From NCBI GenBank assembly GCA_947476955.1, contig CANJSS010000003.1:1-49718 (forward strand): a stretch of DNA of 49,718 nucleotides, in the 5' to 3' direction. Made by a program: the position numbers and the translations under genes. Below the pieces are notes generated by a model, which was not told the origin of the DNA, made no database searches, and saw only the letters and a list, made by a program, of their open reading frames with translations. Positions 1-49,718 of this stretch are shown here, one piece after another (positions within the stretch are counted from its first letter, which is position 1; each line of letters opens with the position of its first letter). Origin of the DNA: Flavobacteriales bacterium (GTDB lineage: Bacteria; Bacteroidota; Bacteroidia; Flavobacteriales_D; Crocinitomicaceae).

Positions 1-71
1 AAAAAGTTAAAATTTCAAGTGTTGTCTTCGTATTCCATTTTTTTATTTCACTCTTCTCCTAAAAAAACAAC

Positions 72-79
72 TATATTTG
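72..79 (+). promoter_or_regulatory. -7 promoter box of the cobalamin operon
   Basis: TATATTTG matches the Bacteroidota housekeeping -7 consensus TAnnTTTG exactly. Transcription would begin around position 84-87, just where the cobalamin riboswitch begins. No convincing TTG -33 element lies 19-21 bases upstream. Confidence 0.6.
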
Positions 80-85
80 TTCCGA

Positions 86-246
86 TTTTTGGTGTCGCGA
101 AAGCGAATTAAAAAGGAATTTGGTGTGAATCCAAAACTGTGTCTGCAGCTGTAATCACTGTAAGACCGTTCTCAAAATGTCACTGTTGTTATAAACGATG
201 GGAAGGCGAGATCGGTTGGTGGGAGTCAGAATACTTGCCTCGAATC
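86..246 (+). promoter_or_regulatory. Cobalamin (AdoCbl-type) riboswitch
   Basis: The leader contains the conserved blocks of a cobalamin riboswitch in the right order: AAAAAGGAA, then GGTGTGAATCC (about 121-132), CTGCAGCTGTAATCACTG, TGTCACTG, GGGAAGGCG (about 200-208), and GTCAGAATACTTGCC near 225-239. This is the B12-box core plus surrounding stems. It sits between a perfect -7 box and a gene set typical of B12 uptake, so the expected behaviour is repression of the operon when cobalamin is plentiful. The 110 bases between the aptamer and the first start codon are pyrimidine-rich near the end and probably hold the expression platform; I could not resolve its structure by eye. Confidence 0.9.
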
Positions 247-355
247 ATTTAATGAAGACTTCAGATTAAAGTCCGAATTAGTGTTCGCACCATTGCCGCG
301 AGGATTATTTCTTTTACCTGATTTTTTCTTTTTTACTAACATAATTGTTTAAAAA

Positions 356-1330
356 ATGAAAAAAAATCTAATTTACAGTATTACAATTTTGTGTGCTTCT
401 TTCTCTTTTGCACAAGACACAACAACGTTTGAATCCATTAATTTGAGTCCAGAATCGTATAATAACGGTTCGTCAGGCGCCGGTGGATTTTCATTTGGAA
501 ATGCCAATTTTTCAAACGACTACAATGCAAGTTGGGGTTCCTGGTCGGGCTTTAGTATTTCCAATTCTACGGATAATACAACACCTGGATATTTAAATGA
601 ATATAGCGCAATCACTGCCGGCGGACACAACTCTGCAACGTATGGTGTGTATTATAGTTACGATAATTCCGGCGAGATAACATTCGATGCTCCTGGAGTT
701 TTGCTGGAATCTATGCGCATCACAAATACAACTTTTTCGGCACTTTCTATGCAAAATGGCGATTTCGTTGGTAAACAGTTTGGTTCATTAACAAATGCAG
801 CTGGTGAAATAGACGGCACAAATGGGGAGGATTTTTTAAAAATCTGGATCTATGCGTACAACAATACAAACCAATTGATAGATTCCATGGATTTTTACTT
901 GGCCGACTTTCGATTCAGCGATTCCACCTTGGATTATATTCTGAACGATTGGACGAAGGTGGAACTATCCCAAATATCGAATCAGCCTATCTTTAAGTTG
1001 ACTTTTTCCTTCGAATCATCTGATTTTGGAGAATGGGGAATTAATACGCCAACTTATTTCGCAATGGATAATCTTATCTATCAAAAAAATGCTGCAGTGC
1101 TTGAAAATGAATTAGTAAACATAACGGTTTTTCCAAATCCTATAGTTGATTTTGTCTGTATCCAAGCTGAACGTGGTCAAATTTCACTTTTCGACGTGCA
1201 TGGTATGAAAATCGCAACGCATGAACATACTGATTTTTCTAAACTAGACACTTCAAATCTTACTGCAGGAATTTATTTTCTGGAGTGGAGAAACGAAAAT
1301 AACAAGGTGCTGAAAAAAATCATTAAATAA
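356..1330 (+). CDS. Secreted DUF4465 protein with T9SS sorting domain
   Basis: First gene under the cobalamin riboswitch. Residues 1-19 form a signal peptide (KKNLIYSITILCASFSFAQ). Residues about 22-240 look like the DUF4465 beta-sandwich family: FESINLSPESYNNGSSGAGG, WGSWSGFSISNSTDNTTPGY, YSAITAGG, then ITNTTFSALSMQNGD. The last 75 residues are a type A T9SS sorting domain (VFPNPIVDF, ISLFDVHGMKI, LTAGIYFLEW, basic tail), so the mature protein should be exported through the outer membrane and attached to the surface. DUF4465 proteins often sit beside BtuB/BtuG genes, so a role in binding corrinoids is likely but inferred. It is followed at 40 bp by the TonB receptor. Start ATG follows an A-rich stretch. 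Confidence 0.85.
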   Translation: MKKNLIYSITILCASFSFAQDTTTFESINLSPESYNNGSSGAGGFSFGNANFSNDYNASWGSWSGFSISNSTDNTTPGYLNEYSAITAGGHNSATYGVYYSYDNSGEITFDAPGVLLESMRITNTTFSALSMQNGDFVGKQFGSLTNAAGEIDGTNGEDFLKIWIYAYNNTNQLIDSMDFYLADFRFSDSTLDYILNDWTKVELSQISNQPIFKLTFSFESSDFGEWGINTPTYFAMDNLIYQKNAAVLENELVNITVFPNPIVDFVCIQAERGQISLFDVHGMKIATHEHTDFSKLDTSNLTAGIYFLEWRNENNKVLKKIIK

Positions 1331-1369
1331 GGAATTAACCAATTTTCGTTTAATTCATTTTTCTACTTT

Positions 1370-3325
1370 GTGAAAAAATATCTATCCATAGTATTCGTGC
1401 TTATTTCGTTTTCGGTACTTGCACAACTTCCAGATTTGGAGGTGCAGGAAGTGCGCGTAAGTGATTCTTCGCGCAGAAATTTGGATAGAGTTTTAACCAT
1501 TCGTCGGGCTCAAATCTTAGAATTGCAGCCGGAAGATGTTGGTCAATTGCTGCAAAAAATGGCGGGAATACAAATCAAATCGTATGGTGGACTTGGCGGA
1601 TTAAAAACCATTTCTATGCGAAGTCTTGGCGGACAGCATACAAGTTGCGTGGTGGATGGATTTTCCATACTAAACAGCCAAACCGGGCAAGTAAATCTTG
1701 GCTCAATCCAAGCGGAAAATATCGAAACGATTCAAGCAATTATCGGCGCACAAAAAAATGTGCACATTCCAGTTTCTGCCCATGCTTCAGGAAGTATTTT
1801 GTTAATCGAAACCTTCGAAAATTCCCTTTCACAAGAAAAACACCAACTTCGATTTTCTACAAAAGTTGGTTCTTTTGGGCAATACGATACCTACCTTTCC
1901 TATAAATTTCGTTTGCGAAAACTGTATTTAAGTATTTTTGGAAAATACCGCAATGCAGACGGAGCCTATACTTTTAGTCTTCAGAACGGACAGGATTCTT
2001 ACACAGGAATAAGGGCAAATAACCGTTACGAAGAAGCTTCTACTGGCATTTCGATCGGTGGAAAACTGACAAAAAACGGAACATTTACGTTTCAATTTCG
2101 AAGTGAAACAAGTGACCAAGAATTACCTGGAGCAGTGATTTTATATTCAAATAATTCCTTTCAGACCTTGAAAATACAAACGCACCGCGCACAGACGGCT
2201 TATTTGTACCAATTCAAGAAACTAATGTTACGATTTTATGCATCCGGAAGTTTTGGGGAAATGCTGTATCACGACCCCAATTATTTCAATTCAGTAGGGG
2301 AGATCCACGCAAGTTATACAACTAAAAATTTGCAGATTGGAACGAATGGAAATTACCGATTAACTGAAAATTTGGAAGTTTTTGGTGGAATAGAACAGCA
2401 AATAAGTAGTCTTGAAACAACGGTAAGTGGAATTGGAAAACCAGTAAGATTAGCAAATTTTTCGGTACTCGGATTTTCGTATTCTTTTGCGAAAGTTCAA
2501 CTTACAAGTCAGTTTACTTCTCAATTGGTGCAGGATCAAAATAGTTATAGCTTTCACCAAAGTAGATTTGCATTCAATCCATTTATTCAGCTGGAAACGA
2601 ATGAATTATTCCGAAAAAAACGATTGAAGTTGATAGCTTTTTACCGAAATTCACTGCGAATGCCAACGTTTAACGAGTTGTATTATTCTTCCATTGGCAA
2701 CAATTTTCTGCGACCGGAACAGGCGAATCAATTCTCGCTGGGAATGCAATTTACACCAAAAACTAAAAAAAGCGCTGTTCTCGCTAGAACCAATGCATAT
2801 TTTAACCAAGTTGAAGATAAAATTGTCGCCATTCCTACAAAAAACTTGTTTATTTGGTCCATGCAGAATATTGGAAAGGTTGCTATTTTTGGCACTGAAG
2901 CGTCGATTGATGCTAACTATTCCTTCAATGAAAAATGGAGTTGCGCTTCGTTGCTTAATTATACGTTACAGCTTGCGCTGGATGTTACGGATCGACAATC
3001 GCCAACCTATGGTGATCAAATCGCCTATATTCCAATGCATTCGTACAATGCCGATATTTCCCTGAAGCGAAATAAAATTGGTTTTCGTTGGAGTATATAT
3101 GGAAATTCTTTGCGCTATTCCTTGAACGAAAATACGCTTTCAAATCAAGTTGCGGGATTCATACTACACGACCTTGCCGTTTTCGGTTCGTTTACACTTA
3201 AAAATCAGACGTTTAGATGGCAGTTTTCGTGCAAAAACAGCTTTAATTCTTCGTATGCAATTGTTCGGTATTATGTTATGCCTGGTAGAAATTACTTAAT
3301 CTCCTTGAATTATGCGCTTCATTAG
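1370..3325 (+). CDS. btuB: BtuB-like TonB-dependent cobalamin receptor
   Basis: Outer-membrane TonB-dependent receptor of 651 residues. Residues 1-18 are a signal peptide (KKYLSIVFVLISFSVLAQ). The plug domain follows: a TonB-box-like segment near residues 22-30, LLQKMAGIQIKSYGGLGG, then ISMRSLGGQHTSCVVDG. A 22-strand barrel region with repeated aromatic/polar strands extends to the end (NYALH). There is no N-terminal carboxypeptidase-like extension, so it resembles the compact BtuB type rather than a SusC type. The start is GTG at 1370. The cobalamin riboswitch and the downstream BtuG-like gene support B12 as the substrate; the sequence alone would allow another siderophore-like ligand. Its end overlaps the next gene by 14 bp, indicating translational coupling. 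Confidence 0.88.
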   Translation: MKKYLSIVFVLISFSVLAQLPDLEVQEVRVSDSSRRNLDRVLTIRRAQILELQPEDVGQLLQKMAGIQIKSYGGLGGLKTISMRSLGGQHTSCVVDGFSILNSQTGQVNLGSIQAENIETIQAIIGAQKNVHIPVSAHASGSILLIETFENSLSQEKHQLRFSTKVGSFGQYDTYLSYKFRLRKLYLSIFGKYRNADGAYTFSLQNGQDSYTGIRANNRYEEASTGISIGGKLTKNGTFTFQFRSETSDQELPGAVILYSNNSFQTLKIQTHRAQTAYLYQFKKLMLRFYASGSFGEMLYHDPNYFNSVGEIHASYTTKNLQIGTNGNYRLTENLEVFGGIEQQISSLETTVSGIGKPVRLANFSVLGFSYSFAKVQLTSQFTSQLVQDQNSYSFHQSRFAFNPFIQLETNELFRKKRLKLIAFYRNSLRMPTFNELYYSSIGNNFLRPEQANQFSLGMQFTPKTKKSAVLARTNAYFNQVEDKIVAIPTKNLFIWSMQNIGKVAIFGTEASIDANYSFNEKWSCASLLNYTLQLALDVTDRQSPTYGDQIAYIPMHSYNADISLKRNKIGFRWSIYGNSLRYSLNENTLSNQVAGFILHDLAVFGSFTLKNQTFRWQFSCKNSFNSSYAIVRYYVMPGRNYLISLNYALH

Positions 3326-4364
3326 TTGTTTCATCCTACTTTTCTTTCTTTTTTCGTGTGAAAAAGATTTGCCTGAGGTTGTTATTGTTCCGCACTTGGA
3401 AAGTGGTATATTGGTGCTTTGCGAGGGTTTATTCCAGCAAAACAACGCTTCAATTTCTTGGATTAATACAAAAACAGACGCGGTAAGTTTAGATTTTTAT
3501 GAGAATCAAAATGGCCGTTTACTTGGCGATACAGGGAATGATATGAAAATCTATGGCGGAAAGATTTATGTAATAATGAATAATTCCAACACGGTTGAAG
3601 TTTTATCGAAATTCAATGCGAAATGTATAAAACAAATTTCTATGCATGAGGAATCTATCGGTAAACAACCCCGTTCTATTGCATTTTATGGTTCGAACGC
3701 GTTTATAACATGCTACGATGGATTTGTGGATGTTTTGGATACTTCTACGCTCATAATCACCAATAGAATTGCAGTTGGTCCCAATCCTGAAGGTTTGGCC
3801 GTTTCCAATGGAAAACTATTTGTATCAAATTCGGGAGGATTAAATTATCCGCAAGTAGATTCAACCGTTTCAGTTATTGATTTAAGTACTTTTCAGGAAA
3901 TAACAAAAGTTGTGGTTGGAAAAAATCCAGGCGCAGTCGTTACAGACGCACAAGGAGATGTGTATGTTGTTGCGCGCGGAAATTACGGCACTATTCCTTC
4001 GCGCATGGTAAAAATCAATCCGCTTACCGACTTGGTTGAAGAAACATTTACGTTTGATGTGACTGCAATGGAACAAATGAACCAGTATTTTTTGATTTCG
4101 TTTTATAATTTCTCGACGCAATCCAGTGAAATTAAGCTTTTCAATACAGAGACAGAGCAAATCGAAAATCCTGATTTCATTAATACAACTGGAATTTCTA
4201 CCTTGTACGGCGTTAAATTCAATGCGCAAAACAACAAGATTTACTGCCTCGATGCAATGAATTTTACCAATACTGGATATGTTCGGCAGTACAGTGCTAC
4301 TGGCGTTTTCGAAAAGAAATACCATGTTGGATTAAATCCCTCCAAATTGCTCTTTTATGAATAA
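3312..4364 (+). CDS. btuG: BtuG-like surface lipoprotein, beta-propeller
   Basis: Residues 1-16 form a lipoprotein signal with the lipobox FLFSC (Cys16), so the protein should be lipid-anchored. The rest is a YncE/DUF5074-type seven-bladed propeller: repeated blades such as IYVIMNNSNTVEVLS, AFITCYDGFVDVLD, LFVSNSGG...VSVIDL and DVYVVARGNYG, with KQPRSIAF and GPNPEGLAV as blade joints. In gut Bacteroides, BtuG is a surface lipoprotein that binds B12 with very high affinity and docks on BtuB. Size, lipobox, propeller repeats, riboswitch and neighbour all fit that family. It overlaps BtuB by 14 bp and the next gene by 8 bp. The exact corrinoid preference cannot be read from the sequence. Confidence 0.85.
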   Translation: MRFISCFILLFFLFSCEKDLPEVVIVPHLESGILVLCEGLFQQNNASISWINTKTDAVSLDFYENQNGRLLGDTGNDMKIYGGKIYVIMNNSNTVEVLSKFNAKCIKQISMHEESIGKQPRSIAFYGSNAFITCYDGFVDVLDTSTLIITNRIAVGPNPEGLAVSNGKLFVSNSGGLNYPQVDSTVSVIDLSTFQEITKVVVGKNPGAVVTDAQGDVYVVARGNYGTIPSRMVKINPLTDLVEETFTFDVTAMEQMNQYFLISFYNFSTQSSEIKLFNTETEQIENPDFINTTGISTLYGVKFNAQNNKIYCLDAMNFTNTGYVRQYSATGVFEKKYHVGLNPSKLLFYE

Positions 4365-5334
4365 AATAGGAGTATTATTCATTTTAGCAGCTTCGATTTC
4401 CTTTGGACAAAGTTTTGCACCGGCTGCCGGACAAATTGGTTCCACCGCAATTCACAAAGATTCCACCGCAATCATCAATTGGGGAAATGGAATTGCAGTG
4501 AGTCGCGGTTTTCTAAATAGCGCTGACCCTTTGCTTGGCAGCGCATCCTTCGGTTTGGATAATTTTGGTTTAGGAATTGCCGAGGCGGATGGAATAACAG
4601 TTGTTTCGTTGGGCGATGGTGGAAGTGCAACACTGACTTTCCCCAGACCAATACGCAATGAAATAGGTCCGGATTTTGCCGTTTTTGAAAATGGTTTTGC
4701 AGATAATTATATGGAATTTGCACATGTGGAAGTTAGCTCAGACGGAATTAATTTCATTCGTTTTCCTTCTGTTAGTGAAACACCATTGCTTCCGCAGCTT
4801 GATAATTTTAGTTATGGCGATTGCAGATACGTACATAATTTAGCGGGGAAATACCGCCAGGGATTTGGAACACCATTTGATTTACAAGAATTGGAAAATT
4901 CTCCAAATTTGAATGTGAGTTTTATTACACATGTGCGGTTAATAGATGTGGTAGGCTCAACAGATCCGAATTTTGGAACAACAGATTCTTTCGGAAATTT
5001 AATCAACGATTCCTATCCAACGGAATTTCCTGCTGGAGGGTTTGATTTGGATGCGATTGCAGTTTTGCACGAATTGCCTTTGGAAACAGCACCGGATCTA
5101 GCGGTGGAATCTATACAAATTAACGTTTTTCCAAACCCAACGCCCGGAGAATTGACCATTCAGAGTGAATCAGCCGGAAAAATCTGCTTGTATAATTTAC
5201 TTGGACAAAAGTTATTCGAAGAGGAAATAGCAACAAATTTAACGCTAGATATGCGCACTTATTCAGTTTCGGTGCTCCTTTTGGTGGTAGAATTGGATGG
5301 AATTAGTTATACAAAGCGAATTTTTGTTTATTAA
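4357..5334 (+). CDS. Secreted cell-surface protein of the B12 locus, T9SS cargo
   Basis: Residues 1-17 are a signal peptide ending SFGQ. The body (about 20-235) has no motif I can name with certainty; its landmarks are INWGNGIAVSRG, SLGDGGSATLTFPRPI, DFAVFENGF, EFAHVEVSSDGINF and AGGFDLDAIAVLHE, which read as a galactose-binding-like beta-sandwich. Proteins of this type are often found downstream of BtuB/BtuG genes. The last 75 residues resemble a T9SS sorting domain (VFPNPTPGELTI, ICLYNLLGQKLFEEEI), but the usual Gly-x-Tyr motif is replaced by TYSVSVLLLVVEL, so the sorting signal is degenerate. Co-transcription with BtuG (8-bp overlap) places it in B12 capture; direct ligand binding is an inference. 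Confidence 0.75.
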   Translation: MNKIGVLFILAASISFGQSFAPAAGQIGSTAIHKDSTAIINWGNGIAVSRGFLNSADPLLGSASFGLDNFGLGIAEADGITVVSLGDGGSATLTFPRPIRNEIGPDFAVFENGFADNYMEFAHVEVSSDGINFIRFPSVSETPLLPQLDNFSYGDCRYVHNLAGKYRQGFGTPFDLQELENSPNLNVSFITHVRLIDVVGSTDPNFGTTDSFGNLINDSYPTEFPAGGFDLDAIAVLHELPLETAPDLAVESIQINVFPNPTPGELTIQSESAGKICLYNLLGQKLFEEEIATNLTLDMRTYSVSVLLLVVELDGISYTKRIFVY

Positions 5335-5403
5335 AAGCTTCAATTATTTTAATAAACGTTTTAGAGAAAATTTAACAATAAATACTTTTTCAAGTTATCA
5401 AGT

Positions 5404-5976
5404 CTATTGAATAATGAGTTGGTATTTTGCAAGCAAACCTGGAATACCATTCAAGGAAAATCTTGCTTTTTTCACCTTATTTTCCTCCGGATCAATTAAG
5501 TAGGCAAAAGAGGTTCGGAAATCTGATTTTTCCAAATTTGTTTGATAAAAAATAGCAAGTGCAAGATTACAATCTTCAAAAATTGCGGAGGAAAGATCTG
5601 CTTGCGTAAAGTCAACTTCTTCCAAATTACAATTTGTAAATCGGGTGTTCTTTAATTTTAAATCAAAAAACGAACTCAAATTTAACTGGCAATTTTCGAA
5701 AGAAAGAGAAAGTAAGAAAGCATTGCAATGCTCAAAATGTACCCCTAAAATTTTACAATCCGTAAAATACACCTCTTTTAAGGACGAATTGGCAAGCGCC
5801 GCCATGCTTAAATCACACGCTTCAAATCTGCAATTGGAAAACACGCGATTCGAAAGATCCGCTTGAGAAAAAACACAATTATAGAAAGTGCAATTTTCGT
5901 ATTCTCCTTTTCCCAAAGAGTTTAATCGAAAATCAATTCCACTAAATTCCTTATCTTCGATAAATTCTTTTGCCAT
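5404..5976 (-). CDS. Pentapeptide-repeat protein
   Basis: 190 residues made largely of A(D/N)LxN-type pentapeptides: YENCTFYNCVF, ADLSNRVFSNCRFEACDL, LKEVYFTDC, TRFTNCNLEEVDFTQADLSSAIFEDCNL. The repeats begin near residue 25 and run to about 158, enough for a right-handed quadrilateral beta-helix, interrupted around residues 85-100. Size and the central break resemble the Qnr/MfpA-like branch, some of which protect DNA gyrase, but the same architecture occurs in many proteins of unknown role. No signal peptide is visible, so it is probably cytoplasmic. It follows the MoxR gene by 46 bp on the same strand and has no obvious promoter of its own, so it is likely the last gene of that operon. Confidence 0.8.
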   Translation of the reverse strand: MAKEFIEDKEFSGIDFRLNSLGKGEYENCTFYNCVFSQADLSNRVFSNCRFEACDLSMAALANSSLKEVYFTDCKILGVHFEHCNAFLLSLSFENCQLNLSSFFDLKLKNTRFTNCNLEEVDFTQADLSSAIFEDCNLALAIFYQTNLEKSDFRTSFAYLIDPEENKVKKARFSLNGIPGLLAKYQLIIQ

Positions 5977-6022
5977 ATTTTCTTAGCAATAAAAAATGTA
6001 TTTAAAGAATTTGAAAGTAGAT

Positions 6023-6976
6023 TTAAAGTAGGCTGTCAATGATTTTATCCATGGAATAACCTTCTGCTTCTGCACGGTAATTTCTAACCAAACGGTGGCG
6101 TAAAATAGGTTTTGCAACTGCTTTTACATCTTCAATATCTGGAGAATATTTTCCGTTCAACGCGGCATGGCATTTTGCACCGATTATTAAGTATTGAGAT
6201 GCACGCGGTCCAGCACCCCAAGAAATGAAATCTTTTGTTAATTGTGGCGCCAAATCAGAGCTAAATCGAGTCTTTCCAACCAGTTTCACAGCATATTCTA
6301 AAACATTATCCGCAACTGGAATGCGACGAATCAACTCTTGGTATTGCATAATTTGCTCCCCATCTAACACCTTATTGAGTTGAATATTTACATCAGACGT
6401 TGTCGCTTTAACAATCGCTAATTCTTCCACATAAGAAGGGTAATCTAGCCAAATATTGAACATGAAACGGTCTAATTGCGCTTCTGGCAATGGATAAGTT
6501 CCTTCTTGTTCGATTGGATTTTGAGTTGCCAAAACAAAAAACGGCGCCGGTAATTTATAGTTCACACCGCCAGTAGTCACAGAGCGCTCCTGCATTGCTT
6601 CCAAAAGAGCAGATTGCGTTTTTGGTGGCGTTCTATTTATCTCATCGGCTAAAACGATGTTGGAAAATAATGGACCTTTGATAAATTTAAAATTTCTGTT
6701 TTCATCCAAAATTTCCGAACCAATAATATCGGAAGGCATTAGGTCAGGCGTAAATTGGATGCGGTTGAAACTCAATCCCAAGGTTTGTGAAATCGTATTT
6801 ACCAATAATGTTTTTGCTAATCCGGGCACACCAACAAGTAAGCAATGACCGCGTGAAAAAATGGAAATCAAAACCTGATCTACCACTTCATCTTGACCAA
6901 CGATTACTTTGTGAATTTCATTTTTCAATTCTTTATAATGCTCGACTAATTGATTTATTGCTGCAGTATCTGACAT
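6023..6976 (-). CDS. MoxR-family AAA+ ATPase
   Basis: 317 residues. Walker A GVPGLAKT is at residues 49-56 and Walker B IVLADEIN at 107-114 (D111, E112); the pore-loop/sensor segments FVLATQNPIEQEGTYPLPEAQLDRF and the C-terminal lid GPRASQYLIIGAKCHAAL follow, all diagnostic of MoxR. These ATPases act as chaperones that insert cofactors or activate partner proteins. MoxR genes of Bacteroidota are usually next to DUF58 and VWA-domain genes; here the neighbours are a PPIase upstream (51 bp) and a pentapeptide protein downstream, so its partner is not evident. Cytoplasmic, with no signal sequence. Confidence 0.93.
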   Translation of the reverse strand: MSDTAAINQLVEHYKELKNEIHKVIVGQDEVVDQVLISIFSRGHCLLVGVPGLAKTLLVNTISQTLGLSFNRIQFTPDLMPSDIIGSEILDENRNFKFIKGPLFSNIVLADEINRTPPKTQSALLEAMQERSVTTGGVNYKLPAPFFVLATQNPIEQEGTYPLPEAQLDRFMFNIWLDYPSYVEELAIVKATTSDVNIQLNKVLDGEQIMQYQELIRRIPVADNVLEYAVKLVGKTRFSSDLAPQLTKDFISWGAGPRASQYLIIGAKCHAALNGKYSPDIEDVKAVAKPILRHRLVRNYRAEAEGYSMDKIIDSLL

Positions 6977-7027
6977 GTTAATTTGCTTGTATTAGTATGT
7001 TTTAAAATGTTTTCTAAAGATAAAAAT

Positions 7028-8389
7028 CTATTTCGTAACCCACTTATTTTTGAAGTTACAATTTTTAAAAGAATCGTCAATTCGAATATAGGCATTGCCA
7101 ATTTTAGATTGCGTCCATTTAGCTACTGTACGCTGTTTTTTATCGCTTTCAGCTGCTCGTTTGATCAATGCATAATCGTCTTTTAAATTTGCGCGGTGCG
7201 GTTCAGTTCTATCCATTAAACGCACAATTCTAACTCCTTGCTGTCGATCATAAATATTAACATAGAGATTAGGCTGTGTAACATCTCCTTTCTCCAAATT
7301 GTCCGTTAGCAAGAAAATTTGCTGATCGACTTGGTTCAAGTCTTCCATATCCCATGTTTGTTCGCCGGTAATTGGGTTCGTAATAATTCCCTTGTTTTGT
7401 TTTGTCATTTCGTCATTCGAATAACGAACAACTGCTTCTTCCCAAGTAATTTTCTTTGTTGTTAATAATTTGTAGCAGGTATCCATTTTCAGCGCTGCTT
7501 TTTCTAAAGCTGAGCTACTGTATTCTGGAACAATCAAAATATGCTGACACCAATAGTCATCTCCCTTTCTATCCAATAATTTCACAATGTGGTAACCGTA
7601 TGTTGTTTCAAAAACTTCTGAAATTCCACCGACATCTAAAGAGAAAAGTGCAGCTTCAAAAGAAGGAACCATCATTCCACGCGTGGCTTCAATTTTCCCA
7701 CCTTGTGAGGCACTTCCAGGATCCATGGAATGAATTCTTGCTTGGGTATCAAAACTTTTACCAATTAAAATGCCATTTCTAATATCGGTAAGCTTATCGT
7801 AAGCTAATTTTTTATCTTCTTTGGTTACTGCAGGATAAAGCACAATTTGTTGAAAACTTAACTGGGAATTGATTAACGGAATGGAATCCATCGGAATATT
7901 TATGTAAAATTCCTGCACCTCTTTTGGAGTTACAGTAATATCCAAGGTGATGTTCCTTTCCATTTCTTCGGCTAGCAAACGATCTAGAATAATTGGGCGG
8001 AATTCCTCCTTAATTTCAGTTGCCGTTTTTCCATAAAATGCTTCCATTTTTACACGGCCACCAATTTGTTCTTCGATCACACGCAACCTATTTTCCATTT
8101 CTGCATCCACCTGCTGATCGGTTATAACAAGGCTATCCAATTTTGCCTGATTAATGAGCAATTCTTGAAACATAAGTTCTTCCAAAATCTCGCAATCCAT
8201 TTGTGGTGTAATCTCTACTTTTGCTTGAATTGCTTGTAGTTTTTGTGCTTGTATTTCGGATAATAATATAATATTATCTCCAACTTGGGCTGCAATTTTG
8301 TCAACAACAGAATTTGCAGGTTGTGCGAAAGAATATGTGCTACTGAATACTGCTATACTACAAATTAATTTAAATGTCATGTTTTTCAT
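7028..8389 (-). CDS. SurA-like periplasmic peptidyl-prolyl isomerase
   Basis: 453 residues with a signal peptide (FKLICSIAVFSSTYSFAQ). Residues about 25-170 form a SurA-type N-terminal chaperone region (VDKIAAQVGDNIILLSEI, then EILEELMFQELLINQAKLDS). A parvulin domain follows near residues 175-270 (LSFQQIVLYP, SMDPGSASQGGKIE, FEAALFSLDVGGISEVFETTYGYHIVKLLDR) and a second, divergent one near 275-390 (CQHILIVP ... GVRIVRLMDRTEP). It probably helps fold outer-membrane proteins in the periplasm. The first 20 bases overlap the end of the small gene upstream, and the paralogue at 8749-10704 lies just beyond, so the three are one transcription unit. Confidence 0.88.
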   Translation of the reverse strand: MKNMTFKLICSIAVFSSTYSFAQPANSVVDKIAAQVGDNIILLSEIQAQKLQAIQAKVEITPQMDCEILEELMFQELLINQAKLDSLVITDQQVDAEMENRLRVIEEQIGGRVKMEAFYGKTATEIKEEFRPIILDRLLAEEMERNITLDITVTPKEVQEFYINIPMDSIPLINSQLSFQQIVLYPAVTKEDKKLAYDKLTDIRNGILIGKSFDTQARIHSMDPGSASQGGKIEATRGMMVPSFEAALFSLDVGGISEVFETTYGYHIVKLLDRKGDDYWCQHILIVPEYSSSALEKAALKMDTCYKLLTTKKITWEEAVVRYSNDEMTKQNKGIITNPITGEQTWDMEDLNQVDQQIFLLTDNLEKGDVTQPNLYVNIYDRQQGVRIVRLMDRTEPHRANLKDDYALIKRAAESDKKQRTVAKWTQSKIGNAYIRIDDSFKNCNFKNKWVTK

Positions 8390-8759
8390 ATATGTTTTGA
8401 ATCCGTTGTATTTCGTTTTCAGTTTTTAAATAGTGGAGTGAAAAATTTTCCGCATAAAGTTTAGCATAAGAATTCACATTGGAAAAATCTTTATCATTTT
8501 TTAACACGAAAGGTATTTGAAAGGCATTCTCGAATTTCAAAACACACGGTATTTTTAGATGAAATACGCTGGATAATTTTTCCGGAGGAGAACCAGTGCA
8601 TCCCAATTTTTTACTATATAGTTCAGCATGGTTTTGTTGCGCAACAGCAGCATTTGCAATGGCGAAATTCGAACCATCGACAGCCGCGAAAAGCATAAAA
8701 CAAAACAGGCTGACTATGACGCCAGCCTGCTTGCAGAAGTATATTAAATTATTGTCCAA
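8370..8759 (-). CDS. Small hypothetical exported protein between two PPIases
   Basis: 129 residues, not recognised. A hydrophobic N-terminal segment (residues about 11-27, AGVIVSLFCFMLFAAVDG) is a signal peptide or membrane anchor. The rest has a Cys-containing middle (KKLGCTGSPPEKL, KIPCVLKFENAF) and a charged C-terminus (KTENEIQRIQNIYEKHDI). It overlaps the upstream PPIase gene by 11 bp and the downstream one by 20 bp, so it is almost certainly translated with them. A role in PPIase or outer-membrane folding work is suggested only by position. Confidence 0.65.
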   Translation of the reverse strand: MDNNLIYFCKQAGVIVSLFCFMLFAAVDGSNFAIANAAVAQQNHAELYSKKLGCTGSPPEKLSSVFHLKIPCVLKFENAFQIPFVLKNDKDFSNVNSYAKLYAENFSLHYLKTENEIQRIQNIYEKHDI

Positions 8760-10704
8760 TGGCGTAAAGAACGGATTCGTAAATTTTAACGGTATGTTTT
8801 TTATTCAATTCTTGCAACCAAACCATTTCCAGATAATTTTGGTAATCCGAAGTCACAGCGCCTTTTGCTTCCGTGAAAACTTTTGTTGTTGGTTCGATAA
8901 TTTCATTTACTTTCAGAACGATAAATTTGCCTTCAAATTCATAGGATTTGTTAACGCCTTTCGTTATTTTTTGATCTTTTAAAAAGGCAGTTTGTTCTAT
9001 ATCAAATTTATTGGTTCGAACGCGCAGATTTAGTTCACTATCTTTATTAATTACATCCAATACATGTTTGGAATTGATAGTATCTACCAGAATCATCTTT
9101 GCCACTTGATCCGCAATTTTTTGAGTAGTACATTCGTATACTAGTGCATCTGCACGTTTGCCCCAGACATATTTCGCGCGGTTTTGTTCAAAGTAATTTT
9201 TTAATCCCACAGTGTCCTTCATTGCTTTATTCCAAACTTTATCTGTCATTATTTCATACAATAAAATTCCATCGTGGTATTCTGTAGTCAGCGCTTTGAA
9301 TTCTGGGTATTTGGATGCTAATTTAGTTTCTTCGTAGGCTAAAATTGCTTCTTTTTCCCAATTAGCATATTGCGATCTAACAACTTGCTGGGTTTTGTCT
9401 TTTCGAGCAGCACGGAAGTTTTTTTCTAAGTATACTGCAAATTCTTTTTGCCCGAAATTTTTACCGTCTAGCACAAATAATGTTTTGTTTGATTTTAAAC
9501 TTTCAGCCTTCCATTTTCCTTCAAAATAGGTTGTATCGAGATTTTGTTCAAACCAAACCAATCCTTTGTCTGCAGTATTTTTATAGTGGTAATTATTTTT
9601 TACTTTTTGAACAAATGAATCCTGCGTTTTTTTGGAACGTTCGTCTTTATTCACTTTTCCTTGCAGTTCTTTTTTAAGTTCCTCAAATGGTTTCACATCT
9701 TTCCATTCCAAACGTTTGATAATATGGTAGCCGTAATCTGTTTTCACTGGTGTACTATATTCTCCGTTTGTTTTCAGTCCAAATGCTGCATCTTCAAATG
9801 CAGGAACCATTCTAGTAGTTGTTCCAGTTCCAAACATAGGTAATTCTCCTGCTTTCTGGTTAGAACTCGGATCGTCCGAAAAGTCTTTTGCAAGATTTTC
9901 AAACTTTTCTCCAGCTTGTAATTTTGCATAAATTTCGTTGATTTTCTTTTCTGCATTTTTTGCATCTTCTTCTGTTCCACTTTTTGGAACAGCAACCATA
10001 ATATGAGCAACTTTAATGGTTCCACGAGCTGGACGTTTGTCTGTAACTTTTACAATATGGTAACCAAAACGGGTTTTAAAAGGTTCAGAAACTTCGCCAA
10101 TTGCAGTTGTATAGGCTTTATCTTCAAAAGGGTAAACCATTTGAAAAGCATTGAAATAACCTAAATCACCACCATTATTTATGGCAGATGGGTCATCAGA
10201 TCCATTTTTCGATTTGGCAACAGACGCAAAAGATTCTCCATTTTCAACACGTTTTTTCAAGCCCATTATTCTGTTATAGGCAGCAAGCGTATCTGCAGGA
10301 GTAGCATTTTGCTCTAAACGAACAAGAATATGTGAAGCGCGAACTTCAGATTTGGTGCGGTCGTATGCCTCTTTAACCAATGCTTCATTTTTCGCTGCAT
10401 CAACAAGATAAGGAAGTGCCAATTGTTTTTGGTATCCTTCAAGTTCTTTTTTCAATTTAGGAATTGTATCGTATTTTAGCGCCTCCGCTTCGGCAACTTT
10501 CAATTTGAATTTCTTGAAAAGCTCCATGTACTCATCCAATGCAGCTTTATCGTACTTTGGTGTTGGATTATTTTTAAGATAAATTTGTAAAAACTCAGAT
10601 TTTGTAACTGGTTTTCCGTCAATTTCCATTAAAATTGGATCTTGTTGCGCTTTAATTCCAAAAACGAATAGAATTCCAAAAACAACTAATAACTGCTTTT
10701 TCAT
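8749..10704 (-). CDS. Periplasmic PPIase with two parvulin domains
   Basis: 651 residues with an N-terminal signal (KKQLLVVFGILFVFGIKAQ). Two canonical parvulin domains are visible: residues about 120-225 (RASHILVRLEQNATPADT ... GGDLGYFNAFQMVYPFEDKAY ... FGYHIVKVTDKR) and 230-335 (KVAHIMVAVPKSG ... AGELPMFGTG ... YGYHIIKRLEW). The C-terminal 300 residues are a mixed helical region, probably a substrate-binding chaperone module. This architecture is common in Bacteroidota as the PpiD/SurA-like folding factor. It follows guaB after 65 bp; no -7 box is evident in the gap, so it may be read from the guaB promoter or from a weak site. Confidence 0.9.
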   Translation of the reverse strand: MKKQLLVVFGILFVFGIKAQQDPILMEIDGKPVTKSEFLQIYLKNNPTPKYDKAALDEYMELFKKFKLKVAEAEALKYDTIPKLKKELEGYQKQLALPYLVDAAKNEALVKEAYDRTKSEVRASHILVRLEQNATPADTLAAYNRIMGLKKRVENGESFASVAKSKNGSDDPSAINNGGDLGYFNAFQMVYPFEDKAYTTAIGEVSEPFKTRFGYHIVKVTDKRPARGTIKVAHIMVAVPKSGTEEDAKNAEKKINEIYAKLQAGEKFENLAKDFSDDPSSNQKAGELPMFGTGTTTRMVPAFEDAAFGLKTNGEYSTPVKTDYGYHIIKRLEWKDVKPFEELKKELQGKVNKDERSKKTQDSFVQKVKNNYHYKNTADKGLVWFEQNLDTTYFEGKWKAESLKSNKTLFVLDGKNFGQKEFAVYLEKNFRAARKDKTQQVVRSQYANWEKEAILAYEETKLASKYPEFKALTTEYHDGILLYEIMTDKVWNKAMKDTVGLKNYFEQNRAKYVWGKRADALVYECTTQKIADQVAKMILVDTINSKHVLDVINKDSELNLRVRTNKFDIEQTAFLKDQKITKGVNKSYEFEGKFIVLKVNEIIEPTTKVFTEAKGAVTSDYQNYLEMVWLQELNKKHTVKIYESVLYAIGQ

Positions 10705-10769
10705 AAGGGTAATTTTATTTTAAGTTTTAAAATTATTTTATTCAGGGATAAATATAAATATTTTAACGA

Positions 10770-12248
<1,479 letters not shown>

Positions 12249-12270
12249 CTATTTTTTAAATAAATTCTTG

Positions 12271-12278
12271 CAAAAGTA
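12271..12278 (-). promoter_or_regulatory. -7 promoter box of guaB
   Basis: On the minus strand this reads TACTTTTG, an exact match to TAnnTTTG. Transcription would start near 12266, giving a leader of about 24 bases. No clear TTG was found at the -33 position. Confidence 0.55.
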
Positions 12279-12380
12279 ACATTATATTGCGAGAATAATT
12301 AGTAAATTACTATGTTTTCGCGGGTATTTTATAACTTTTGTTTTTATTACTGCTAATTTGTTAATTTATTCAAAATGTTT

Positions 12381-12410
12381 TTGCTGCTTCGCTATAAAAG
12401 ATTAACCTTG
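12381..12410 (+). promoter_or_regulatory. Promoter of the 12427 gene
   Basis: TTG at 12381-12383, a 19-base spacer, then TAACCTTG at 12403-12410 (one mismatch to TAnnTTTG). The spacing fits the Bacteroidota sigma-70 promoter and leaves a very short leader before the ATG at 12427. Confidence 0.5.
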
Positions 12411-12426
12411 CTTAACATTAGAGTAT

Positions 12427-13077
12427 ATGAAAAGTATTTTTAGTTGTGGTTTTTTATTTTTAGTTCTTTTAAGTGGGAAACTTTTTGCCCAAAAGCAAAC
12501 TATTTCTGCGATTGATTCTTCTCGTTTGGTTCAATTATCTGGTGTTGTTGTTTCGGAGGAAGAACTTACTCCAATGCCTTACACGACTGTTTATGACAAA
12601 ACGCAACGCAGAGGCGTAATTGCAGATTATTACGGTTTTTTTTCCTTTGTGGTATATCCAGGCGACACCTTGTTGTTTTCATCGTTTAGTTATAAAACAT
12701 CCACTTTTATTGTTCCAGACACTCTAAAAGAACGGCGCTATTCAATTATTCACATTCTACAAAAAGACACTCTGAATTTGCCAGAAATCACCGTTTATCC
12801 ATGGCCTTCTCGCGAAGATTTTGCGCGTGCATTTGTTGAAATGAAACCTTATGAAGATGCTATTCGTCGCGCTCAAAGAGAACTTTCAGGCGAAAATCTT
12901 GCTTTTGTTGCTGCCCGATTAGAAAATGATGCTTCTCTAGCTTATGGATATGCTTCTAATCAGCGTTACACGAAATTGTACACAAACGGACAATTACCAG
13001 TAAACAACTTGTTAAATCCTTATTCTTGGGCTAAATTGATTCAGGATTGGAAAGAAGGAAAACTCACTAGGCAGTAA
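12427..13077 (+). CDS. Exported protein with carboxypeptidase-regulatory-like domain
   Basis: 216 residues. The signal peptide is at 1-21 (FLFLVLLSGKLFAQ). Residues about 38-115 match the CarboxypepD_reg-like beta-sandwich: QLSGVVVSEEELTPMPYTTVYDKTQRRGVIADYYGFFSFVVYPGDTLLFSSFSYKT. The remainder (LPEITVYPWPSREDFARAFVEM, then a charged helix) is a tail seen in short members of this Bacteroidota family. It lacks a barrel or sorting domain, so it is likely periplasmic. Monocistronic, divergent from guaB; its biological role is not known to me. Confidence 0.75.
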   Translation: MKSIFSCGFLFLVLLSGKLFAQKQTISAIDSSRLVQLSGVVVSEEELTPMPYTTVYDKTQRRGVIADYYGFFSFVVYPGDTLLFSSFSYKTSTFIVPDTLKERRYSIIHILQKDTLNLPEITVYPWPSREDFARAFVEMKPYEDAIRRAQRELSGENLAFVAARLENDASLAYGYASNQRYTKLYTNGQLPVNNLLNPYSWAKLIQDWKEGKLTRQ

Positions 13078-13111
13078 GATCACCATATTTTTTATCTAAT
13101 TTCAATATAGT

Positions 13112-14083
13112 TTAATTTCCTTTTCGCCACCTGTTTTTTACCCAGTCTCTTTGTGCTTCAGCAGTTAAAAATGTCCAAGCCACAATTCTACTCGACTTTG
13201 TACCTTGTCCCATTGGAATGACTTTTATTTCTGTTGCTCCCAAACGCACTAAAATTGAATGTAAAGCTTTAACATTCGACTCTTTGGAAAGTAAGGTGGA
13301 AAACCAAAAACAGGCGTTAGCGAATTCTTTACTTTGCCTACCAATATTACTTACAAAAGCTATTTCGCCGCCGTCGCACCAAAGTTCGTTTTGTTGTCCG
13401 CCAAAATTAAGCGTTGGAACGTCCATTTTTTTACCAGTCAAATTTGTAATTTTCCTTCGGGTTCCTGCTGCTGCAATTTGCTGAGATGCATGAAATGGGG
13501 GGTTGCAGATGGTTAAATCAAAGAGCTCTTTTGTTTGAATTATCCCACGAAAAATATTACTTGGATTTTCCTGAAAACGCAGTTCGATACTATCGATTAA
13601 GTGTGGGTTGGATTTAAGGATTCCTCGAACGGATTCCATTGCAATTGGATCAATATCTGAACCGACAAATGACCAGTTATAAACGTTTGTTCCAATGAAT
13701 GGATAAACACCATTTGCTCCAATTCCAATATCCAAGACGGAAATATCTTTTCCAACTGGAATTTTCCCAAAATTTTTCGCACACAATAAGTCCGCGATGT
13801 AATGCAAATAATCTGCTCTTCCTGGAATTGGCGGACATAAATAATCCGTGGGAATTGTCCAGTTTTCGATGCTGTAATAGCACTGTAAAAGTGCTTTGTT
13901 GAGCATTTTTACAGCATTTGGATCAAAGAAATCAATCGAAACGTCTCCGAATCGATTCAAACTGACAAAATGCGCCAATTCTGGACACGCTTCAATCAAA
14001 AGTGAAAAATCATACCGCTCACGGTGTTTGTTTCGCGGATGTAATCTTGTCTTTTCTTTCGGGTGATCTTTTTTTGAAGGCAT
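13112..14083 (-). CDS. rlmF: 23S rRNA (adenine-1618 N6)-methyltransferase
   Basis: Methylates A1618 of 23S rRNA using SAM. With the start at 14083 (MPSKKDHPKEKTRLHPRNKH) the protein has 323 residues, close to family length. The family opening LHPRNKHRERYDF, the SAM-binding segment VLDIGIGANGVYPFIG, the DIDP acid motif and the catalytic NPPFHAS motif are all present; the end RIVAWTFL is also typical. The reading frame stays open 183 bases further upstream, but that would overlap rluF by 91 bp and add an unrelated Cys-rich stretch, so I chose the internal Met. Same strand as rluF, 92 bp downstream of it. Confidence 0.92.
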   Translation of the reverse strand: MPSKKDHPKEKTRLHPRNKHRERYDFSLLIEACPELAHFVSLNRFGDVSIDFFDPNAVKMLNKALLQCYYSIENWTIPTDYLCPPIPGRADYLHYIADLLCAKNFGKIPVGKDISVLDIGIGANGVYPFIGTNVYNWSFVGSDIDPIAMESVRGILKSNPHLIDSIELRFQENPSNIFRGIIQTKELFDLTICNPPFHASQQIAAAGTRRKITNLTGKKMDVPTLNFGGQQNELWCDGGEIAFVSNIGRQSKEFANACFWFSTLLSKESNVKALHSILVRLGATEIKVIPMGQGTKSSRIVAWTFLTAEAQRDWVKNRWRKGN

Positions 14084-14175
14084 ATTTAAACGAAGTATTT
14101 TTTCACTTAGGTGACTTGGATAATTCGACACCAGATCGGGATTGATTTTTAAGCAACAGCAGATTTTTACATTCC

Positions 14176-14922
14176 TTATTCTTCCGAATCGTCGCAGTGC
14201 GTTTTTGAAGAAGTAACGATAAGTTGATGGATTGCTTCCATTTCTTCCTCCTTCAATTCCCGCCAATGCCCAACAGGTAAATCGAGTTTAATAGTCATGA
14301 TTCGAATACGTTTAAGCTTTAAAACAGTATAATCCAAATACTCGCACATTCTTCTGATTTGGCGGTTCAATCCTTGTGTTAAAATTATTTTAAACGTGTA
14401 TTTACTGATTTGTTCCACATAACATTCCCGCGTTACCGTTTCCAAAATTGGAATTCCGTCCGCCATTCTATGAATAAATTCTTTGGTAATCTCATGGTCG
14501 ACGGTTACCAAATATTCTTTTTCATGGTTGTTGCGTGCGCGCAAAATTTTATTAACGATATCGCCATCGTTCGTCAGAAAAATCAACCCTTCGCTAGCTT
14601 TATCCAATCTGCCAATCGGGAAAATTCTTTTTGGATAGTTGATGTAATCAATAATATTATCTTTTTCAACATTTGTATCGGTTGTGCAAACAATTCCAAT
14701 AGGTTTATTAAATGCAATGTAAACAGGTTTACTGGGGGGCGATGAAATTAATTTCCCATCCACTCGCACTTCGTCTGTTGGAAGAATTTTCGTTCCCATC
14801 TCTGGAATTATGCCGTTTAAAGTTATGCGTCCTTCTTCAATTAATTTGTCAGCCGCCCTGCGCGAGCAATATCCTACTTCACTTAAATACTTATTTATAC
14901 GCGTTGACTGGATTTCTTCCAT
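14176..14922 (-). CDS. rluF: 23S rRNA pseudouridine synthase, RluF type
   Basis: 248 residues. The S4 RNA-binding domain is at the start (INKYLSEVGYCSRRAADKLIEEGRITLNG), and the RsuA/RluB-family catalytic site is IGRLDKASEGLIFLTNDG with the active Asp. GLNRQIRRMCEYLDY is the conserved C-terminal motif, and LPVGHWRELKEEEM ends the fold. RluF makes pseudouridine at 2604/2605 of 23S rRNA in E. coli; substrate here is assumed from resemblance. An exact -7 box lies 34 bp upstream on the minus strand. It pairs with rlmF as a ribosome-modification unit. Confidence 0.88.
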   Translation of the reverse strand: MEEIQSTRINKYLSEVGYCSRRAADKLIEEGRITLNGIIPEMGTKILPTDEVRVDGKLISSPPSKPVYIAFNKPIGIVCTTDTNVEKDNIIDYINYPKRIFPIGRLDKASEGLIFLTNDGDIVNKILRARNNHEKEYLVTVDHEITKEFIHRMADGIPILETVTRECYVEQISKYTFKIILTQGLNRQIRRMCEYLDYTVLKLKRIRIMTIKLDLPVGHWRELKEEEMEAIHQLIVTSSKTHCDDSEE

Positions 14923-14955
14923 TTAATTCTTTTCTGTTTCCATTATTCTTAAGAG

Positions 14956-14963
14956 CAAAATTA
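14956..14963 (-). promoter_or_regulatory. -7 promoter box of rluF
   Basis: Minus-strand TAATTTTG, exact match to TAnnTTTG, 33 bp upstream of the rluF start codon. Confidence 0.5.
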
Positions 14964-15119
14964 GAGTTATTAATCAAGAATCGAAAATCTTAGGCATTTG
15001 ATTGTTAAATTCAAAGCAAAGGCTAGGTTTGGGGGATTTCCGTTTGTGCAGTTTGAACTACCAATGAATAATTTGTTCACATTTTAGAATTTCGTTCTTT
15101 CTCAATTAAAATACATAAG

Positions 15120-15127
15120 TATCTTTG
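15120..15127 (+). promoter_or_regulatory. -7 promoter box of the DUF4494-pdxH-M16 operon
   Basis: TATCTTTG, an exact match to TAnnTTTG. Transcription would begin near 15133, which rules out the earlier in-frame GTG at 15127 and supports the ATG at 15160. Confidence 0.6.
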
Positions 15128-15159
15128 TGTGGAGTAGAAAATTTTCAAAAATCAACACT

Positions 15160-15777
15160 ATGAATAACTGGTTTACAGTAAAAGTAAAATATACGAAGCA
15201 ATTGGACAATGGAACATTTAAGCGTGTTTCAGAACCTTATTTATTAGCAGCGATGACTTTCACAGATGCGGAAGCACGTATTTACGAAGAATTAGGAAGT
15301 ATTATTCGGGGAGAATTTAATGTTGTCGGTATCACAAGAACAGAGATTCACGATATTTTTGCCTATGATGATGCGGACGTTTGGTATAAAGTTAAAATCA
15401 CATACGATAGTGAGGCCGCTGAAGATGAAAAAGCTAAAAAAGTAGCTCAAAACTTTCTGGTTTCAGCACATTCTGTGAAAGATGCTTTTGATAGAATCAA
15501 AGAAAGTTTAGCAACATTAATGGTGGATTACCAAATTCCATCGATAATTATTTCTCCAATTGTAGAGATTTTTCCGTACACGGAAAATTTAGATCGAGAA
15601 ATTGAAAGACGTCCGATTGAAAAAGCAACAGATGTTGAAAGCACTGAATCAGCAACTAAAGGGAAAGTTTTTTCAGCTCCCGGTACGGATATAGACGACA
15701 ATTTCGACGAAGAAATTGAATTAGATGATACGTTGGAAGACAGCGAGTTGGAAGATGAATTCACAGAAGAGGATTAA
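15160..15777 (+). CDS. DUF4494 domain-containing protein
   Basis: 205 residues from ATG 15160 (MNNWFTVKVKYTKQLDNG). The DUF4494 domain covers about residues 1-150: FKRVSEPYLLAAMTFTDAEARIYEE, DVWYKVKITYDSEAAEDEKAKK and DAFDRIKESLATLMVDYQIPSI. The tail (about 165-205) is strongly acidic and low-complexity (DDNFDEEIELDDTLEDSELE), which is unusual for the family core. No signal peptide. The family is restricted largely to Bacteroidota and has no established function. It is 6 bp ahead of pdxH and shares its promoter. Confidence 0.85.
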   Translation: MNNWFTVKVKYTKQLDNGTFKRVSEPYLLAAMTFTDAEARIYEELGSIIRGEFNVVGITRTEIHDIFAYDDADVWYKVKITYDSEAAEDEKAKKVAQNFLVSAHSVKDAFDRIKESLATLMVDYQIPSIIISPIVEIFPYTENLDREIERRPIEKATDVESTESATKGKVFSAPGTDIDDNFDEEIELDDTLEDSELEDEFTEED

Positions 15778-15783
15778 ACTTAG

Positions 15784-16428
15784 ATGGAAGATTTTATAGA
15801 GCAAATGCGAAACGACCATAAGGAATTCGATCAAGGAAGTCTGGAAGGATTTTTTGGTCAAGCCCCATTTGAACTATTCAATTCCTGGTATTCTGAAGCA
15901 ATCAAAACCGCACAATTAGAACCCAATGCCTTTGTTTTGGCAACGGTTGATTATAAAAACCAACCAAGTTCTAGAATTTTATATTTAAAGGAATTATTGG
16001 CTGAAAAATTCATCTTTTATACCAATTACCAAAGCCACAAGGGAAAAGATCTTGCTGCAAACTCAAGGGCTTCTATGCTGTTTTTCTGGCCTGGATTGCA
16101 ACGTCAAGTTCGAATTGACGGTCATTGTTCAAAAGTTTCTGAAGAGGTGAGTGATGCTTATTTTTCTTCGCGTCCGCGCGGAAGTAAAATTGGTGCTTGG
16201 GCTTCTCATCAGTCCGATCAATTAAATGATCGATTAGAATTGGAGCAACGATTGGAAATGTATGCAGAAAAATTCCCAACTGAAGTGCCGCGTCCACCAC
16301 ATTGGGGTGGATTTGAATTGAAACCTACAATGGTTGAATTCTGGCAGGGCAGACCATCCCGTTTACACGATAGAATTGTATACGAATTGGAAGAAAACGA
16401 TTGGAAAATTTATAGAAAGAATCCTTGA
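15784..16428 (+). CDS. pdxH: Pyridoxamine 5'-phosphate oxidase
   Basis: FMN-dependent oxidase that converts PNP and PMP to pyridoxal 5'-phosphate. 214 residues, typical size. Visible signatures: FVLATVDYKNQPSSRILYLKEL, FYTNYQSHKGKDLAANSRASMLFFWP, RQVRIDG, SRPRGSKIGAWASHQS, PRPPHWGGFELKP, and the C-terminal EFWQGRPSRLHDRIVYELE. These bind FMN and PLP. It is 6 bp after the DUF4494 gene and 3 bp before the M16 peptidase, so the three are co-transcribed. Several PLP enzymes occur elsewhere in the window (30869, 35255). Confidence 0.96.
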   Translation: MEDFIEQMRNDHKEFDQGSLEGFFGQAPFELFNSWYSEAIKTAQLEPNAFVLATVDYKNQPSSRILYLKELLAEKFIFYTNYQSHKGKDLAANSRASMLFFWPGLQRQVRIDGHCSKVSEEVSDAYFSSRPRGSKIGAWASHQSDQLNDRLELEQRLEMYAEKFPTEVPRPPHWGGFELKPTMVEFWQGRPSRLHDRIVYELEENDWKIYRKNP

Positions 16429-16431
16429 TAG

Positions 16432-17673
16432 ATGTACGAAATTAAACCCGAAATTTTCACACTTTCCAATGGCATTCGTGTCGTGTATTTGCATACGCCG
16501 TCCCAAGTAGCGCATTTGGGAATTACAGTTCTTGCAGGTTCTAGATTTGAACGAAAAGCAGAAGATGGATTAGCACATTTTTTAGAGCATTGTATTTTTA
16601 AGGGAACAAAAAAACGAAAAGCTTTTCATATTTTATCCCGTTTGGATTCCGTTGGTGGTGAATTGAATGCCTACACTGCAAAAGAGGAAATGTGCGTTTA
16701 TGCTTCGTTTACGAAAGAACATATTCGCAGAGCTTCGGAATTATTAGCGGATATAACCTTGAATTCAAATTTTCCAATGAAAGAAATTCAAAAGGAAAAA
16801 GAAATTATTCTGGATGAAATAAATTCCTATCTCGATAGCCCAAGTGATAAAATATTCGACGATTTTGAAGAACATTTGTTTAAGGGCCATTCCCTAGGTA
16901 ATAATATTTTAGGAACGAAGAATCGGGTTCAAGGATTTGCCCGTTCCAATCTGCAAGAGTACGTAAAGCGATTTTTTACTACTGAAAATATGGTAATTTC
17001 ATTTGTTGGGGAAATTGGAAGAAACCGCTTGGAAAAAATATTAGAAGAGGATTTTAAACATTGTATATTAGGAAAAAACAGCGAAACTACTGAGAAATTT
17101 GAGCTCAACAAACGGTTTAAAATTCGAACCAAAGAAGCAAATTACCAAGTACATGCAATTGTTGGTGGAATTGCACCAAATTACAAAGAAGAATCCCGCC
17201 GCGGAATGACTTTATTGACCAATATTCTCGGCGGACCAGCATTAAATTCCCGCTTAACACTTTCCATTCGGGAGAAATATGGCTATTCCTATAATGTGGA
17301 AGCAAATTATACGCCTTATGTTGATACAGGATTTTGGAGTGTATACTTGGGGACAGACCCAAAGTATATTGATAAATCGATAGCATTGATATACAAAGAA
17401 CTGAAACTTCTTAGAACTAAGAAATTGGGCGTTTTGCAGTTGAACCGAGCGAAGGAACAATTAAAAGGACATCTTGCACTTGGAATGGATAGCAATTCTG
17501 GTTTGATGTTAGGATTGGGAAAAAGTTTGCTGTTGTTCAATCAAATTGACACGATTCAAGAAATCTACCAAGGAATTGACAAACTTGAAGCAAGCGAATT
17601 GCTAGAAATTGCCAACCAGTATTTTTCAGAAGAAAATTGTAATGAACTCATTTTTGACTTAGCGGATAACTAA
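16432..17673 (+). CDS. M16-family zinc metallopeptidase
   Basis: 413 residues. The inverted zinc motif HFLEH (H49, E52, H53) and the distal Glu in EKEIILDEINSYLDSP mark an active pitrilysin/M16B peptidase. The second half (RSNLQEYVKRFFTTENMVISFVG, then GPALNSRLTLSIREKYGYSYNV) is the non-catalytic M16C domain with its R/Y pair. No signal peptide is visible, so it is probably cytoplasmic, as for the YmxG-like branch. Last gene of the DUF4494-pdxH operon. Substrate unknown. Confidence 0.93.
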   Translation: MYEIKPEIFTLSNGIRVVYLHTPSQVAHLGITVLAGSRFERKAEDGLAHFLEHCIFKGTKKRKAFHILSRLDSVGGELNAYTAKEEMCVYASFTKEHIRRASELLADITLNSNFPMKEIQKEKEIILDEINSYLDSPSDKIFDDFEEHLFKGHSLGNNILGTKNRVQGFARSNLQEYVKRFFTTENMVISFVGEIGRNRLEKILEEDFKHCILGKNSETTEKFELNKRFKIRTKEANYQVHAIVGGIAPNYKEESRRGMTLLTNILGGPALNSRLTLSIREKYGYSYNVEANYTPYVDTGFWSVYLGTDPKYIDKSIALIYKELKLLRTKKLGVLQLNRAKEQLKGHLALGMDSNSGLMLGLGKSLLLFNQIDTIQEIYQGIDKLEASELLEIANQYFSEENCNELIFDLADN

Positions 17674-17853
17674 TACTTGAATTCTTTTTTTTTCCTTTTA
17701 GATCTTATTTCATTCCTGTTTTTCATCCCAGCAGTCACTATTTTAGTTAATTCAAAAAAAACTAACAGAAAATGTAAGCTCCTTCGTTGAAGAAGTTTAT
17801 CGTTTCATTGAATCCTACTTCTCGCATTAAAAACAAGGATTAACTTAGGTTCT

Positions 17854-18054
17854 AGTTTAATGGTTATAGTAGATTCGTTTTAGGTTTAGTTTAAGAGTTT
17901 GATTTTTTCAAAGTTGCAAGTAAAATAGAAAGTGATTTCAGTTGAAAACAATATTTGGGAAATTAAACATACAAAGTTTGGATGTGGGCGGCTACCTAGT
18001 AGTTATTCCGGCTGAGTAATTAAAAGGAAGTTATGCAAGTAACTTCCTTTTTTT
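17854..18054 (+). ncRNA. Candidate sibling sRNA, unit 1 (long, possibly decayed)
   Basis: Begins with the shared 5' element AGTTTAATGGTTATAGTAG (17854-17872), which continues to AGGTTTAGTTTAA ending at 17894. Compared with units 2 and 3 it lacks one GTA triplet and has one extra T. About 128 bases of unrelated sequence follow, including a hairpin AGTTATTC/GAGTAATT (18001-18021, G-U pairs needed), then a terminator hairpin of the same family as units 2 and 3 (stem AAAGGAAGTTA / TAACTTCCTTT, 18023-18050, then T-tract). A -7-like TAACTTAG lies at 17841-17848, but the -33 position has no TTG. It could be one 200-nt RNA, or a dead copy followed by a separate short RNA at about 17981-18054. Confidence 0.45.
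18023..18054 (+). terminator. Intrinsic terminator of unit 1
   Basis: Perfect 11-bp stem AAAGGAAGTTA (18023-18033) with TAACTTCCTTT (18040-18050), loop TGCAAG, followed by a run of T to 18054. Arms and the following CATT match the terminators of units 2 and 3. Confidence 0.8.
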
Positions 18055-18188
18055 CATTCTAGCAATTTTGAACTGTATAATACATTTAATTAAAATCTTC
18101 ATCAACCCAAAATTTCTAAGTAATATTTTCCTTTAATTGATAGAAATTATTCACTCATAGAAAAATAATCATTTTTGGTTGAAACAAA

Positions 18189-18219
18189 TTGTTATTAACG
18201 TATTCGGGGGGTAACTTAG
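18189..18219 (+). promoter_or_regulatory. Promoter of sRNA unit 2
   Basis: TTG at 18189-18191, a 20-base spacer, and TAACTTAG at 18212-18219 (one mismatch to TAnnTTTG). The -33 context AATTGTTA and the 20-base spacing are the same as in unit 3, although the spacer sequences differ. Confidence 0.55.
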
Positions 18220-18223
18220 CTTC

Positions 18224-18292
18224 AGTTTAATGGTTATAGTAGTAGATTCGTTTAGGTTTAGTTTAAAGGAAGACATAATGTCTTCCTTTTTT
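18224..18292 (+). ncRNA. Candidate sibling sRNA, unit 2
   Basis: About 69 nt: a 43-base 5' element (18224-18266) identical to that of unit 3, almost devoid of C and with GTTTAG repeated twice at its end, joined directly to a strong terminator hairpin (AAAGGAAGAC/GTCTTCCTTT, 18265-18289). The 5' element looks single-stranded, as expected for a pairing region. A 25-codon frame starts at ATG 18230, but its stop (18305-18307) lies beyond the terminator, which argues against translation. Promoter, element and terminator are all in the right order and spacing. Target unknown. Confidence 0.6.
18265..18292 (+). terminator. Intrinsic terminator of unit 2
   Basis: 10-bp perfect stem AAAGGAAGAC (18265-18274) / GTCTTCCTTT (18280-18289), loop ATAAT, T-tract to 18292. 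Confidence 0.8.
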
Positions 18293-18433
18293 CATTTCGA
18301 CAAATAAAAAGATTTTGATTTTTCGCTTTACACGCCTAAAATTCTGGATAAAGCGAAATTCAATCTTTAAAGCGCAGCTCATTGAAAGAGTTTGAACATT
18401 CGCTGAAGACTTTTTTATATTCATTGAAAGTAA

Positions 18434-18464
18434 TTGTTACAGCTGAAAATGCGCCTTATCTTTA
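18434..18464 (+). promoter_or_regulatory. Promoter of sRNA unit 3
   Basis: TTG at 18434-18436, 20-base spacer, TATCTTTA at 18457-18464 (one mismatch to TAnnTTTG). The distance from the -7 box to the conserved RNA start is 12 bases, the same as in unit 2. Confidence 0.55.
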
Positions 18465-18468
18465 TTTT

Positions 18469-18540
18469 AGTTTAATGGTTATAGTAGTAGATTCGTTTAG
18501 GTTTAGTTTAAAGGAAGATAAGCAATTGTCTTCCTTTTTT
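18469..18540 (+). ncRNA. Candidate sibling sRNA, unit 3
   Basis: About 72 nt. The 5' element at 18469-18511 is base-for-base the same as unit 2. The terminator (AAAGGAAGA ... TCTTCCTTT, 18510-18537) keeps the same arms but has a different, longer loop. Flanking sequence on both sides is unrelated to unit 2 apart from the promoter boxes, so conservation is confined to the proposed RNA. This pattern fits duplicated sRNA genes under selection for the 5' segment. Confidence 0.6.
18510..18540 (+). terminator. Intrinsic terminator of unit 3
   Basis: 9-bp stem AAAGGAAGA / TCTTCCTTT around loop TAAGCAATTG, followed by six T. Confidence 0.75.
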
Positions 18541-18689
18541 CATTTAAATTGAGGATAGAAATTTTTCAGAAGGATTAGTTTTTCAGAATGAATTGGTATT
18601 TTATTCTTCAAAAAAAGTGTTTCTACTTAATTTTGTAGGATAGTCAATTAAGTTTTACAATCATTCATAGAAACCATTTTAAAAAACGT

Positions 18690-18718
18690 TTGACTTTTTT
18701 TACTTTAACTTAAGTATA
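18690..18718 (+). promoter_or_regulatory. Possible promoter of the structured RNA
   Basis: TTG at 18690-18692, 18-base spacer, TAAGTATA at 18711-18718 (a weak match to TAnnTTTG). It would start transcription close to the predicted 5' end of the RNA. A perfect -7 box TAATTTTG at 18628-18635 is an alternative that would give a longer transcript. Confidence 0.35.
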
Positions 18719-18723
18719 CCAGT

Positions 18724-18895
18724 TCAAAGTAATACAAAAGATACTGCTTTAGTCTTTTTTGGTGAAACCAAGATGAAATTGTTTCGCTGTATAGCGTATA
18801 GCAAGAGATGGGAGTTGAATCGGCAAAGAAACGAGACAAGTAATTGTTTTGTATTATTACACCGGTGAAAAGGGCGTTCTAGGATGCCCTTTTTT
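18724..18895 (+). ncRNA. Candidate structured ncRNA upstream of glutamine synthetase
   Basis: About 170 nt. The ends pair over a long distance: GTAATACAAAA (18729-18739) with TTTTGTATT(ATT)AC (18847-18860). Inside, TTGTTTCG (18779-18786) pairs with CGAGACAA (18832-18839, one G-U), and there are local hairpins TTGGT/ACCAA (18759-18771) and CGCT/AGCG (18785-18796). A clear terminator follows. No open frame of note. The closed-rod shape with internal loops is reminiscent of 6S RNA, but I see no diagnostic sequence, so the class is left open. It could also be a long leader ahead of glnA, though the terminator argues for a separate RNA. Confidence 0.5.
18867..18895 (+). terminator. Intrinsic terminator of the structured RNA
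   Basis: Stem AAAAGGGCG / TGCCCTTTT around TTCTAGGA, followed by T-rich sequence ending TTTTTTCG. It separates the RNA from the glutamine synthetase gene 170 bp further on. Confidence 0.75.
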
Positions 18896-18983
18896 CGTTT
18901 GTACTTTTTCTAAGCCAAATCTTTCAAAAAAAACAATCAATTTCCGATATTTTACATAAATAAATTTTTTTAAGTGAAATTAA

Positions 18984-19048
18984 TAGGGGTGTGTTGATAA
19001 AAAAGTAATATTTTTTTCATTTACCCCCTAAAATTTAAGCTAAATTTG
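18984..19048 (+). promoter_or_regulatory. Promoter region of glutamine synthetase with inverted CCCCTA motif
   Basis: An exact -7 box TAAATTTG lies at 19041-19048, giving a leader of about 12 bases. Just upstream, TAGGGG (18984-18989) and CCCCTA (19025-19030) form an inverted repeat with 35 bases between. The second arm is part of TTACCCCCTAAAATT (19021-19035), which recurs with one mismatch upstream of the LuxR regulator at 21414. A regulator controlling both genes is plausible but inferred. Confidence 0.5.
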
Positions 19049-19064
19049 TAAAAAAAAATTTCCC

Positions 19065-21251
19065 ATGGCAACAAAAAGGCAACAAGCGTATCAAGATGTT
19101 TTAAATAGAACCCCAAAGCACATTGAATTCAATGGAAGAGTTTCTGAATTGTTTGGTAAAAACGTATTTCACATGGAGGTGATGCGGGAATACCTTCCTT
19201 CCGACGCATTCAAATCAATGCAGGAATCTATTCAAAATGGAACGCGTTTGGAACGTAAAATGGCCGATCAAGTTGCTTCTGCAATGAAAGATTGGGCTTT
19301 GACAAAAGGTGCTACGCATTATACCCATTGGTTTCAACCATTGACCGGATCAACAGCAGAAAAGCACGATGCATTTTTCAAACCAGTTGGTCCAGGAAGA
19401 GCAATTGAACGTTTTGATGGTGATTTATTAGTTCAACAAGAACCAGATGCATCTTCTTTTCCAAATGGTGGAATTCGAAATACTTTTGAAGCAAGAGGCT
19501 ATACTGCTTGGGATCCTTCTTCTCCAGCATTTGTAATTGGAAAAACACTTTGTATTCCAACTATTTTCATTTCGTATACTGGTGAATCTTTGGATTATAA
19601 AATGCCTTTGCTAAAAGCATTAAATGCGGTAGATCAGGCTGCAACGGAAGTTTGTCAGTATTTTGATAAAAATGTAACGAAGGTAAATGCAACTTTAGGT
19701 TGGGAACAAGAATATTTTTTAATTGACCAATCGTTGTTCAATGCGCGTCCGGATCTTATGATGACAGGAAGGGCATTGTTTGGACATGCTGCGGCTAAAG
19801 GTCAGCAATTGGAGGATCATTATTTTGGTTCAATTCCAGATCGAGTTGCAGCATTTATGCGTGAGTTTGAAACAGAATCCATTCTACTTGGAATTCCTGT
19901 TACAACGCGTCACAATGAAGTTGCTCCAAATCAATTTGAATGTGCTCCGATGTTTGAGGAATGTAATCTGGCAAATGACCACAATTTATTGTTAATGGAC
20001 ATAATGGAAAAAACGGCTAGAAAGCACAATTTCCGTGTTTTATTGCATGAAAAACCATTCGCTGGTGTAAATGGTTCTGGAAAACACAACAATTGGTCAT
20101 TGGCAACAAATACAGGCGTCAATTTATTAGCTCCAGGAAAAAATCCAAAATCGAATCTACAATTTCTCACGTTTTTTGTGAATACTATCAAGGCAATTCA
20201 CGACCATGCGGATATTTTACGCGCGTGCATCGCATCTGCAGGAAACGATCACCGATTGGGAGCAAATGAAGCTCCGCCTGCAATTATTTCCGCATTTATT
20301 GGTTCTCAGTTGTCTGGCTTATTGGATGAGATTGAACAAAATGTGAAAGCGGGCAGAATGACACCGGAGGAAAAGACAGAGTTGAAATTGAATATTGGAA
20401 AAATCCCACAAATTTTATTAGATAATACGGATAGAAATAGAACGTCTCCATTTGCTTTTACTGGGAATAAATTTGAATTCCGTGCAGTTGGTTCAACTGC
20501 AAATTGTGGGTCTGCAATGATTGTTTTGAATACAATTATGGCAAACCAATTAATAGCATTCAAAAAATCAGTCGATGTTCGAATTGATAAAGGCGAAGCA
20601 AAAGATGAAGCAATATTGAAAGAACTGCAAAAGTTGATTAAGGAATCCAAGAAAATTCGTTTCGAAGGAAATGGATACGGAGACGAGTGGGTGAAAGAAG
20701 CAGAGAAAAGAGGTCTTAAGAATTTAAAAGATACTCCGCGTGCATTGAAGATTTGGAGCGATAAAAAAGTAATCCATTTATTCGACGATATGAAAATATT
20801 GACGCCGCGCGAACTGGAAGCAAGACAGGAAATTGAATTTGATAATTATACCTTGAAAATTCAAATAGAAGCAAGAATTATTGGCGATGTTGTTCAATCC
20901 ATGATTATTCCGGCTGTAGTGGATTACCAAAATAAATTACTGAAAAATGTACAAGGTTTGTTAGCCGTTTTAGGAGAAAAAGTAGGAAATGAAGCTGCAA
21001 AAGCGCAAATCGAGCTAATTCAAAGGATTTCGGCGCATTTTAATAGCATGAAATCTACTGCAGACTTGATGTTGACTGCACGTAAAGCAGCAAATAAATT
21101 TCTACATGCAGAAGAAAAGGCAATAGCGTATTGCGATTTGGTAAAAGTTCACTTTGAAGAAATACGTTACCATGCAGATAAATTGGAACTATTGGTAGAT
21201 GACGAATTATGGCCATTGCCGAAATTTAGAGAAATGCTATTTACACGTTAA
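19065..21251 (+). CDS. glnN: Type III glutamine synthetase
   Basis: 728 residues, the size of the GSIII family common in Bacteroidota (type I is about 450). It makes glutamine from glutamate, ammonia and ATP. Signatures: THYTHWFQPLTGSTAEKHDAF, then LGWEQEYFLID, RHNEVAPNQFECAPMFE, LLHEKPFAGVNGSGKHNNWS, and GANEAPPAIISAFIGSQL. The C-terminal helical domain (IQIEARIIGDVVQSMIIPAVVDYQN ... LHAEEKAIAYCDLV) is typical of GSIII. Start ATG follows a perfect -7 box by 17 bp, so the leader is short. It is monocistronic with its own terminator, and the upstream shared motif suggests nitrogen-related control. The symbol glnA is also used for this enzyme. Confidence 0.95.
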   Translation: MATKRQQAYQDVLNRTPKHIEFNGRVSELFGKNVFHMEVMREYLPSDAFKSMQESIQNGTRLERKMADQVASAMKDWALTKGATHYTHWFQPLTGSTAEKHDAFFKPVGPGRAIERFDGDLLVQQEPDASSFPNGGIRNTFEARGYTAWDPSSPAFVIGKTLCIPTIFISYTGESLDYKMPLLKALNAVDQAATEVCQYFDKNVTKVNATLGWEQEYFLIDQSLFNARPDLMMTGRALFGHAAAKGQQLEDHYFGSIPDRVAAFMREFETESILLGIPVTTRHNEVAPNQFECAPMFEECNLANDHNLLLMDIMEKTARKHNFRVLLHEKPFAGVNGSGKHNNWSLATNTGVNLLAPGKNPKSNLQFLTFFVNTIKAIHDHADILRACIASAGNDHRLGANEAPPAIISAFIGSQLSGLLDEIEQNVKAGRMTPEEKTELKLNIGKIPQILLDNTDRNRTSPFAFTGNKFEFRAVGSTANCGSAMIVLNTIMANQLIAFKKSVDVRIDKGEAKDEAILKELQKLIKESKKIRFEGNGYGDEWVKEAEKRGLKNLKDTPRALKIWSDKKVIHLFDDMKILTPRELEARQEIEFDNYTLKIQIEARIIGDVVQSMIIPAVVDYQNKLLKNVQGLLAVLGEKVGNEAAKAQIELIQRISAHFNSMKSTADLMLTARKAANKFLHAEEKAIAYCDLVKVHFEEIRYHADKLELLVDDELWPLPKFREMLFTR

Positions 21252-21273
21252 TACATAAAAAAAGATAAATTAT

Positions 21274-21304
21274 AAGTCCGGGGATTCTTTTTCGGACTTT
21301 TTTT
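21274..21304 (+). terminator. Intrinsic terminator of glutamine synthetase
   Basis: Stem AAGTCCG (21274-21280) / CGGACTT (21293-21299) followed by a T-tract to 21304. Confidence 0.85.
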
Positions 21305-21413
21305 CGAAATAAGTGAACGAATTTTTTTTTAAGTTCAATCCACTAGGCAAAGAAATAGATAAAATGTTTTTTCAACCGTTCTACGTTTGATTGTTTTAAA
21401 AATATTCCAAGAA

Positions 21414-21430
21414 TTACCCCTTAAAATTAA
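21414..21430 (+). promoter_or_regulatory. Motif shared with the glutamine synthetase promoter
   Basis: TTACCCCTTAAAATTAA. The first 15 bases match TTACCCCCTAAAATT at 19021-19035 with one mismatch. It starts 27 bases upstream of the -7 box here and 20 bases upstream of the -7 box at glutamine synthetase. Confidence 0.45.
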
Positions 21431-21453
21431 ACAAAATTAGTAATTTTGTTTAA
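21427..21453 (+). promoter_or_regulatory. Perfect 13-bp inverted repeat overlapping the -7 box of the LuxR gene
   Basis: Arm TTAAACAAAATTA (21427-21439), one central G, and TAATTTTGTTTAA (21441-21453). The second arm contains the exact -7 box TAATTTTG (21441-21448). A protein bound here would block RNA polymerase, so it is a candidate operator, possibly for autoregulation. Confidence 0.55.
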
Positions 21454-21469
21454 AACAATTCTAAATAAG

Positions 21470-22147
21470 GTGCACATTATTTTAGCAGATAGTAATGATT
21501 TAGTGCGGGTAGGAATGAGAACCATTCTTAGCTCACAAAATGCTTTTAAAATCGTTGGTGAGGCCAGAAATAAGGAAGAATTAATTCAGATTGTCAAGAA
21601 TTTTGGTGCAGCGGTTATTTTAATAGATTATACTTCACAAGGTTTTGATATCGATGTTATTCCAAAGATTTTATCGTTTCAGCCGGCGGCTAAATTTTTA
21701 GCAATTACGCCAGATCAATCTGCACAAACCTTAGTTAATGCCTTGCGATCGGGTGTGAAAAGTTACGTTAAAAAAGACTGTGAATTATCTGAAATCATAA
21801 GCGCCGTTGAAGAAACAGGGAAAGGGAATAAGTTTTTTTGTGGACAGATATTAGAAACTATTCAGCGCGCTTCCATTGATGTAAACGACATAGATTTCGA
21901 ATCCTTTTCGTGTGAAGCGGTAATTGTTTCGGAGCGTGAAAATGAAATTATTGTGTTGATTGCAGAAGGAATGACCAATGCGCAAATTGCGGAATACCTC
22001 TTTTTGAGCAACCACACAATCAACACGCATAGAAAAAATATTATGGCAAAATTAGGTGTTAAAAATACTGCCGGAATTGTAATGTATGCCGTAAAAACGA
22101 ATTTAGTTTCTCCGAATAAATTTCTATTTGCAGCGGAATTAAATTAA
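21470..22147 (+). CDS. LuxR/NarL-family response regulator
   Basis: 225 residues from GTG 21470. Residues about 1-120 form a receiver domain: VHIILADSND, AVILIDYTSQGFD with the likely phospho-acceptor Asp, SGVKSYVKKDCELSEI with the conserved Lys. The C-terminal 65 residues are a LuxR helix-turn-helix (SERENEIIVLIAEGMTNAQIAEYLFLSNHTINTHRKNIMAKLGVKN). The acidic pocket has only one clear Asp where DD is usual, and the phospho-Asp is followed by YTSQG rather than xxMPxxxG. An upstream TTG (21446) is inside the -7 box, so GTG is preferred. No histidine kinase is adjacent. It sits 200 bp after glutamine synthetase. Confidence 0.85.
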   Translation: MHIILADSNDLVRVGMRTILSSQNAFKIVGEARNKEELIQIVKNFGAAVILIDYTSQGFDIDVIPKILSFQPAAKFLAITPDQSAQTLVNALRSGVKSYVKKDCELSEIISAVEETGKGNKFFCGQILETIQRASIDVNDIDFESFSCEAVIVSERENEIIVLIAEGMTNAQIAEYLFLSNHTINTHRKNIMAKLGVKNTAGIVMYAVKTNLVSPNKFLFAAELN

Positions 22148-22161
22148 ATATTAATTTCCCT

Positions 22162-23565
22162 TTAATTCATTATTTTACCTGGATTTAAAATTCCATTTGG
22201 ATCAAATACGTTTTTAATGTTGCGCATTAGCTGTAAACTTACCTCCGGAAAAGCAATATCCATATAGTCTTTTTGCACCAAACCAATTCCGTGTTCGCCG
22301 GAAAGTGTTCCTCCCAAATTCACAACTTCCGTGAAGATTTCTCGAATTGCTTTCGGTAATTCAATCTCCCATTCTATGTCGCTAAGATCTCCTTTCAAAA
22401 TGTTGACATGCAAATTTCCATCTCCAGCATGGCCATAGCAAACAGAATGTAAATTATATTTTTTTCCAATAGCTTTTACATGGTGTAATAGTTTTGGTAA
22501 TTCAAACCGCGGAACAACCGTATCCTCCTCTTTATAAATGGATTGCGATTTAACAGCTTCACCAGCTTTTCTGCGCAGTGACCACAAACTGTTTTTTTGT
22601 GCTTCGCTTTCCGCAAATAATATTTCGTCCGTTTCAAAGCTTTCCAATACGGAGATTATTTTTTCACATTCTCCCATAAGAATATCAGAATCGAAACCGT
22701 CCACCTCAATTAATAAATGTGCAGCGTGATTTTCTTTTACTTCAATAGAAAAATCACCTGTAAATTCCTGGGTATATAGTAATGCGTCACGTTCCATAAA
22801 TTCCATACCACTAGGCGTAATTCCAGCCTGAAAAATTGCAGCAACAGCTTCGCAAGCCTTTTCGGCATCAAAAAACGGAACGAGAAGCAAAAGATCTTTC
22901 GTAGGATGAGGAATTAAGCGTAAAACAATTTTTGTAATTACTGCCAAAGTTCCTTCTGAGCCAACAATGAGCTGCGTTAAATTATAACCGGTTGCATTTT
23001 TTAAAACATTTGCTCCAGTCCATATTATTTCTCCCGTTGGTAAAACAATTTCCAGATTCAAAACATAATCTTTGGTTACGCCATATTTCACGGCCTTTGG
23101 ACCACCAGAATTTTCCGATATATTTCCACCAATAAAACAGCTTCCTTTACTTGCTGGATCAGGCGGGTAGAATAAACCTTTTTCTTTCAAGGTATTTTGT
23201 AATACTTCTGTTATCACTGCTGGTTCTGTTGTAACTTGGTGATTATTTTCATCAATATGTAAAATCCGATTGAATTTTTCCATAGAAAGAGCGATTCCTT
23301 TATGCACTGGCAATGAACCTCCACTTAAACCTGTTCGCGCACCAGAAGGCGTAACAGGAATGAGATTTGCATTGCAATAGGCCAAAATTTTGGAAACTTC
23401 TTCAGGTGTTTCTGGTTTCAGAACGATTTCAGGAAAGTAAACCAAGTCTTCCGTTTCATCATGTCCATATTTCTCGAAATTTTCTTGGTCTGTATAGCAG
23501 CGATCTGGCATAAATTCACGAAAGAATTCAATGTCTTTCTTTTCTATTGGGCGGAATGTATTCAT
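22162..23565 (-). CDS. FAD-linked oxidase, glycolate/D-lactate oxidase GlcD-like
   Basis: 467 residues. The PCMH-type FAD-binding domain spans about 40-220: VLKPETPEEVSKILAYCN, VTPSGARTGLSGGSLPVHKG, TTEPAVITEVLQNTLKEKG, DPASKGSCFIGGNISENSGGPK and TGYNLTQLIVGSEGTLAV. The C-terminal FAD-oxidase domain ends with HAGDGNLHVNIL and LGGTLSGEHGIGLVQKDYM, where the catalytic and substrate-binding residues lie. The substrate is probably a 2-hydroxy acid such as D-lactate or glycolate. No iron-sulfur subunit gene (glcF-like) is adjacent. It is 3 bp downstream of the metallo-hydrolase gene, so both are co-transcribed. Confidence 0.9.
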   Translation of the reverse strand: MNTFRPIEKKDIEFFREFMPDRCYTDQENFEKYGHDETEDLVYFPEIVLKPETPEEVSKILAYCNANLIPVTPSGARTGLSGGSLPVHKGIALSMEKFNRILHIDENNHQVTTEPAVITEVLQNTLKEKGLFYPPDPASKGSCFIGGNISENSGGPKAVKYGVTKDYVLNLEIVLPTGEIIWTGANVLKNATGYNLTQLIVGSEGTLAVITKIVLRLIPHPTKDLLLLVPFFDAEKACEAVAAIFQAGITPSGMEFMERDALLYTQEFTGDFSIEVKENHAAHLLIEVDGFDSDILMGECEKIISVLESFETDEILFAESEAQKNSLWSLRRKAGEAVKSQSIYKEEDTVVPRFELPKLLHHVKAIGKKYNLHSVCYGHAGDGNLHVNILKGDLSDIEWEIELPKAIREIFTEVVNLGGTLSGEHGIGLVQKDYMDIAFPEVSLQLMRNIKNVFDPNGILNPGKIMN

Positions 23566-23568
23566 TTT

Positions 23569-24951
23569 CTAATAAGGTAAAATATATTCAGTGTTCATTT
23601 TTGGTATTTTTGATTCCCAGCCAAGCACATAGTTTATTTTTACACGCAGCGCATCTGCTTGGTGATGCTCACCGTGGTTGATGAAAATCTCTTTGGGTGT
23701 TTTGGTGAAATGCGATAGCCAATCAACCATTTCCAATTGATCTCCATGTGCTGAAAGTGCAGAAATAGCGTTAATATGGCATTTTACTTTGCGGTATTCG
23801 CCAAAAAACTTTATCTCTTTACTTCCTTCGAGAATCGCTCGGCCTCTCGTTCCTTCTCCTTGAAACCCAACAAAAAGAAGAGTGTTTTTTTCATTCTCCA
23901 CGTGGTTGTTCAAATAATGTAGTATTCTTCCGCCCTCCATCATACCGCTTCCAGCAATAACAATTTTAGATTGTTTATCCGCAACAATCTCTCTTGAATG
24001 TTCATATTCATTGATAAAGATAACATCATTGTACATATTACATAAGTCATACTTTGAAAGATTTTGCCATTCGGTATATTTTATATAAACATTTGTGGAA
24101 TTAATTCCCATTGGAGAATCTAGATAAATCTGCATCTTGGGTAATTTATCCTCTTTTTTCAACTGGTGAAGTATGTAGATTAATTCCTGTGTTCTTTCGA
24201 CGGCAAAAGATGGAATCATTAAAATTCCTTTACGTGCATAGGTTTCATCAATCACTTTTAATAATTCCGCTTTTACATCCGCAACAGCATGCACTCTATC
24301 CCCATATGTGGATTCTAAAATGATATAATCCGCTTCTTTTATTTGTTTTGGCGGATATAACAACATAGGCTTTGTTCGACCGATATCGCCGCTAAAAATT
24401 AGTTTTGTTTCTCTAATTCGAAAATCAATGAATGCAGATCCCAAAATATGACCGCTGTTTAAAAATTGAAATTTAGAATTTGCACCTAGAATAACCCATT
24501 CCTGCAAATCATGTGTCTCAAAAAGCTTCATTGCATTTATAACATCTGCAACGGTGTAAAGCGGTTCGGCTTTTTTATGTTTTGTGTATTGGTGCCGGTT
24601 TGCACGTTCCGCATCTTCTTCCTGAATCTTTGCGCTGTCCAATAAAATTATTTCCGTCAATTCCTTAGTCGGATTCGTACAGTGAATCTTTCCTTTAAAA
24701 CCTTTTTTAACTAAAAGAGGAATATATCCGCAGTGGTCTAAGTGTCCGTGCGTAAGAATCACGTCATCGATGGAATGCGCTTCAATCGGAAATGGTTCCC
24801 AATTTAATTTTCTCAACTCCTTTAATCCTTGAAAGAGTCCGCAATCGATGAGGTATCTGTTTTTTGCAATTTCTATTAGTATTTTTGATCCTGTTACGGT
24901 TTCGACGCCACCTAGAAATTTGAGTTTAAATACTGTATTATTTTTATCCAT
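23569..24951 (-). CDS. Beta-CASP metallo-beta-lactamase-fold RNA-processing-type hydrolase
   Basis: 460 residues, cytoplasmic. The zinc motif HGHLDH (H68, H70, D72, H73) with SGHILGSAFIDFRI, FSGDIGRTKPML and the beta-CASP segment (LMIPSFAVERTQELIYILHQL, MPKMQIYLDSPMG, IVIAGSGMMEGGRILHYL) are complete. The RMMBL end is HINAISALSAHGDQLEMVDWL and FINHGEHHQADALR. This is the CPSF73/Ysh1-like family of nucleases; no KH domain is present. Target RNA unknown. The start lies 13 bp downstream of a perfect 32-bp palindrome that may control it. Confidence 0.92.
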   Translation of the reverse strand: MDKNNTVFKLKFLGGVETVTGSKILIEIAKNRYLIDCGLFQGLKELRKLNWEPFPIEAHSIDDVILTHGHLDHCGYIPLLVKKGFKGKIHCTNPTKELTEIILLDSAKIQEEDAERANRHQYTKHKKAEPLYTVADVINAMKLFETHDLQEWVILGANSKFQFLNSGHILGSAFIDFRIRETKLIFSGDIGRTKPMLLYPPKQIKEADYIILESTYGDRVHAVADVKAELLKVIDETYARKGILMIPSFAVERTQELIYILHQLKKEDKLPKMQIYLDSPMGINSTNVYIKYTEWQNLSKYDLCNMYNDVIFINEYEHSREIVADKQSKIVIAGSGMMEGGRILHYLNNHVENEKNTLLFVGFQGEGTRGRAILEGSKEIKFFGEYRKVKCHINAISALSAHGDQLEMVDWLSHFTKTPKEIFINHGEHHQADALRVKINYVLGWESKIPKMNTEYILPY

Positions 24952-24963
24952 AAGTAAAGTATA

Positions 24964-24995
24964 TTTACTAAAAATAACGCGTTATTTTTAGTAAA
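24964..24995. promoter_or_regulatory. Perfect 32-bp palindrome between divergent genes
   Basis: Left arm TTTACTAAAAATAACG (24964-24979) is followed directly by its reverse complement CGTTATTTTTAGTAAA (24980-24995), with no spacer and no mismatch. It lies 13 bp upstream of the metallo-hydrolase start and about 160 bp upstream of the thiolase. It is either a strong operator for a dimeric regulator or a cruciform-forming site in the leader. Confidence 0.6.
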
Positions 24996-25041
24996 ATGAT
25001 GATGAATGTTACCTTTTAGGTATTCAATTTGTTATATTTAA

Positions 25042-25060
25042 AAACTAATTATTTTAGTTT
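25042..25060. promoter_or_regulatory. Second inverted repeat in the divergent region
   Basis: AAACTAA (25042-25048), loop TTATT, TTAGTTT (25054-25060). The half-site resembles that of the 32-bp palindrome (ACTAAAA followed by A/T), which suggests the same protein may bind both. Confidence 0.4.
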
Positions 25061-25130
25061 AATTCTATTTATTTATTTTCAATAACATTTAAATTTCGGG
25101 TAGCTCGAATCTAGACAATACTAAAATTGT

Positions 25131-25138
25131 TACCTTTA
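25131..25138 (+). promoter_or_regulatory. -7 promoter box of the thiolase gene
   Basis: TACCTTTA, one mismatch to TAnnTTTG. Its position shows that the upstream in-frame TTG (25127) is not the start codon and supports ATG 25157. Confidence 0.45.
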
Positions 25139-25156
25139 TGGAATCAAAAAAAAAGT

Positions 25157-26365
25157 ATGTCTAAAGAAGTATTTATTGTTGATGGAATTCGAACGGCAAT
25201 AGGGAGTTTTGGAGGATCATTATCACCTGTTAGAGCGGATGATCTTGGTGCACATGTAATAAAGGCCTTGATGGAAAAAAATCCAAATTTGGATCCGATG
25301 CTAATTGAAGATGTTCTGATGGGTTGTGCAAATCAATCCGGAGATGATAATCGAAACGTCGCAAGAATGTCTGGTTTATTAGCTGGATTGCCTTTTCAAT
25401 CTGGTGGAGAAACGGTTAACCGACTTTGTGCTTCTGGAATGGCGGCAACAATAAATGCTGCTCGTGCAATTAAAGATGGCGCTGGCGATATTTATATATC
25501 TGGCGGGATTGAGAATATGACACGCGGTCCTTGGGTGATTTCAAAAACATCAGCGGCTTTTGGTCGAGATGCACAAATGTTTGATTCCTCTTTTGGATGG
25601 CGATTTATCAATCCAAAAATGGAAGAGCTTTATGGCGTTGACGGCATGGGCGAAACTGCTGAAAATTTAGTCGATTTATATGGAATTGAGCGCGAAGCAC
25701 AAGACCAATTTTCTTTTTGGTCGCAACAGAAAGCAGCGAGAGCAGCTGCTTCCGGTCGCTTGGCTTTAGAAATTACCCCAATATATATTCCGCAACGAAA
25801 AAAAGAAGCTTTGCGATTTGATACGGATGAATTTTGTCGACCGGAAACAAGTTTGGAAAGTTTAGCAGGATTGCGCGCAGCGTTTAGAAAAAATGGAACA
25901 GTTACCGCTGGAAATGCTTCCGGATTAAACGATGGCGCTGCAGCATTATTAATTGCTTCAGAAAATGCGGTTTTAACAAATGGACTAAAACCACTGGCAC
26001 GTATTATTGGTGCTGCAGTTGCAGGGGTAGAACCAAGAATTATGGGGATTGGTCCTGTTTTCGCAGCAGAAAAAGTATTGCAACGCGCAGGTTTAACTTT
26101 GGCTCAAATGGATATTATTGAAATCAATGAAGCATTTGCTGCACAAGTTTTAGCATGTACCCGAAAAATGGGGATTGCTGACAATGATCCACGCATTAAT
26201 CCAAATGGAGGCGGAATTGCACTCGGACATCCACTTGGAATGTCAGGAGCGCGAATTTTACTTTCTGCTTCATTAGAATTGCAAAGAACACAAAAACGCT
26301 ACGCTTTAGTAACAATGTGCATAGGTGTGGGACAAGGCTATGCTACGCTATTAGAAAGAGTTTAA
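25157..26365 (+). CDS. Acetyl-CoA C-acyltransferase (thiolase)
   Basis: 402 residues from ATG 25157 ([20 protein letters not shown]). The nucleophile is Cys91 in [19 protein letters not shown]; the acid-base pair is in [19 protein letters not shown] (His) and [17 protein letters not shown] (Cys). Sequences [12 protein letters not shown] and [17 protein letters not shown] match the degradative PcaF/FadA-like branch. It performs 3-ketoacyl-CoA cleavage or acetoacetyl-CoA formation. It stands alone here, divergent from the metallo-hydrolase and just upstream of an envelope gene set, so the pathway (fatty-acid or aromatic/phenylacetate degradation) cannot be fixed. Confidence 0.94.
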
Positions 26366-26374
26366 TCCAATATT

Positions 26375-27988
26375 ATGTTAGAAAATAAATGTACTACATT
26401 GAAAAAGACTTATTTTATTCTGCTAATATCTTGCTTCGCACTTTATTCCTGTAGAAAAGAGAAAACCAATTGGAATTCTGATTGGGTTTTACCGCTAGTG
26501 AACGACACGCTTTCATTACAAAACAGTGTTAACGATTCTACATTAAGTGAAGGAACAGGAACATTTTACCAAGTTGATTTGTCTCGAACTATTTTGGATC
26601 TTGGAATTGAAGATGTTATTCAAATTCCAGACACTTCCATTGTTCACACATTTAATAGCGTCGTAGCCACTCTAAGTGTTCCGCCGGGATTTAATGTTGT
26701 CAATGAAATTAAAGAACATACAATCGATTTGAATGAAATTCAATTAAAAAAAATCCGCGTTAGCCAAGGAACGATAAATATGAAAGTGTTCAATCCTATT
26801 GCTACGAAAACATTATTTACGATTGAATTACCGGGAGTTACCAAAAATGGCGTTGTTTTTCAACAAAATTATGAAGCGCCAGCAGGTACTAGTTCAAATC
26901 CGGGAACCGAAACAGCAGTTTTGGATATTTCTGGTTACGATTTAGACTTAACGGGTGTTTCGGGAGGCGAGTACAATGTTCTTCAATCGCGATTAAATAT
27001 AAAAACAGATCCAAACGGACCTTCAATTTTACTTTTGAGTAACCAAATATTTAAGGTTCAAGCGGATTTCAATAAGATTAAAATCGATTATGCACGCGGC
27101 TATTTTGGTAACGTTACCGTTTCAGATACTTCCGATTACACTATTGAGCTGCTTAATTCAGTTACAGCTGGAGCGGTTGATCTTCCTTCCATGGCTTTGC
27201 AGTTTGAAATTTCAAATGGCATGAAAGTTACAGCGAAAGCTACCATTACAAAAGTTGAAAACACCAATAATTCAGGCAATACAGTACAACTTTCCAATGC
27301 TCAAATTGGCGCTCCAATCTATTTGAATGCGGCAACAGGATCGTGGTCTAACACTATCAATTCCTTGGAAGTTATCGAATTTACAAGTGCAAATAGCTCC
27401 GTTGAATCCTACTTGGAAAACCTTGGTAAAACGCATACATTGGGGTATAAAATTGAACTGAATCCTTGGGGTAATATATCGGGTGGGTGGAATGAGATTT
27501 TTCCGAATAGTAGATTAAAAGTAAAATTAAAAGCACAACTTCCATTAGCTATTGGCGCGGATGGGCTTACTTTAAGAGACACGTTTGACTTCGATGTTTC
27601 TCAAGACTTGAATAAATCGCATGTGGAATCTGGTAAAATCATTTTGAATGCATCCAATGCGTTTCCGATTTCTAGTGCTGTAAAATTGATTTTATTGAAT
27701 CAAAATTCAGAGGTTTTATATACTATTTCTGGAACAAATGAAATTGTATCTTCCTTGATGGGAAGTATCGATCCAAATGATGGGAAATTAAAGAAAAATT
27801 CGGAGGTTGATTTTGTTTTAACCGAACCGATCTTGGCTAATTTAGAGTTAATCAAAAAAGTAATCGTGGAAACACATTTCAACACCCCAGATGCGAGTGG
27901 CATTTCCAACCAGCAAGTAAATATTCCGGTCGGTGCTTTTTTGGCAGTTAAACTGAAAACGAAGTTTAATCTTAAAACAATCCTATAA
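26375..27988 (+). CDS. Putative lipoprotein, large beta-rich
   Basis: 537 residues. The N-terminus TLKKTYFILLISCFALYSC with Cys after LYS is a lipoprotein signal (an upstream TTG/ATG adds about seven residues). The body has no named domain; it is beta-rich, full of T/N/S strands such as VSQGTINMKVFNPIATKTLFTIELPG and TVQLSNAQIGAPIYLN, and ends IPVGAFLAVKLKTKFNL, resembling a surface beta-sandwich/anchor. Its stop codon overlaps the next start by one base, so it forms a unit with 27988-30674. Function unknown. Confidence 0.7.
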   Translation: MLENKCTTLKKTYFILLISCFALYSCRKEKTNWNSDWVLPLVNDTLSLQNSVNDSTLSEGTGTFYQVDLSRTILDLGIEDVIQIPDTSIVHTFNSVVATLSVPPGFNVVNEIKEHTIDLNEIQLKKIRVSQGTINMKVFNPIATKTLFTIELPGVTKNGVVFQQNYEAPAGTSSNPGTETAVLDISGYDLDLTGVSGGEYNVLQSRLNIKTDPNGPSILLLSNQIFKVQADFNKIKIDYARGYFGNVTVSDTSDYTIELLNSVTAGAVDLPSMALQFEISNGMKVTAKATITKVENTNNSGNTVQLSNAQIGAPIYLNAATGSWSNTINSLEVIEFTSANSSVESYLENLGKTHTLGYKIELNPWGNISGGWNEIFPNSRLKVKLKAQLPLAIGADGLTLRDTFDFDVSQDLNKSHVESGKIILNASNAFPISSAVKLILLNQNSEVLYTISGTNEIVSSLMGSIDPNDGKLKKNSEVDFVLTEPILANLELIKKVIVETHFNTPDASGISNQQVNIPVGAFLAVKLKTKFNLKTIL

Positions 27989-29214
27989 TGAGAAATAGTT
28001 TAATCGTCGTTTTTTTTGGTTGTTTTTTAGGAGCTTTTGGACAGCAACTTTTGCCGATTCAATACGATACTTCCACCTATTCGCAGGAGTTTTTTATGCA
28101 GGGTTTGGCCGATTATGGTGCAACGTCCTTACACAACGATTTAACCAAAAAATTCTTGTATGGCGGCGCAATTACGAATGAAATAAAAGATAGATCCAAC
28201 AATAGTCACAATGGAATTAATAGAGTTGGGGCAGATGTCACTGGTGAAATGGAATACAGGAATTATTCAGTAAACCTTTTCAAAAAACAAAATCTGGGAT
28301 TCCTCGTTAAAGGAGGCTACTATAATTACCTTTCTTTAATCTATGCCAAGGATCTTTTTGGTTTGGCATTTTATGGAAATGAATCCTATCTGGGCGAAAA
28401 TATTGATTTTTCTGGAACTAGATTTTCGGCCATTTCTTTTCAGAAGGTTGGATTTGGTATAATCGACAAAAAAACAAAATCGAACGTAGCATTGAATTTT
28501 TATTCCATTTCCAATTTTTCAGAAGGTCAAATTCGCTCAGGACAATTATTTCAATCTTTGGATGGTGATTCAGTGAATCTCGGACTAGATGGAACAATCG
28601 AAACGGCATCTGGTAGCAATTTTTTTAAAGGCTATGGGATTGGTGTGGATTTAGATTTTAAAATTCCGGTAATTTTCCGAGCAGACAAAGTTTCTTTTAT
28701 CCAATTTACGGCAAAAAATCTCGGCGTGACGTATTTAAACACACCAATAACCCGCTATTCTGCCGATACAAATATTGCATATACTGGTTTTGAATTCAAG
28801 CAGTTGTATGGAGAATCCAGTATTTTAGATAGAAATATTTCTGTCTTGGATTCATTGGGAATTGATTCCACTTCGATTAAAAAAATGCGGTTTTTACCTG
28901 GGTATTTTCAAGTTGGAAAAATTATCGATGAGATGAATCCGGCGCGTATTCAAAGTTTTTTTGGATTGAGAGTTTATCCGTCGATTGCATACACGCCATT
29001 GTTATACGCTGGTGCGCAAATTAAAGCTTTACCTTGGTTGGATTTTGGAGCTCACGCATCGTATGGTGGTTATACGAATTTCCGAGTCGGATTGTATTCT
29101 CAAATTAAATTTTCCAGTTGGTCTTTTGGAATCGCAACGGAAGATCTTGTCGGAATGGTTTCACCAAACGGAAAAGGTCAATCGATAATCACACGTTTAA
29201 GAGTTAAGCTATGA
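27988..29214 (+). CDS. DUF5723-like outer-membrane protein
   Basis: 408 residues with an N-terminal signal (LIVVFFGCFLGAFGQQ). The rest alternates aromatic and polar residues in the way of an outer-membrane barrel, e.g. GFLVKGGYYNYLSLIYAKDLFGLAFYG, VSFIQFTAKNLGVTYL, and ends TRLRVKL. Features around YDTSTYSQEFFMQGLADY and LDFGAHASYGGYTNFRVGLYSQ match my memory of the DUF5723 family of Bacteroidota. Translationally coupled to both neighbours (1- and 4-bp overlaps). No substrate can be named. Confidence 0.6.
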   Translation: MRNSLIVVFFGCFLGAFGQQLLPIQYDTSTYSQEFFMQGLADYGATSLHNDLTKKFLYGGAITNEIKDRSNNSHNGINRVGADVTGEMEYRNYSVNLFKKQNLGFLVKGGYYNYLSLIYAKDLFGLAFYGNESYLGENIDFSGTRFSAISFQKVGFGIIDKKTKSNVALNFYSISNFSEGQIRSGQLFQSLDGDSVNLGLDGTIETASGSNFFKGYGIGVDLDFKIPVIFRADKVSFIQFTAKNLGVTYLNTPITRYSADTNIAYTGFEFKQLYGESSILDRNISVLDSLGIDSTSIKKMRFLPGYFQVGKIIDEMNPARIQSFFGLRVYPSIAYTPLLYAGAQIKALPWLDFGAHASYGGYTNFRVGLYSQIKFSSWSFGIATEDLVGMVSPNGKGQSIITRLRVKL

Positions 29215-30674
29215 AACTGTATTACTATCTTCTACTTGGAATTTGTCTGAACGGTTCTTTGAGCTTCGGACAAATCAAATTTTTTAAAATCTTCACCGAT
29301 AATGGCTATGATTATGGTCAGGGAATCGTGCAACTTGCAGATAGTTCCTACATGCTGACAGGAAGTTCCAGTAGTTTTGGTGATGCGCCATCGCAAGTTT
29401 ATCTCATGAAATTGAACAGTTTGGGTGAATTTCAATGGTCAAAGAACTTCGGAGGAGTTGAAGGAGATTGGGGTCGTCGCGTGTTGAATTGGAACGATAG
29501 TATTTTCTATGTCGCAGGGTATTCTGTTTCGCCTGTTTCGGGATTTTTCACGAATTATTTATGGAAATATGATGCTTCTGGAAATCAATTATTGGAAAAA
29601 CACTACCCACACGACGGGTGGGATAAAGTAAATGATGCAATTTTTACTACAGATTCTACTATTTATATGGTTGGTGAAACTACCGCAACACCGAACAATA
29701 ACCTAAATTTTTACATTGTAAAAACAGATCAAAACGGCGATACACTTTGGACGCGGAATTTTGGCTCTACTGGCGAAGATAGAATTTCTTCCATAAAGCA
29801 ATTTAATGACACTACCTTTTATGCGGTAGGTGAAATCTATAATGCTGACTCCTTGCTCACAAAGGGGGTGATTCTGAAATTTCACAGCAATGGAACTATT
29901 TATTGGACTAAACAATATGGGAAACATGGGAATTATGGGCTGAATGATTTTTTTATTCGCGGTGGAAATCTCTATTCTATCGGGAAACATGTGCATCCAA
30001 GCTTTGGGGATTTGGATGAATACCGTTTAACAACTACCATGGAAGGCGACTTTTTGGAAGAATTTGCGGATCATTTCACCGGAAATATTTTCTACGAGCA
30101 GGTTACAAAATATGGCACGGATGGTAAAGTTTACGTTGTCCGCAATCGGCAAGATGGGTTTTCTACTGCTGGAAGTGTAGATGTTGCGATTACGCGGTAT
30201 TATGATAATCTTGTTTGGAATAATTTAAATGTGGATGTGGCATTTCTGCAAGAAGATAGAAATTGCCAAATTATTTCAACGAGCGATGGTGGAGCAATCG
30301 CAACTGGCTATTTAACCTTGGATGGGCTCGGTGGAAGCAGCGTTTATGTAATAAAAATAGGACCAAACGACGATTTTCCTATTGTGAACCAAGATAGTGT
30401 GGAAAGTATCGTGTCAATTCCTGAAATTACCGCAGTTTTGAATTCTGATTTTAGCGTTTATCCAAATCCATCCAACGGAAAAATTACTATAAAATCGGAA
30501 TTTATAGAACCAGTCCATATAAATATTCATAGTGTTTTAGGACAATTGGTATGGTCGGGTGATGTTTTGAATGGAACGGAGATTGAAACACTACAGTGGA
30601 AAAAAGGTGTGTATTTTGTGGAATATGCGGCAATTGATTCAGCTACTGAAATGCTGAAATTATTCGTGCATTAA
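29211..30674 (+). CDS. Secreted protein with T9SS C-terminal sorting domain
   Basis: 487 residues. The signal peptide is at 1-20 (YYYLLLGICLNGSLSFGQ). The middle repeats a motif like DSSYMLTGSSSSFG...YLMKLNSLGEFQWSKNFGG, DSTIYMVGETTATPN...FYIVKTDQNGDTLWTRNFG and DTTFYAVGEIYN, the beta-propeller-like repeat of surface proteins that carry a T9SS tail. The last 75 residues are a type A sorting domain (VYPNPSNGKITIKSE, INIHSVLGQLVW, WKKGVYFVEY, LKLFVH). Export and attachment by the T9SS are expected. Starts with a 4-bp overlap on the previous gene. Confidence 0.85.
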   Translation: MKLYYYLLLGICLNGSLSFGQIKFFKIFTDNGYDYGQGIVQLADSSYMLTGSSSSFGDAPSQVYLMKLNSLGEFQWSKNFGGVEGDWGRRVLNWNDSIFYVAGYSVSPVSGFFTNYLWKYDASGNQLLEKHYPHDGWDKVNDAIFTTDSTIYMVGETTATPNNNLNFYIVKTDQNGDTLWTRNFGSTGEDRISSIKQFNDTTFYAVGEIYNADSLLTKGVILKFHSNGTIYWTKQYGKHGNYGLNDFFIRGGNLYSIGKHVHPSFGDLDEYRLTTTMEGDFLEEFADHFTGNIFYEQVTKYGTDGKVYVVRNRQDGFSTAGSVDVAITRYYDNLVWNNLNVDVAFLQEDRNCQIISTSDGGAIATGYLTLDGLGGSSVYVIKIGPNDDFPIVNQDSVESIVSIPEITAVLNSDFSVYPNPSNGKITIKSEFIEPVHINIHSVLGQLVWSGDVLNGTEIETLQWKKGVYFVEYAAIDSATEMLKLFVH

Positions 30675-30825
30675 ATTATTTTGGAGCATAGTAATAGTTG
30701 AAAATCACCTATTTTTTAATGGATATATGACTGCTTGAATTCATTAGTTTTTCACCTAAAGTCATTTTTATTTAGAACTTTTTGAAATTATTTAAAAACA
30801 TTTCAAGGTAAGCTACATCTCCATG

Positions 30826-30854
30826 TTTGAATACAAATCAATATAGTATCTTTG
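30826..30854 (+). promoter_or_regulatory. Promoter of cystathionine beta-synthase gene
   Basis: TTTG at 30826-30829, 17-base spacer, exact -7 box TATCTTTG at 30847-30854. Transcription starts near 30859, ten bases before the ATG at 30869, so the earlier in-frame TTG at 30827 is not the start. Confidence 0.65.
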
Positions 30855-30868
30855 CCAAAAAAAACGCG

Positions 30869-32230
30869 ATGAAAATCTACAATAATATATTAGAAACGAT
30901 TGGAAATACGCCAATGGTTCGATTGAATAAAGTTACCAAGGGAGTTAAAGCAACAGTTTTAGCGAAAGTTGAAACTACAAATCCCGGGAATTCTGTAAAA
31001 GATAGAATGGCGGTAAAAATGATTGAAGATGCTGAAAAAGCAGGTTTAATCCATCCCGGCGGAACAATTATCGAGGGAACTTCCGGTAACACAGGAATGG
31101 GATTGGCCTTGGTTGCAATCATAAAAGGATACAAATTAATTTGCGTTTTAAACGACAAACAATCCAAGGAAAAAATGGATATTCTGCGCGCAGTTGGTGC
31201 GGAAGTTGTTGTTTGTCCAACTGCTGTTGAACCTACAGATCCACGTTCGTATTATTCTGTGTCGCGACGTTTGGCTTCTGAAACACCAAATTCATGGTAC
31301 GTAAACCAATACGATAATTTATCCAATAGAATTGCACATTATGAATCAACTGGACCGGAAATTTGGGAACAAACAGAAGGAAAAATCACCCATTTTGTAG
31401 TTGGAGTTGGAACAGGAGGAACGATTTCAGGCGTTGGGAAATACCTAAAAGAAAAAAATCCGAATATTAAAATCTGGGGAATTGATACCTACGGTTCTGT
31501 ATTCAAAAAATACAAGGAAACAGGAATCTTCGACGAAAATGAAATTTATCCATACATAACGGAAGGAATTGGAGAAGATATTCTTCCTGCGAATGTTGAT
31601 TTTGATATCATCGATCGATTCGAGAAAGTTACGGACAAGGATGCAGCGGTATACACGCGAAAAATTGCACGAGAAGAAGGGATTTTTGTTGGTAATTCAG
31701 CTGGTTCAGCAATTAAAGGATTGTTGCAATTGAAAGATGAATTAACGGAAAACGATGTTGTAGTCGTTTTATTCCACGATCACGGTAGCCGATATGTTGG
31801 GAAAATTTTCAACGACGAATGGATGCGCGAAAGAGGATTTTTGGAGGAAGATTTCAAAACAGCAGGAGAATTAGTTGCAAAGCATGAAAATACACCTTTG
31901 GTTACTGTTTTTGCAGAAGAATTGGTTTCCCATGCGATTGCAAAAATGCGCAAATTTGGAATTTCTCAAATTCCAGTGATGAAAGATGGTAAATTCGTCG
32001 GTTCGATTGACGATAGCCAAGTATATAAATTGCTTGTGGAGAATACGGAACTGAAAGATGCTGCAATTTCTTCGATCATGAATGAAGCATTCCCGATCGT
32101 CACATCCAATACGCATTTGGAAGATGTTTGCAAATTAATCAATAAAAATACACCTGCCGTTTTGGTGGAAATGCCAAACGGTGAACACCAAATTGTGACA
32201 CGATACGATATTATTTCAGCAATGTCCTAA
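30869..32230 (+). CDS. Cystathionine beta-synthase with C-terminal CBS domains
   Basis: 453 residues. PLP-dependent fold type II enzyme; Lys44 in NPGNSVKDRMAVKM is the Schiff-base lysine, and IEGTSGNTGMGLALVAI and GVGTGGTISGVGKYLK bind the cofactor. A pair of CBS domains occupies about residues 340-453 (FGISQIPVMKDGKFVGSIDDSQV and TNTHLEDVCKLINKNTPAVLVEM), as in eukaryote-type CBS and some bacterial cysteine synthases. It condenses serine (or O-acetylserine) with homocysteine or sulfide; which one is not decided by the sequence. It overlaps the next gene by one base. Confidence 0.92.
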   Translation: MKIYNNILETIGNTPMVRLNKVTKGVKATVLAKVETTNPGNSVKDRMAVKMIEDAEKAGLIHPGGTIIEGTSGNTGMGLALVAIIKGYKLICVLNDKQSKEKMDILRAVGAEVVVCPTAVEPTDPRSYYSVSRRLASETPNSWYVNQYDNLSNRIAHYESTGPEIWEQTEGKITHFVVGVGTGGTISGVGKYLKEKNPNIKIWGIDTYGSVFKKYKETGIFDENEIYPYITEGIGEDILPANVDFDIIDRFEKVTDKDAAVYTRKIAREEGIFVGNSAGSAIKGLLQLKDELTENDVVVVLFHDHGSRYVGKIFNDEWMRERGFLEEDFKTAGELVAKHENTPLVTVFAEELVSHAIAKMRKFGISQIPVMKDGKFVGSIDDSQVYKLLVENTELKDAAISSIMNEAFPIVTSNTHLEDVCKLINKNTPAVLVEMPNGEHQIVTRYDIISAMS

Positions 32231-33015
32231 TGGAAAAGATCTTTATAGATCAAATGAATCAAACAATCCGACTGGAAAATATTCCATGTCGGATTGTTTC
32301 GTTAGTGCCTTCTCAAACAGAATTATTGTACGATCTTGGATTGGAGGAGGAAGTTGTGGGGATAACAAAATTCTGCATCCATCCTGACAAATGGTTTCAA
32401 TCTAAAAAGAGGGTAGGAGGAACAAAAAAACTGAATGTGGAAGCAATTCGTTCCTTGCAACCGGATTTAATTATTGGAAACAAAGAGGAAAATACCGAAT
32501 CGGATTATACCGCTTTACAAGAAATAGCTCCGGTTTGGATGAGCGATATCTTAACCTTGGAAGATGCATACGACATGATTCTTCAGCTTGGTACGTTGGT
32601 TGGGAAAGTTGAAAAATCCAAGGAAATAGTAGGAAAAATTAGTTCGGAATTTGAACAATTACCTAAAATTGGAACGCCCAAAAGTGTGCTCTATTTTATT
32701 TGGCAAGAACCCTATTTTGTTGCAGGAAAAAATACGTTTATCGATGCTCTATTGGAAGCGTGTTCATTCGAAAATGCATGCAAGCAAGCACGTTATCCTA
32801 TTTATAATTCGGAAGATTCACTAACGCCAGATTTTGTTTTTTTAAGTTCAGAACCATTTCCGTTCAAAGCAAAACACGTTGCTGAAATGCAAGCGTTATT
32901 TCCGGATGCACAAGTTTTGATTGTGGATGGTGAATTCTTTTCTTGGTATGGATCCCGAATGCTTTATGCTCCAACTTATTTCAGGAAATTAATCCAACAA
33001 CTGTCCAATAAGTAG
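32230..33015 (+). CDS. BtuF-like helical-backbone substrate-binding protein without signal peptide
   Basis: 261 residues. The fold of class III (helical backbone) ABC substrate-binding proteins is visible: RIVSLVPSQTELLYDLGLEEEVVGITKFC, KRVGGTKKLNVEAIRSLQPDLIIGNKEEN, SVLYFIWQEPYFVAGKNTFIDALLEA, and WYGSRMLYAPTYFRKL. BtuF and FhuD/FepB relatives share this outline. But the protein starts directly with MEKIFIDQMNQTIRL, with no signal or lipobox, so it would stay in the cytoplasm. It is coupled to the upstream PLP enzyme (one-base overlap) with no permease or ATPase gene nearby. Ligand unknown. Confidence 0.85.
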   Translation: MEKIFIDQMNQTIRLENIPCRIVSLVPSQTELLYDLGLEEEVVGITKFCIHPDKWFQSKKRVGGTKKLNVEAIRSLQPDLIIGNKEENTESDYTALQEIAPVWMSDILTLEDAYDMILQLGTLVGKVEKSKEIVGKISSEFEQLPKIGTPKSVLYFIWQEPYFVAGKNTFIDALLEACSFENACKQARYPIYNSEDSLTPDFVFLSSEPFPFKAKHVAEMQALFPDAQVLIVDGEFFSWYGSRMLYAPTYFRKLIQQLSNK

Positions 33016-34344
33016 AAAACGCGTAAGTTCTGTCATCGGATAATACGTTTTTTTGAAACGCATCTCACCCTCTAAATTTGCAATTTTATTTCCCTTTTTA
33101 GAAAGTTTCATCTGCACAAATTCGGTGTGTTCCGCTAAATTTTTACTCGCACGAAAGATTGGAAGCATCTCCAAGAAGGCTAACATCATTCCACCGCCCT
33201 CAATAGAAATAAGAGGTTTTAAACTGCCATTCAAATTAAAATAATAGGTGGTATTGCCTTTTTCGAATGCAGGATTTTCCGACCGACCGATATAAAACGA
33301 ATTCGCTGAAATTTGCTTGAAATAAAGTTTCTCAGACAGGAATCGCATAGAATTACCAACCAATTTATATCCGAGATAGGATTGAAGTTCCGTATTTTCA
33401 AGGATTTTTTCTATTTCAACTTTACTTGAGCAAGTAACGAGCATTTCCATTTGCGGAAGTACATAAAATCCGGAGGAATGGTTTACTATTTTCGTTCCAT
33501 AATAATTAAGTGAAACTTCAGAAATCAGGGGGAATGAGGTGTTAAATTGATTTAAAAAGAAATTCAAGGTATCCGAAAATAGGTTAGGAACGAGAGAGGT
33601 AGAAATATGAAATCCAGATGGTTTCACGATTGTTCCAACTGTTTTTAGAGGAATATTCGCTTTTTCATCCTTCGTAAGAATGCCTGAAAAGGATAAACTT
33701 GCGTTTTGAATGTCAATTTCTATCTTCGACTTATTGAAAAAAGAATGCATACCGAATACACTTCCAAAAGTGCTAGTTTCGATTAATTTTCTGTCGCCAT
33801 TTTTCTGCCGAAGATTTGATTTCGGCAGCGTTTCAGTAAGAATTTGAGCTGCGAATTTGCTTAAATTATTTGGTAGATCACCATTTTTACTAGGAAAAAT
33901 AACCAAACCAACATCCTTTTTCACAGCAAAAGAATTTTTGCTTTTCGCCATGTTTTTCCGAAAGAGAGTTCCGTTCGAGAGATTTACTAAAACACCACTA
34001 ACGATAGTTTTTTTATACGGCATTTCGAAGAAAACAATATCGGACAAATAGTCGATACCATAATTTTTCATTTCTCCTTCCACTTTCGATTTCTCCAAAA
34101 TCGTTGTTTGGATTAAACTCAAAAGTTCCTCGTCTTTTGCTTCTACAAGCAATGAAAAAAGTGCTTTTTCTGCTATTTCTTGACCATTAATCACAAAGGT
34201 AAAAGTTGCATCTTTTGGGATGTAATTGGAATTCTCACAAGATTTTTCTTTTAAAAGTGATTCCGAAATCATCCAAAAAACCCAAACAATTGCGAGTATC
34301 GAAGCAAGAGAGAGAAGAGAAAAAAGTGCTTTTTTATTTTGCAT
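32989..34344 (-). CDS. Hypothetical single-span membrane protein
   Basis: 451 residues, not recognised. A single transmembrane helix spans residues about 7-28 (LFSLLSLASILAIVWVFWMISESLL). The large extracytoplasmic part (NSNYIPKDATFTFVINGQEIAEKALFSLLVEAKDEELLS, SDIVFFEMPYKKTIVSGVLVNLSNG) somewhat resembles the DUF4836/DUF3352-like helical and beta families of the Bacteroidota envelope, but I cannot assign it. Its 3' end overlaps the convergent BtuF-like gene by 27 bp. An exact -7 box lies only 5 bp upstream of the ATG, suggesting a leaderless or nearly leaderless transcript. Confidence 0.7.
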   Translation of the reverse strand: MQNKKALFSLLSLASILAIVWVFWMISESLLKEKSCENSNYIPKDATFTFVINGQEIAEKALFSLLVEAKDEELLSLIQTTILEKSKVEGEMKNYGIDYLSDIVFFEMPYKKTIVSGVLVNLSNGTLFRKNMAKSKNSFAVKKDVGLVIFPSKNGDLPNNLSKFAAQILTETLPKSNLRQKNGDRKLIETSTFGSVFGMHSFFNKSKIEIDIQNASLSFSGILTKDEKANIPLKTVGTIVKPSGFHISTSLVPNLFSDTLNFFLNQFNTSFPLISEVSLNYYGTKIVNHSSGFYVLPQMEMLVTCSSKVEIEKILENTELQSYLGYKLVGNSMRFLSEKLYFKQISANSFYIGRSENPAFEKGNTTYYFNLNGSLKPLISIEGGGMMLAFLEMLPIFRASKNLAEHTEFVQMKLSKKGNKIANLEGEMRFKKTYYPMTELTRFLLIGQLLD

Positions 34345-34348
34345 ACAA

Positions 34349-34356
34349 CAAAAGTA
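34349..34356 (-). promoter_or_regulatory. -7 promoter box of the 34344 gene
   Basis: Minus-strand TACTTTTG, exact match to TAnnTTTG, 4 bp upstream of the start codon. Implies a leaderless transcript. Confidence 0.4.
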
Positions 34357-34412
34357 AAAGTATTTGTTTAATGGCTAACTTTACCGCTGAAATTGAAGTG
34401 TTTTTTTTAAAC

Positions 34413-34459
34413 AATCGTTTGTAAAAATAGGATTTTATTAATTTTAAAATCAAACGATT
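34413..34459. repeat. Nested inverted repeats in a divergent intergenic region
   Basis: AATCGTTTG (34413-34421) pairs with CAAACGATT (34451-34459). Inside it, GATTTTA (34431-34437) pairs with TAAAATC (34445-34451). The result is a bulged hairpin between the 34344 gene (minus) and the acyltransferase at 34489 (plus). Possible operator or leader structure. Confidence 0.5.
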
Positions 34460-34488
34460 ATACTTCCTTATATTACTATAAAATTGAA

Positions 34489-35031
34489 ATGAAATTTATT
34501 GTTCGCTTAATATTGAAGTTAATTGGTTGGAAAGTCGACGAAAAAGCGCCGGAAGGAATAAAAAAATGCGTAATCGTTGTTGGTCCACATACTTCTAACT
34601 GGGATTTTATAATTGGAAGAATGCCATTTATTTTGTACGGAATCAAGCCGCGCATATTGATTAAAAAAGACTTGTTTTTTCCGCCACTTGGTTGGATATT
34701 AAAAGCTTTGGGTGGAATTCCAGTCGACAGAAAAAAGAACAATAATATCACCGACATGGCTGTTAAATTATTTGAGGAAAAGGAGGAAATGTTTCTTGTT
34801 TTTACGCCAGAAGGGACGCGCAGCTACAATCCAAACTGGAAAAAAGGGTTTTACTATATTGCGCGTAAAGCAAACGTACCAATTTTAATCTGTTACATGG
34901 ATTTTGAAAGAAAAATAGGTGGTTTTCATAGTATTTATTACCCTACGGAAGATGTGAATAAGGATATTGAGTATATAAAAAATATACTTTCGGAATACAA
35001 AGGAAAATATCCAGAAAAAGGAATTTATTGA
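34489..35031 (+). CDS. Lysophospholipid acyltransferase family protein
   Basis: 180 residues, shorter than PlsC. The acyltransferase motif HTSNWD (H34, D39) and the FTPEGTRSYNPNWKKGFYYIARKANVPI block carry the catalytic His and the glycerophosphate-binding EGTR. Region ILIKKDLFFPPLGWILKALGGIPVDRK matches motifs II/III. It probably acylates a lysophospholipid or an aminoacyl/sugar lipid at the membrane; exact acceptor unknown. The gene end overlaps the convergent DUF5522 gene by 7 bp. Confidence 0.9.
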   Translation: MKFIVRLILKLIGWKVDEKAPEGIKKCVIVVGPHTSNWDFIIGRMPFILYGIKPRILIKKDLFFPPLGWILKALGGIPVDRKKNNNITDMAVKLFEEKEEMFLVFTPEGTRSYNPNWKKGFYYIARKANVPILICYMDFERKIGGFHSIYYPTEDVNKDIEYIKNILSEYKGKYPEKGIY

Positions 35032-35216
35032 TGTTTTTTAATTGTTCCTGTTTTTTTATCGTATCCAAATGGACAATGTTTGCAACCGCTTTTGCAGCAG
35101 TAACCTCTTTTTAAATGGTAAGCTTCCGTGAAAATAATAAATCCCTCTTTACTGAGGTAGTATTCCTCCTCCGTCAAGGTGTTTGTTTTCTGGAATCCGG
35201 ACATTTCGTTATTCAT
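35025..35216 (-). CDS. DUF5522 small Cys-rich protein
   Basis: 63 residues. Cys40, Cys41, Cys45 and Cys48 in KRGYCCKSGCKHCPFGYDKK form a possible metal site, the hallmark of the DUF5522 family. The N-terminal half has the acidic LTEEEYYLSKEGFIIFTEAYH block. Function not known. An exact -7 box (TAAATTTG, 35221-35228) ends 5 bp before the Met1 codon, so the transcript may be leaderless, or start at Met5. It overlaps the acyltransferase 3' end by 7 bp. Confidence 0.75.
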   Translation of the reverse strand: MNNEMSGFQKTNTLTEEEYYLSKEGFIIFTEAYHLKRGYCCKSGCKHCPFGYDKKTGTIKKHQ

Positions 35217-35220
35217 TCTG

Positions 35221-35228
35221 CAAATTTA
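35221..35228 (-). promoter_or_regulatory. -7 promoter box of the DUF5522 gene
   Basis: Minus-strand TAAATTTG, exact match to TAnnTTTG, with only 4 bp to the start codon. Confidence 0.45.
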
Positions 35229-35254
35229 TATAATTCTAAAGTAACGCGCTAAAT

Positions 35255-36184
35255 ATGTTTGACACAAAAAAGTCCATCGTTCAAGAATTGTTTTTACCCC
35301 AATTCAACAAGCAGAATATTCAATTGTTCATAAAGAGAGACGATCTAATTGATGAATTTGTTTCCGGAAACAAATGGCGCAAATTAAAATACAATATTGC
35401 CCATACACAACAGCAAAAAAAAACAGGGGTACTAACTTTTGGGGGTGCTTTTTCCAACCATTTACTCGCAACGGCTTCAGCTTGTAATGTTGTCGGATTG
35501 CATTCACTAGGAATTGTTCGCGGAGATGAGTTACATCAAGATTCCAATAACCTCTTAAAAAAATGTACGGAATTAGGAATGAAACTGAAATTTATTTCTC
35601 GAGAAGAATACCATCTACGGAATGAAAAATCATATTATGAAGAGCTAAATTTTGAATTTCCCAATTACCAGATTGTTCCCGAAGGAGGAAGTAATTATTA
35701 TGGCATGATTGGTTGTCAGGAAATTTTACAGGAAACTTCCAACGATTTTGACCATATTTTTGTTGCACAAGGGACAACAACAACGAGTGCCGGAATAGCG
35801 CTTGGTCTGAAAGAAAGTTGCCAGCTGCATGTTGTTCCAGTTCTGAAAGGATTTGACGCTTTAGCTGAAATGAACGCGCTTTTTAAATACAGCGGAATAG
35901 ACGCTGACATGGTAGCTGAAATTCTTGAAAGAACGGATGTTTTATCGGAATATCATTTTGGAGGCTATGGGAAATATACGCCGGAGTTATTGGATTTTAT
36001 GGAAATGATTTTTAAAATCACCAACGTGCCTTTAGATCCAATTTATACTGGCAAGGTATTTTTTGCTTTGCATGATTGGGTAATAAAAACGAATACAACG
36101 AATTCTAAAATTTTGTTGATTCATACAGGGGGAATTCAAGGAGGAAAGTTCATCGAACAAAAGGAGGGCAGAATTTTTTCTTGA
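35255..36184 (+). CDS. PLP-dependent D-cysteine desulfhydrase / ACC deaminase family enzyme
   Basis: 309 residues. The family signature IKRDDLIDEFVSGNKWRKLKYN carries the PLP lysine in GNKWRKL. LTFGGAFSNHLLATASAC and FVAQGTTTTSAGIALGL are the substrate and phosphate loops, and LIHTGGIQGG is the C-terminal cofactor-ring motif. Bacteroidota members are usually named 1-aminocyclopropane-1-carboxylate deaminase/D-cysteine desulfhydrase; true activity is more often the latter. It stands alone between DUF5522 (minus) and folP (minus). Confidence 0.88.
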   Translation: MFDTKKSIVQELFLPQFNKQNIQLFIKRDDLIDEFVSGNKWRKLKYNIAHTQQQKKTGVLTFGGAFSNHLLATASACNVVGLHSLGIVRGDELHQDSNNLLKKCTELGMKLKFISREEYHLRNEKSYYEELNFEFPNYQIVPEGGSNYYGMIGCQEILQETSNDFDHIFVAQGTTTTSAGIALGLKESCQLHVVPVLKGFDALAEMNALFKYSGIDADMVAEILERTDVLSEYHFGGYGKYTPELLDFMEMIFKITNVPLDPIYTGKVFFALHDWVIKTNTTNSKILLIHTGGIQGGKFIEQKEGRIFS

Positions 36185-36188
36185 CGTC

Positions 36189-36219
36189 TTATTCTGAATT
36201 TTTTCTGAAAAAAGAATAA
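36189..36219. terminator. Hairpin between convergent genes
   Basis: TTATTCT (36189-36195) pairs with AGAATAA (36213-36219), and inside it T6 pairs with A6 around CTG, giving an about 13-bp stem with a small bulge between the PLP-enzyme stop and the folP stop. A and T runs make it usable in both directions. AT-only, so weaker than a GC-rich terminator. Confidence 0.45.
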
Positions 36220-36220
36220 A

Positions 36221-37075
36221 CTAAGTGAGAAGTTGAACGATTTGCTTTGCTTCTTTTACATCGTGCACGCGCAGAATTGAAGCTCCTTTAAGTAGTGCAA
36301 GTGTATTTAAAATAGTCGTGCCATTCAAGGATTCATCCGCGGTAATTTCCAATTTTTTATAAATCATCGATTTTCTTGAAATTCCGACTAAAATTGGTTT
36401 TTCGAGAATATGAAACATGTCTAAGTCACTAAGCAGGGAATAATTTTGCGCTACTGTTTTTCCAAAGCCAAAACCAGGATCTATCGCAACATCCGTTATT
36501 CCTTTGTCCAAAAGATAGCGTATTTTTTCCGAAAAATAATAAATCATTTCTTTAAATAGCGCTTCATTTTCCATGCTATTATGCATTTGCTCCACTGATT
36601 TCCCGGAGTGCATCAAAATATATGCAACTTTATTTTGTGCAACTATATCTATTAAAGTTGGGTCAAATTGAAAACCACTGATATCGTTGATTAGATCTAT
36701 TCCATGCTCAATGCCTGCAGCAGCTACATTTCCGCGGAATGTGTCGAGCGATAGGGAAATGGATGGAAAATGTTTTTTTATACTTTTTATTGGTTCTAAA
36801 ATTCGTTTAATTTCCTCTTTTTCGGTTACGAAATCTGCATTTGGACGCGTAGAATAACCCCCAATATCAATGAAGTCCGCACCATCCTCAATTAGCTGAT
36901 TAACAGTATTTAAAAGCTCCTTTTCTGTTGTTTTTCTGCTCTTGTCGTAAAAAGAATCAGGTGTAGTATTTACAATGCCCATAATTTTGGGAATGGAGAG
37001 GTCAATCAATTTATCCGCTATACGGATTTGCCTAATTTTTGGAAAATGTGTATCTTCAACCCTTGAAAAGCCCAT
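36221..37075 (-). CDS. folP: Dihydropteroate synthase
   Basis: 284 residues. Condenses p-aminobenzoate with the pterin pyrophosphate in folate synthesis. Motifs: IMGIVNTTPDSFYD (pterin loop), DGADFIDIGGYSTRPNA, SLDTFRGNVAAAGIEHGIDLINDISGF and VAIDPGFGFGKT, with the C-terminal ILRVHDVKEAKQIV. All active-site residues are in place. It is divergent from DUF1599 with only 10 bp between start codons, an arrangement common in Bacteroidota. Its -7 box lies inside the DUF1599 gene. Confidence 0.96.
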   Translation of the reverse strand: MGFSRVEDTHFPKIRQIRIADKLIDLSIPKIMGIVNTTPDSFYDKSRKTTEKELLNTVNQLIEDGADFIDIGGYSTRPNADFVTEKEEIKRILEPIKSIKKHFPSISLSLDTFRGNVAAAGIEHGIDLINDISGFQFDPTLIDIVAQNKVAYILMHSGKSVEQMHNSMENEALFKEMIYYFSEKIRYLLDKGITDVAIDPGFGFGKTVAQNYSLLSDLDMFHILEKPILVGISRKSMIYKKLEITADESLNGTTILNTLALLKGASILRVHDVKEAKQIVQLLT

Positions 37076-37085
37076 TGTTAAATAA

Positions 37086-37640
37086 ATGAATCAAACAAAT
37101 ATAGAATATTCAAATGTAATCACTATTTGCCGAGATATCTTCTTGAGCAAAACAAAAGATTACGGAACCGCTTGGAGAATTTTGCGTCCAAGCTCCCTTA
37201 CGGATCAATTATTCATCAAAGCTCAGCGTATTCGGACGATTCAAGAAACCGGAATTAACAAGGTTGGAGAAGGAATAGCAGATGAATTTGTGGCAATTGT
37301 AAACTACTGTATAATGGCAATTATACAACTCCGAGAGAAAGAATTAACCGATATGGAATTGTCCCAGGAACGTGCAATGTCATTATACGATTCCTATGCT
37401 ATGGAGGCTTTTGAATTAATGGCAAAAAAAAACCACGATTACGGTGAAGCTTGGCGAGAAATGCGGGTTAGTTCATTAACAGATTTAATATTAATGAAAA
37501 TACTGAGAGTCAAACAAATAGAAGACAATAATGGGGAAACCCTAATCAGCGAAGGGATCGATGCAAATTACTTTGATATGTTAAATTATGCCGTTTTTGC
37601 GCTGATACATTTAACGACAGAAACTAAAATAAGGAAATAA
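37086..37640 (+). CDS. DUF1599 (NMAD1) protein, two tandem domains
   Basis: 184 residues in two homologous halves: residues about 7-80 (ICRDIFLSKTKDYGTAWRILRPSSLTDQL, ADEFVAIVNYCIMAIIQL) and about 100-180 (EAFELMAKKNHDYGEAWREMRVSSLTDLI, NYFDMLNYAVFALIHL). Each has the KxxDYGxAWR and SSLTDxxxxK signatures. The family is called nucleotide-modification-associated domain 1 in Pfam; its chemistry is unknown. It heads the BT_3928-tpiA-prmA operon. Confidence 0.88.
   Translation: MNQTNIEYSNVITICRDIFLSKTKDYGTAWRILRPSSLTDQLFIKAQRIRTIQETGINKVGEGIADEFVAIVNYCIMAIIQLREKELTDMELSQERAMSLYDSYAMEAFELMAKKNHDYGEAWREMRVSSLTDLILMKILRVKQIEDNNGETLISEGIDANYFDMLNYAVFALIHLTTETKIRK
37096..37103 (-). promoter_or_regulatory. 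-7 promoter box of folP inside DUF1599
   Basis: Minus-strand TATATTTG, exact match to TAnnTTTG, inside codons 4-6 of DUF1599 and about 20 bp upstream of the folP start. A weaker plus-strand box (TAATTTTT, 37033-37040) inside folP could serve DUF1599. Confidence 0.5.
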
Positions 37641-37656
37641 CTCTAATACAAATTTT

Positions 37657-39543
37657 ATGAAACAAAAAGCAACAGTAGAAGGAAAGTCTATGCTATTCAA
37701 TAGCTTATTCGTGTTGATAAATCTTTCTGGTTTGGCGATGATAACCATCGGATCTCACGCCTCTTTTGAGGAAAATTACTTATTATTTAATTTTATTGGC
37801 TATATCGCAATTGCCATTAGTTCGGCTGCTTTGTTTATTTTTTCAGGCCGCTTAATGATGGCTAATGTTTCCCGTTTATTGGTTGGCGGTTTGTTTATTG
37901 TTTCGGGATTGGTAAAGGCAAACGATCCAATTGGCTTTTCTTATAAATTAGAGGAATATTTTGAGGACGGCGCTTTGGCATATCGCATAAAGGAATTCTT
38001 TGGTGCACCAGGTTTTTCTTTGGAATTTTTAATTCAATATGCTTTAGTTCTTTCCGTGCTAATCTGCATTGTAGAAATTGTATTAGGCGTTTTGGTAATT
38101 CTTGGAGGGAAAGTGAAACTGGTATCTTACTTGCTTGTTATTATGATGGTTTTTTTCACATTTTTAACTTGGCATACAGCGAGTTGCGACAATACAAAAA
38201 AGTTTGTTGACAGAGATACCTATTCCATGTCGGACCCGATTGCACAGATGAAAATCGATCAGGCAAAAACGGATAAAGCAATAAAAATCATTTCAAAATC
38301 TGCTTCGGTTTTGGTTTTGGAGGAAATGAAACAACCCCAGTGTGTGGATGATTGTGGCTGTTTTGGCGATGCGATGAAAGGTTCCGTTGGTCGGTCATTA
38401 ACGCCTTCTGAATCCCTTTGGAAAGATTTCGTTTTACTGTATTTAGTGATCTGGATTTTTATTGCTCAATGGATAATTGAACCAAATACGAGAAAACAAA
38501 ACACACAGTTTTTAATTGCTTCCCTTTTAGTTGTTACCTTTTTCTCATGGGTTTTTGGATGGTATTTCCCAATTATTTTTGCGGCAATTTCTTTAATTGG
38601 TTCCTTATGGGTTTTAAAATCAGGCGGATTTATTTTCGGTAATTATATTGGAAGTTCATTTTTTGTTACCCTCATTTCAAGTATAATGATTGCATACGTT
38701 CTTTTGTATGAGCCAATGAAAGATTATAGACCATATGCTGAAGGAACAAATCTAATTGAAAAAATGAAAGATGGTGTCGTTGGGGAATACGAAAGTGTTT
38801 TAGTGTATAAAAACACTAAAACGGGAGAGAAAAAAGAATATCTATCTACTTCCAAGGAATATCTCGCTTCTAAAATTTGGGAAAAATCCGATTGGAAATA
38901 TTTGGAAATGACGCAAAAGGAAGTTGTCGCTACTCGAATACCATCGATAACGGAGCAATTCAACCCATTTTTAGCGTTAACAGACATTACATTGGCCGAA
39001 TCAAATTTAGCGGTTGTACAAGAATTGTTAAAAGCGACAAAAATAAAAGGATTGAAGATTTTGGATTTGAAATACAATTCTAAAATGGAAGTTTCATTAG
39101 AGGAATATTCTGAAGACAATTTTAATCCGCTAGAATACAAAATTTTAGATACTTTCGAGATGAATAATCCCGCAATAACAGATATTAGTATCCGTGATTA
39201 TATTGTTAAAACGGATAGAATTCTGGTGTTAAGCGCTAAAAATTTAATGAAAGGAAATTGGAGTAAAATCGAGCGATACAAATCTATTTATACTGCATGT
39301 AAGAAAAATGAAATTCCTTTTGTGCTAATTACGAATGCTAGTCGTGAAGAAATCAATTCTTTCCGCAAAAAAAATAATTTCAATGTTCCGGTATTCTTGA
39401 ACGATGAAACCGAATTAAAAGCAATTGCAAGATCAAATCCTTCTTTACTAGTAGTGAAAAAGGGCAAAGTTGCTGGAAAATATCCTCACCGTTCAACGCC
39501 ATCCTTTGAATGGTTGAATAAAAATGTGTTACAAACAAAATGA
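37657..39543 (+). CDS. BT_3928-type membrane protein with DoxX-like and thioredoxin-like parts
   Basis: 628 residues. Residues about 15-200 hold several membrane spans (LFVLINLSGLAMITIGSHA; LLVGGLFIVSGLVKANDPIGFSYKLEEYF, the DoxX-like signature; LVLSVLICIVEIVLGVLVILGG). A CVDDCGCFGDAMKGS motif as in MauE/DoxX redox proteins follows at about 228-241, then more spans to about residue 350. The soluble C-terminal half ends in a thioredoxin-like fold (FVLITNASREEINSFRKKN, PSLLVVKKGKVAGKYPHRSTPSFEWL) without a CxxC. It is probably an envelope redox helper. Overlaps tpiA by 4 bp. Confidence 0.82.
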   Translation: MKQKATVEGKSMLFNSLFVLINLSGLAMITIGSHASFEENYLLFNFIGYIAIAISSAALFIFSGRLMMANVSRLLVGGLFIVSGLVKANDPIGFSYKLEEYFEDGALAYRIKEFFGAPGFSLEFLIQYALVLSVLICIVEIVLGVLVILGGKVKLVSYLLVIMMVFFTFLTWHTASCDNTKKFVDRDTYSMSDPIAQMKIDQAKTDKAIKIISKSASVLVLEEMKQPQCVDDCGCFGDAMKGSVGRSLTPSESLWKDFVLLYLVIWIFIAQWIIEPNTRKQNTQFLIASLLVVTFFSWVFGWYFPIIFAAISLIGSLWVLKSGGFIFGNYIGSSFFVTLISSIMIAYVLLYEPMKDYRPYAEGTNLIEKMKDGVVGEYESVLVYKNTKTGEKKEYLSTSKEYLASKIWEKSDWKYLEMTQKEVVATRIPSITEQFNPFLALTDITLAESNLAVVQELLKATKIKGLKILDLKYNSKMEVSLEEYSEDNFNPLEYKILDTFEMNNPAITDISIRDYIVKTDRILVLSAKNLMKGNWSKIERYKSIYTACKKNEIPFVLITNASREEINSFRKKNNFNVPVFLNDETELKAIARSNPSLLVVKKGKVAGKYPHRSTPSFEWLNKNVLQTK

Positions 39544-40280
39544 GAAATAAAATAGTTGCAGGAAATTGGAAAATGAATTTGCTTTTAGCAGAAGCGATAG
39601 ATTTAGGTAGAAAAATAAAAGAAGCAGCTTCAGAAATTGAAGGTGTACAAGTGCTGCTTTTTCCTTCAAGTATTTACCTTAAATCGCTTGCTGAAATAGC
39701 TATTCCGGTTGGAGCTCAGAATTTTTATCCTGCCGAGAATGGTGCTTTTACAGGCGAGATATCCATTTCCCAATTAAAAGATTGTGGTGCAACACACGTA
39801 TTAATTGGCCATAGCGAACGTCGAGCAATTTTCGGTGAACAGGCTGATTTTTTAAAACAAAAGGTAGATTCAGCCATTGCACATAAAATAACTCCAGTTT
39901 TTTGCTGCGGAGAACCCTTGGAAATTCGAGAAGCAGGAACGGAATTGGTTTACGTAAAAAGGCAATTGGAAGAAAGTTTATTTCATATTTTGCCAGAAAA
40001 CATGCAAAATTGCATTGTTGCATACGAACCTGTCTGGGCAATAGGAACTGGGAAAACTGCTACAGTGGCGCAAGCGGAAGAAATGCACCGCTCCATTCGC
40101 AATTGGATTACTGAAAAATATACCGAAACTATAGCTCAAAATTGTTCGATTATATATGGTGGAAGTTGCAATGTTTCAAACGCTCAAGAGCTATTTTCTA
40201 GTCCAAATGTGGATGGAGGATTGATTGGTGGGGCTTCTTTACAAGCAGAATCATTTATTAAAATTGCACAATCGTTCTGA
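39540..40280 (+). CDS. tpiA: Triose-phosphate isomerase
   Basis: 246 residues. Interconverts DHAP and glyceraldehyde 3-phosphate. N9 and K11 (AGNWKMN), H91 (IGHSERR) and E163 (AYEPVWAIGTGKTA) are the catalytic residues, with loop 6 and the phosphate loop IIYGGSC and VDGGLIGGAS intact. The ATGA overlap with the upstream gene indicates coupling; prmA starts at its stop codon. Confidence 0.97.
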   Translation: MRNKIVAGNWKMNLLLAEAIDLGRKIKEAASEIEGVQVLLFPSSIYLKSLAEIAIPVGAQNFYPAENGAFTGEISISQLKDCGATHVLIGHSERRAIFGEQADFLKQKVDSAIAHKITPVFCCGEPLEIREAGTELVYVKRQLEESLFHILPENMQNCIVAYEPVWAIGTGKTATVAQAEEMHRSIRNWITEKYTETIAQNCSIIYGGSCNVSNAQELFSSPNVDGGLIGGASLQAESFIKIAQSF

Positions 40281-41119
40281 TGGATTATATCGAATTAACA
40301 CTAATCGTGGAACCTAAAAATCCGTGGACAGAAATATTTATGGTTGAATTGGCGGATGCCGGATACGAAAGTTTCGTGGATACAGAAAACGGTTTGATGG
40401 CTTATGCGCAAGTTGGATTGGTTGACCAAAATCAACCGTTCGAAAATACTTCAATATGTGCAATAAATCCTTTGGTTACAATAGAATCGCACGTTAAAAT
40501 TATTCCACAACAAAATTGGAATGCCGTTTGGGAGGCAGATTTTCAGCCGGTTGAAGTAGAGGAGTACCTTACAATTTTAGCACCTTTTCACGATAAAACT
40601 AATCGTACAGGAATGTTGGTGGAAATTCTCCCAAAAATGTCATTTGGAACTGGCCACCACCAAACAACTTGGATGATGTCGAAAGCTTTGTTCGAATTGA
40701 AGGAAATTCCAGCTCAGGTTTTAGATATGGGAACTGGAACGGGCGTTTTGGCAATTATTGCAGAGAAATTACATGCAAAAAAGATTGTTGCAGTGGATAT
40801 AGAAGATTGGTCAATTGAAAATACCCGTGAAAATAGTGATCGGAATAATTGCACTAGAATTGAAGCGATTTGCGGTGATGTGGATATTTTGAAAGGCATG
40901 AATTTTGGACTAATCCTAGCGAATATCAATAAAAATGTATTGAAAGCCCATATGCAAGCGTATTACGAAATGTTGGATGTAAAAGGAACCCTAGTTTTAA
41001 GTGGATTTTTCACTACAGATGTAGACGAAATTTCAGCTTTTGCAGAGAATATTGGCTTTACGAAATACCGTAACTTGCAGAAAGACAATTGGGCAGCTAT
41101 TGAATTAACGAAAAATTAA
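40280..41119 (+). CDS. prmA: Ribosomal protein L11 methyltransferase
   Basis: 279 residues. SAM-dependent trimethylation of L11. Motifs: PKMSFGTGHHQTTWMM, VLDMGTGTGVLAIIAEKL (SAM loop), VAVDIEDWSIENTRENSDRN and LILANINKNVLKAHM. The N-terminal 95 residues are the L11-binding region. It begins at the last base of the tpiA stop region and ends by overlapping the next start (TAATG). Confidence 0.95.
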   Translation: MDYIELTLIVEPKNPWTEIFMVELADAGYESFVDTENGLMAYAQVGLVDQNQPFENTSICAINPLVTIESHVKIIPQQNWNAVWEADFQPVEVEEYLTILAPFHDKTNRTGMLVEILPKMSFGTGHHQTTWMMSKALFELKEIPAQVLDMGTGTGVLAIIAEKLHAKKIVAVDIEDWSIENTRENSDRNNCTRIEAICGDVDILKGMNFGLILANINKNVLKAHMQAYYEMLDVKGTLVLSGFFTTDVDEISAFAENIGFTKYRNLQKDNWAAIELTKN

Positions 41120-44100
41120 TGGATATGAAGAAGGGAATAAATCGCTTTTTAATGGCATGTATATTATTTATTTCCGGTTTTTCATTCGGGCAAACTTACT
41201 CCCCAAATAGAGAGAAATTTATCAAAGAATTTCAAAAATCTCTATCGGATTTTGGCAAAGGAGATTACCAAGATTTTGCAAAAAAAGAATTCCCTAAATT
41301 ATTGCTTGAATCGACTGATTTCCCTGATACATATTTCACTAAAATGGTTGAAACCTGTAACTTGATGGTTACGAAAAGAATACAGCCATTTCCAGAGATG
41401 TACCAATATGTTTTCAGCATTGCATCTTTGGTAAAGGGAAAACAATCGGAAAAGAGTTATACAGCGTGGCACAATTCAGTAGATAAATTATTGGATGCCA
41501 AGAATATTAAGAAATTTGAAGATTTTATTGACCTTTCAGCTGGATTTTTTTTAGAGCGTAAAATTGCTGAAACACCAAATTTTAAATGGTTTTACGAAAA
41601 TGGAGACTATTCCTTTGAATTTACAGATAAGCCGTTTATTAAATGCAGCAATGGGAACTTAATTTGTAGAATTGAAAATCGTAATTCTCAAACGAAAAAA
41701 GACCAACCAAATATAGATAGCTTGGTGATTTCTAAAACGAATGGAACGTATGATCCAGTGCTTAAAAAATGGTTTGGTGCAGGAGGAGTAATTACGTGGG
41801 AAAAGGTTGGTTTGCCTAAAAATGAAACATTTGCAGAATTAAAAAACTACGATGTTTCCTGTAAAACTTCCAATCTTATCGCTGATACAGTTGCCTTAAC
41901 CACCAAATATTTCAATAAACCCATTATTGGTTATCTAACAGATCGCGCATTTATAATCAATAGAGAAGAGGATAAGGTGTATCCACAATTTCTTTCGTAT
42001 GAGAAACGTTTGACGATAAAATCAATTAAAGAAAATGTAGATTACGAAGGTGGATTTACGATGAAAGGTAGCAATTTTGTTGGAATGGGTGCACCAAAAA
42101 ATCCTGCTAAAGTATTTATTTACAAGGACAAACAGATTTTCATCAAAGCAAGTGCACAGGAAATATTTATCACTCCACTTTCAATATATTGCGATAATTC
42201 GGGAAGTGCAATTTATTTAAAAACAGGAGATTCCATTTCGCATTCGGGTTTATATTTCAATTATGACCTGAAGAAAAAATCCATTGAATTTACGCGGACA
42301 GGGAAAGGTGGTGGACAAGCACCATTTCAGGATTCCTATCACCAAACGGATATTTATGTCGCTAAAATCACCTGGAAACTCGACGAATCTGCACTTTATT
42401 TCACCTACGATTTTGGTATTTCACAAGAACAACGATACGCGCGTTTCGACTCAAAGAGTTACTTTGATGAGCAATTATATGACCGCTTACAAGGATTAGA
42501 AACTATTCATCCACTTGTGGCGATATCCAAATATTGCTATAAATATGACGAATATATTATTAACGAAGGGAAAGCAGCAACCGCATTGGGGAAAACTACT
42601 CAACAGGCCATTCCAATGTTATTAGAGCTTTCAAATAATGGATTTATTAACTACGATACTGAAGGAAAAATAGTAACCATAAATCCAAAACTAGAAAATT
42701 TCGTTGCGTTTAAAGCTGGAAAAAAAGACTATGATAATTTGAGTTTCATTTCCGATTTGCGGCCAAAAGAACTAGTTGGATTTTCAGATGAAGAAATTCA
42801 AGCAGATCCAAATCTACAGCGCATGAAAGAAGCGTTTAAAAAACTTTCAGAAGAACGCCGAATAATGACGTATTTTGGAAAAATGGATCTATTAACCCTA
42901 GAGATTGATTTGAATGCAGTAGATAGAATTGTTATCTCAAACACTCAAAACACACTTGTTTTTCCTGCGTCTAATCGTGTTAAAATTAAGGAAAATCGAA
43001 ATTTTGAATTTAGTGGGTGGATCAATGCAGGAAAATTGGAAATTAACACCTTAGCTGCGAATTACAATTACAAGGAAAATTCCTTTACCATTTTAGAATC
43101 CAAAGAATCCATTCTACGCGTTCGACCATTTAAGGTGGAAGATGGCAAAAAAGCAATTCCGATGGCAAGCAGCTTAATAGGAGTGAAAGGTCAAATTTTA
43201 GTGGACGATCCAAGCAACCGTTCTGGAAAAAATCAAGCTATAACTTCTTTCCCGAAATTGGTCGTTTCGCATCAGTCAATGGTATACTATAACGCGAAGA
43301 ATATTTATAAAGGAGCATACGATAGCACTCGATTTTATTATACTGTAGAACCGTTTACGCGCGATAGTTTAGATAATTTCACCGAAAAGTCGCTTAGATT
43401 GAAAGGCGAGTTGACTTCCGCAGGAATTTTTCCGAAAATTTCTCAAGACCTGAAAATAATGGCTGATTATTCCTTTGGTTTTTCTACCAATGCACCAAAA
43501 GGAGGATATGATTTTTACGGTACAGGTGCGAAATACGAAAATAAGATAATGCTTTCTAATAATGGATTACAAGGCGCTGGAACAATAAATTTCGTGCATT
43601 CAACTTCTATTTCTAGTGCGCTGAGTTTTCTGCCCGATTCTACAATTGGTTTGGCAAAATTTACAAATAGACCAATAGAATCTGGTATTGAATTTCCAGA
43701 TGTAGAAGCCGAAGAAGCTTTTATAACCTATGTTCCAAGGAAGAATTACTTGAAAGCACAGTCCACACAGAAACATGATTTAAGCTTTTTTAAAGGCGAA
43801 TCAAGGCTGCGAGGGGTAACAATTGTTACAGCACAGGGATTGCGCGGAAACGGATTGATGACATTTAAATCTGCAACTACATTATCTTCGAATTATTCCT
43901 TCAAACGCTGGGAAATTAATGCAGATACAGCAGGATTTAGTCTTAAAAATACTTTTGCAGAAGTAGGAGAAGATCCAATTTCCTTTAAAGCCGACAATGT
44001 TAAAGCGTCTATTTCGTTTAAAGATAGAAAAGGAGAGTTTGTTTCAAACCAAGGAACTTCTCGCGTAAATTTCCCCGTAAATCAATATTATTGTCTAATG

Positions 44101-45747
44101 GATAAGTTTACATGGCAAATGGATAATTCAGATGTTGTTTTAGAAAAATCAGATAAAAAACCTACTTCAGGTCAAACGGATATGGATCTAGCAGGACCGA
44201 ATTTCTTCTCGTCACATCCAAAACAGGATTCCTTGCAATTTGGTGCATTACGAGCAAGATATGACTTGAAGCAACGCACAATTTTCTGTGAAAGTGTTGA
44301 ATTTCTTCAAATTGCAGATGCTCGAATTTATCCGGATAGCATGAAAGTAACCATTCGCCAAAAAGCAAGGATGGAACCTTTTAAAAATGCTCGAATTGTT
44401 GCCAATTACATCACCAAATACCATACTTTTGTTCGTGCAAATGTTGAAGTTACAGCAAGAAGAGCTTACAAGGCAGATGGCGATTATCCCTATTATGACA
44501 AGGATAGTAATTTGACTTATTTGAAGATGAACACAATTACCTTGGATACATCCTACCAAACAATAGCAAAAGGAGATATTTCGGATAATCAGGGCTTCAA
44601 ATTGAGCAAAGAATTTGATTATTATGGAAAAGTTCAAATTGCAGCGTCAAATCCAATGTTATTCTTTGATGGAGCAACAAGAATTAACCATTCATGTCAG
44701 AAATTCGATAAAAACTGGATGAGTTTTACTGCACCTATTGACCCAAAGAATATTCAAATTCCTGTTTCATCTAAAATGAAAGATTTGGCTGGAGAATCCA
44801 TATCTGCGGGGATAGTCTGGCGTAATTCAAGCATCACGGATAGTATAAAGCTATATCCAACATTCTTATCTAAACTCGTTCAAAAAGACGATCCTATATT
44901 AATTACGGCAAGTGGTGTTTTACAATACAATGAGCAAGCAAAGGAGTTTCAAATTTCTTCGAAGGAGAAATTGGTAAACCGTTCCGAAAAAGGAAATTTC
45001 TTAGCGCTCCATACGCAGAGTTGTTCAATGATTGGCGAAGGAATCGTAGATCTTGGAATGAACTATGGCGATGTTAAAATCGACGCGGTTGGAATTGTCA
45101 ATTATAATCAATCTAGCGGTGAAACTAGTCTTAATCTCACAGCGCGCATCGATATGGCGATGGATAAAGGATTGATGGAAGGAATCGCAACGCGACTAAA
45201 TACAGTAGAAGGATTGAAAGAAATGGATTTCAAAAAAACTACTTTAGAGCAGGCAATGGTAGAATGGACGGATCAAAAAACGGCAGATAAACTGGTTTCG
45301 GATTACACGCTAAAAGGAGAAATTAAAAAGATTCCATCGGAATTGGAGTCTGCATTTGTTTTAAGTGGCTTGCGTTTGGTTTCTTTTGACAAGCCGTCGA
45401 TGCAAGAAAAAGGTATAATTTCTAGCACAAAAACTGCTGTTCTCGTTAATATGTTTGATAAACCAGTAATGAAATATGTTCCAATAAGCACCTTTTTTCA
45501 ACAGATTTATTCCGAATCTGGTGGCGATAAATTTGGCTTATTTCTGCAGATTCCTGGAGGGAATAGTTATTATTTTGATTATTCTTTGGACAAAAAAGAT
45601 GGTGAAATGCGCATAATTTCTGATGATGCAGATTTCAATACAGCTGCTACTTTAATGAAGGAAGAAAAGCGAAAAACTAGGAATTTTAAATTCGAAGTAT
45701 CTACACAACAAATTTATTTGAGCAAATTTTTGCGATTATTTGAATAA
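41119..45747 (+). CDS. 1542-residue exported protein of unknown function
   Basis: Residues 1-25 are a signal peptide (INRFLMACILFISGFSFGQ), with a second possible ATG at 41125. The first 200 residues are helical (NREKFIKEFQKSLSDFGKGDYQ), then a very long beta-rich region runs to the end: repeated short strands such as VFPASNRVKIKENRNFEFSG, YDFYGTGAKYENKIMLSNNGLQGAGTINF and RARYDLKQRTIFCESVEFLQIADARI. This strand pattern recalls OstA/LptA-like or AsmA-like proteins of lipid transport, but no motif is decisive. No sorting domain or barrel terminus is visible. It is coupled to prmA (one-base overlap) and 5 bp before plsY. I do not recognise the family. Confidence 0.85.
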   Translation: MDMKKGINRFLMACILFISGFSFGQTYSPNREKFIKEFQKSLSDFGKGDYQDFAKKEFPKLLLESTDFPDTYFTKMVETCNLMVTKRIQPFPEMYQYVFSIASLVKGKQSEKSYTAWHNSVDKLLDAKNIKKFEDFIDLSAGFFLERKIAETPNFKWFYENGDYSFEFTDKPFIKCSNGNLICRIENRNSQTKKDQPNIDSLVISKTNGTYDPVLKKWFGAGGVITWEKVGLPKNETFAELKNYDVSCKTSNLIADTVALTTKYFNKPIIGYLTDRAFIINREEDKVYPQFLSYEKRLTIKSIKENVDYEGGFTMKGSNFVGMGAPKNPAKVFIYKDKQIFIKASAQEIFITPLSIYCDNSGSAIYLKTGDSISHSGLYFNYDLKKKSIEFTRTGKGGGQAPFQDSYHQTDIYVAKITWKLDESALYFTYDFGISQEQRYARFDSKSYFDEQLYDRLQGLETIHPLVAISKYCYKYDEYIINEGKAATALGKTTQQAIPMLLELSNNGFINYDTEGKIVTINPKLENFVAFKAGKKDYDNLSFISDLRPKELVGFSDEEIQADPNLQRMKEAFKKLSEERRIMTYFGKMDLLTLEIDLNAVDRIVISNTQNTLVFPASNRVKIKENRNFEFSGWINAGKLEINTLAANYNYKENSFTILESKESILRVRPFKVEDGKKAIPMASSLIGVKGQILVDDPSNRSGKNQAITSFPKLVVSHQSMVYYNAKNIYKGAYDSTRFYYTVEPFTRDSLDNFTEKSLRLKGELTSAGIFPKISQDLKIMADYSFGFSTNAPKGGYDFYGTGAKYENKIMLSNNGLQGAGTINFVHSTSISSALSFLPDSTIGLAKFTNRPIESGIEFPDVEAEEAFITYVPRKNYLKAQSTQKHDLSFFKGESRLRGVTIVTAQGLRGNGLMTFKSATTLSSNYSFKRWEINADTAGFSLKNTFAEVGEDPISFKADNVKASISFKDRKGEFVSNQGTSRVNFPVNQYYCLMDKFTWQMDNSDVVLEKSDKKPTSGQTDMDLAGPNFFSSHPKQDSLQFGALRARYDLKQRTIFCESVEFLQIADARIYPDSMKVTIRQKARMEPFKNARIVANYITKYHTFVRANVEVTARRAYKADGDYPYYDKDSNLTYLKMNTITLDTSYQTIAKGDISDNQGFKLSKEFDYYGKVQIAASNPMLFFDGATRINHSCQKFDKNWMSFTAPIDPKNIQIPVSSKMKDLAGESISAGIVWRNSSITDSIKLYPTFLSKLVQKDDPILITASGVLQYNEQAKEFQISSKEKLVNRSEKGNFLALHTQSCSMIGEGIVDLGMNYGDVKIDAVGIVNYNQSSGETSLNLTARIDMAMDKGLMEGIATRLNTVEGLKEMDFKKTTLEQAMVEWTDQKTADKLVSDYTLKGEIKKIPSELESAFVLSGLRLVSFDKPSMQEKGIISSTKTAVLVNMFDKPVMKYVPISTFFQQIYSESGGDKFGLFLQIPGGNSYYFDYSLDKKDGEMRIISDDADFNTAATLMKEEKRKTRNFKFEVSTQQIYLSKFLRLFE

Positions 45748-45752
45748 AAGAA

Positions 45753-46382
45753 ATGAATTATATACTCTTTTCGGTAATAGCCTATTTATTAGGATCGATT
45801 CCAACAGCGCTTTGGCTTGGTAGGGCGAGATACTCCATAGATGTTAGAGAACATGGGAGTAAAAATGCTGGTGCGACAAATACATTTCGTGTTCTAGGCA
45901 AAAAACCCGGGATTATTGTTTTGACGATTGATATTTTGAAGGGAATAATTGCGACAATTCTACCAGTTCTTTTTTTACCGGATGGATTTTGTGGGGAACC
46001 GAACGACACTTTGGTTCAGGTGCAGATTCTTGCGGCTATTTCAGCTGTAATTGGCCACGTCTTTCCAGTTTTTGCACAATTTAAGGGTGGAAAAGGAGTA
46101 GCAACTTCTCTTGGAGTTATAATTGGTTTGACCCCTTTGGCAGCTGGAATTTGCATCTTGATTTTTTTGTTGGTTTTTATACTTTCCCAATACGTTTCAC
46201 TTGGTGCACTAGTAGCAGCTATTTGTTTTCCTATCGTTCTGAAATTTATTGTCGGCGAAGAGTCGATTTGGTTATTGAGTTTTAGCACTTTTTTGAGTAT
46301 TTTAGTTTTGTTTGCGCATAGAAAAAATATTGTACGCCTTTTGCAACGAAATGAGAATAAAATGAACCTTTTTAAGAAATAA
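45753..46382 (+). CDS. plsY: Glycerol-3-phosphate acyltransferase
   Basis: 209 residues, integral membrane, five or six spans. Uses acyl-phosphate to acylate glycerol 3-phosphate. The three PlsY motifs are present: AYLLGSIPTALWLGR, HGSKNAGATNTFRVLGKKPG and FAQFKGGKGVATSLGVI. Five bases after the 1542-residue gene and likely co-transcribed. Confidence 0.96.
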   Translation: MNYILFSVIAYLLGSIPTALWLGRARYSIDVREHGSKNAGATNTFRVLGKKPGIIVLTIDILKGIIATILPVLFLPDGFCGEPNDTLVQVQILAAISAVIGHVFPVFAQFKGGKGVATSLGVIIGLTPLAAGICILIFLLVFILSQYVSLGALVAAICFPIVLKFIVGEESIWLLSFSTFLSILVLFAHRKNIVRLLQRNENKMNLFKK

Positions 46383-46425
46383 TCGTACTACTTTTTTAAA
46401 TATACTAAGGGAAGAAAAATCAGAC

Positions 46426-49400
46426 GTGCTCGTTCGAAAAAATAGATTAGTGCTATTCTTTTTAATCCTTTTTCCTTTGCTAATTAATGCACAGACGGAA
46501 GAGGAAATCAAGTCTCAAGCAGATAAATTGTTCAATACTGAGCAATATGTGGCTGCTACACCATTGTATTTGAGATTACTTTCCCTGCAACCGCGTGATC
46601 ATTTTTACAATTTCCGCTATGGAACGTGTTTGCTTTACAACTCAAATAATAAACAATCTGCTATAAAATACCTTAATTACGCAGTAAGTGAGCCAACAAT
46701 TCCATTGGAAGCATATTATTTTCTCGGGAAAGCATATCATTTAGATTACCAATTCAACCAAGCGAAAAAATATTATTCTATTTACATTCAAAAGCGCCCG
46801 AAGCAGAGCGATATGTATGCAGCAGAGCGGGCTATCGAAATGTGTAAAAATGGTGAACTTTTGCTTACAACCGTTTCTGATGTTATTGTTTTAGAAAAAA
46901 AAGAAATTGCCAACGATAAGTTTTTTCGGGTTTATGATTTGCAAGATATTGGTGGAAATATAATCGTTACCTCAGAATTCCAAACTAAGATAGACAAGAA
47001 AAACGGGCACGTTCCACTTATACATTTTCCGAAAAACCCAACTGTAATTTACTATTCCAGCTATGGCGAAAATGCAGGAAATGGCAAAGAGATATATTTA
47101 CGACGAAAAACTCAGGATGGTTCCTGGGGAAATCCTGAGCTAGTTCAAGGTCAAGTCAACACTGCGTACGATGAAGATTTTCCATACTTGCACCCAGATG
47201 GAGAATACTTATATTTCTCCTCCAAAGGTCACAATTCCATGGGTGGATATGATGTGTTTCGTTCGAAATATAATGCACAAACCAACTCTTTCGGAAAGCC
47301 GGAGAATTTAGATTTTGCTGTTTCTTCCCCAGACGATGATCTTTTTTATGTGGTTGATTCTTTGAATCAAAACGCTTACTTTGCTTCAGCTCGTCAAAGT
47401 GAGGCTGGAAAATTATTCGTGTACAAGGTGAAAGTTGATCGTGTTCCTTTGCAATTAGTTGTTGTAAATGGTGCTTTCTCTTCCGATGTGGATGCTACTC
47501 CGAAACAATTGAATTTGGAAATTTTATCCCAAGAAAGCAATTCAGTTATTGGAAAATACACAACGGATTCCGAGTCGAAATATAGGATAACTTTACCGAA
47601 AGGCGGTAATTATGAATATGTTCTGAAGTTGGCAGGAAAGGAGCAAGAATTCCGATCGCTTGTTACTATTCCAACTCAAACTGAATTTAAACCTTTGAAG
47701 CAGAAAATTCTGCATACTTCTGAAAATGGTAAAGAAACTATTAGAATTGTAAATCTATTCAACGAAGAAGTAACGGATATGGAAGCTGTTATTGCCGAAG
47801 TCGTTAAAATGCGTTCGGATTTGAATGTTAATGTTTCTGAATTTAATCTCGAAAAGATCGAGGCTCCAAAAAAGAGCATTAGTGATTTTACTAGTCTCGG
47901 GTTCGGAAATTTATCCGTATTGGAAGTTCAGGATTTACTTGAGAATATAGAAGAACAGGTTCGTAAAAATCAAAATTTCGCTTTAACATTAAAACGTAAA
48001 TCAGATTTTTTTCTAGTCGAAAATTACGATAAATATGAACAAATAGAAGTACAAATTCAGCAGAAATTAGATGGATTAAATACAACTGAGAGCACTTTAG
48101 CAAAAAAGTCAATTTTACAGCAATTACCAGCTTCCGTAAAAGAATTATTAATGTTAAAATCAGATGCCTTAGCAACAATTCCATTGCAGGATTCTGTGCG
48201 ACAAGTGTATTCTAAATCGCCTTTTGTTCTCGATGTTAAAACAATAACGGCCATTCGCGAGAAATTTGAGACCGCTATAAATGCAGGAAAGGAAGCAGAG
48301 GCTATTGCTGAACTTGTTAAAAATAAAGAACTTCTGCAGCAATTAAGAAATGACAATTCTATGAATTTTGTGGAAAATCTTATTAAAAAATCACAAAAAT
48401 TAGGGGAAGACATCCTTTTGTATGATTCAAAAAACGACCGTTACAAGGAGGAACAAATTGCTTTGCAAAAGGAGATAAATTATTTAGAGACGAATCTTTC
48501 TGCTGCAAAACAAAAAGAAATTACTTCAATTGAACAAAATATACGTTCCAGAAAGGATGCTTTAAAACTAATAGAAGAGGAGCAAAAGTTAGTAGCATCT
48601 ACCTTGGAAAAATTGAACCAACAGAAATCTATTTTAGCACAGCGAATTCAATTATTAGAAACGCTCATTTCAAAAAAATATATAGGAGAAAAAAATCCAG
48701 AGGAAGTTCAAAAAACGCTTTTGGAACTGGAAAAAAAGAATCCTTTGACATGGAATTTCGCAATACGTGATCAAGAAGCTAAATTAGATGCCGAGGAAAA
48801 ACAATTGCAAGAGAAAAGTGTGCAGATTGAAACTAAAGAGAAGGAAATTACTGCGCAGGAGTTGGAAAGTAAAGAGCCGGAAGTTAATAGTTTAGCGGAG
48901 CTTCTGTTGCCAAAATACACATTGGATAAGAGCGCAATTGAGGCAGATAATTCGCTTTCAACAGAGCAAAAAATGGCACGATTACAGAAACAAGATCAAG
49001 CTTTAATTTCGGCTATAGAAACAAAATTGAAAGAAATTGAAAAGCAATTGGTCAAAAATCCTGAAAATGAGCCCTTACTAAAAGAAAAAGCGGCAATTGG
49101 CGATCTAAAATTTCTAACGGAATCAATTACCGAAGAACGGGAACAGATGATCGAAAGTAAATTGGCCACAAAAATACTTCCTGAAACCATTGCTAAACAA
49201 AAAGTTGTTTATTCCACCAAATTAGATCCTTCTTACTTGGATAAACTTGCGACCATTGAATTGGAAACATCCACGTCAAATAAAAAGCAACTGTTAGATT
49301 TAGAACAATCATTTATTAAAAAAATTGAAGAGGAAGAGTTGAGTGTTATGCAAGAACTCCGAAAAGATCCATTAAATATAACTTCGCGAACCAACTTGCA

Positions 49401-49718
49401 AGCTTTGGCGGAATTAAAGAAGGAACAATCCACTAAATTAGCACAAATAAACGCAGCAATAGTGGCAGAGGAGGAAGGTCTAGTGTTGGATAAAATTACG
49501 GAAGAAGACAAAAAGAAAATCGAAATTGCATTGCATCCGGATTACGGTCAAAAAACGAAAGAAATAGAAATTTCAGCGCAACTTACACCTGTTGAGAAGG
49601 CTGTTCAATTGCGTAAGATTGAACGAGAAAAAATTGAAAAAATACAACTGGCAAAAGAAGTTATAGTTGTGCAATTAGAGGAGGACCCAAAAAATCGAGA
49701 ATTACTAAAGGAGGAAAA
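46426..49718 (+). CDS. Envelope protein with TPR, PD40 and coiled-coil repeats (partial, 3' end off window)
   Basis: The frame from GTG 46426 stays open to the last base (1097 codons). Signal peptide about 1-23 (RLVLFFLILFPLLINAQ). TPR-like helices span about 25-135 (ADKLFNTEQYVAATPLYLRLLS, PLEAYYFLGKAYHLDYQFNQ). PD40/propeller blades span about 165-340 (FPYLHPDGEYLYFSSKGHNS, GGYDVFRSKY). A beta-sandwich segment runs about 345-430. From about 440 on it is charged coiled coil, with three tandem blocks of about 103-106 residues near the end, each with LxPxY...IE and a later (K/D)(D/N)Px N motif. This order recalls PorE-like/OmpA-family proteins, which would end in an OmpA domain outside the window. 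GTG is the only start that leaves a clean signal peptide. Confidence 0.85.
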   Translation, partial: MLVRKNRLVLFFLILFPLLINAQTEEEIKSQADKLFNTEQYVAATPLYLRLLSLQPRDHFYNFRYGTCLLYNSNNKQSAIKYLNYAVSEPTIPLEAYYFLGKAYHLDYQFNQAKKYYSIYIQKRPKQSDMYAAERAIEMCKNGELLLTTVSDVIVLEKKEIANDKFFRVYDLQDIGGNIIVTSEFQTKIDKKNGHVPLIHFPKNPTVIYYSSYGENAGNGKEIYLRRKTQDGSWGNPELVQGQVNTAYDEDFPYLHPDGEYLYFSSKGHNSMGGYDVFRSKYNAQTNSFGKPENLDFAVSSPDDDLFYVVDSLNQNAYFASARQSEAGKLFVYKVKVDRVPLQLVVVNGAFSSDVDATPKQLNLEILSQESNSVIGKYTTDSESKYRITLPKGGNYEYVLKLAGKEQEFRSLVTIPTQTEFKPLKQKILHTSENGKETIRIVNLFNEEVTDMEAVIAEVVKMRSDLNVNVSEFNLEKIEAPKKSISDFTSLGFGNLSVLEVQDLLENIEEQVRKNQNFALTLKRKSDFFLVENYDKYEQIEVQIQQKLDGLNTTESTLAKKSILQQLPASVKELLMLKSDALATIPLQDSVRQVYSKSPFVLDVKTITAIREKFETAINAGKEAEAIAELVKNKELLQQLRNDNSMNFVENLIKKSQKLGEDILLYDSKNDRYKEEQIALQKEINYLETNLSAAKQKEITSIEQNIRSRKDALKLIEEEQKLVASTLEKLNQQKSILAQRIQLLETLISKKYIGEKNPEEVQKTLLELEKKNPLTWNFAIRDQEAKLDAEEKQLQEKSVQIETKEKEITAQELESKEPEVNSLAELLLPKYTLDKSAIEADNSLSTEQKMARLQKQDQALISAIETKLKEIEKQLVKNPENEPLLKEKAAIGDLKFLTESITEEREQMIESKLATKILPETIAKQKVVYSTKLDPSYLDKLATIELETSTSNKKQLLDLEQSFIKKIEEEELSVMQELRKDPLNITSRTNLQALAELKKEQSTKLAQINAAIVAEEEGLVLDKITEEDKKKIEIALHPDYGQKTKEIEISAQLTPVEKAVQLRKIEREKIEKIQLAKEVIVVQLEEDPKNRELLKEE
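48904..49718 (+). repeat. Tandem coiled-coil repeats of about 105 codons
   Basis: Protein-level repeats inside the last gene. Block landmarks LLPKYTLDKSAIE (48904), LDPSYLDKLATIE (49222) and LHPDYGQKTKEIE (49531) are 318 and 309 bases apart. Each is followed about 50 residues later by KNPENEPLL, KDPLNITSR and EDPKNRELL respectively. Confidence 0.65.

Follow-up and report, generated by a model that had tools for sequence, protein, structure and literature searches.

Tandem units with a shared 5' element upstream of glnN in a member of the Crocinitomicaceae: a candidate small RNA family with short and long forms

In the analysed window, the whole stretch of 49,718 nucleotides from a bacterium of the Crocinitomicaceae, a gene for an M16 peptidase (16432-17673) and the glutamine synthetase gene glnN (19065-21251) flank 1.39 kb of intergenic DNA, where listed frames reach 56 codons at most. 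The 18-mer GTTTAATGGTTATAGTAG was found three times in this interval, at 17855, 18225 and 18470 of the forward strand, each time preceded by an A and followed on the 3' side by an intrinsic terminator (Table 1). When up to three mismatches were allowed, dinucleotide shuffles of the window contained on average 0.03 copies, and three copies were reached in 0 of 100 shuffles. No further copy at two or fewer mismatches was detected in the genome from which the window derives (2.70 Mb in 179 contigs, 95% complete). Units 2 and 3 match base for base throughout the element and on into the terminator arm, and the element of unit 1 is a net two bases shorter, by eye because 3 bases are deleted and 1 is inserted. 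The first-pass annotation had described three sibling small RNA genes of about 70 nt with a common 5' element, which was said to be poor in C and unpaired, and common terminator arms. The observation of three units with this element and their own terminators was confirmed: the arms are as described, the element is almost devoid of C, and the 41-nt arm alone folds like its shuffles (z 0.71). The length, on the other hand, held for units 2 and 3, whose predicted fold is dominated by the terminator hairpin, but not for unit 1, which corresponds to a much longer, structured form.

Table 1. Predicted features of the three units (positions in the window)
Feature	Position	Strand	Remark
Unit 1, direct repeats TTGAA (17787) and TTGAA (17808)	17787..17812	+	21 bp apart; presumed activator site
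Unit 1, -7 box TAACTTAG	17841..17848	+	without clear -33 TTG
Unit 1, long-form RNA	17854..18054	+	predicted 201 nt; stem region and SL2 (with GGGC) between 5' element and terminator
Unit 1, 5' element	17854..17896	+	
Unit 1, SL2	17976..18013	+	counterparts in relatives covary around invariant GGGC
Unit 1, intrinsic terminator	18022..18053	+	
Unit 2, TTGAA (18179) and -33 TTG (18189)	18179..18191	+	
Unit 2, -7 box TAACTTAG	18212..18219	+	
Unit 2, short-form RNA	18224..18292	+	predicted 69 nt: 5' element and terminator
Unit 2, terminator	18265..18292	+	
Unit 3, CTGAA (18403), TTGAA (18424) and -33 TTG (18434)	18403..18436	+	
Unit 3, -7 box TATCTTTA	18457..18464	+	
Unit 3, short-form RNA	18469..18540	+	predicted 72 nt
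Unit 3, terminator	18510..18540	+	

Each unit is preceded by promoter-like sequences. In units 2 and 3, a TTG is followed after 20 bases by TAACTT or TATCTT, with 12 bases from the start of this box to the element. The first-pass annotation had recognised this arrangement but missed the YTGAA direct repeats lying upstream of it. With positions counted from the G of the 18-mer, YTGAA is found at -46 to -48 in all 14 copies of the element known from the genus (see below), a YTGA pair spaced by 21 or 22 bp in 11 of them (mononucleotide shuffles: 1%), TAnnTT at -13/-14 also in 11, including the three window units, and TTG at -36 to -38 in nine. When 449,718 bases sampled from the same genome were scanned on both strands, the full pattern of YTGA pair, TTG, 20 bases and TAnnTT matched only once, at unit 3 itself. 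YTGAA direct repeats two helical turns apart presumably resemble the sites bound by response regulators of the LytTR type.

The nucleotide search of other genomes proposed in the first-pass annotation yielded 14 exact copies of the 18-mer, all 18 bases being invariant among them, in 7 of the 26 genomes of the genus: three in the source genome (G000) and three in G018, two each in G001, G017 and G019, and one each in G022 and G010. The gene 5' of the copies encodes the M16 peptidase in six of the seven genomes; in the seventh, G018, the contig begins 78 bases before the first copy. Recurrence at the same locus in seven genomes argues against a decayed mobile element, a finding that the first-pass annotation had named as one that would refute its proposal.

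Since all 14 copies lie at most 1.5 kb upstream of glnN and on its strand, a riboregulatory leader in which tandem terminators control glutamine synthetase expression has to be considered. Nevertheless, the glnN ATG is 525 bases away from unit 3, and glnN is preceded by a TAnnTTTG-type box of its own, TAAATTTG (19041-19048), which starts 24 bases before the ATG. Further upstream, at 18986-19028, lies a GGGG..CCCC motif, a possible operator; the same pattern, which spans 43-45 bases from the first G to the last C, occurs in the glnN upstream regions of 14 of the 26 genomes. Moreover, glnN is present in all 26 genomes and 19 of them carry it without the exact element, although several of these 19 are incomplete (64-99%). 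A leader function for glnN has therefore, in our opinion, a slim chance of being correct. Likewise, the nitrogen-related targets that the first-pass annotation had guessed from the neighbouring gene found no support, because glnN has its own promoter-like box and most genomes of the genus have glnN without the exact element. A candidate fourth RNA gene was noticed before glnN, at about 18700-18895 (+), with a terminator at 18870-18895; it shows 82.5% identity in the sister genome G018 and no match in other glnN upstream regions. Directly 3' of glnN, a LuxR-type response regulator is encoded at 21446-22147 (+), and the genome G023 (locus L066) has a second glutamine synthetase, 55% identical, with a similar regulator before it (all types read by eye).

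The 5' end of the element is conserved to an extreme degree. The long forms from five deep lineages align with an unbroken run of 19 invariant columns, whereas identity at the four-fold degenerate sites of glnN among the same lineages is just 0.30-0.41. The seven element-bearing genomes are spread over several deep lineages in a 24-row glnN tree, and G020, which lacks the element and is 71% complete, sits beside G022; the two changes counted by the program, with 13 unlabelled rows left out, are little informative. A sequence model of the element (R1) matched 24 of 399 genomes of the order at E <=0.01. Strong matches were confined to the genus, all others having E values of 4e-4 or weaker, and among the latter was a full-length diverged form in G040, G006 and G016 (loci L084, L086 and L095) composed of a TATCTTTG box, ..TTCATAGTAGTAGTTTTTAGTTTAG.. 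and a terminator, located between genes for a ZIP transporter and a NUDIX protein (types assigned by eye). In named genomes, the exact 18-mer was found in eight contigs, six of them uncultured flavobacterial MAGs; matches in an Adhaeribacter and a Saccharibacteria contig were judged from their flanks to be due to chance.

Two forms of the unit can be distinguished in the genus. Each of the seven genomes has one long form of the unit 1 type (175 to 201 nt), in which the 5' element is followed by a stem region, the SL2 hairpin, whose 5' side carries GGGC, and the terminator. Short forms number 0 to 2 per genome and measure 69-72 nt in G000 and G018, and 93-111 nt in G019, G017 and G001. A terminator hairpin with a T run follows the element in all 14 copies, with sequences that differ. 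In an alignment of six sequences, from which the G018 piece was omitted as equal to that of G000, 81% of the SL2 cells are paired compared with 65.5% in shuffles, and the covariation score of 0.487 (shuffled, 0.208) was reached in 0 of 500 shuffles. Shifting the partners lowered this score to 0.117-0.179, a slide control biased in favour of the hairpin in that the structure was drawn from the same sequences, and 17 of the 90 cells are unpaired in the drawn structure.

Copies of the element were also detected in viral sequences, the 18-mer being present in three IMG/VR contigs (L262, L263 and L264). As a bare count these matches prove nothing, because the reversed 18-mer has six viral matches. 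It is their context that distinguishes them: all six reversed matches fall within open frames of at least 229 codons, and one has a terminator-like site, whereas none of the three true matches lies in a frame longer than 49 codons, and each is preceded by an A and followed by a terminator 62-91 nt downstream. Among random positions in five viral loci, 40 of 4000 were free of frames and had a terminator-like site within 120 nt. The predicted viral RNAs, with ends set by hand, would measure about 69, 98 and 73 nt. A TAnnTT box is present at -13 in L262 and at -16 in L263 and is missing in L264, and the YTGAA pair is absent from all three. A relaxed 17-mer matched 32 viral stretches, the 29 others lying within open frames of at least 78 codons; a further near match, in L294, is inside a frame of 175 codons. 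No match to the element below E 3 was obtained among the INPHARED phages. According to PHROGs, the genes of L263 include those for a dNMP kinase and an endolysin. In L262, the gene before the viral RNA (5364-5996, -) matches phrog_3704 (E 1.3e-61), labelled ferredoxin, a label that looks doubtful for a protein of 210 residues.

Two further alternatives were weighed. The conserved 19-38 bases could be a DNA site, for instance a transcription factor site just past the start, with short terminated RNAs as by-products. The position of the block exactly at the predicted start, after a conserved promoter, would suit such a site, but by eye the block is not palindromic. Furthermore, a terminator in 14 of 14 copies and a covarying hairpin in the long form would be superfluous for a DNA site, and the viral copies retain block and terminator without the paired YTGAA repeats. 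On balance, a DNA site appears quite improbable. Alternatively, ATGGTTATAGTA in the element could be translated into a very short leader peptide (M-V-I-V..), as an ATG is located 6 bases past the predicted start in all 14 copies and in the three viral ones (frames read by eye). Third codon positions, however, are equally invariant, and this in lineages whose four-fold sites are close to saturation; the frames end by eye after about 5 to 38 codons, a length that is not conserved; and in the short forms the terminator comes at once. A leader peptide is thus, to our judgement, the least probable of the alternatives weighed here.

Absence from Rfam is consistent with the statement of the first-pass annotation that no described family is known to have this sequence. 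At threshold, the only family in the window was the cobalamin riboswitch (RF00174; 73-256, +, 89.5 bits), and none covered the units. A permissive search of 17680-19060 returned 13 matches, all under their gathering scores, DapZ and FopS among them, and the loci of six relatives returned five, all below threshold. FopS is a paralogous small RNA family described from Bacteroidaceae. The RRM protein RbpB binds its members, which pair with and repress susC start regions, a repression that RbpB counteracts; homologues of the classical RNA chaperones are stated to be missing in Bacteroides and relatives (PMC11697453). FopS copies from other Bacteroidota have the same layout as the units, with a TAnnTTTG-type box, a 5' arm and a terminator in about 70 nt. 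Units 2 and 3 share with FopS a conserved 5' arm, predicted to be unpaired, that leads into an intrinsic terminator, and a similar total length; unit 1 differs with its 201 nt. Both families also have promoters of the main-sigma (TAnnTTTG) type, several copies per genome and RRM proteins in the genome, with two RRM_1 matches over the Pfam cut-off in the source genome, and a phage-borne copy is likewise reported for FopS (PMC11697453). In contrast, the window family has three copies at one locus in the source genome, compared with 12-15 per genome for FopS in the same paper. It has added YTGAA promoter repeats and a structured long form, and it has UUAU, which pairs with AUG solely via G.U, in place of the start-codon complement UCAU of FopS.

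With the FopS covariance model (RF04319), unit 2 scored 24.0 bits (E 0.57) and unit 3 scored 19.2 bits (E 4.8), compared with a gathering score of 56, so that by this model the window RNAs would not be counted as FopS members. The model gave no match at E 0.05 in the source genome. In 299 genomes of the order, 19 matches were obtained at E <=0.05, about 15 being expected by chance, and none exceeded the cut-off, and in 395 genomes of the phylum six matches had E <=0.001, five of them over the cut-off. A common ancestry with the Bacteroides RNAs, the window RNAs being true but strongly diverged FopS members, can still be argued through a chain of intermediates: the window element resembles the G040/G006/G016 form (P 0.0005 for units 2 and 3, 0.01 for unit 1), this form resembles that of G049 (P 0.001; no search was used to choose this link), and the G049 form resembles FopS (1/3000 and 0/3000 shuffles); MAFFT also aligns the cores. 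Nevertheless, two of the three links were picked by search, direct local alignment of window cores with FopS gave P values of 0.04-0.62 against dinucleotide shuffles, which is not significant, and neither is the similarity of the window forms to those of G049 (0.26-0.54) and G008 (0.65-0.88). In addition, complementarity to start regions could yield likeness by convergence. Altogether, common ancestry seems unlikely.

Two other small RNAs were compared by description. GibS of Bacteroides, like the window family, has a long unpaired 5' seed in its first 30-50 nt, but it is encoded by a single intergenic gene under promoter motif PM2 and has two seeds (PMC7366714). Rfp18 of Flavobacterium psychrophilum is, like the window family, a flavobacterial small RNA conserved across species, and its deletion has a phenotype; it is, however, described as strongly folded and as pairing via its third stem-loop (PMC9723704). 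The 17-base core, in DNA or RNA letters, was not found in the literature searched. Searches for Bacteroidota small RNA families with RRM proteins or in Flavobacteriia led to FopS alone (PMC11697453), and those combining multicopy small RNAs with glutamine synthetase to nothing but an unrelated review.

The best reading of the sequence data is that the three units are small RNA genes of a new family with two forms. As a whole, we favour, with a probability of roughly 0.6, tandem, separately transcribed small RNA genes of a family absent from Rfam, in which the shared 5' arm is a FopS-like functional module; the interpretation given in the first-pass annotation is partly supported, the sequence being in favour of small RNA genes that have intrinsic terminators and an unpaired 5' segment under selection. 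From the anatomy of the units and the analogy with FopS, we infer the following course. Transcription would probably begin with the A of AGTTTAATGG, which lies about 12 bases downstream from the first base of a TAnnTT box taken to be that of the main Bacteroidota sigma factor, and would probably be boosted by a regulator binding the YTGAA repeats. Every RNA would begin with the same unpaired arm of 19-38 nt, followed at once by the terminator in the short form, and by extra hairpins before the terminator in the long one. That the window RNAs work like FopS is the leading hypothesis: the arm would most likely base-pair with mRNAs near their start codons, bind an RRM protein, or both, and its action would lower translation of a set of genes. 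More tentatively, and with the odds rather against it, the 19-nt 5' end can be pictured as a portable regulatory tag that the host RNA family has fused to short and long bodies, and that phages infecting these bacteria have adopted for their own small RNAs, which could mimic or titrate the host RNA network through, for example, the RRM protein or the targets of the tag. If this is a second, independent-looking family with the FopS layout in Flavobacteriales, its viral copies and the extreme conservation of its 5' end included, the small RNA with an unpaired 5' arm would be suggested as a phylum-wide device and as one exploited by phages. The 19-mer provides a short, testable sequence for finding a protein or mRNA partner.

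Target prediction with the 5' segment, also proposed in the first-pass annotation, gave no result beyond chance: over 347 sampled start regions, duplexes of the window element were no better than those of shuffled elements (7 of 25 shuffled elements equalled it), and pairing is treated here as a hypothesis. On the same regions, none of 25 shuffles was as low as the FopS arm, and the G040 form was weaker (3 of 25). The best target of the window element was an ACT-like gene (type by eye) at -25.9 kcal/mol, a value that 21 of 150 shuffled elements also reached. When this gene was followed through 23 genomes with the G000 element, the site was good in G000 and its sister G018 (-21.8) only; values in other element-bearing genomes were -19.9 (G010), -9.8 (G022) and -12.4 (G019), G002 and G006 reached -20.2 and -19.9 without having the exact element, and no match to the gene was found in G001, G017 and G024. 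Outside the units, CTACTACTATGA had one match each in G000, G001 and G017, located over a start codon in G001 and G017 only.

A merged model (R2), built from six window-type cores, the G040, G016, G008 and G049 forms and two FopS sequences, matched 49 of the 399 genomes of the order at E <=0.01. Out of 22 matches inspected, 12 overlap, on the opposite strand, the start codon of an open frame with at least 60 codons (ATG opposite CAT), and the FopS-type motif is therefore the complement of common Bacteroidota start regions. In the sampled part of the source genome, R2 gave five weak matches, three of them antisense over start codons of signal-peptide-like proteins, which are due more to the FopS-type part of the model than to the window element. 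Four of the 22 inspected matches lack an open frame of that length, have a terminator close by and resemble RNA genes: those in G049 and G008, both training rows of R2, and those in G024 and G225. The corresponding loci (L241, L247, L253 and L255, respectively, for G049, G008, G024 and G225) hold further candidate small RNAs of a FopS-like type from Flavobacteriales, each with a terminator.
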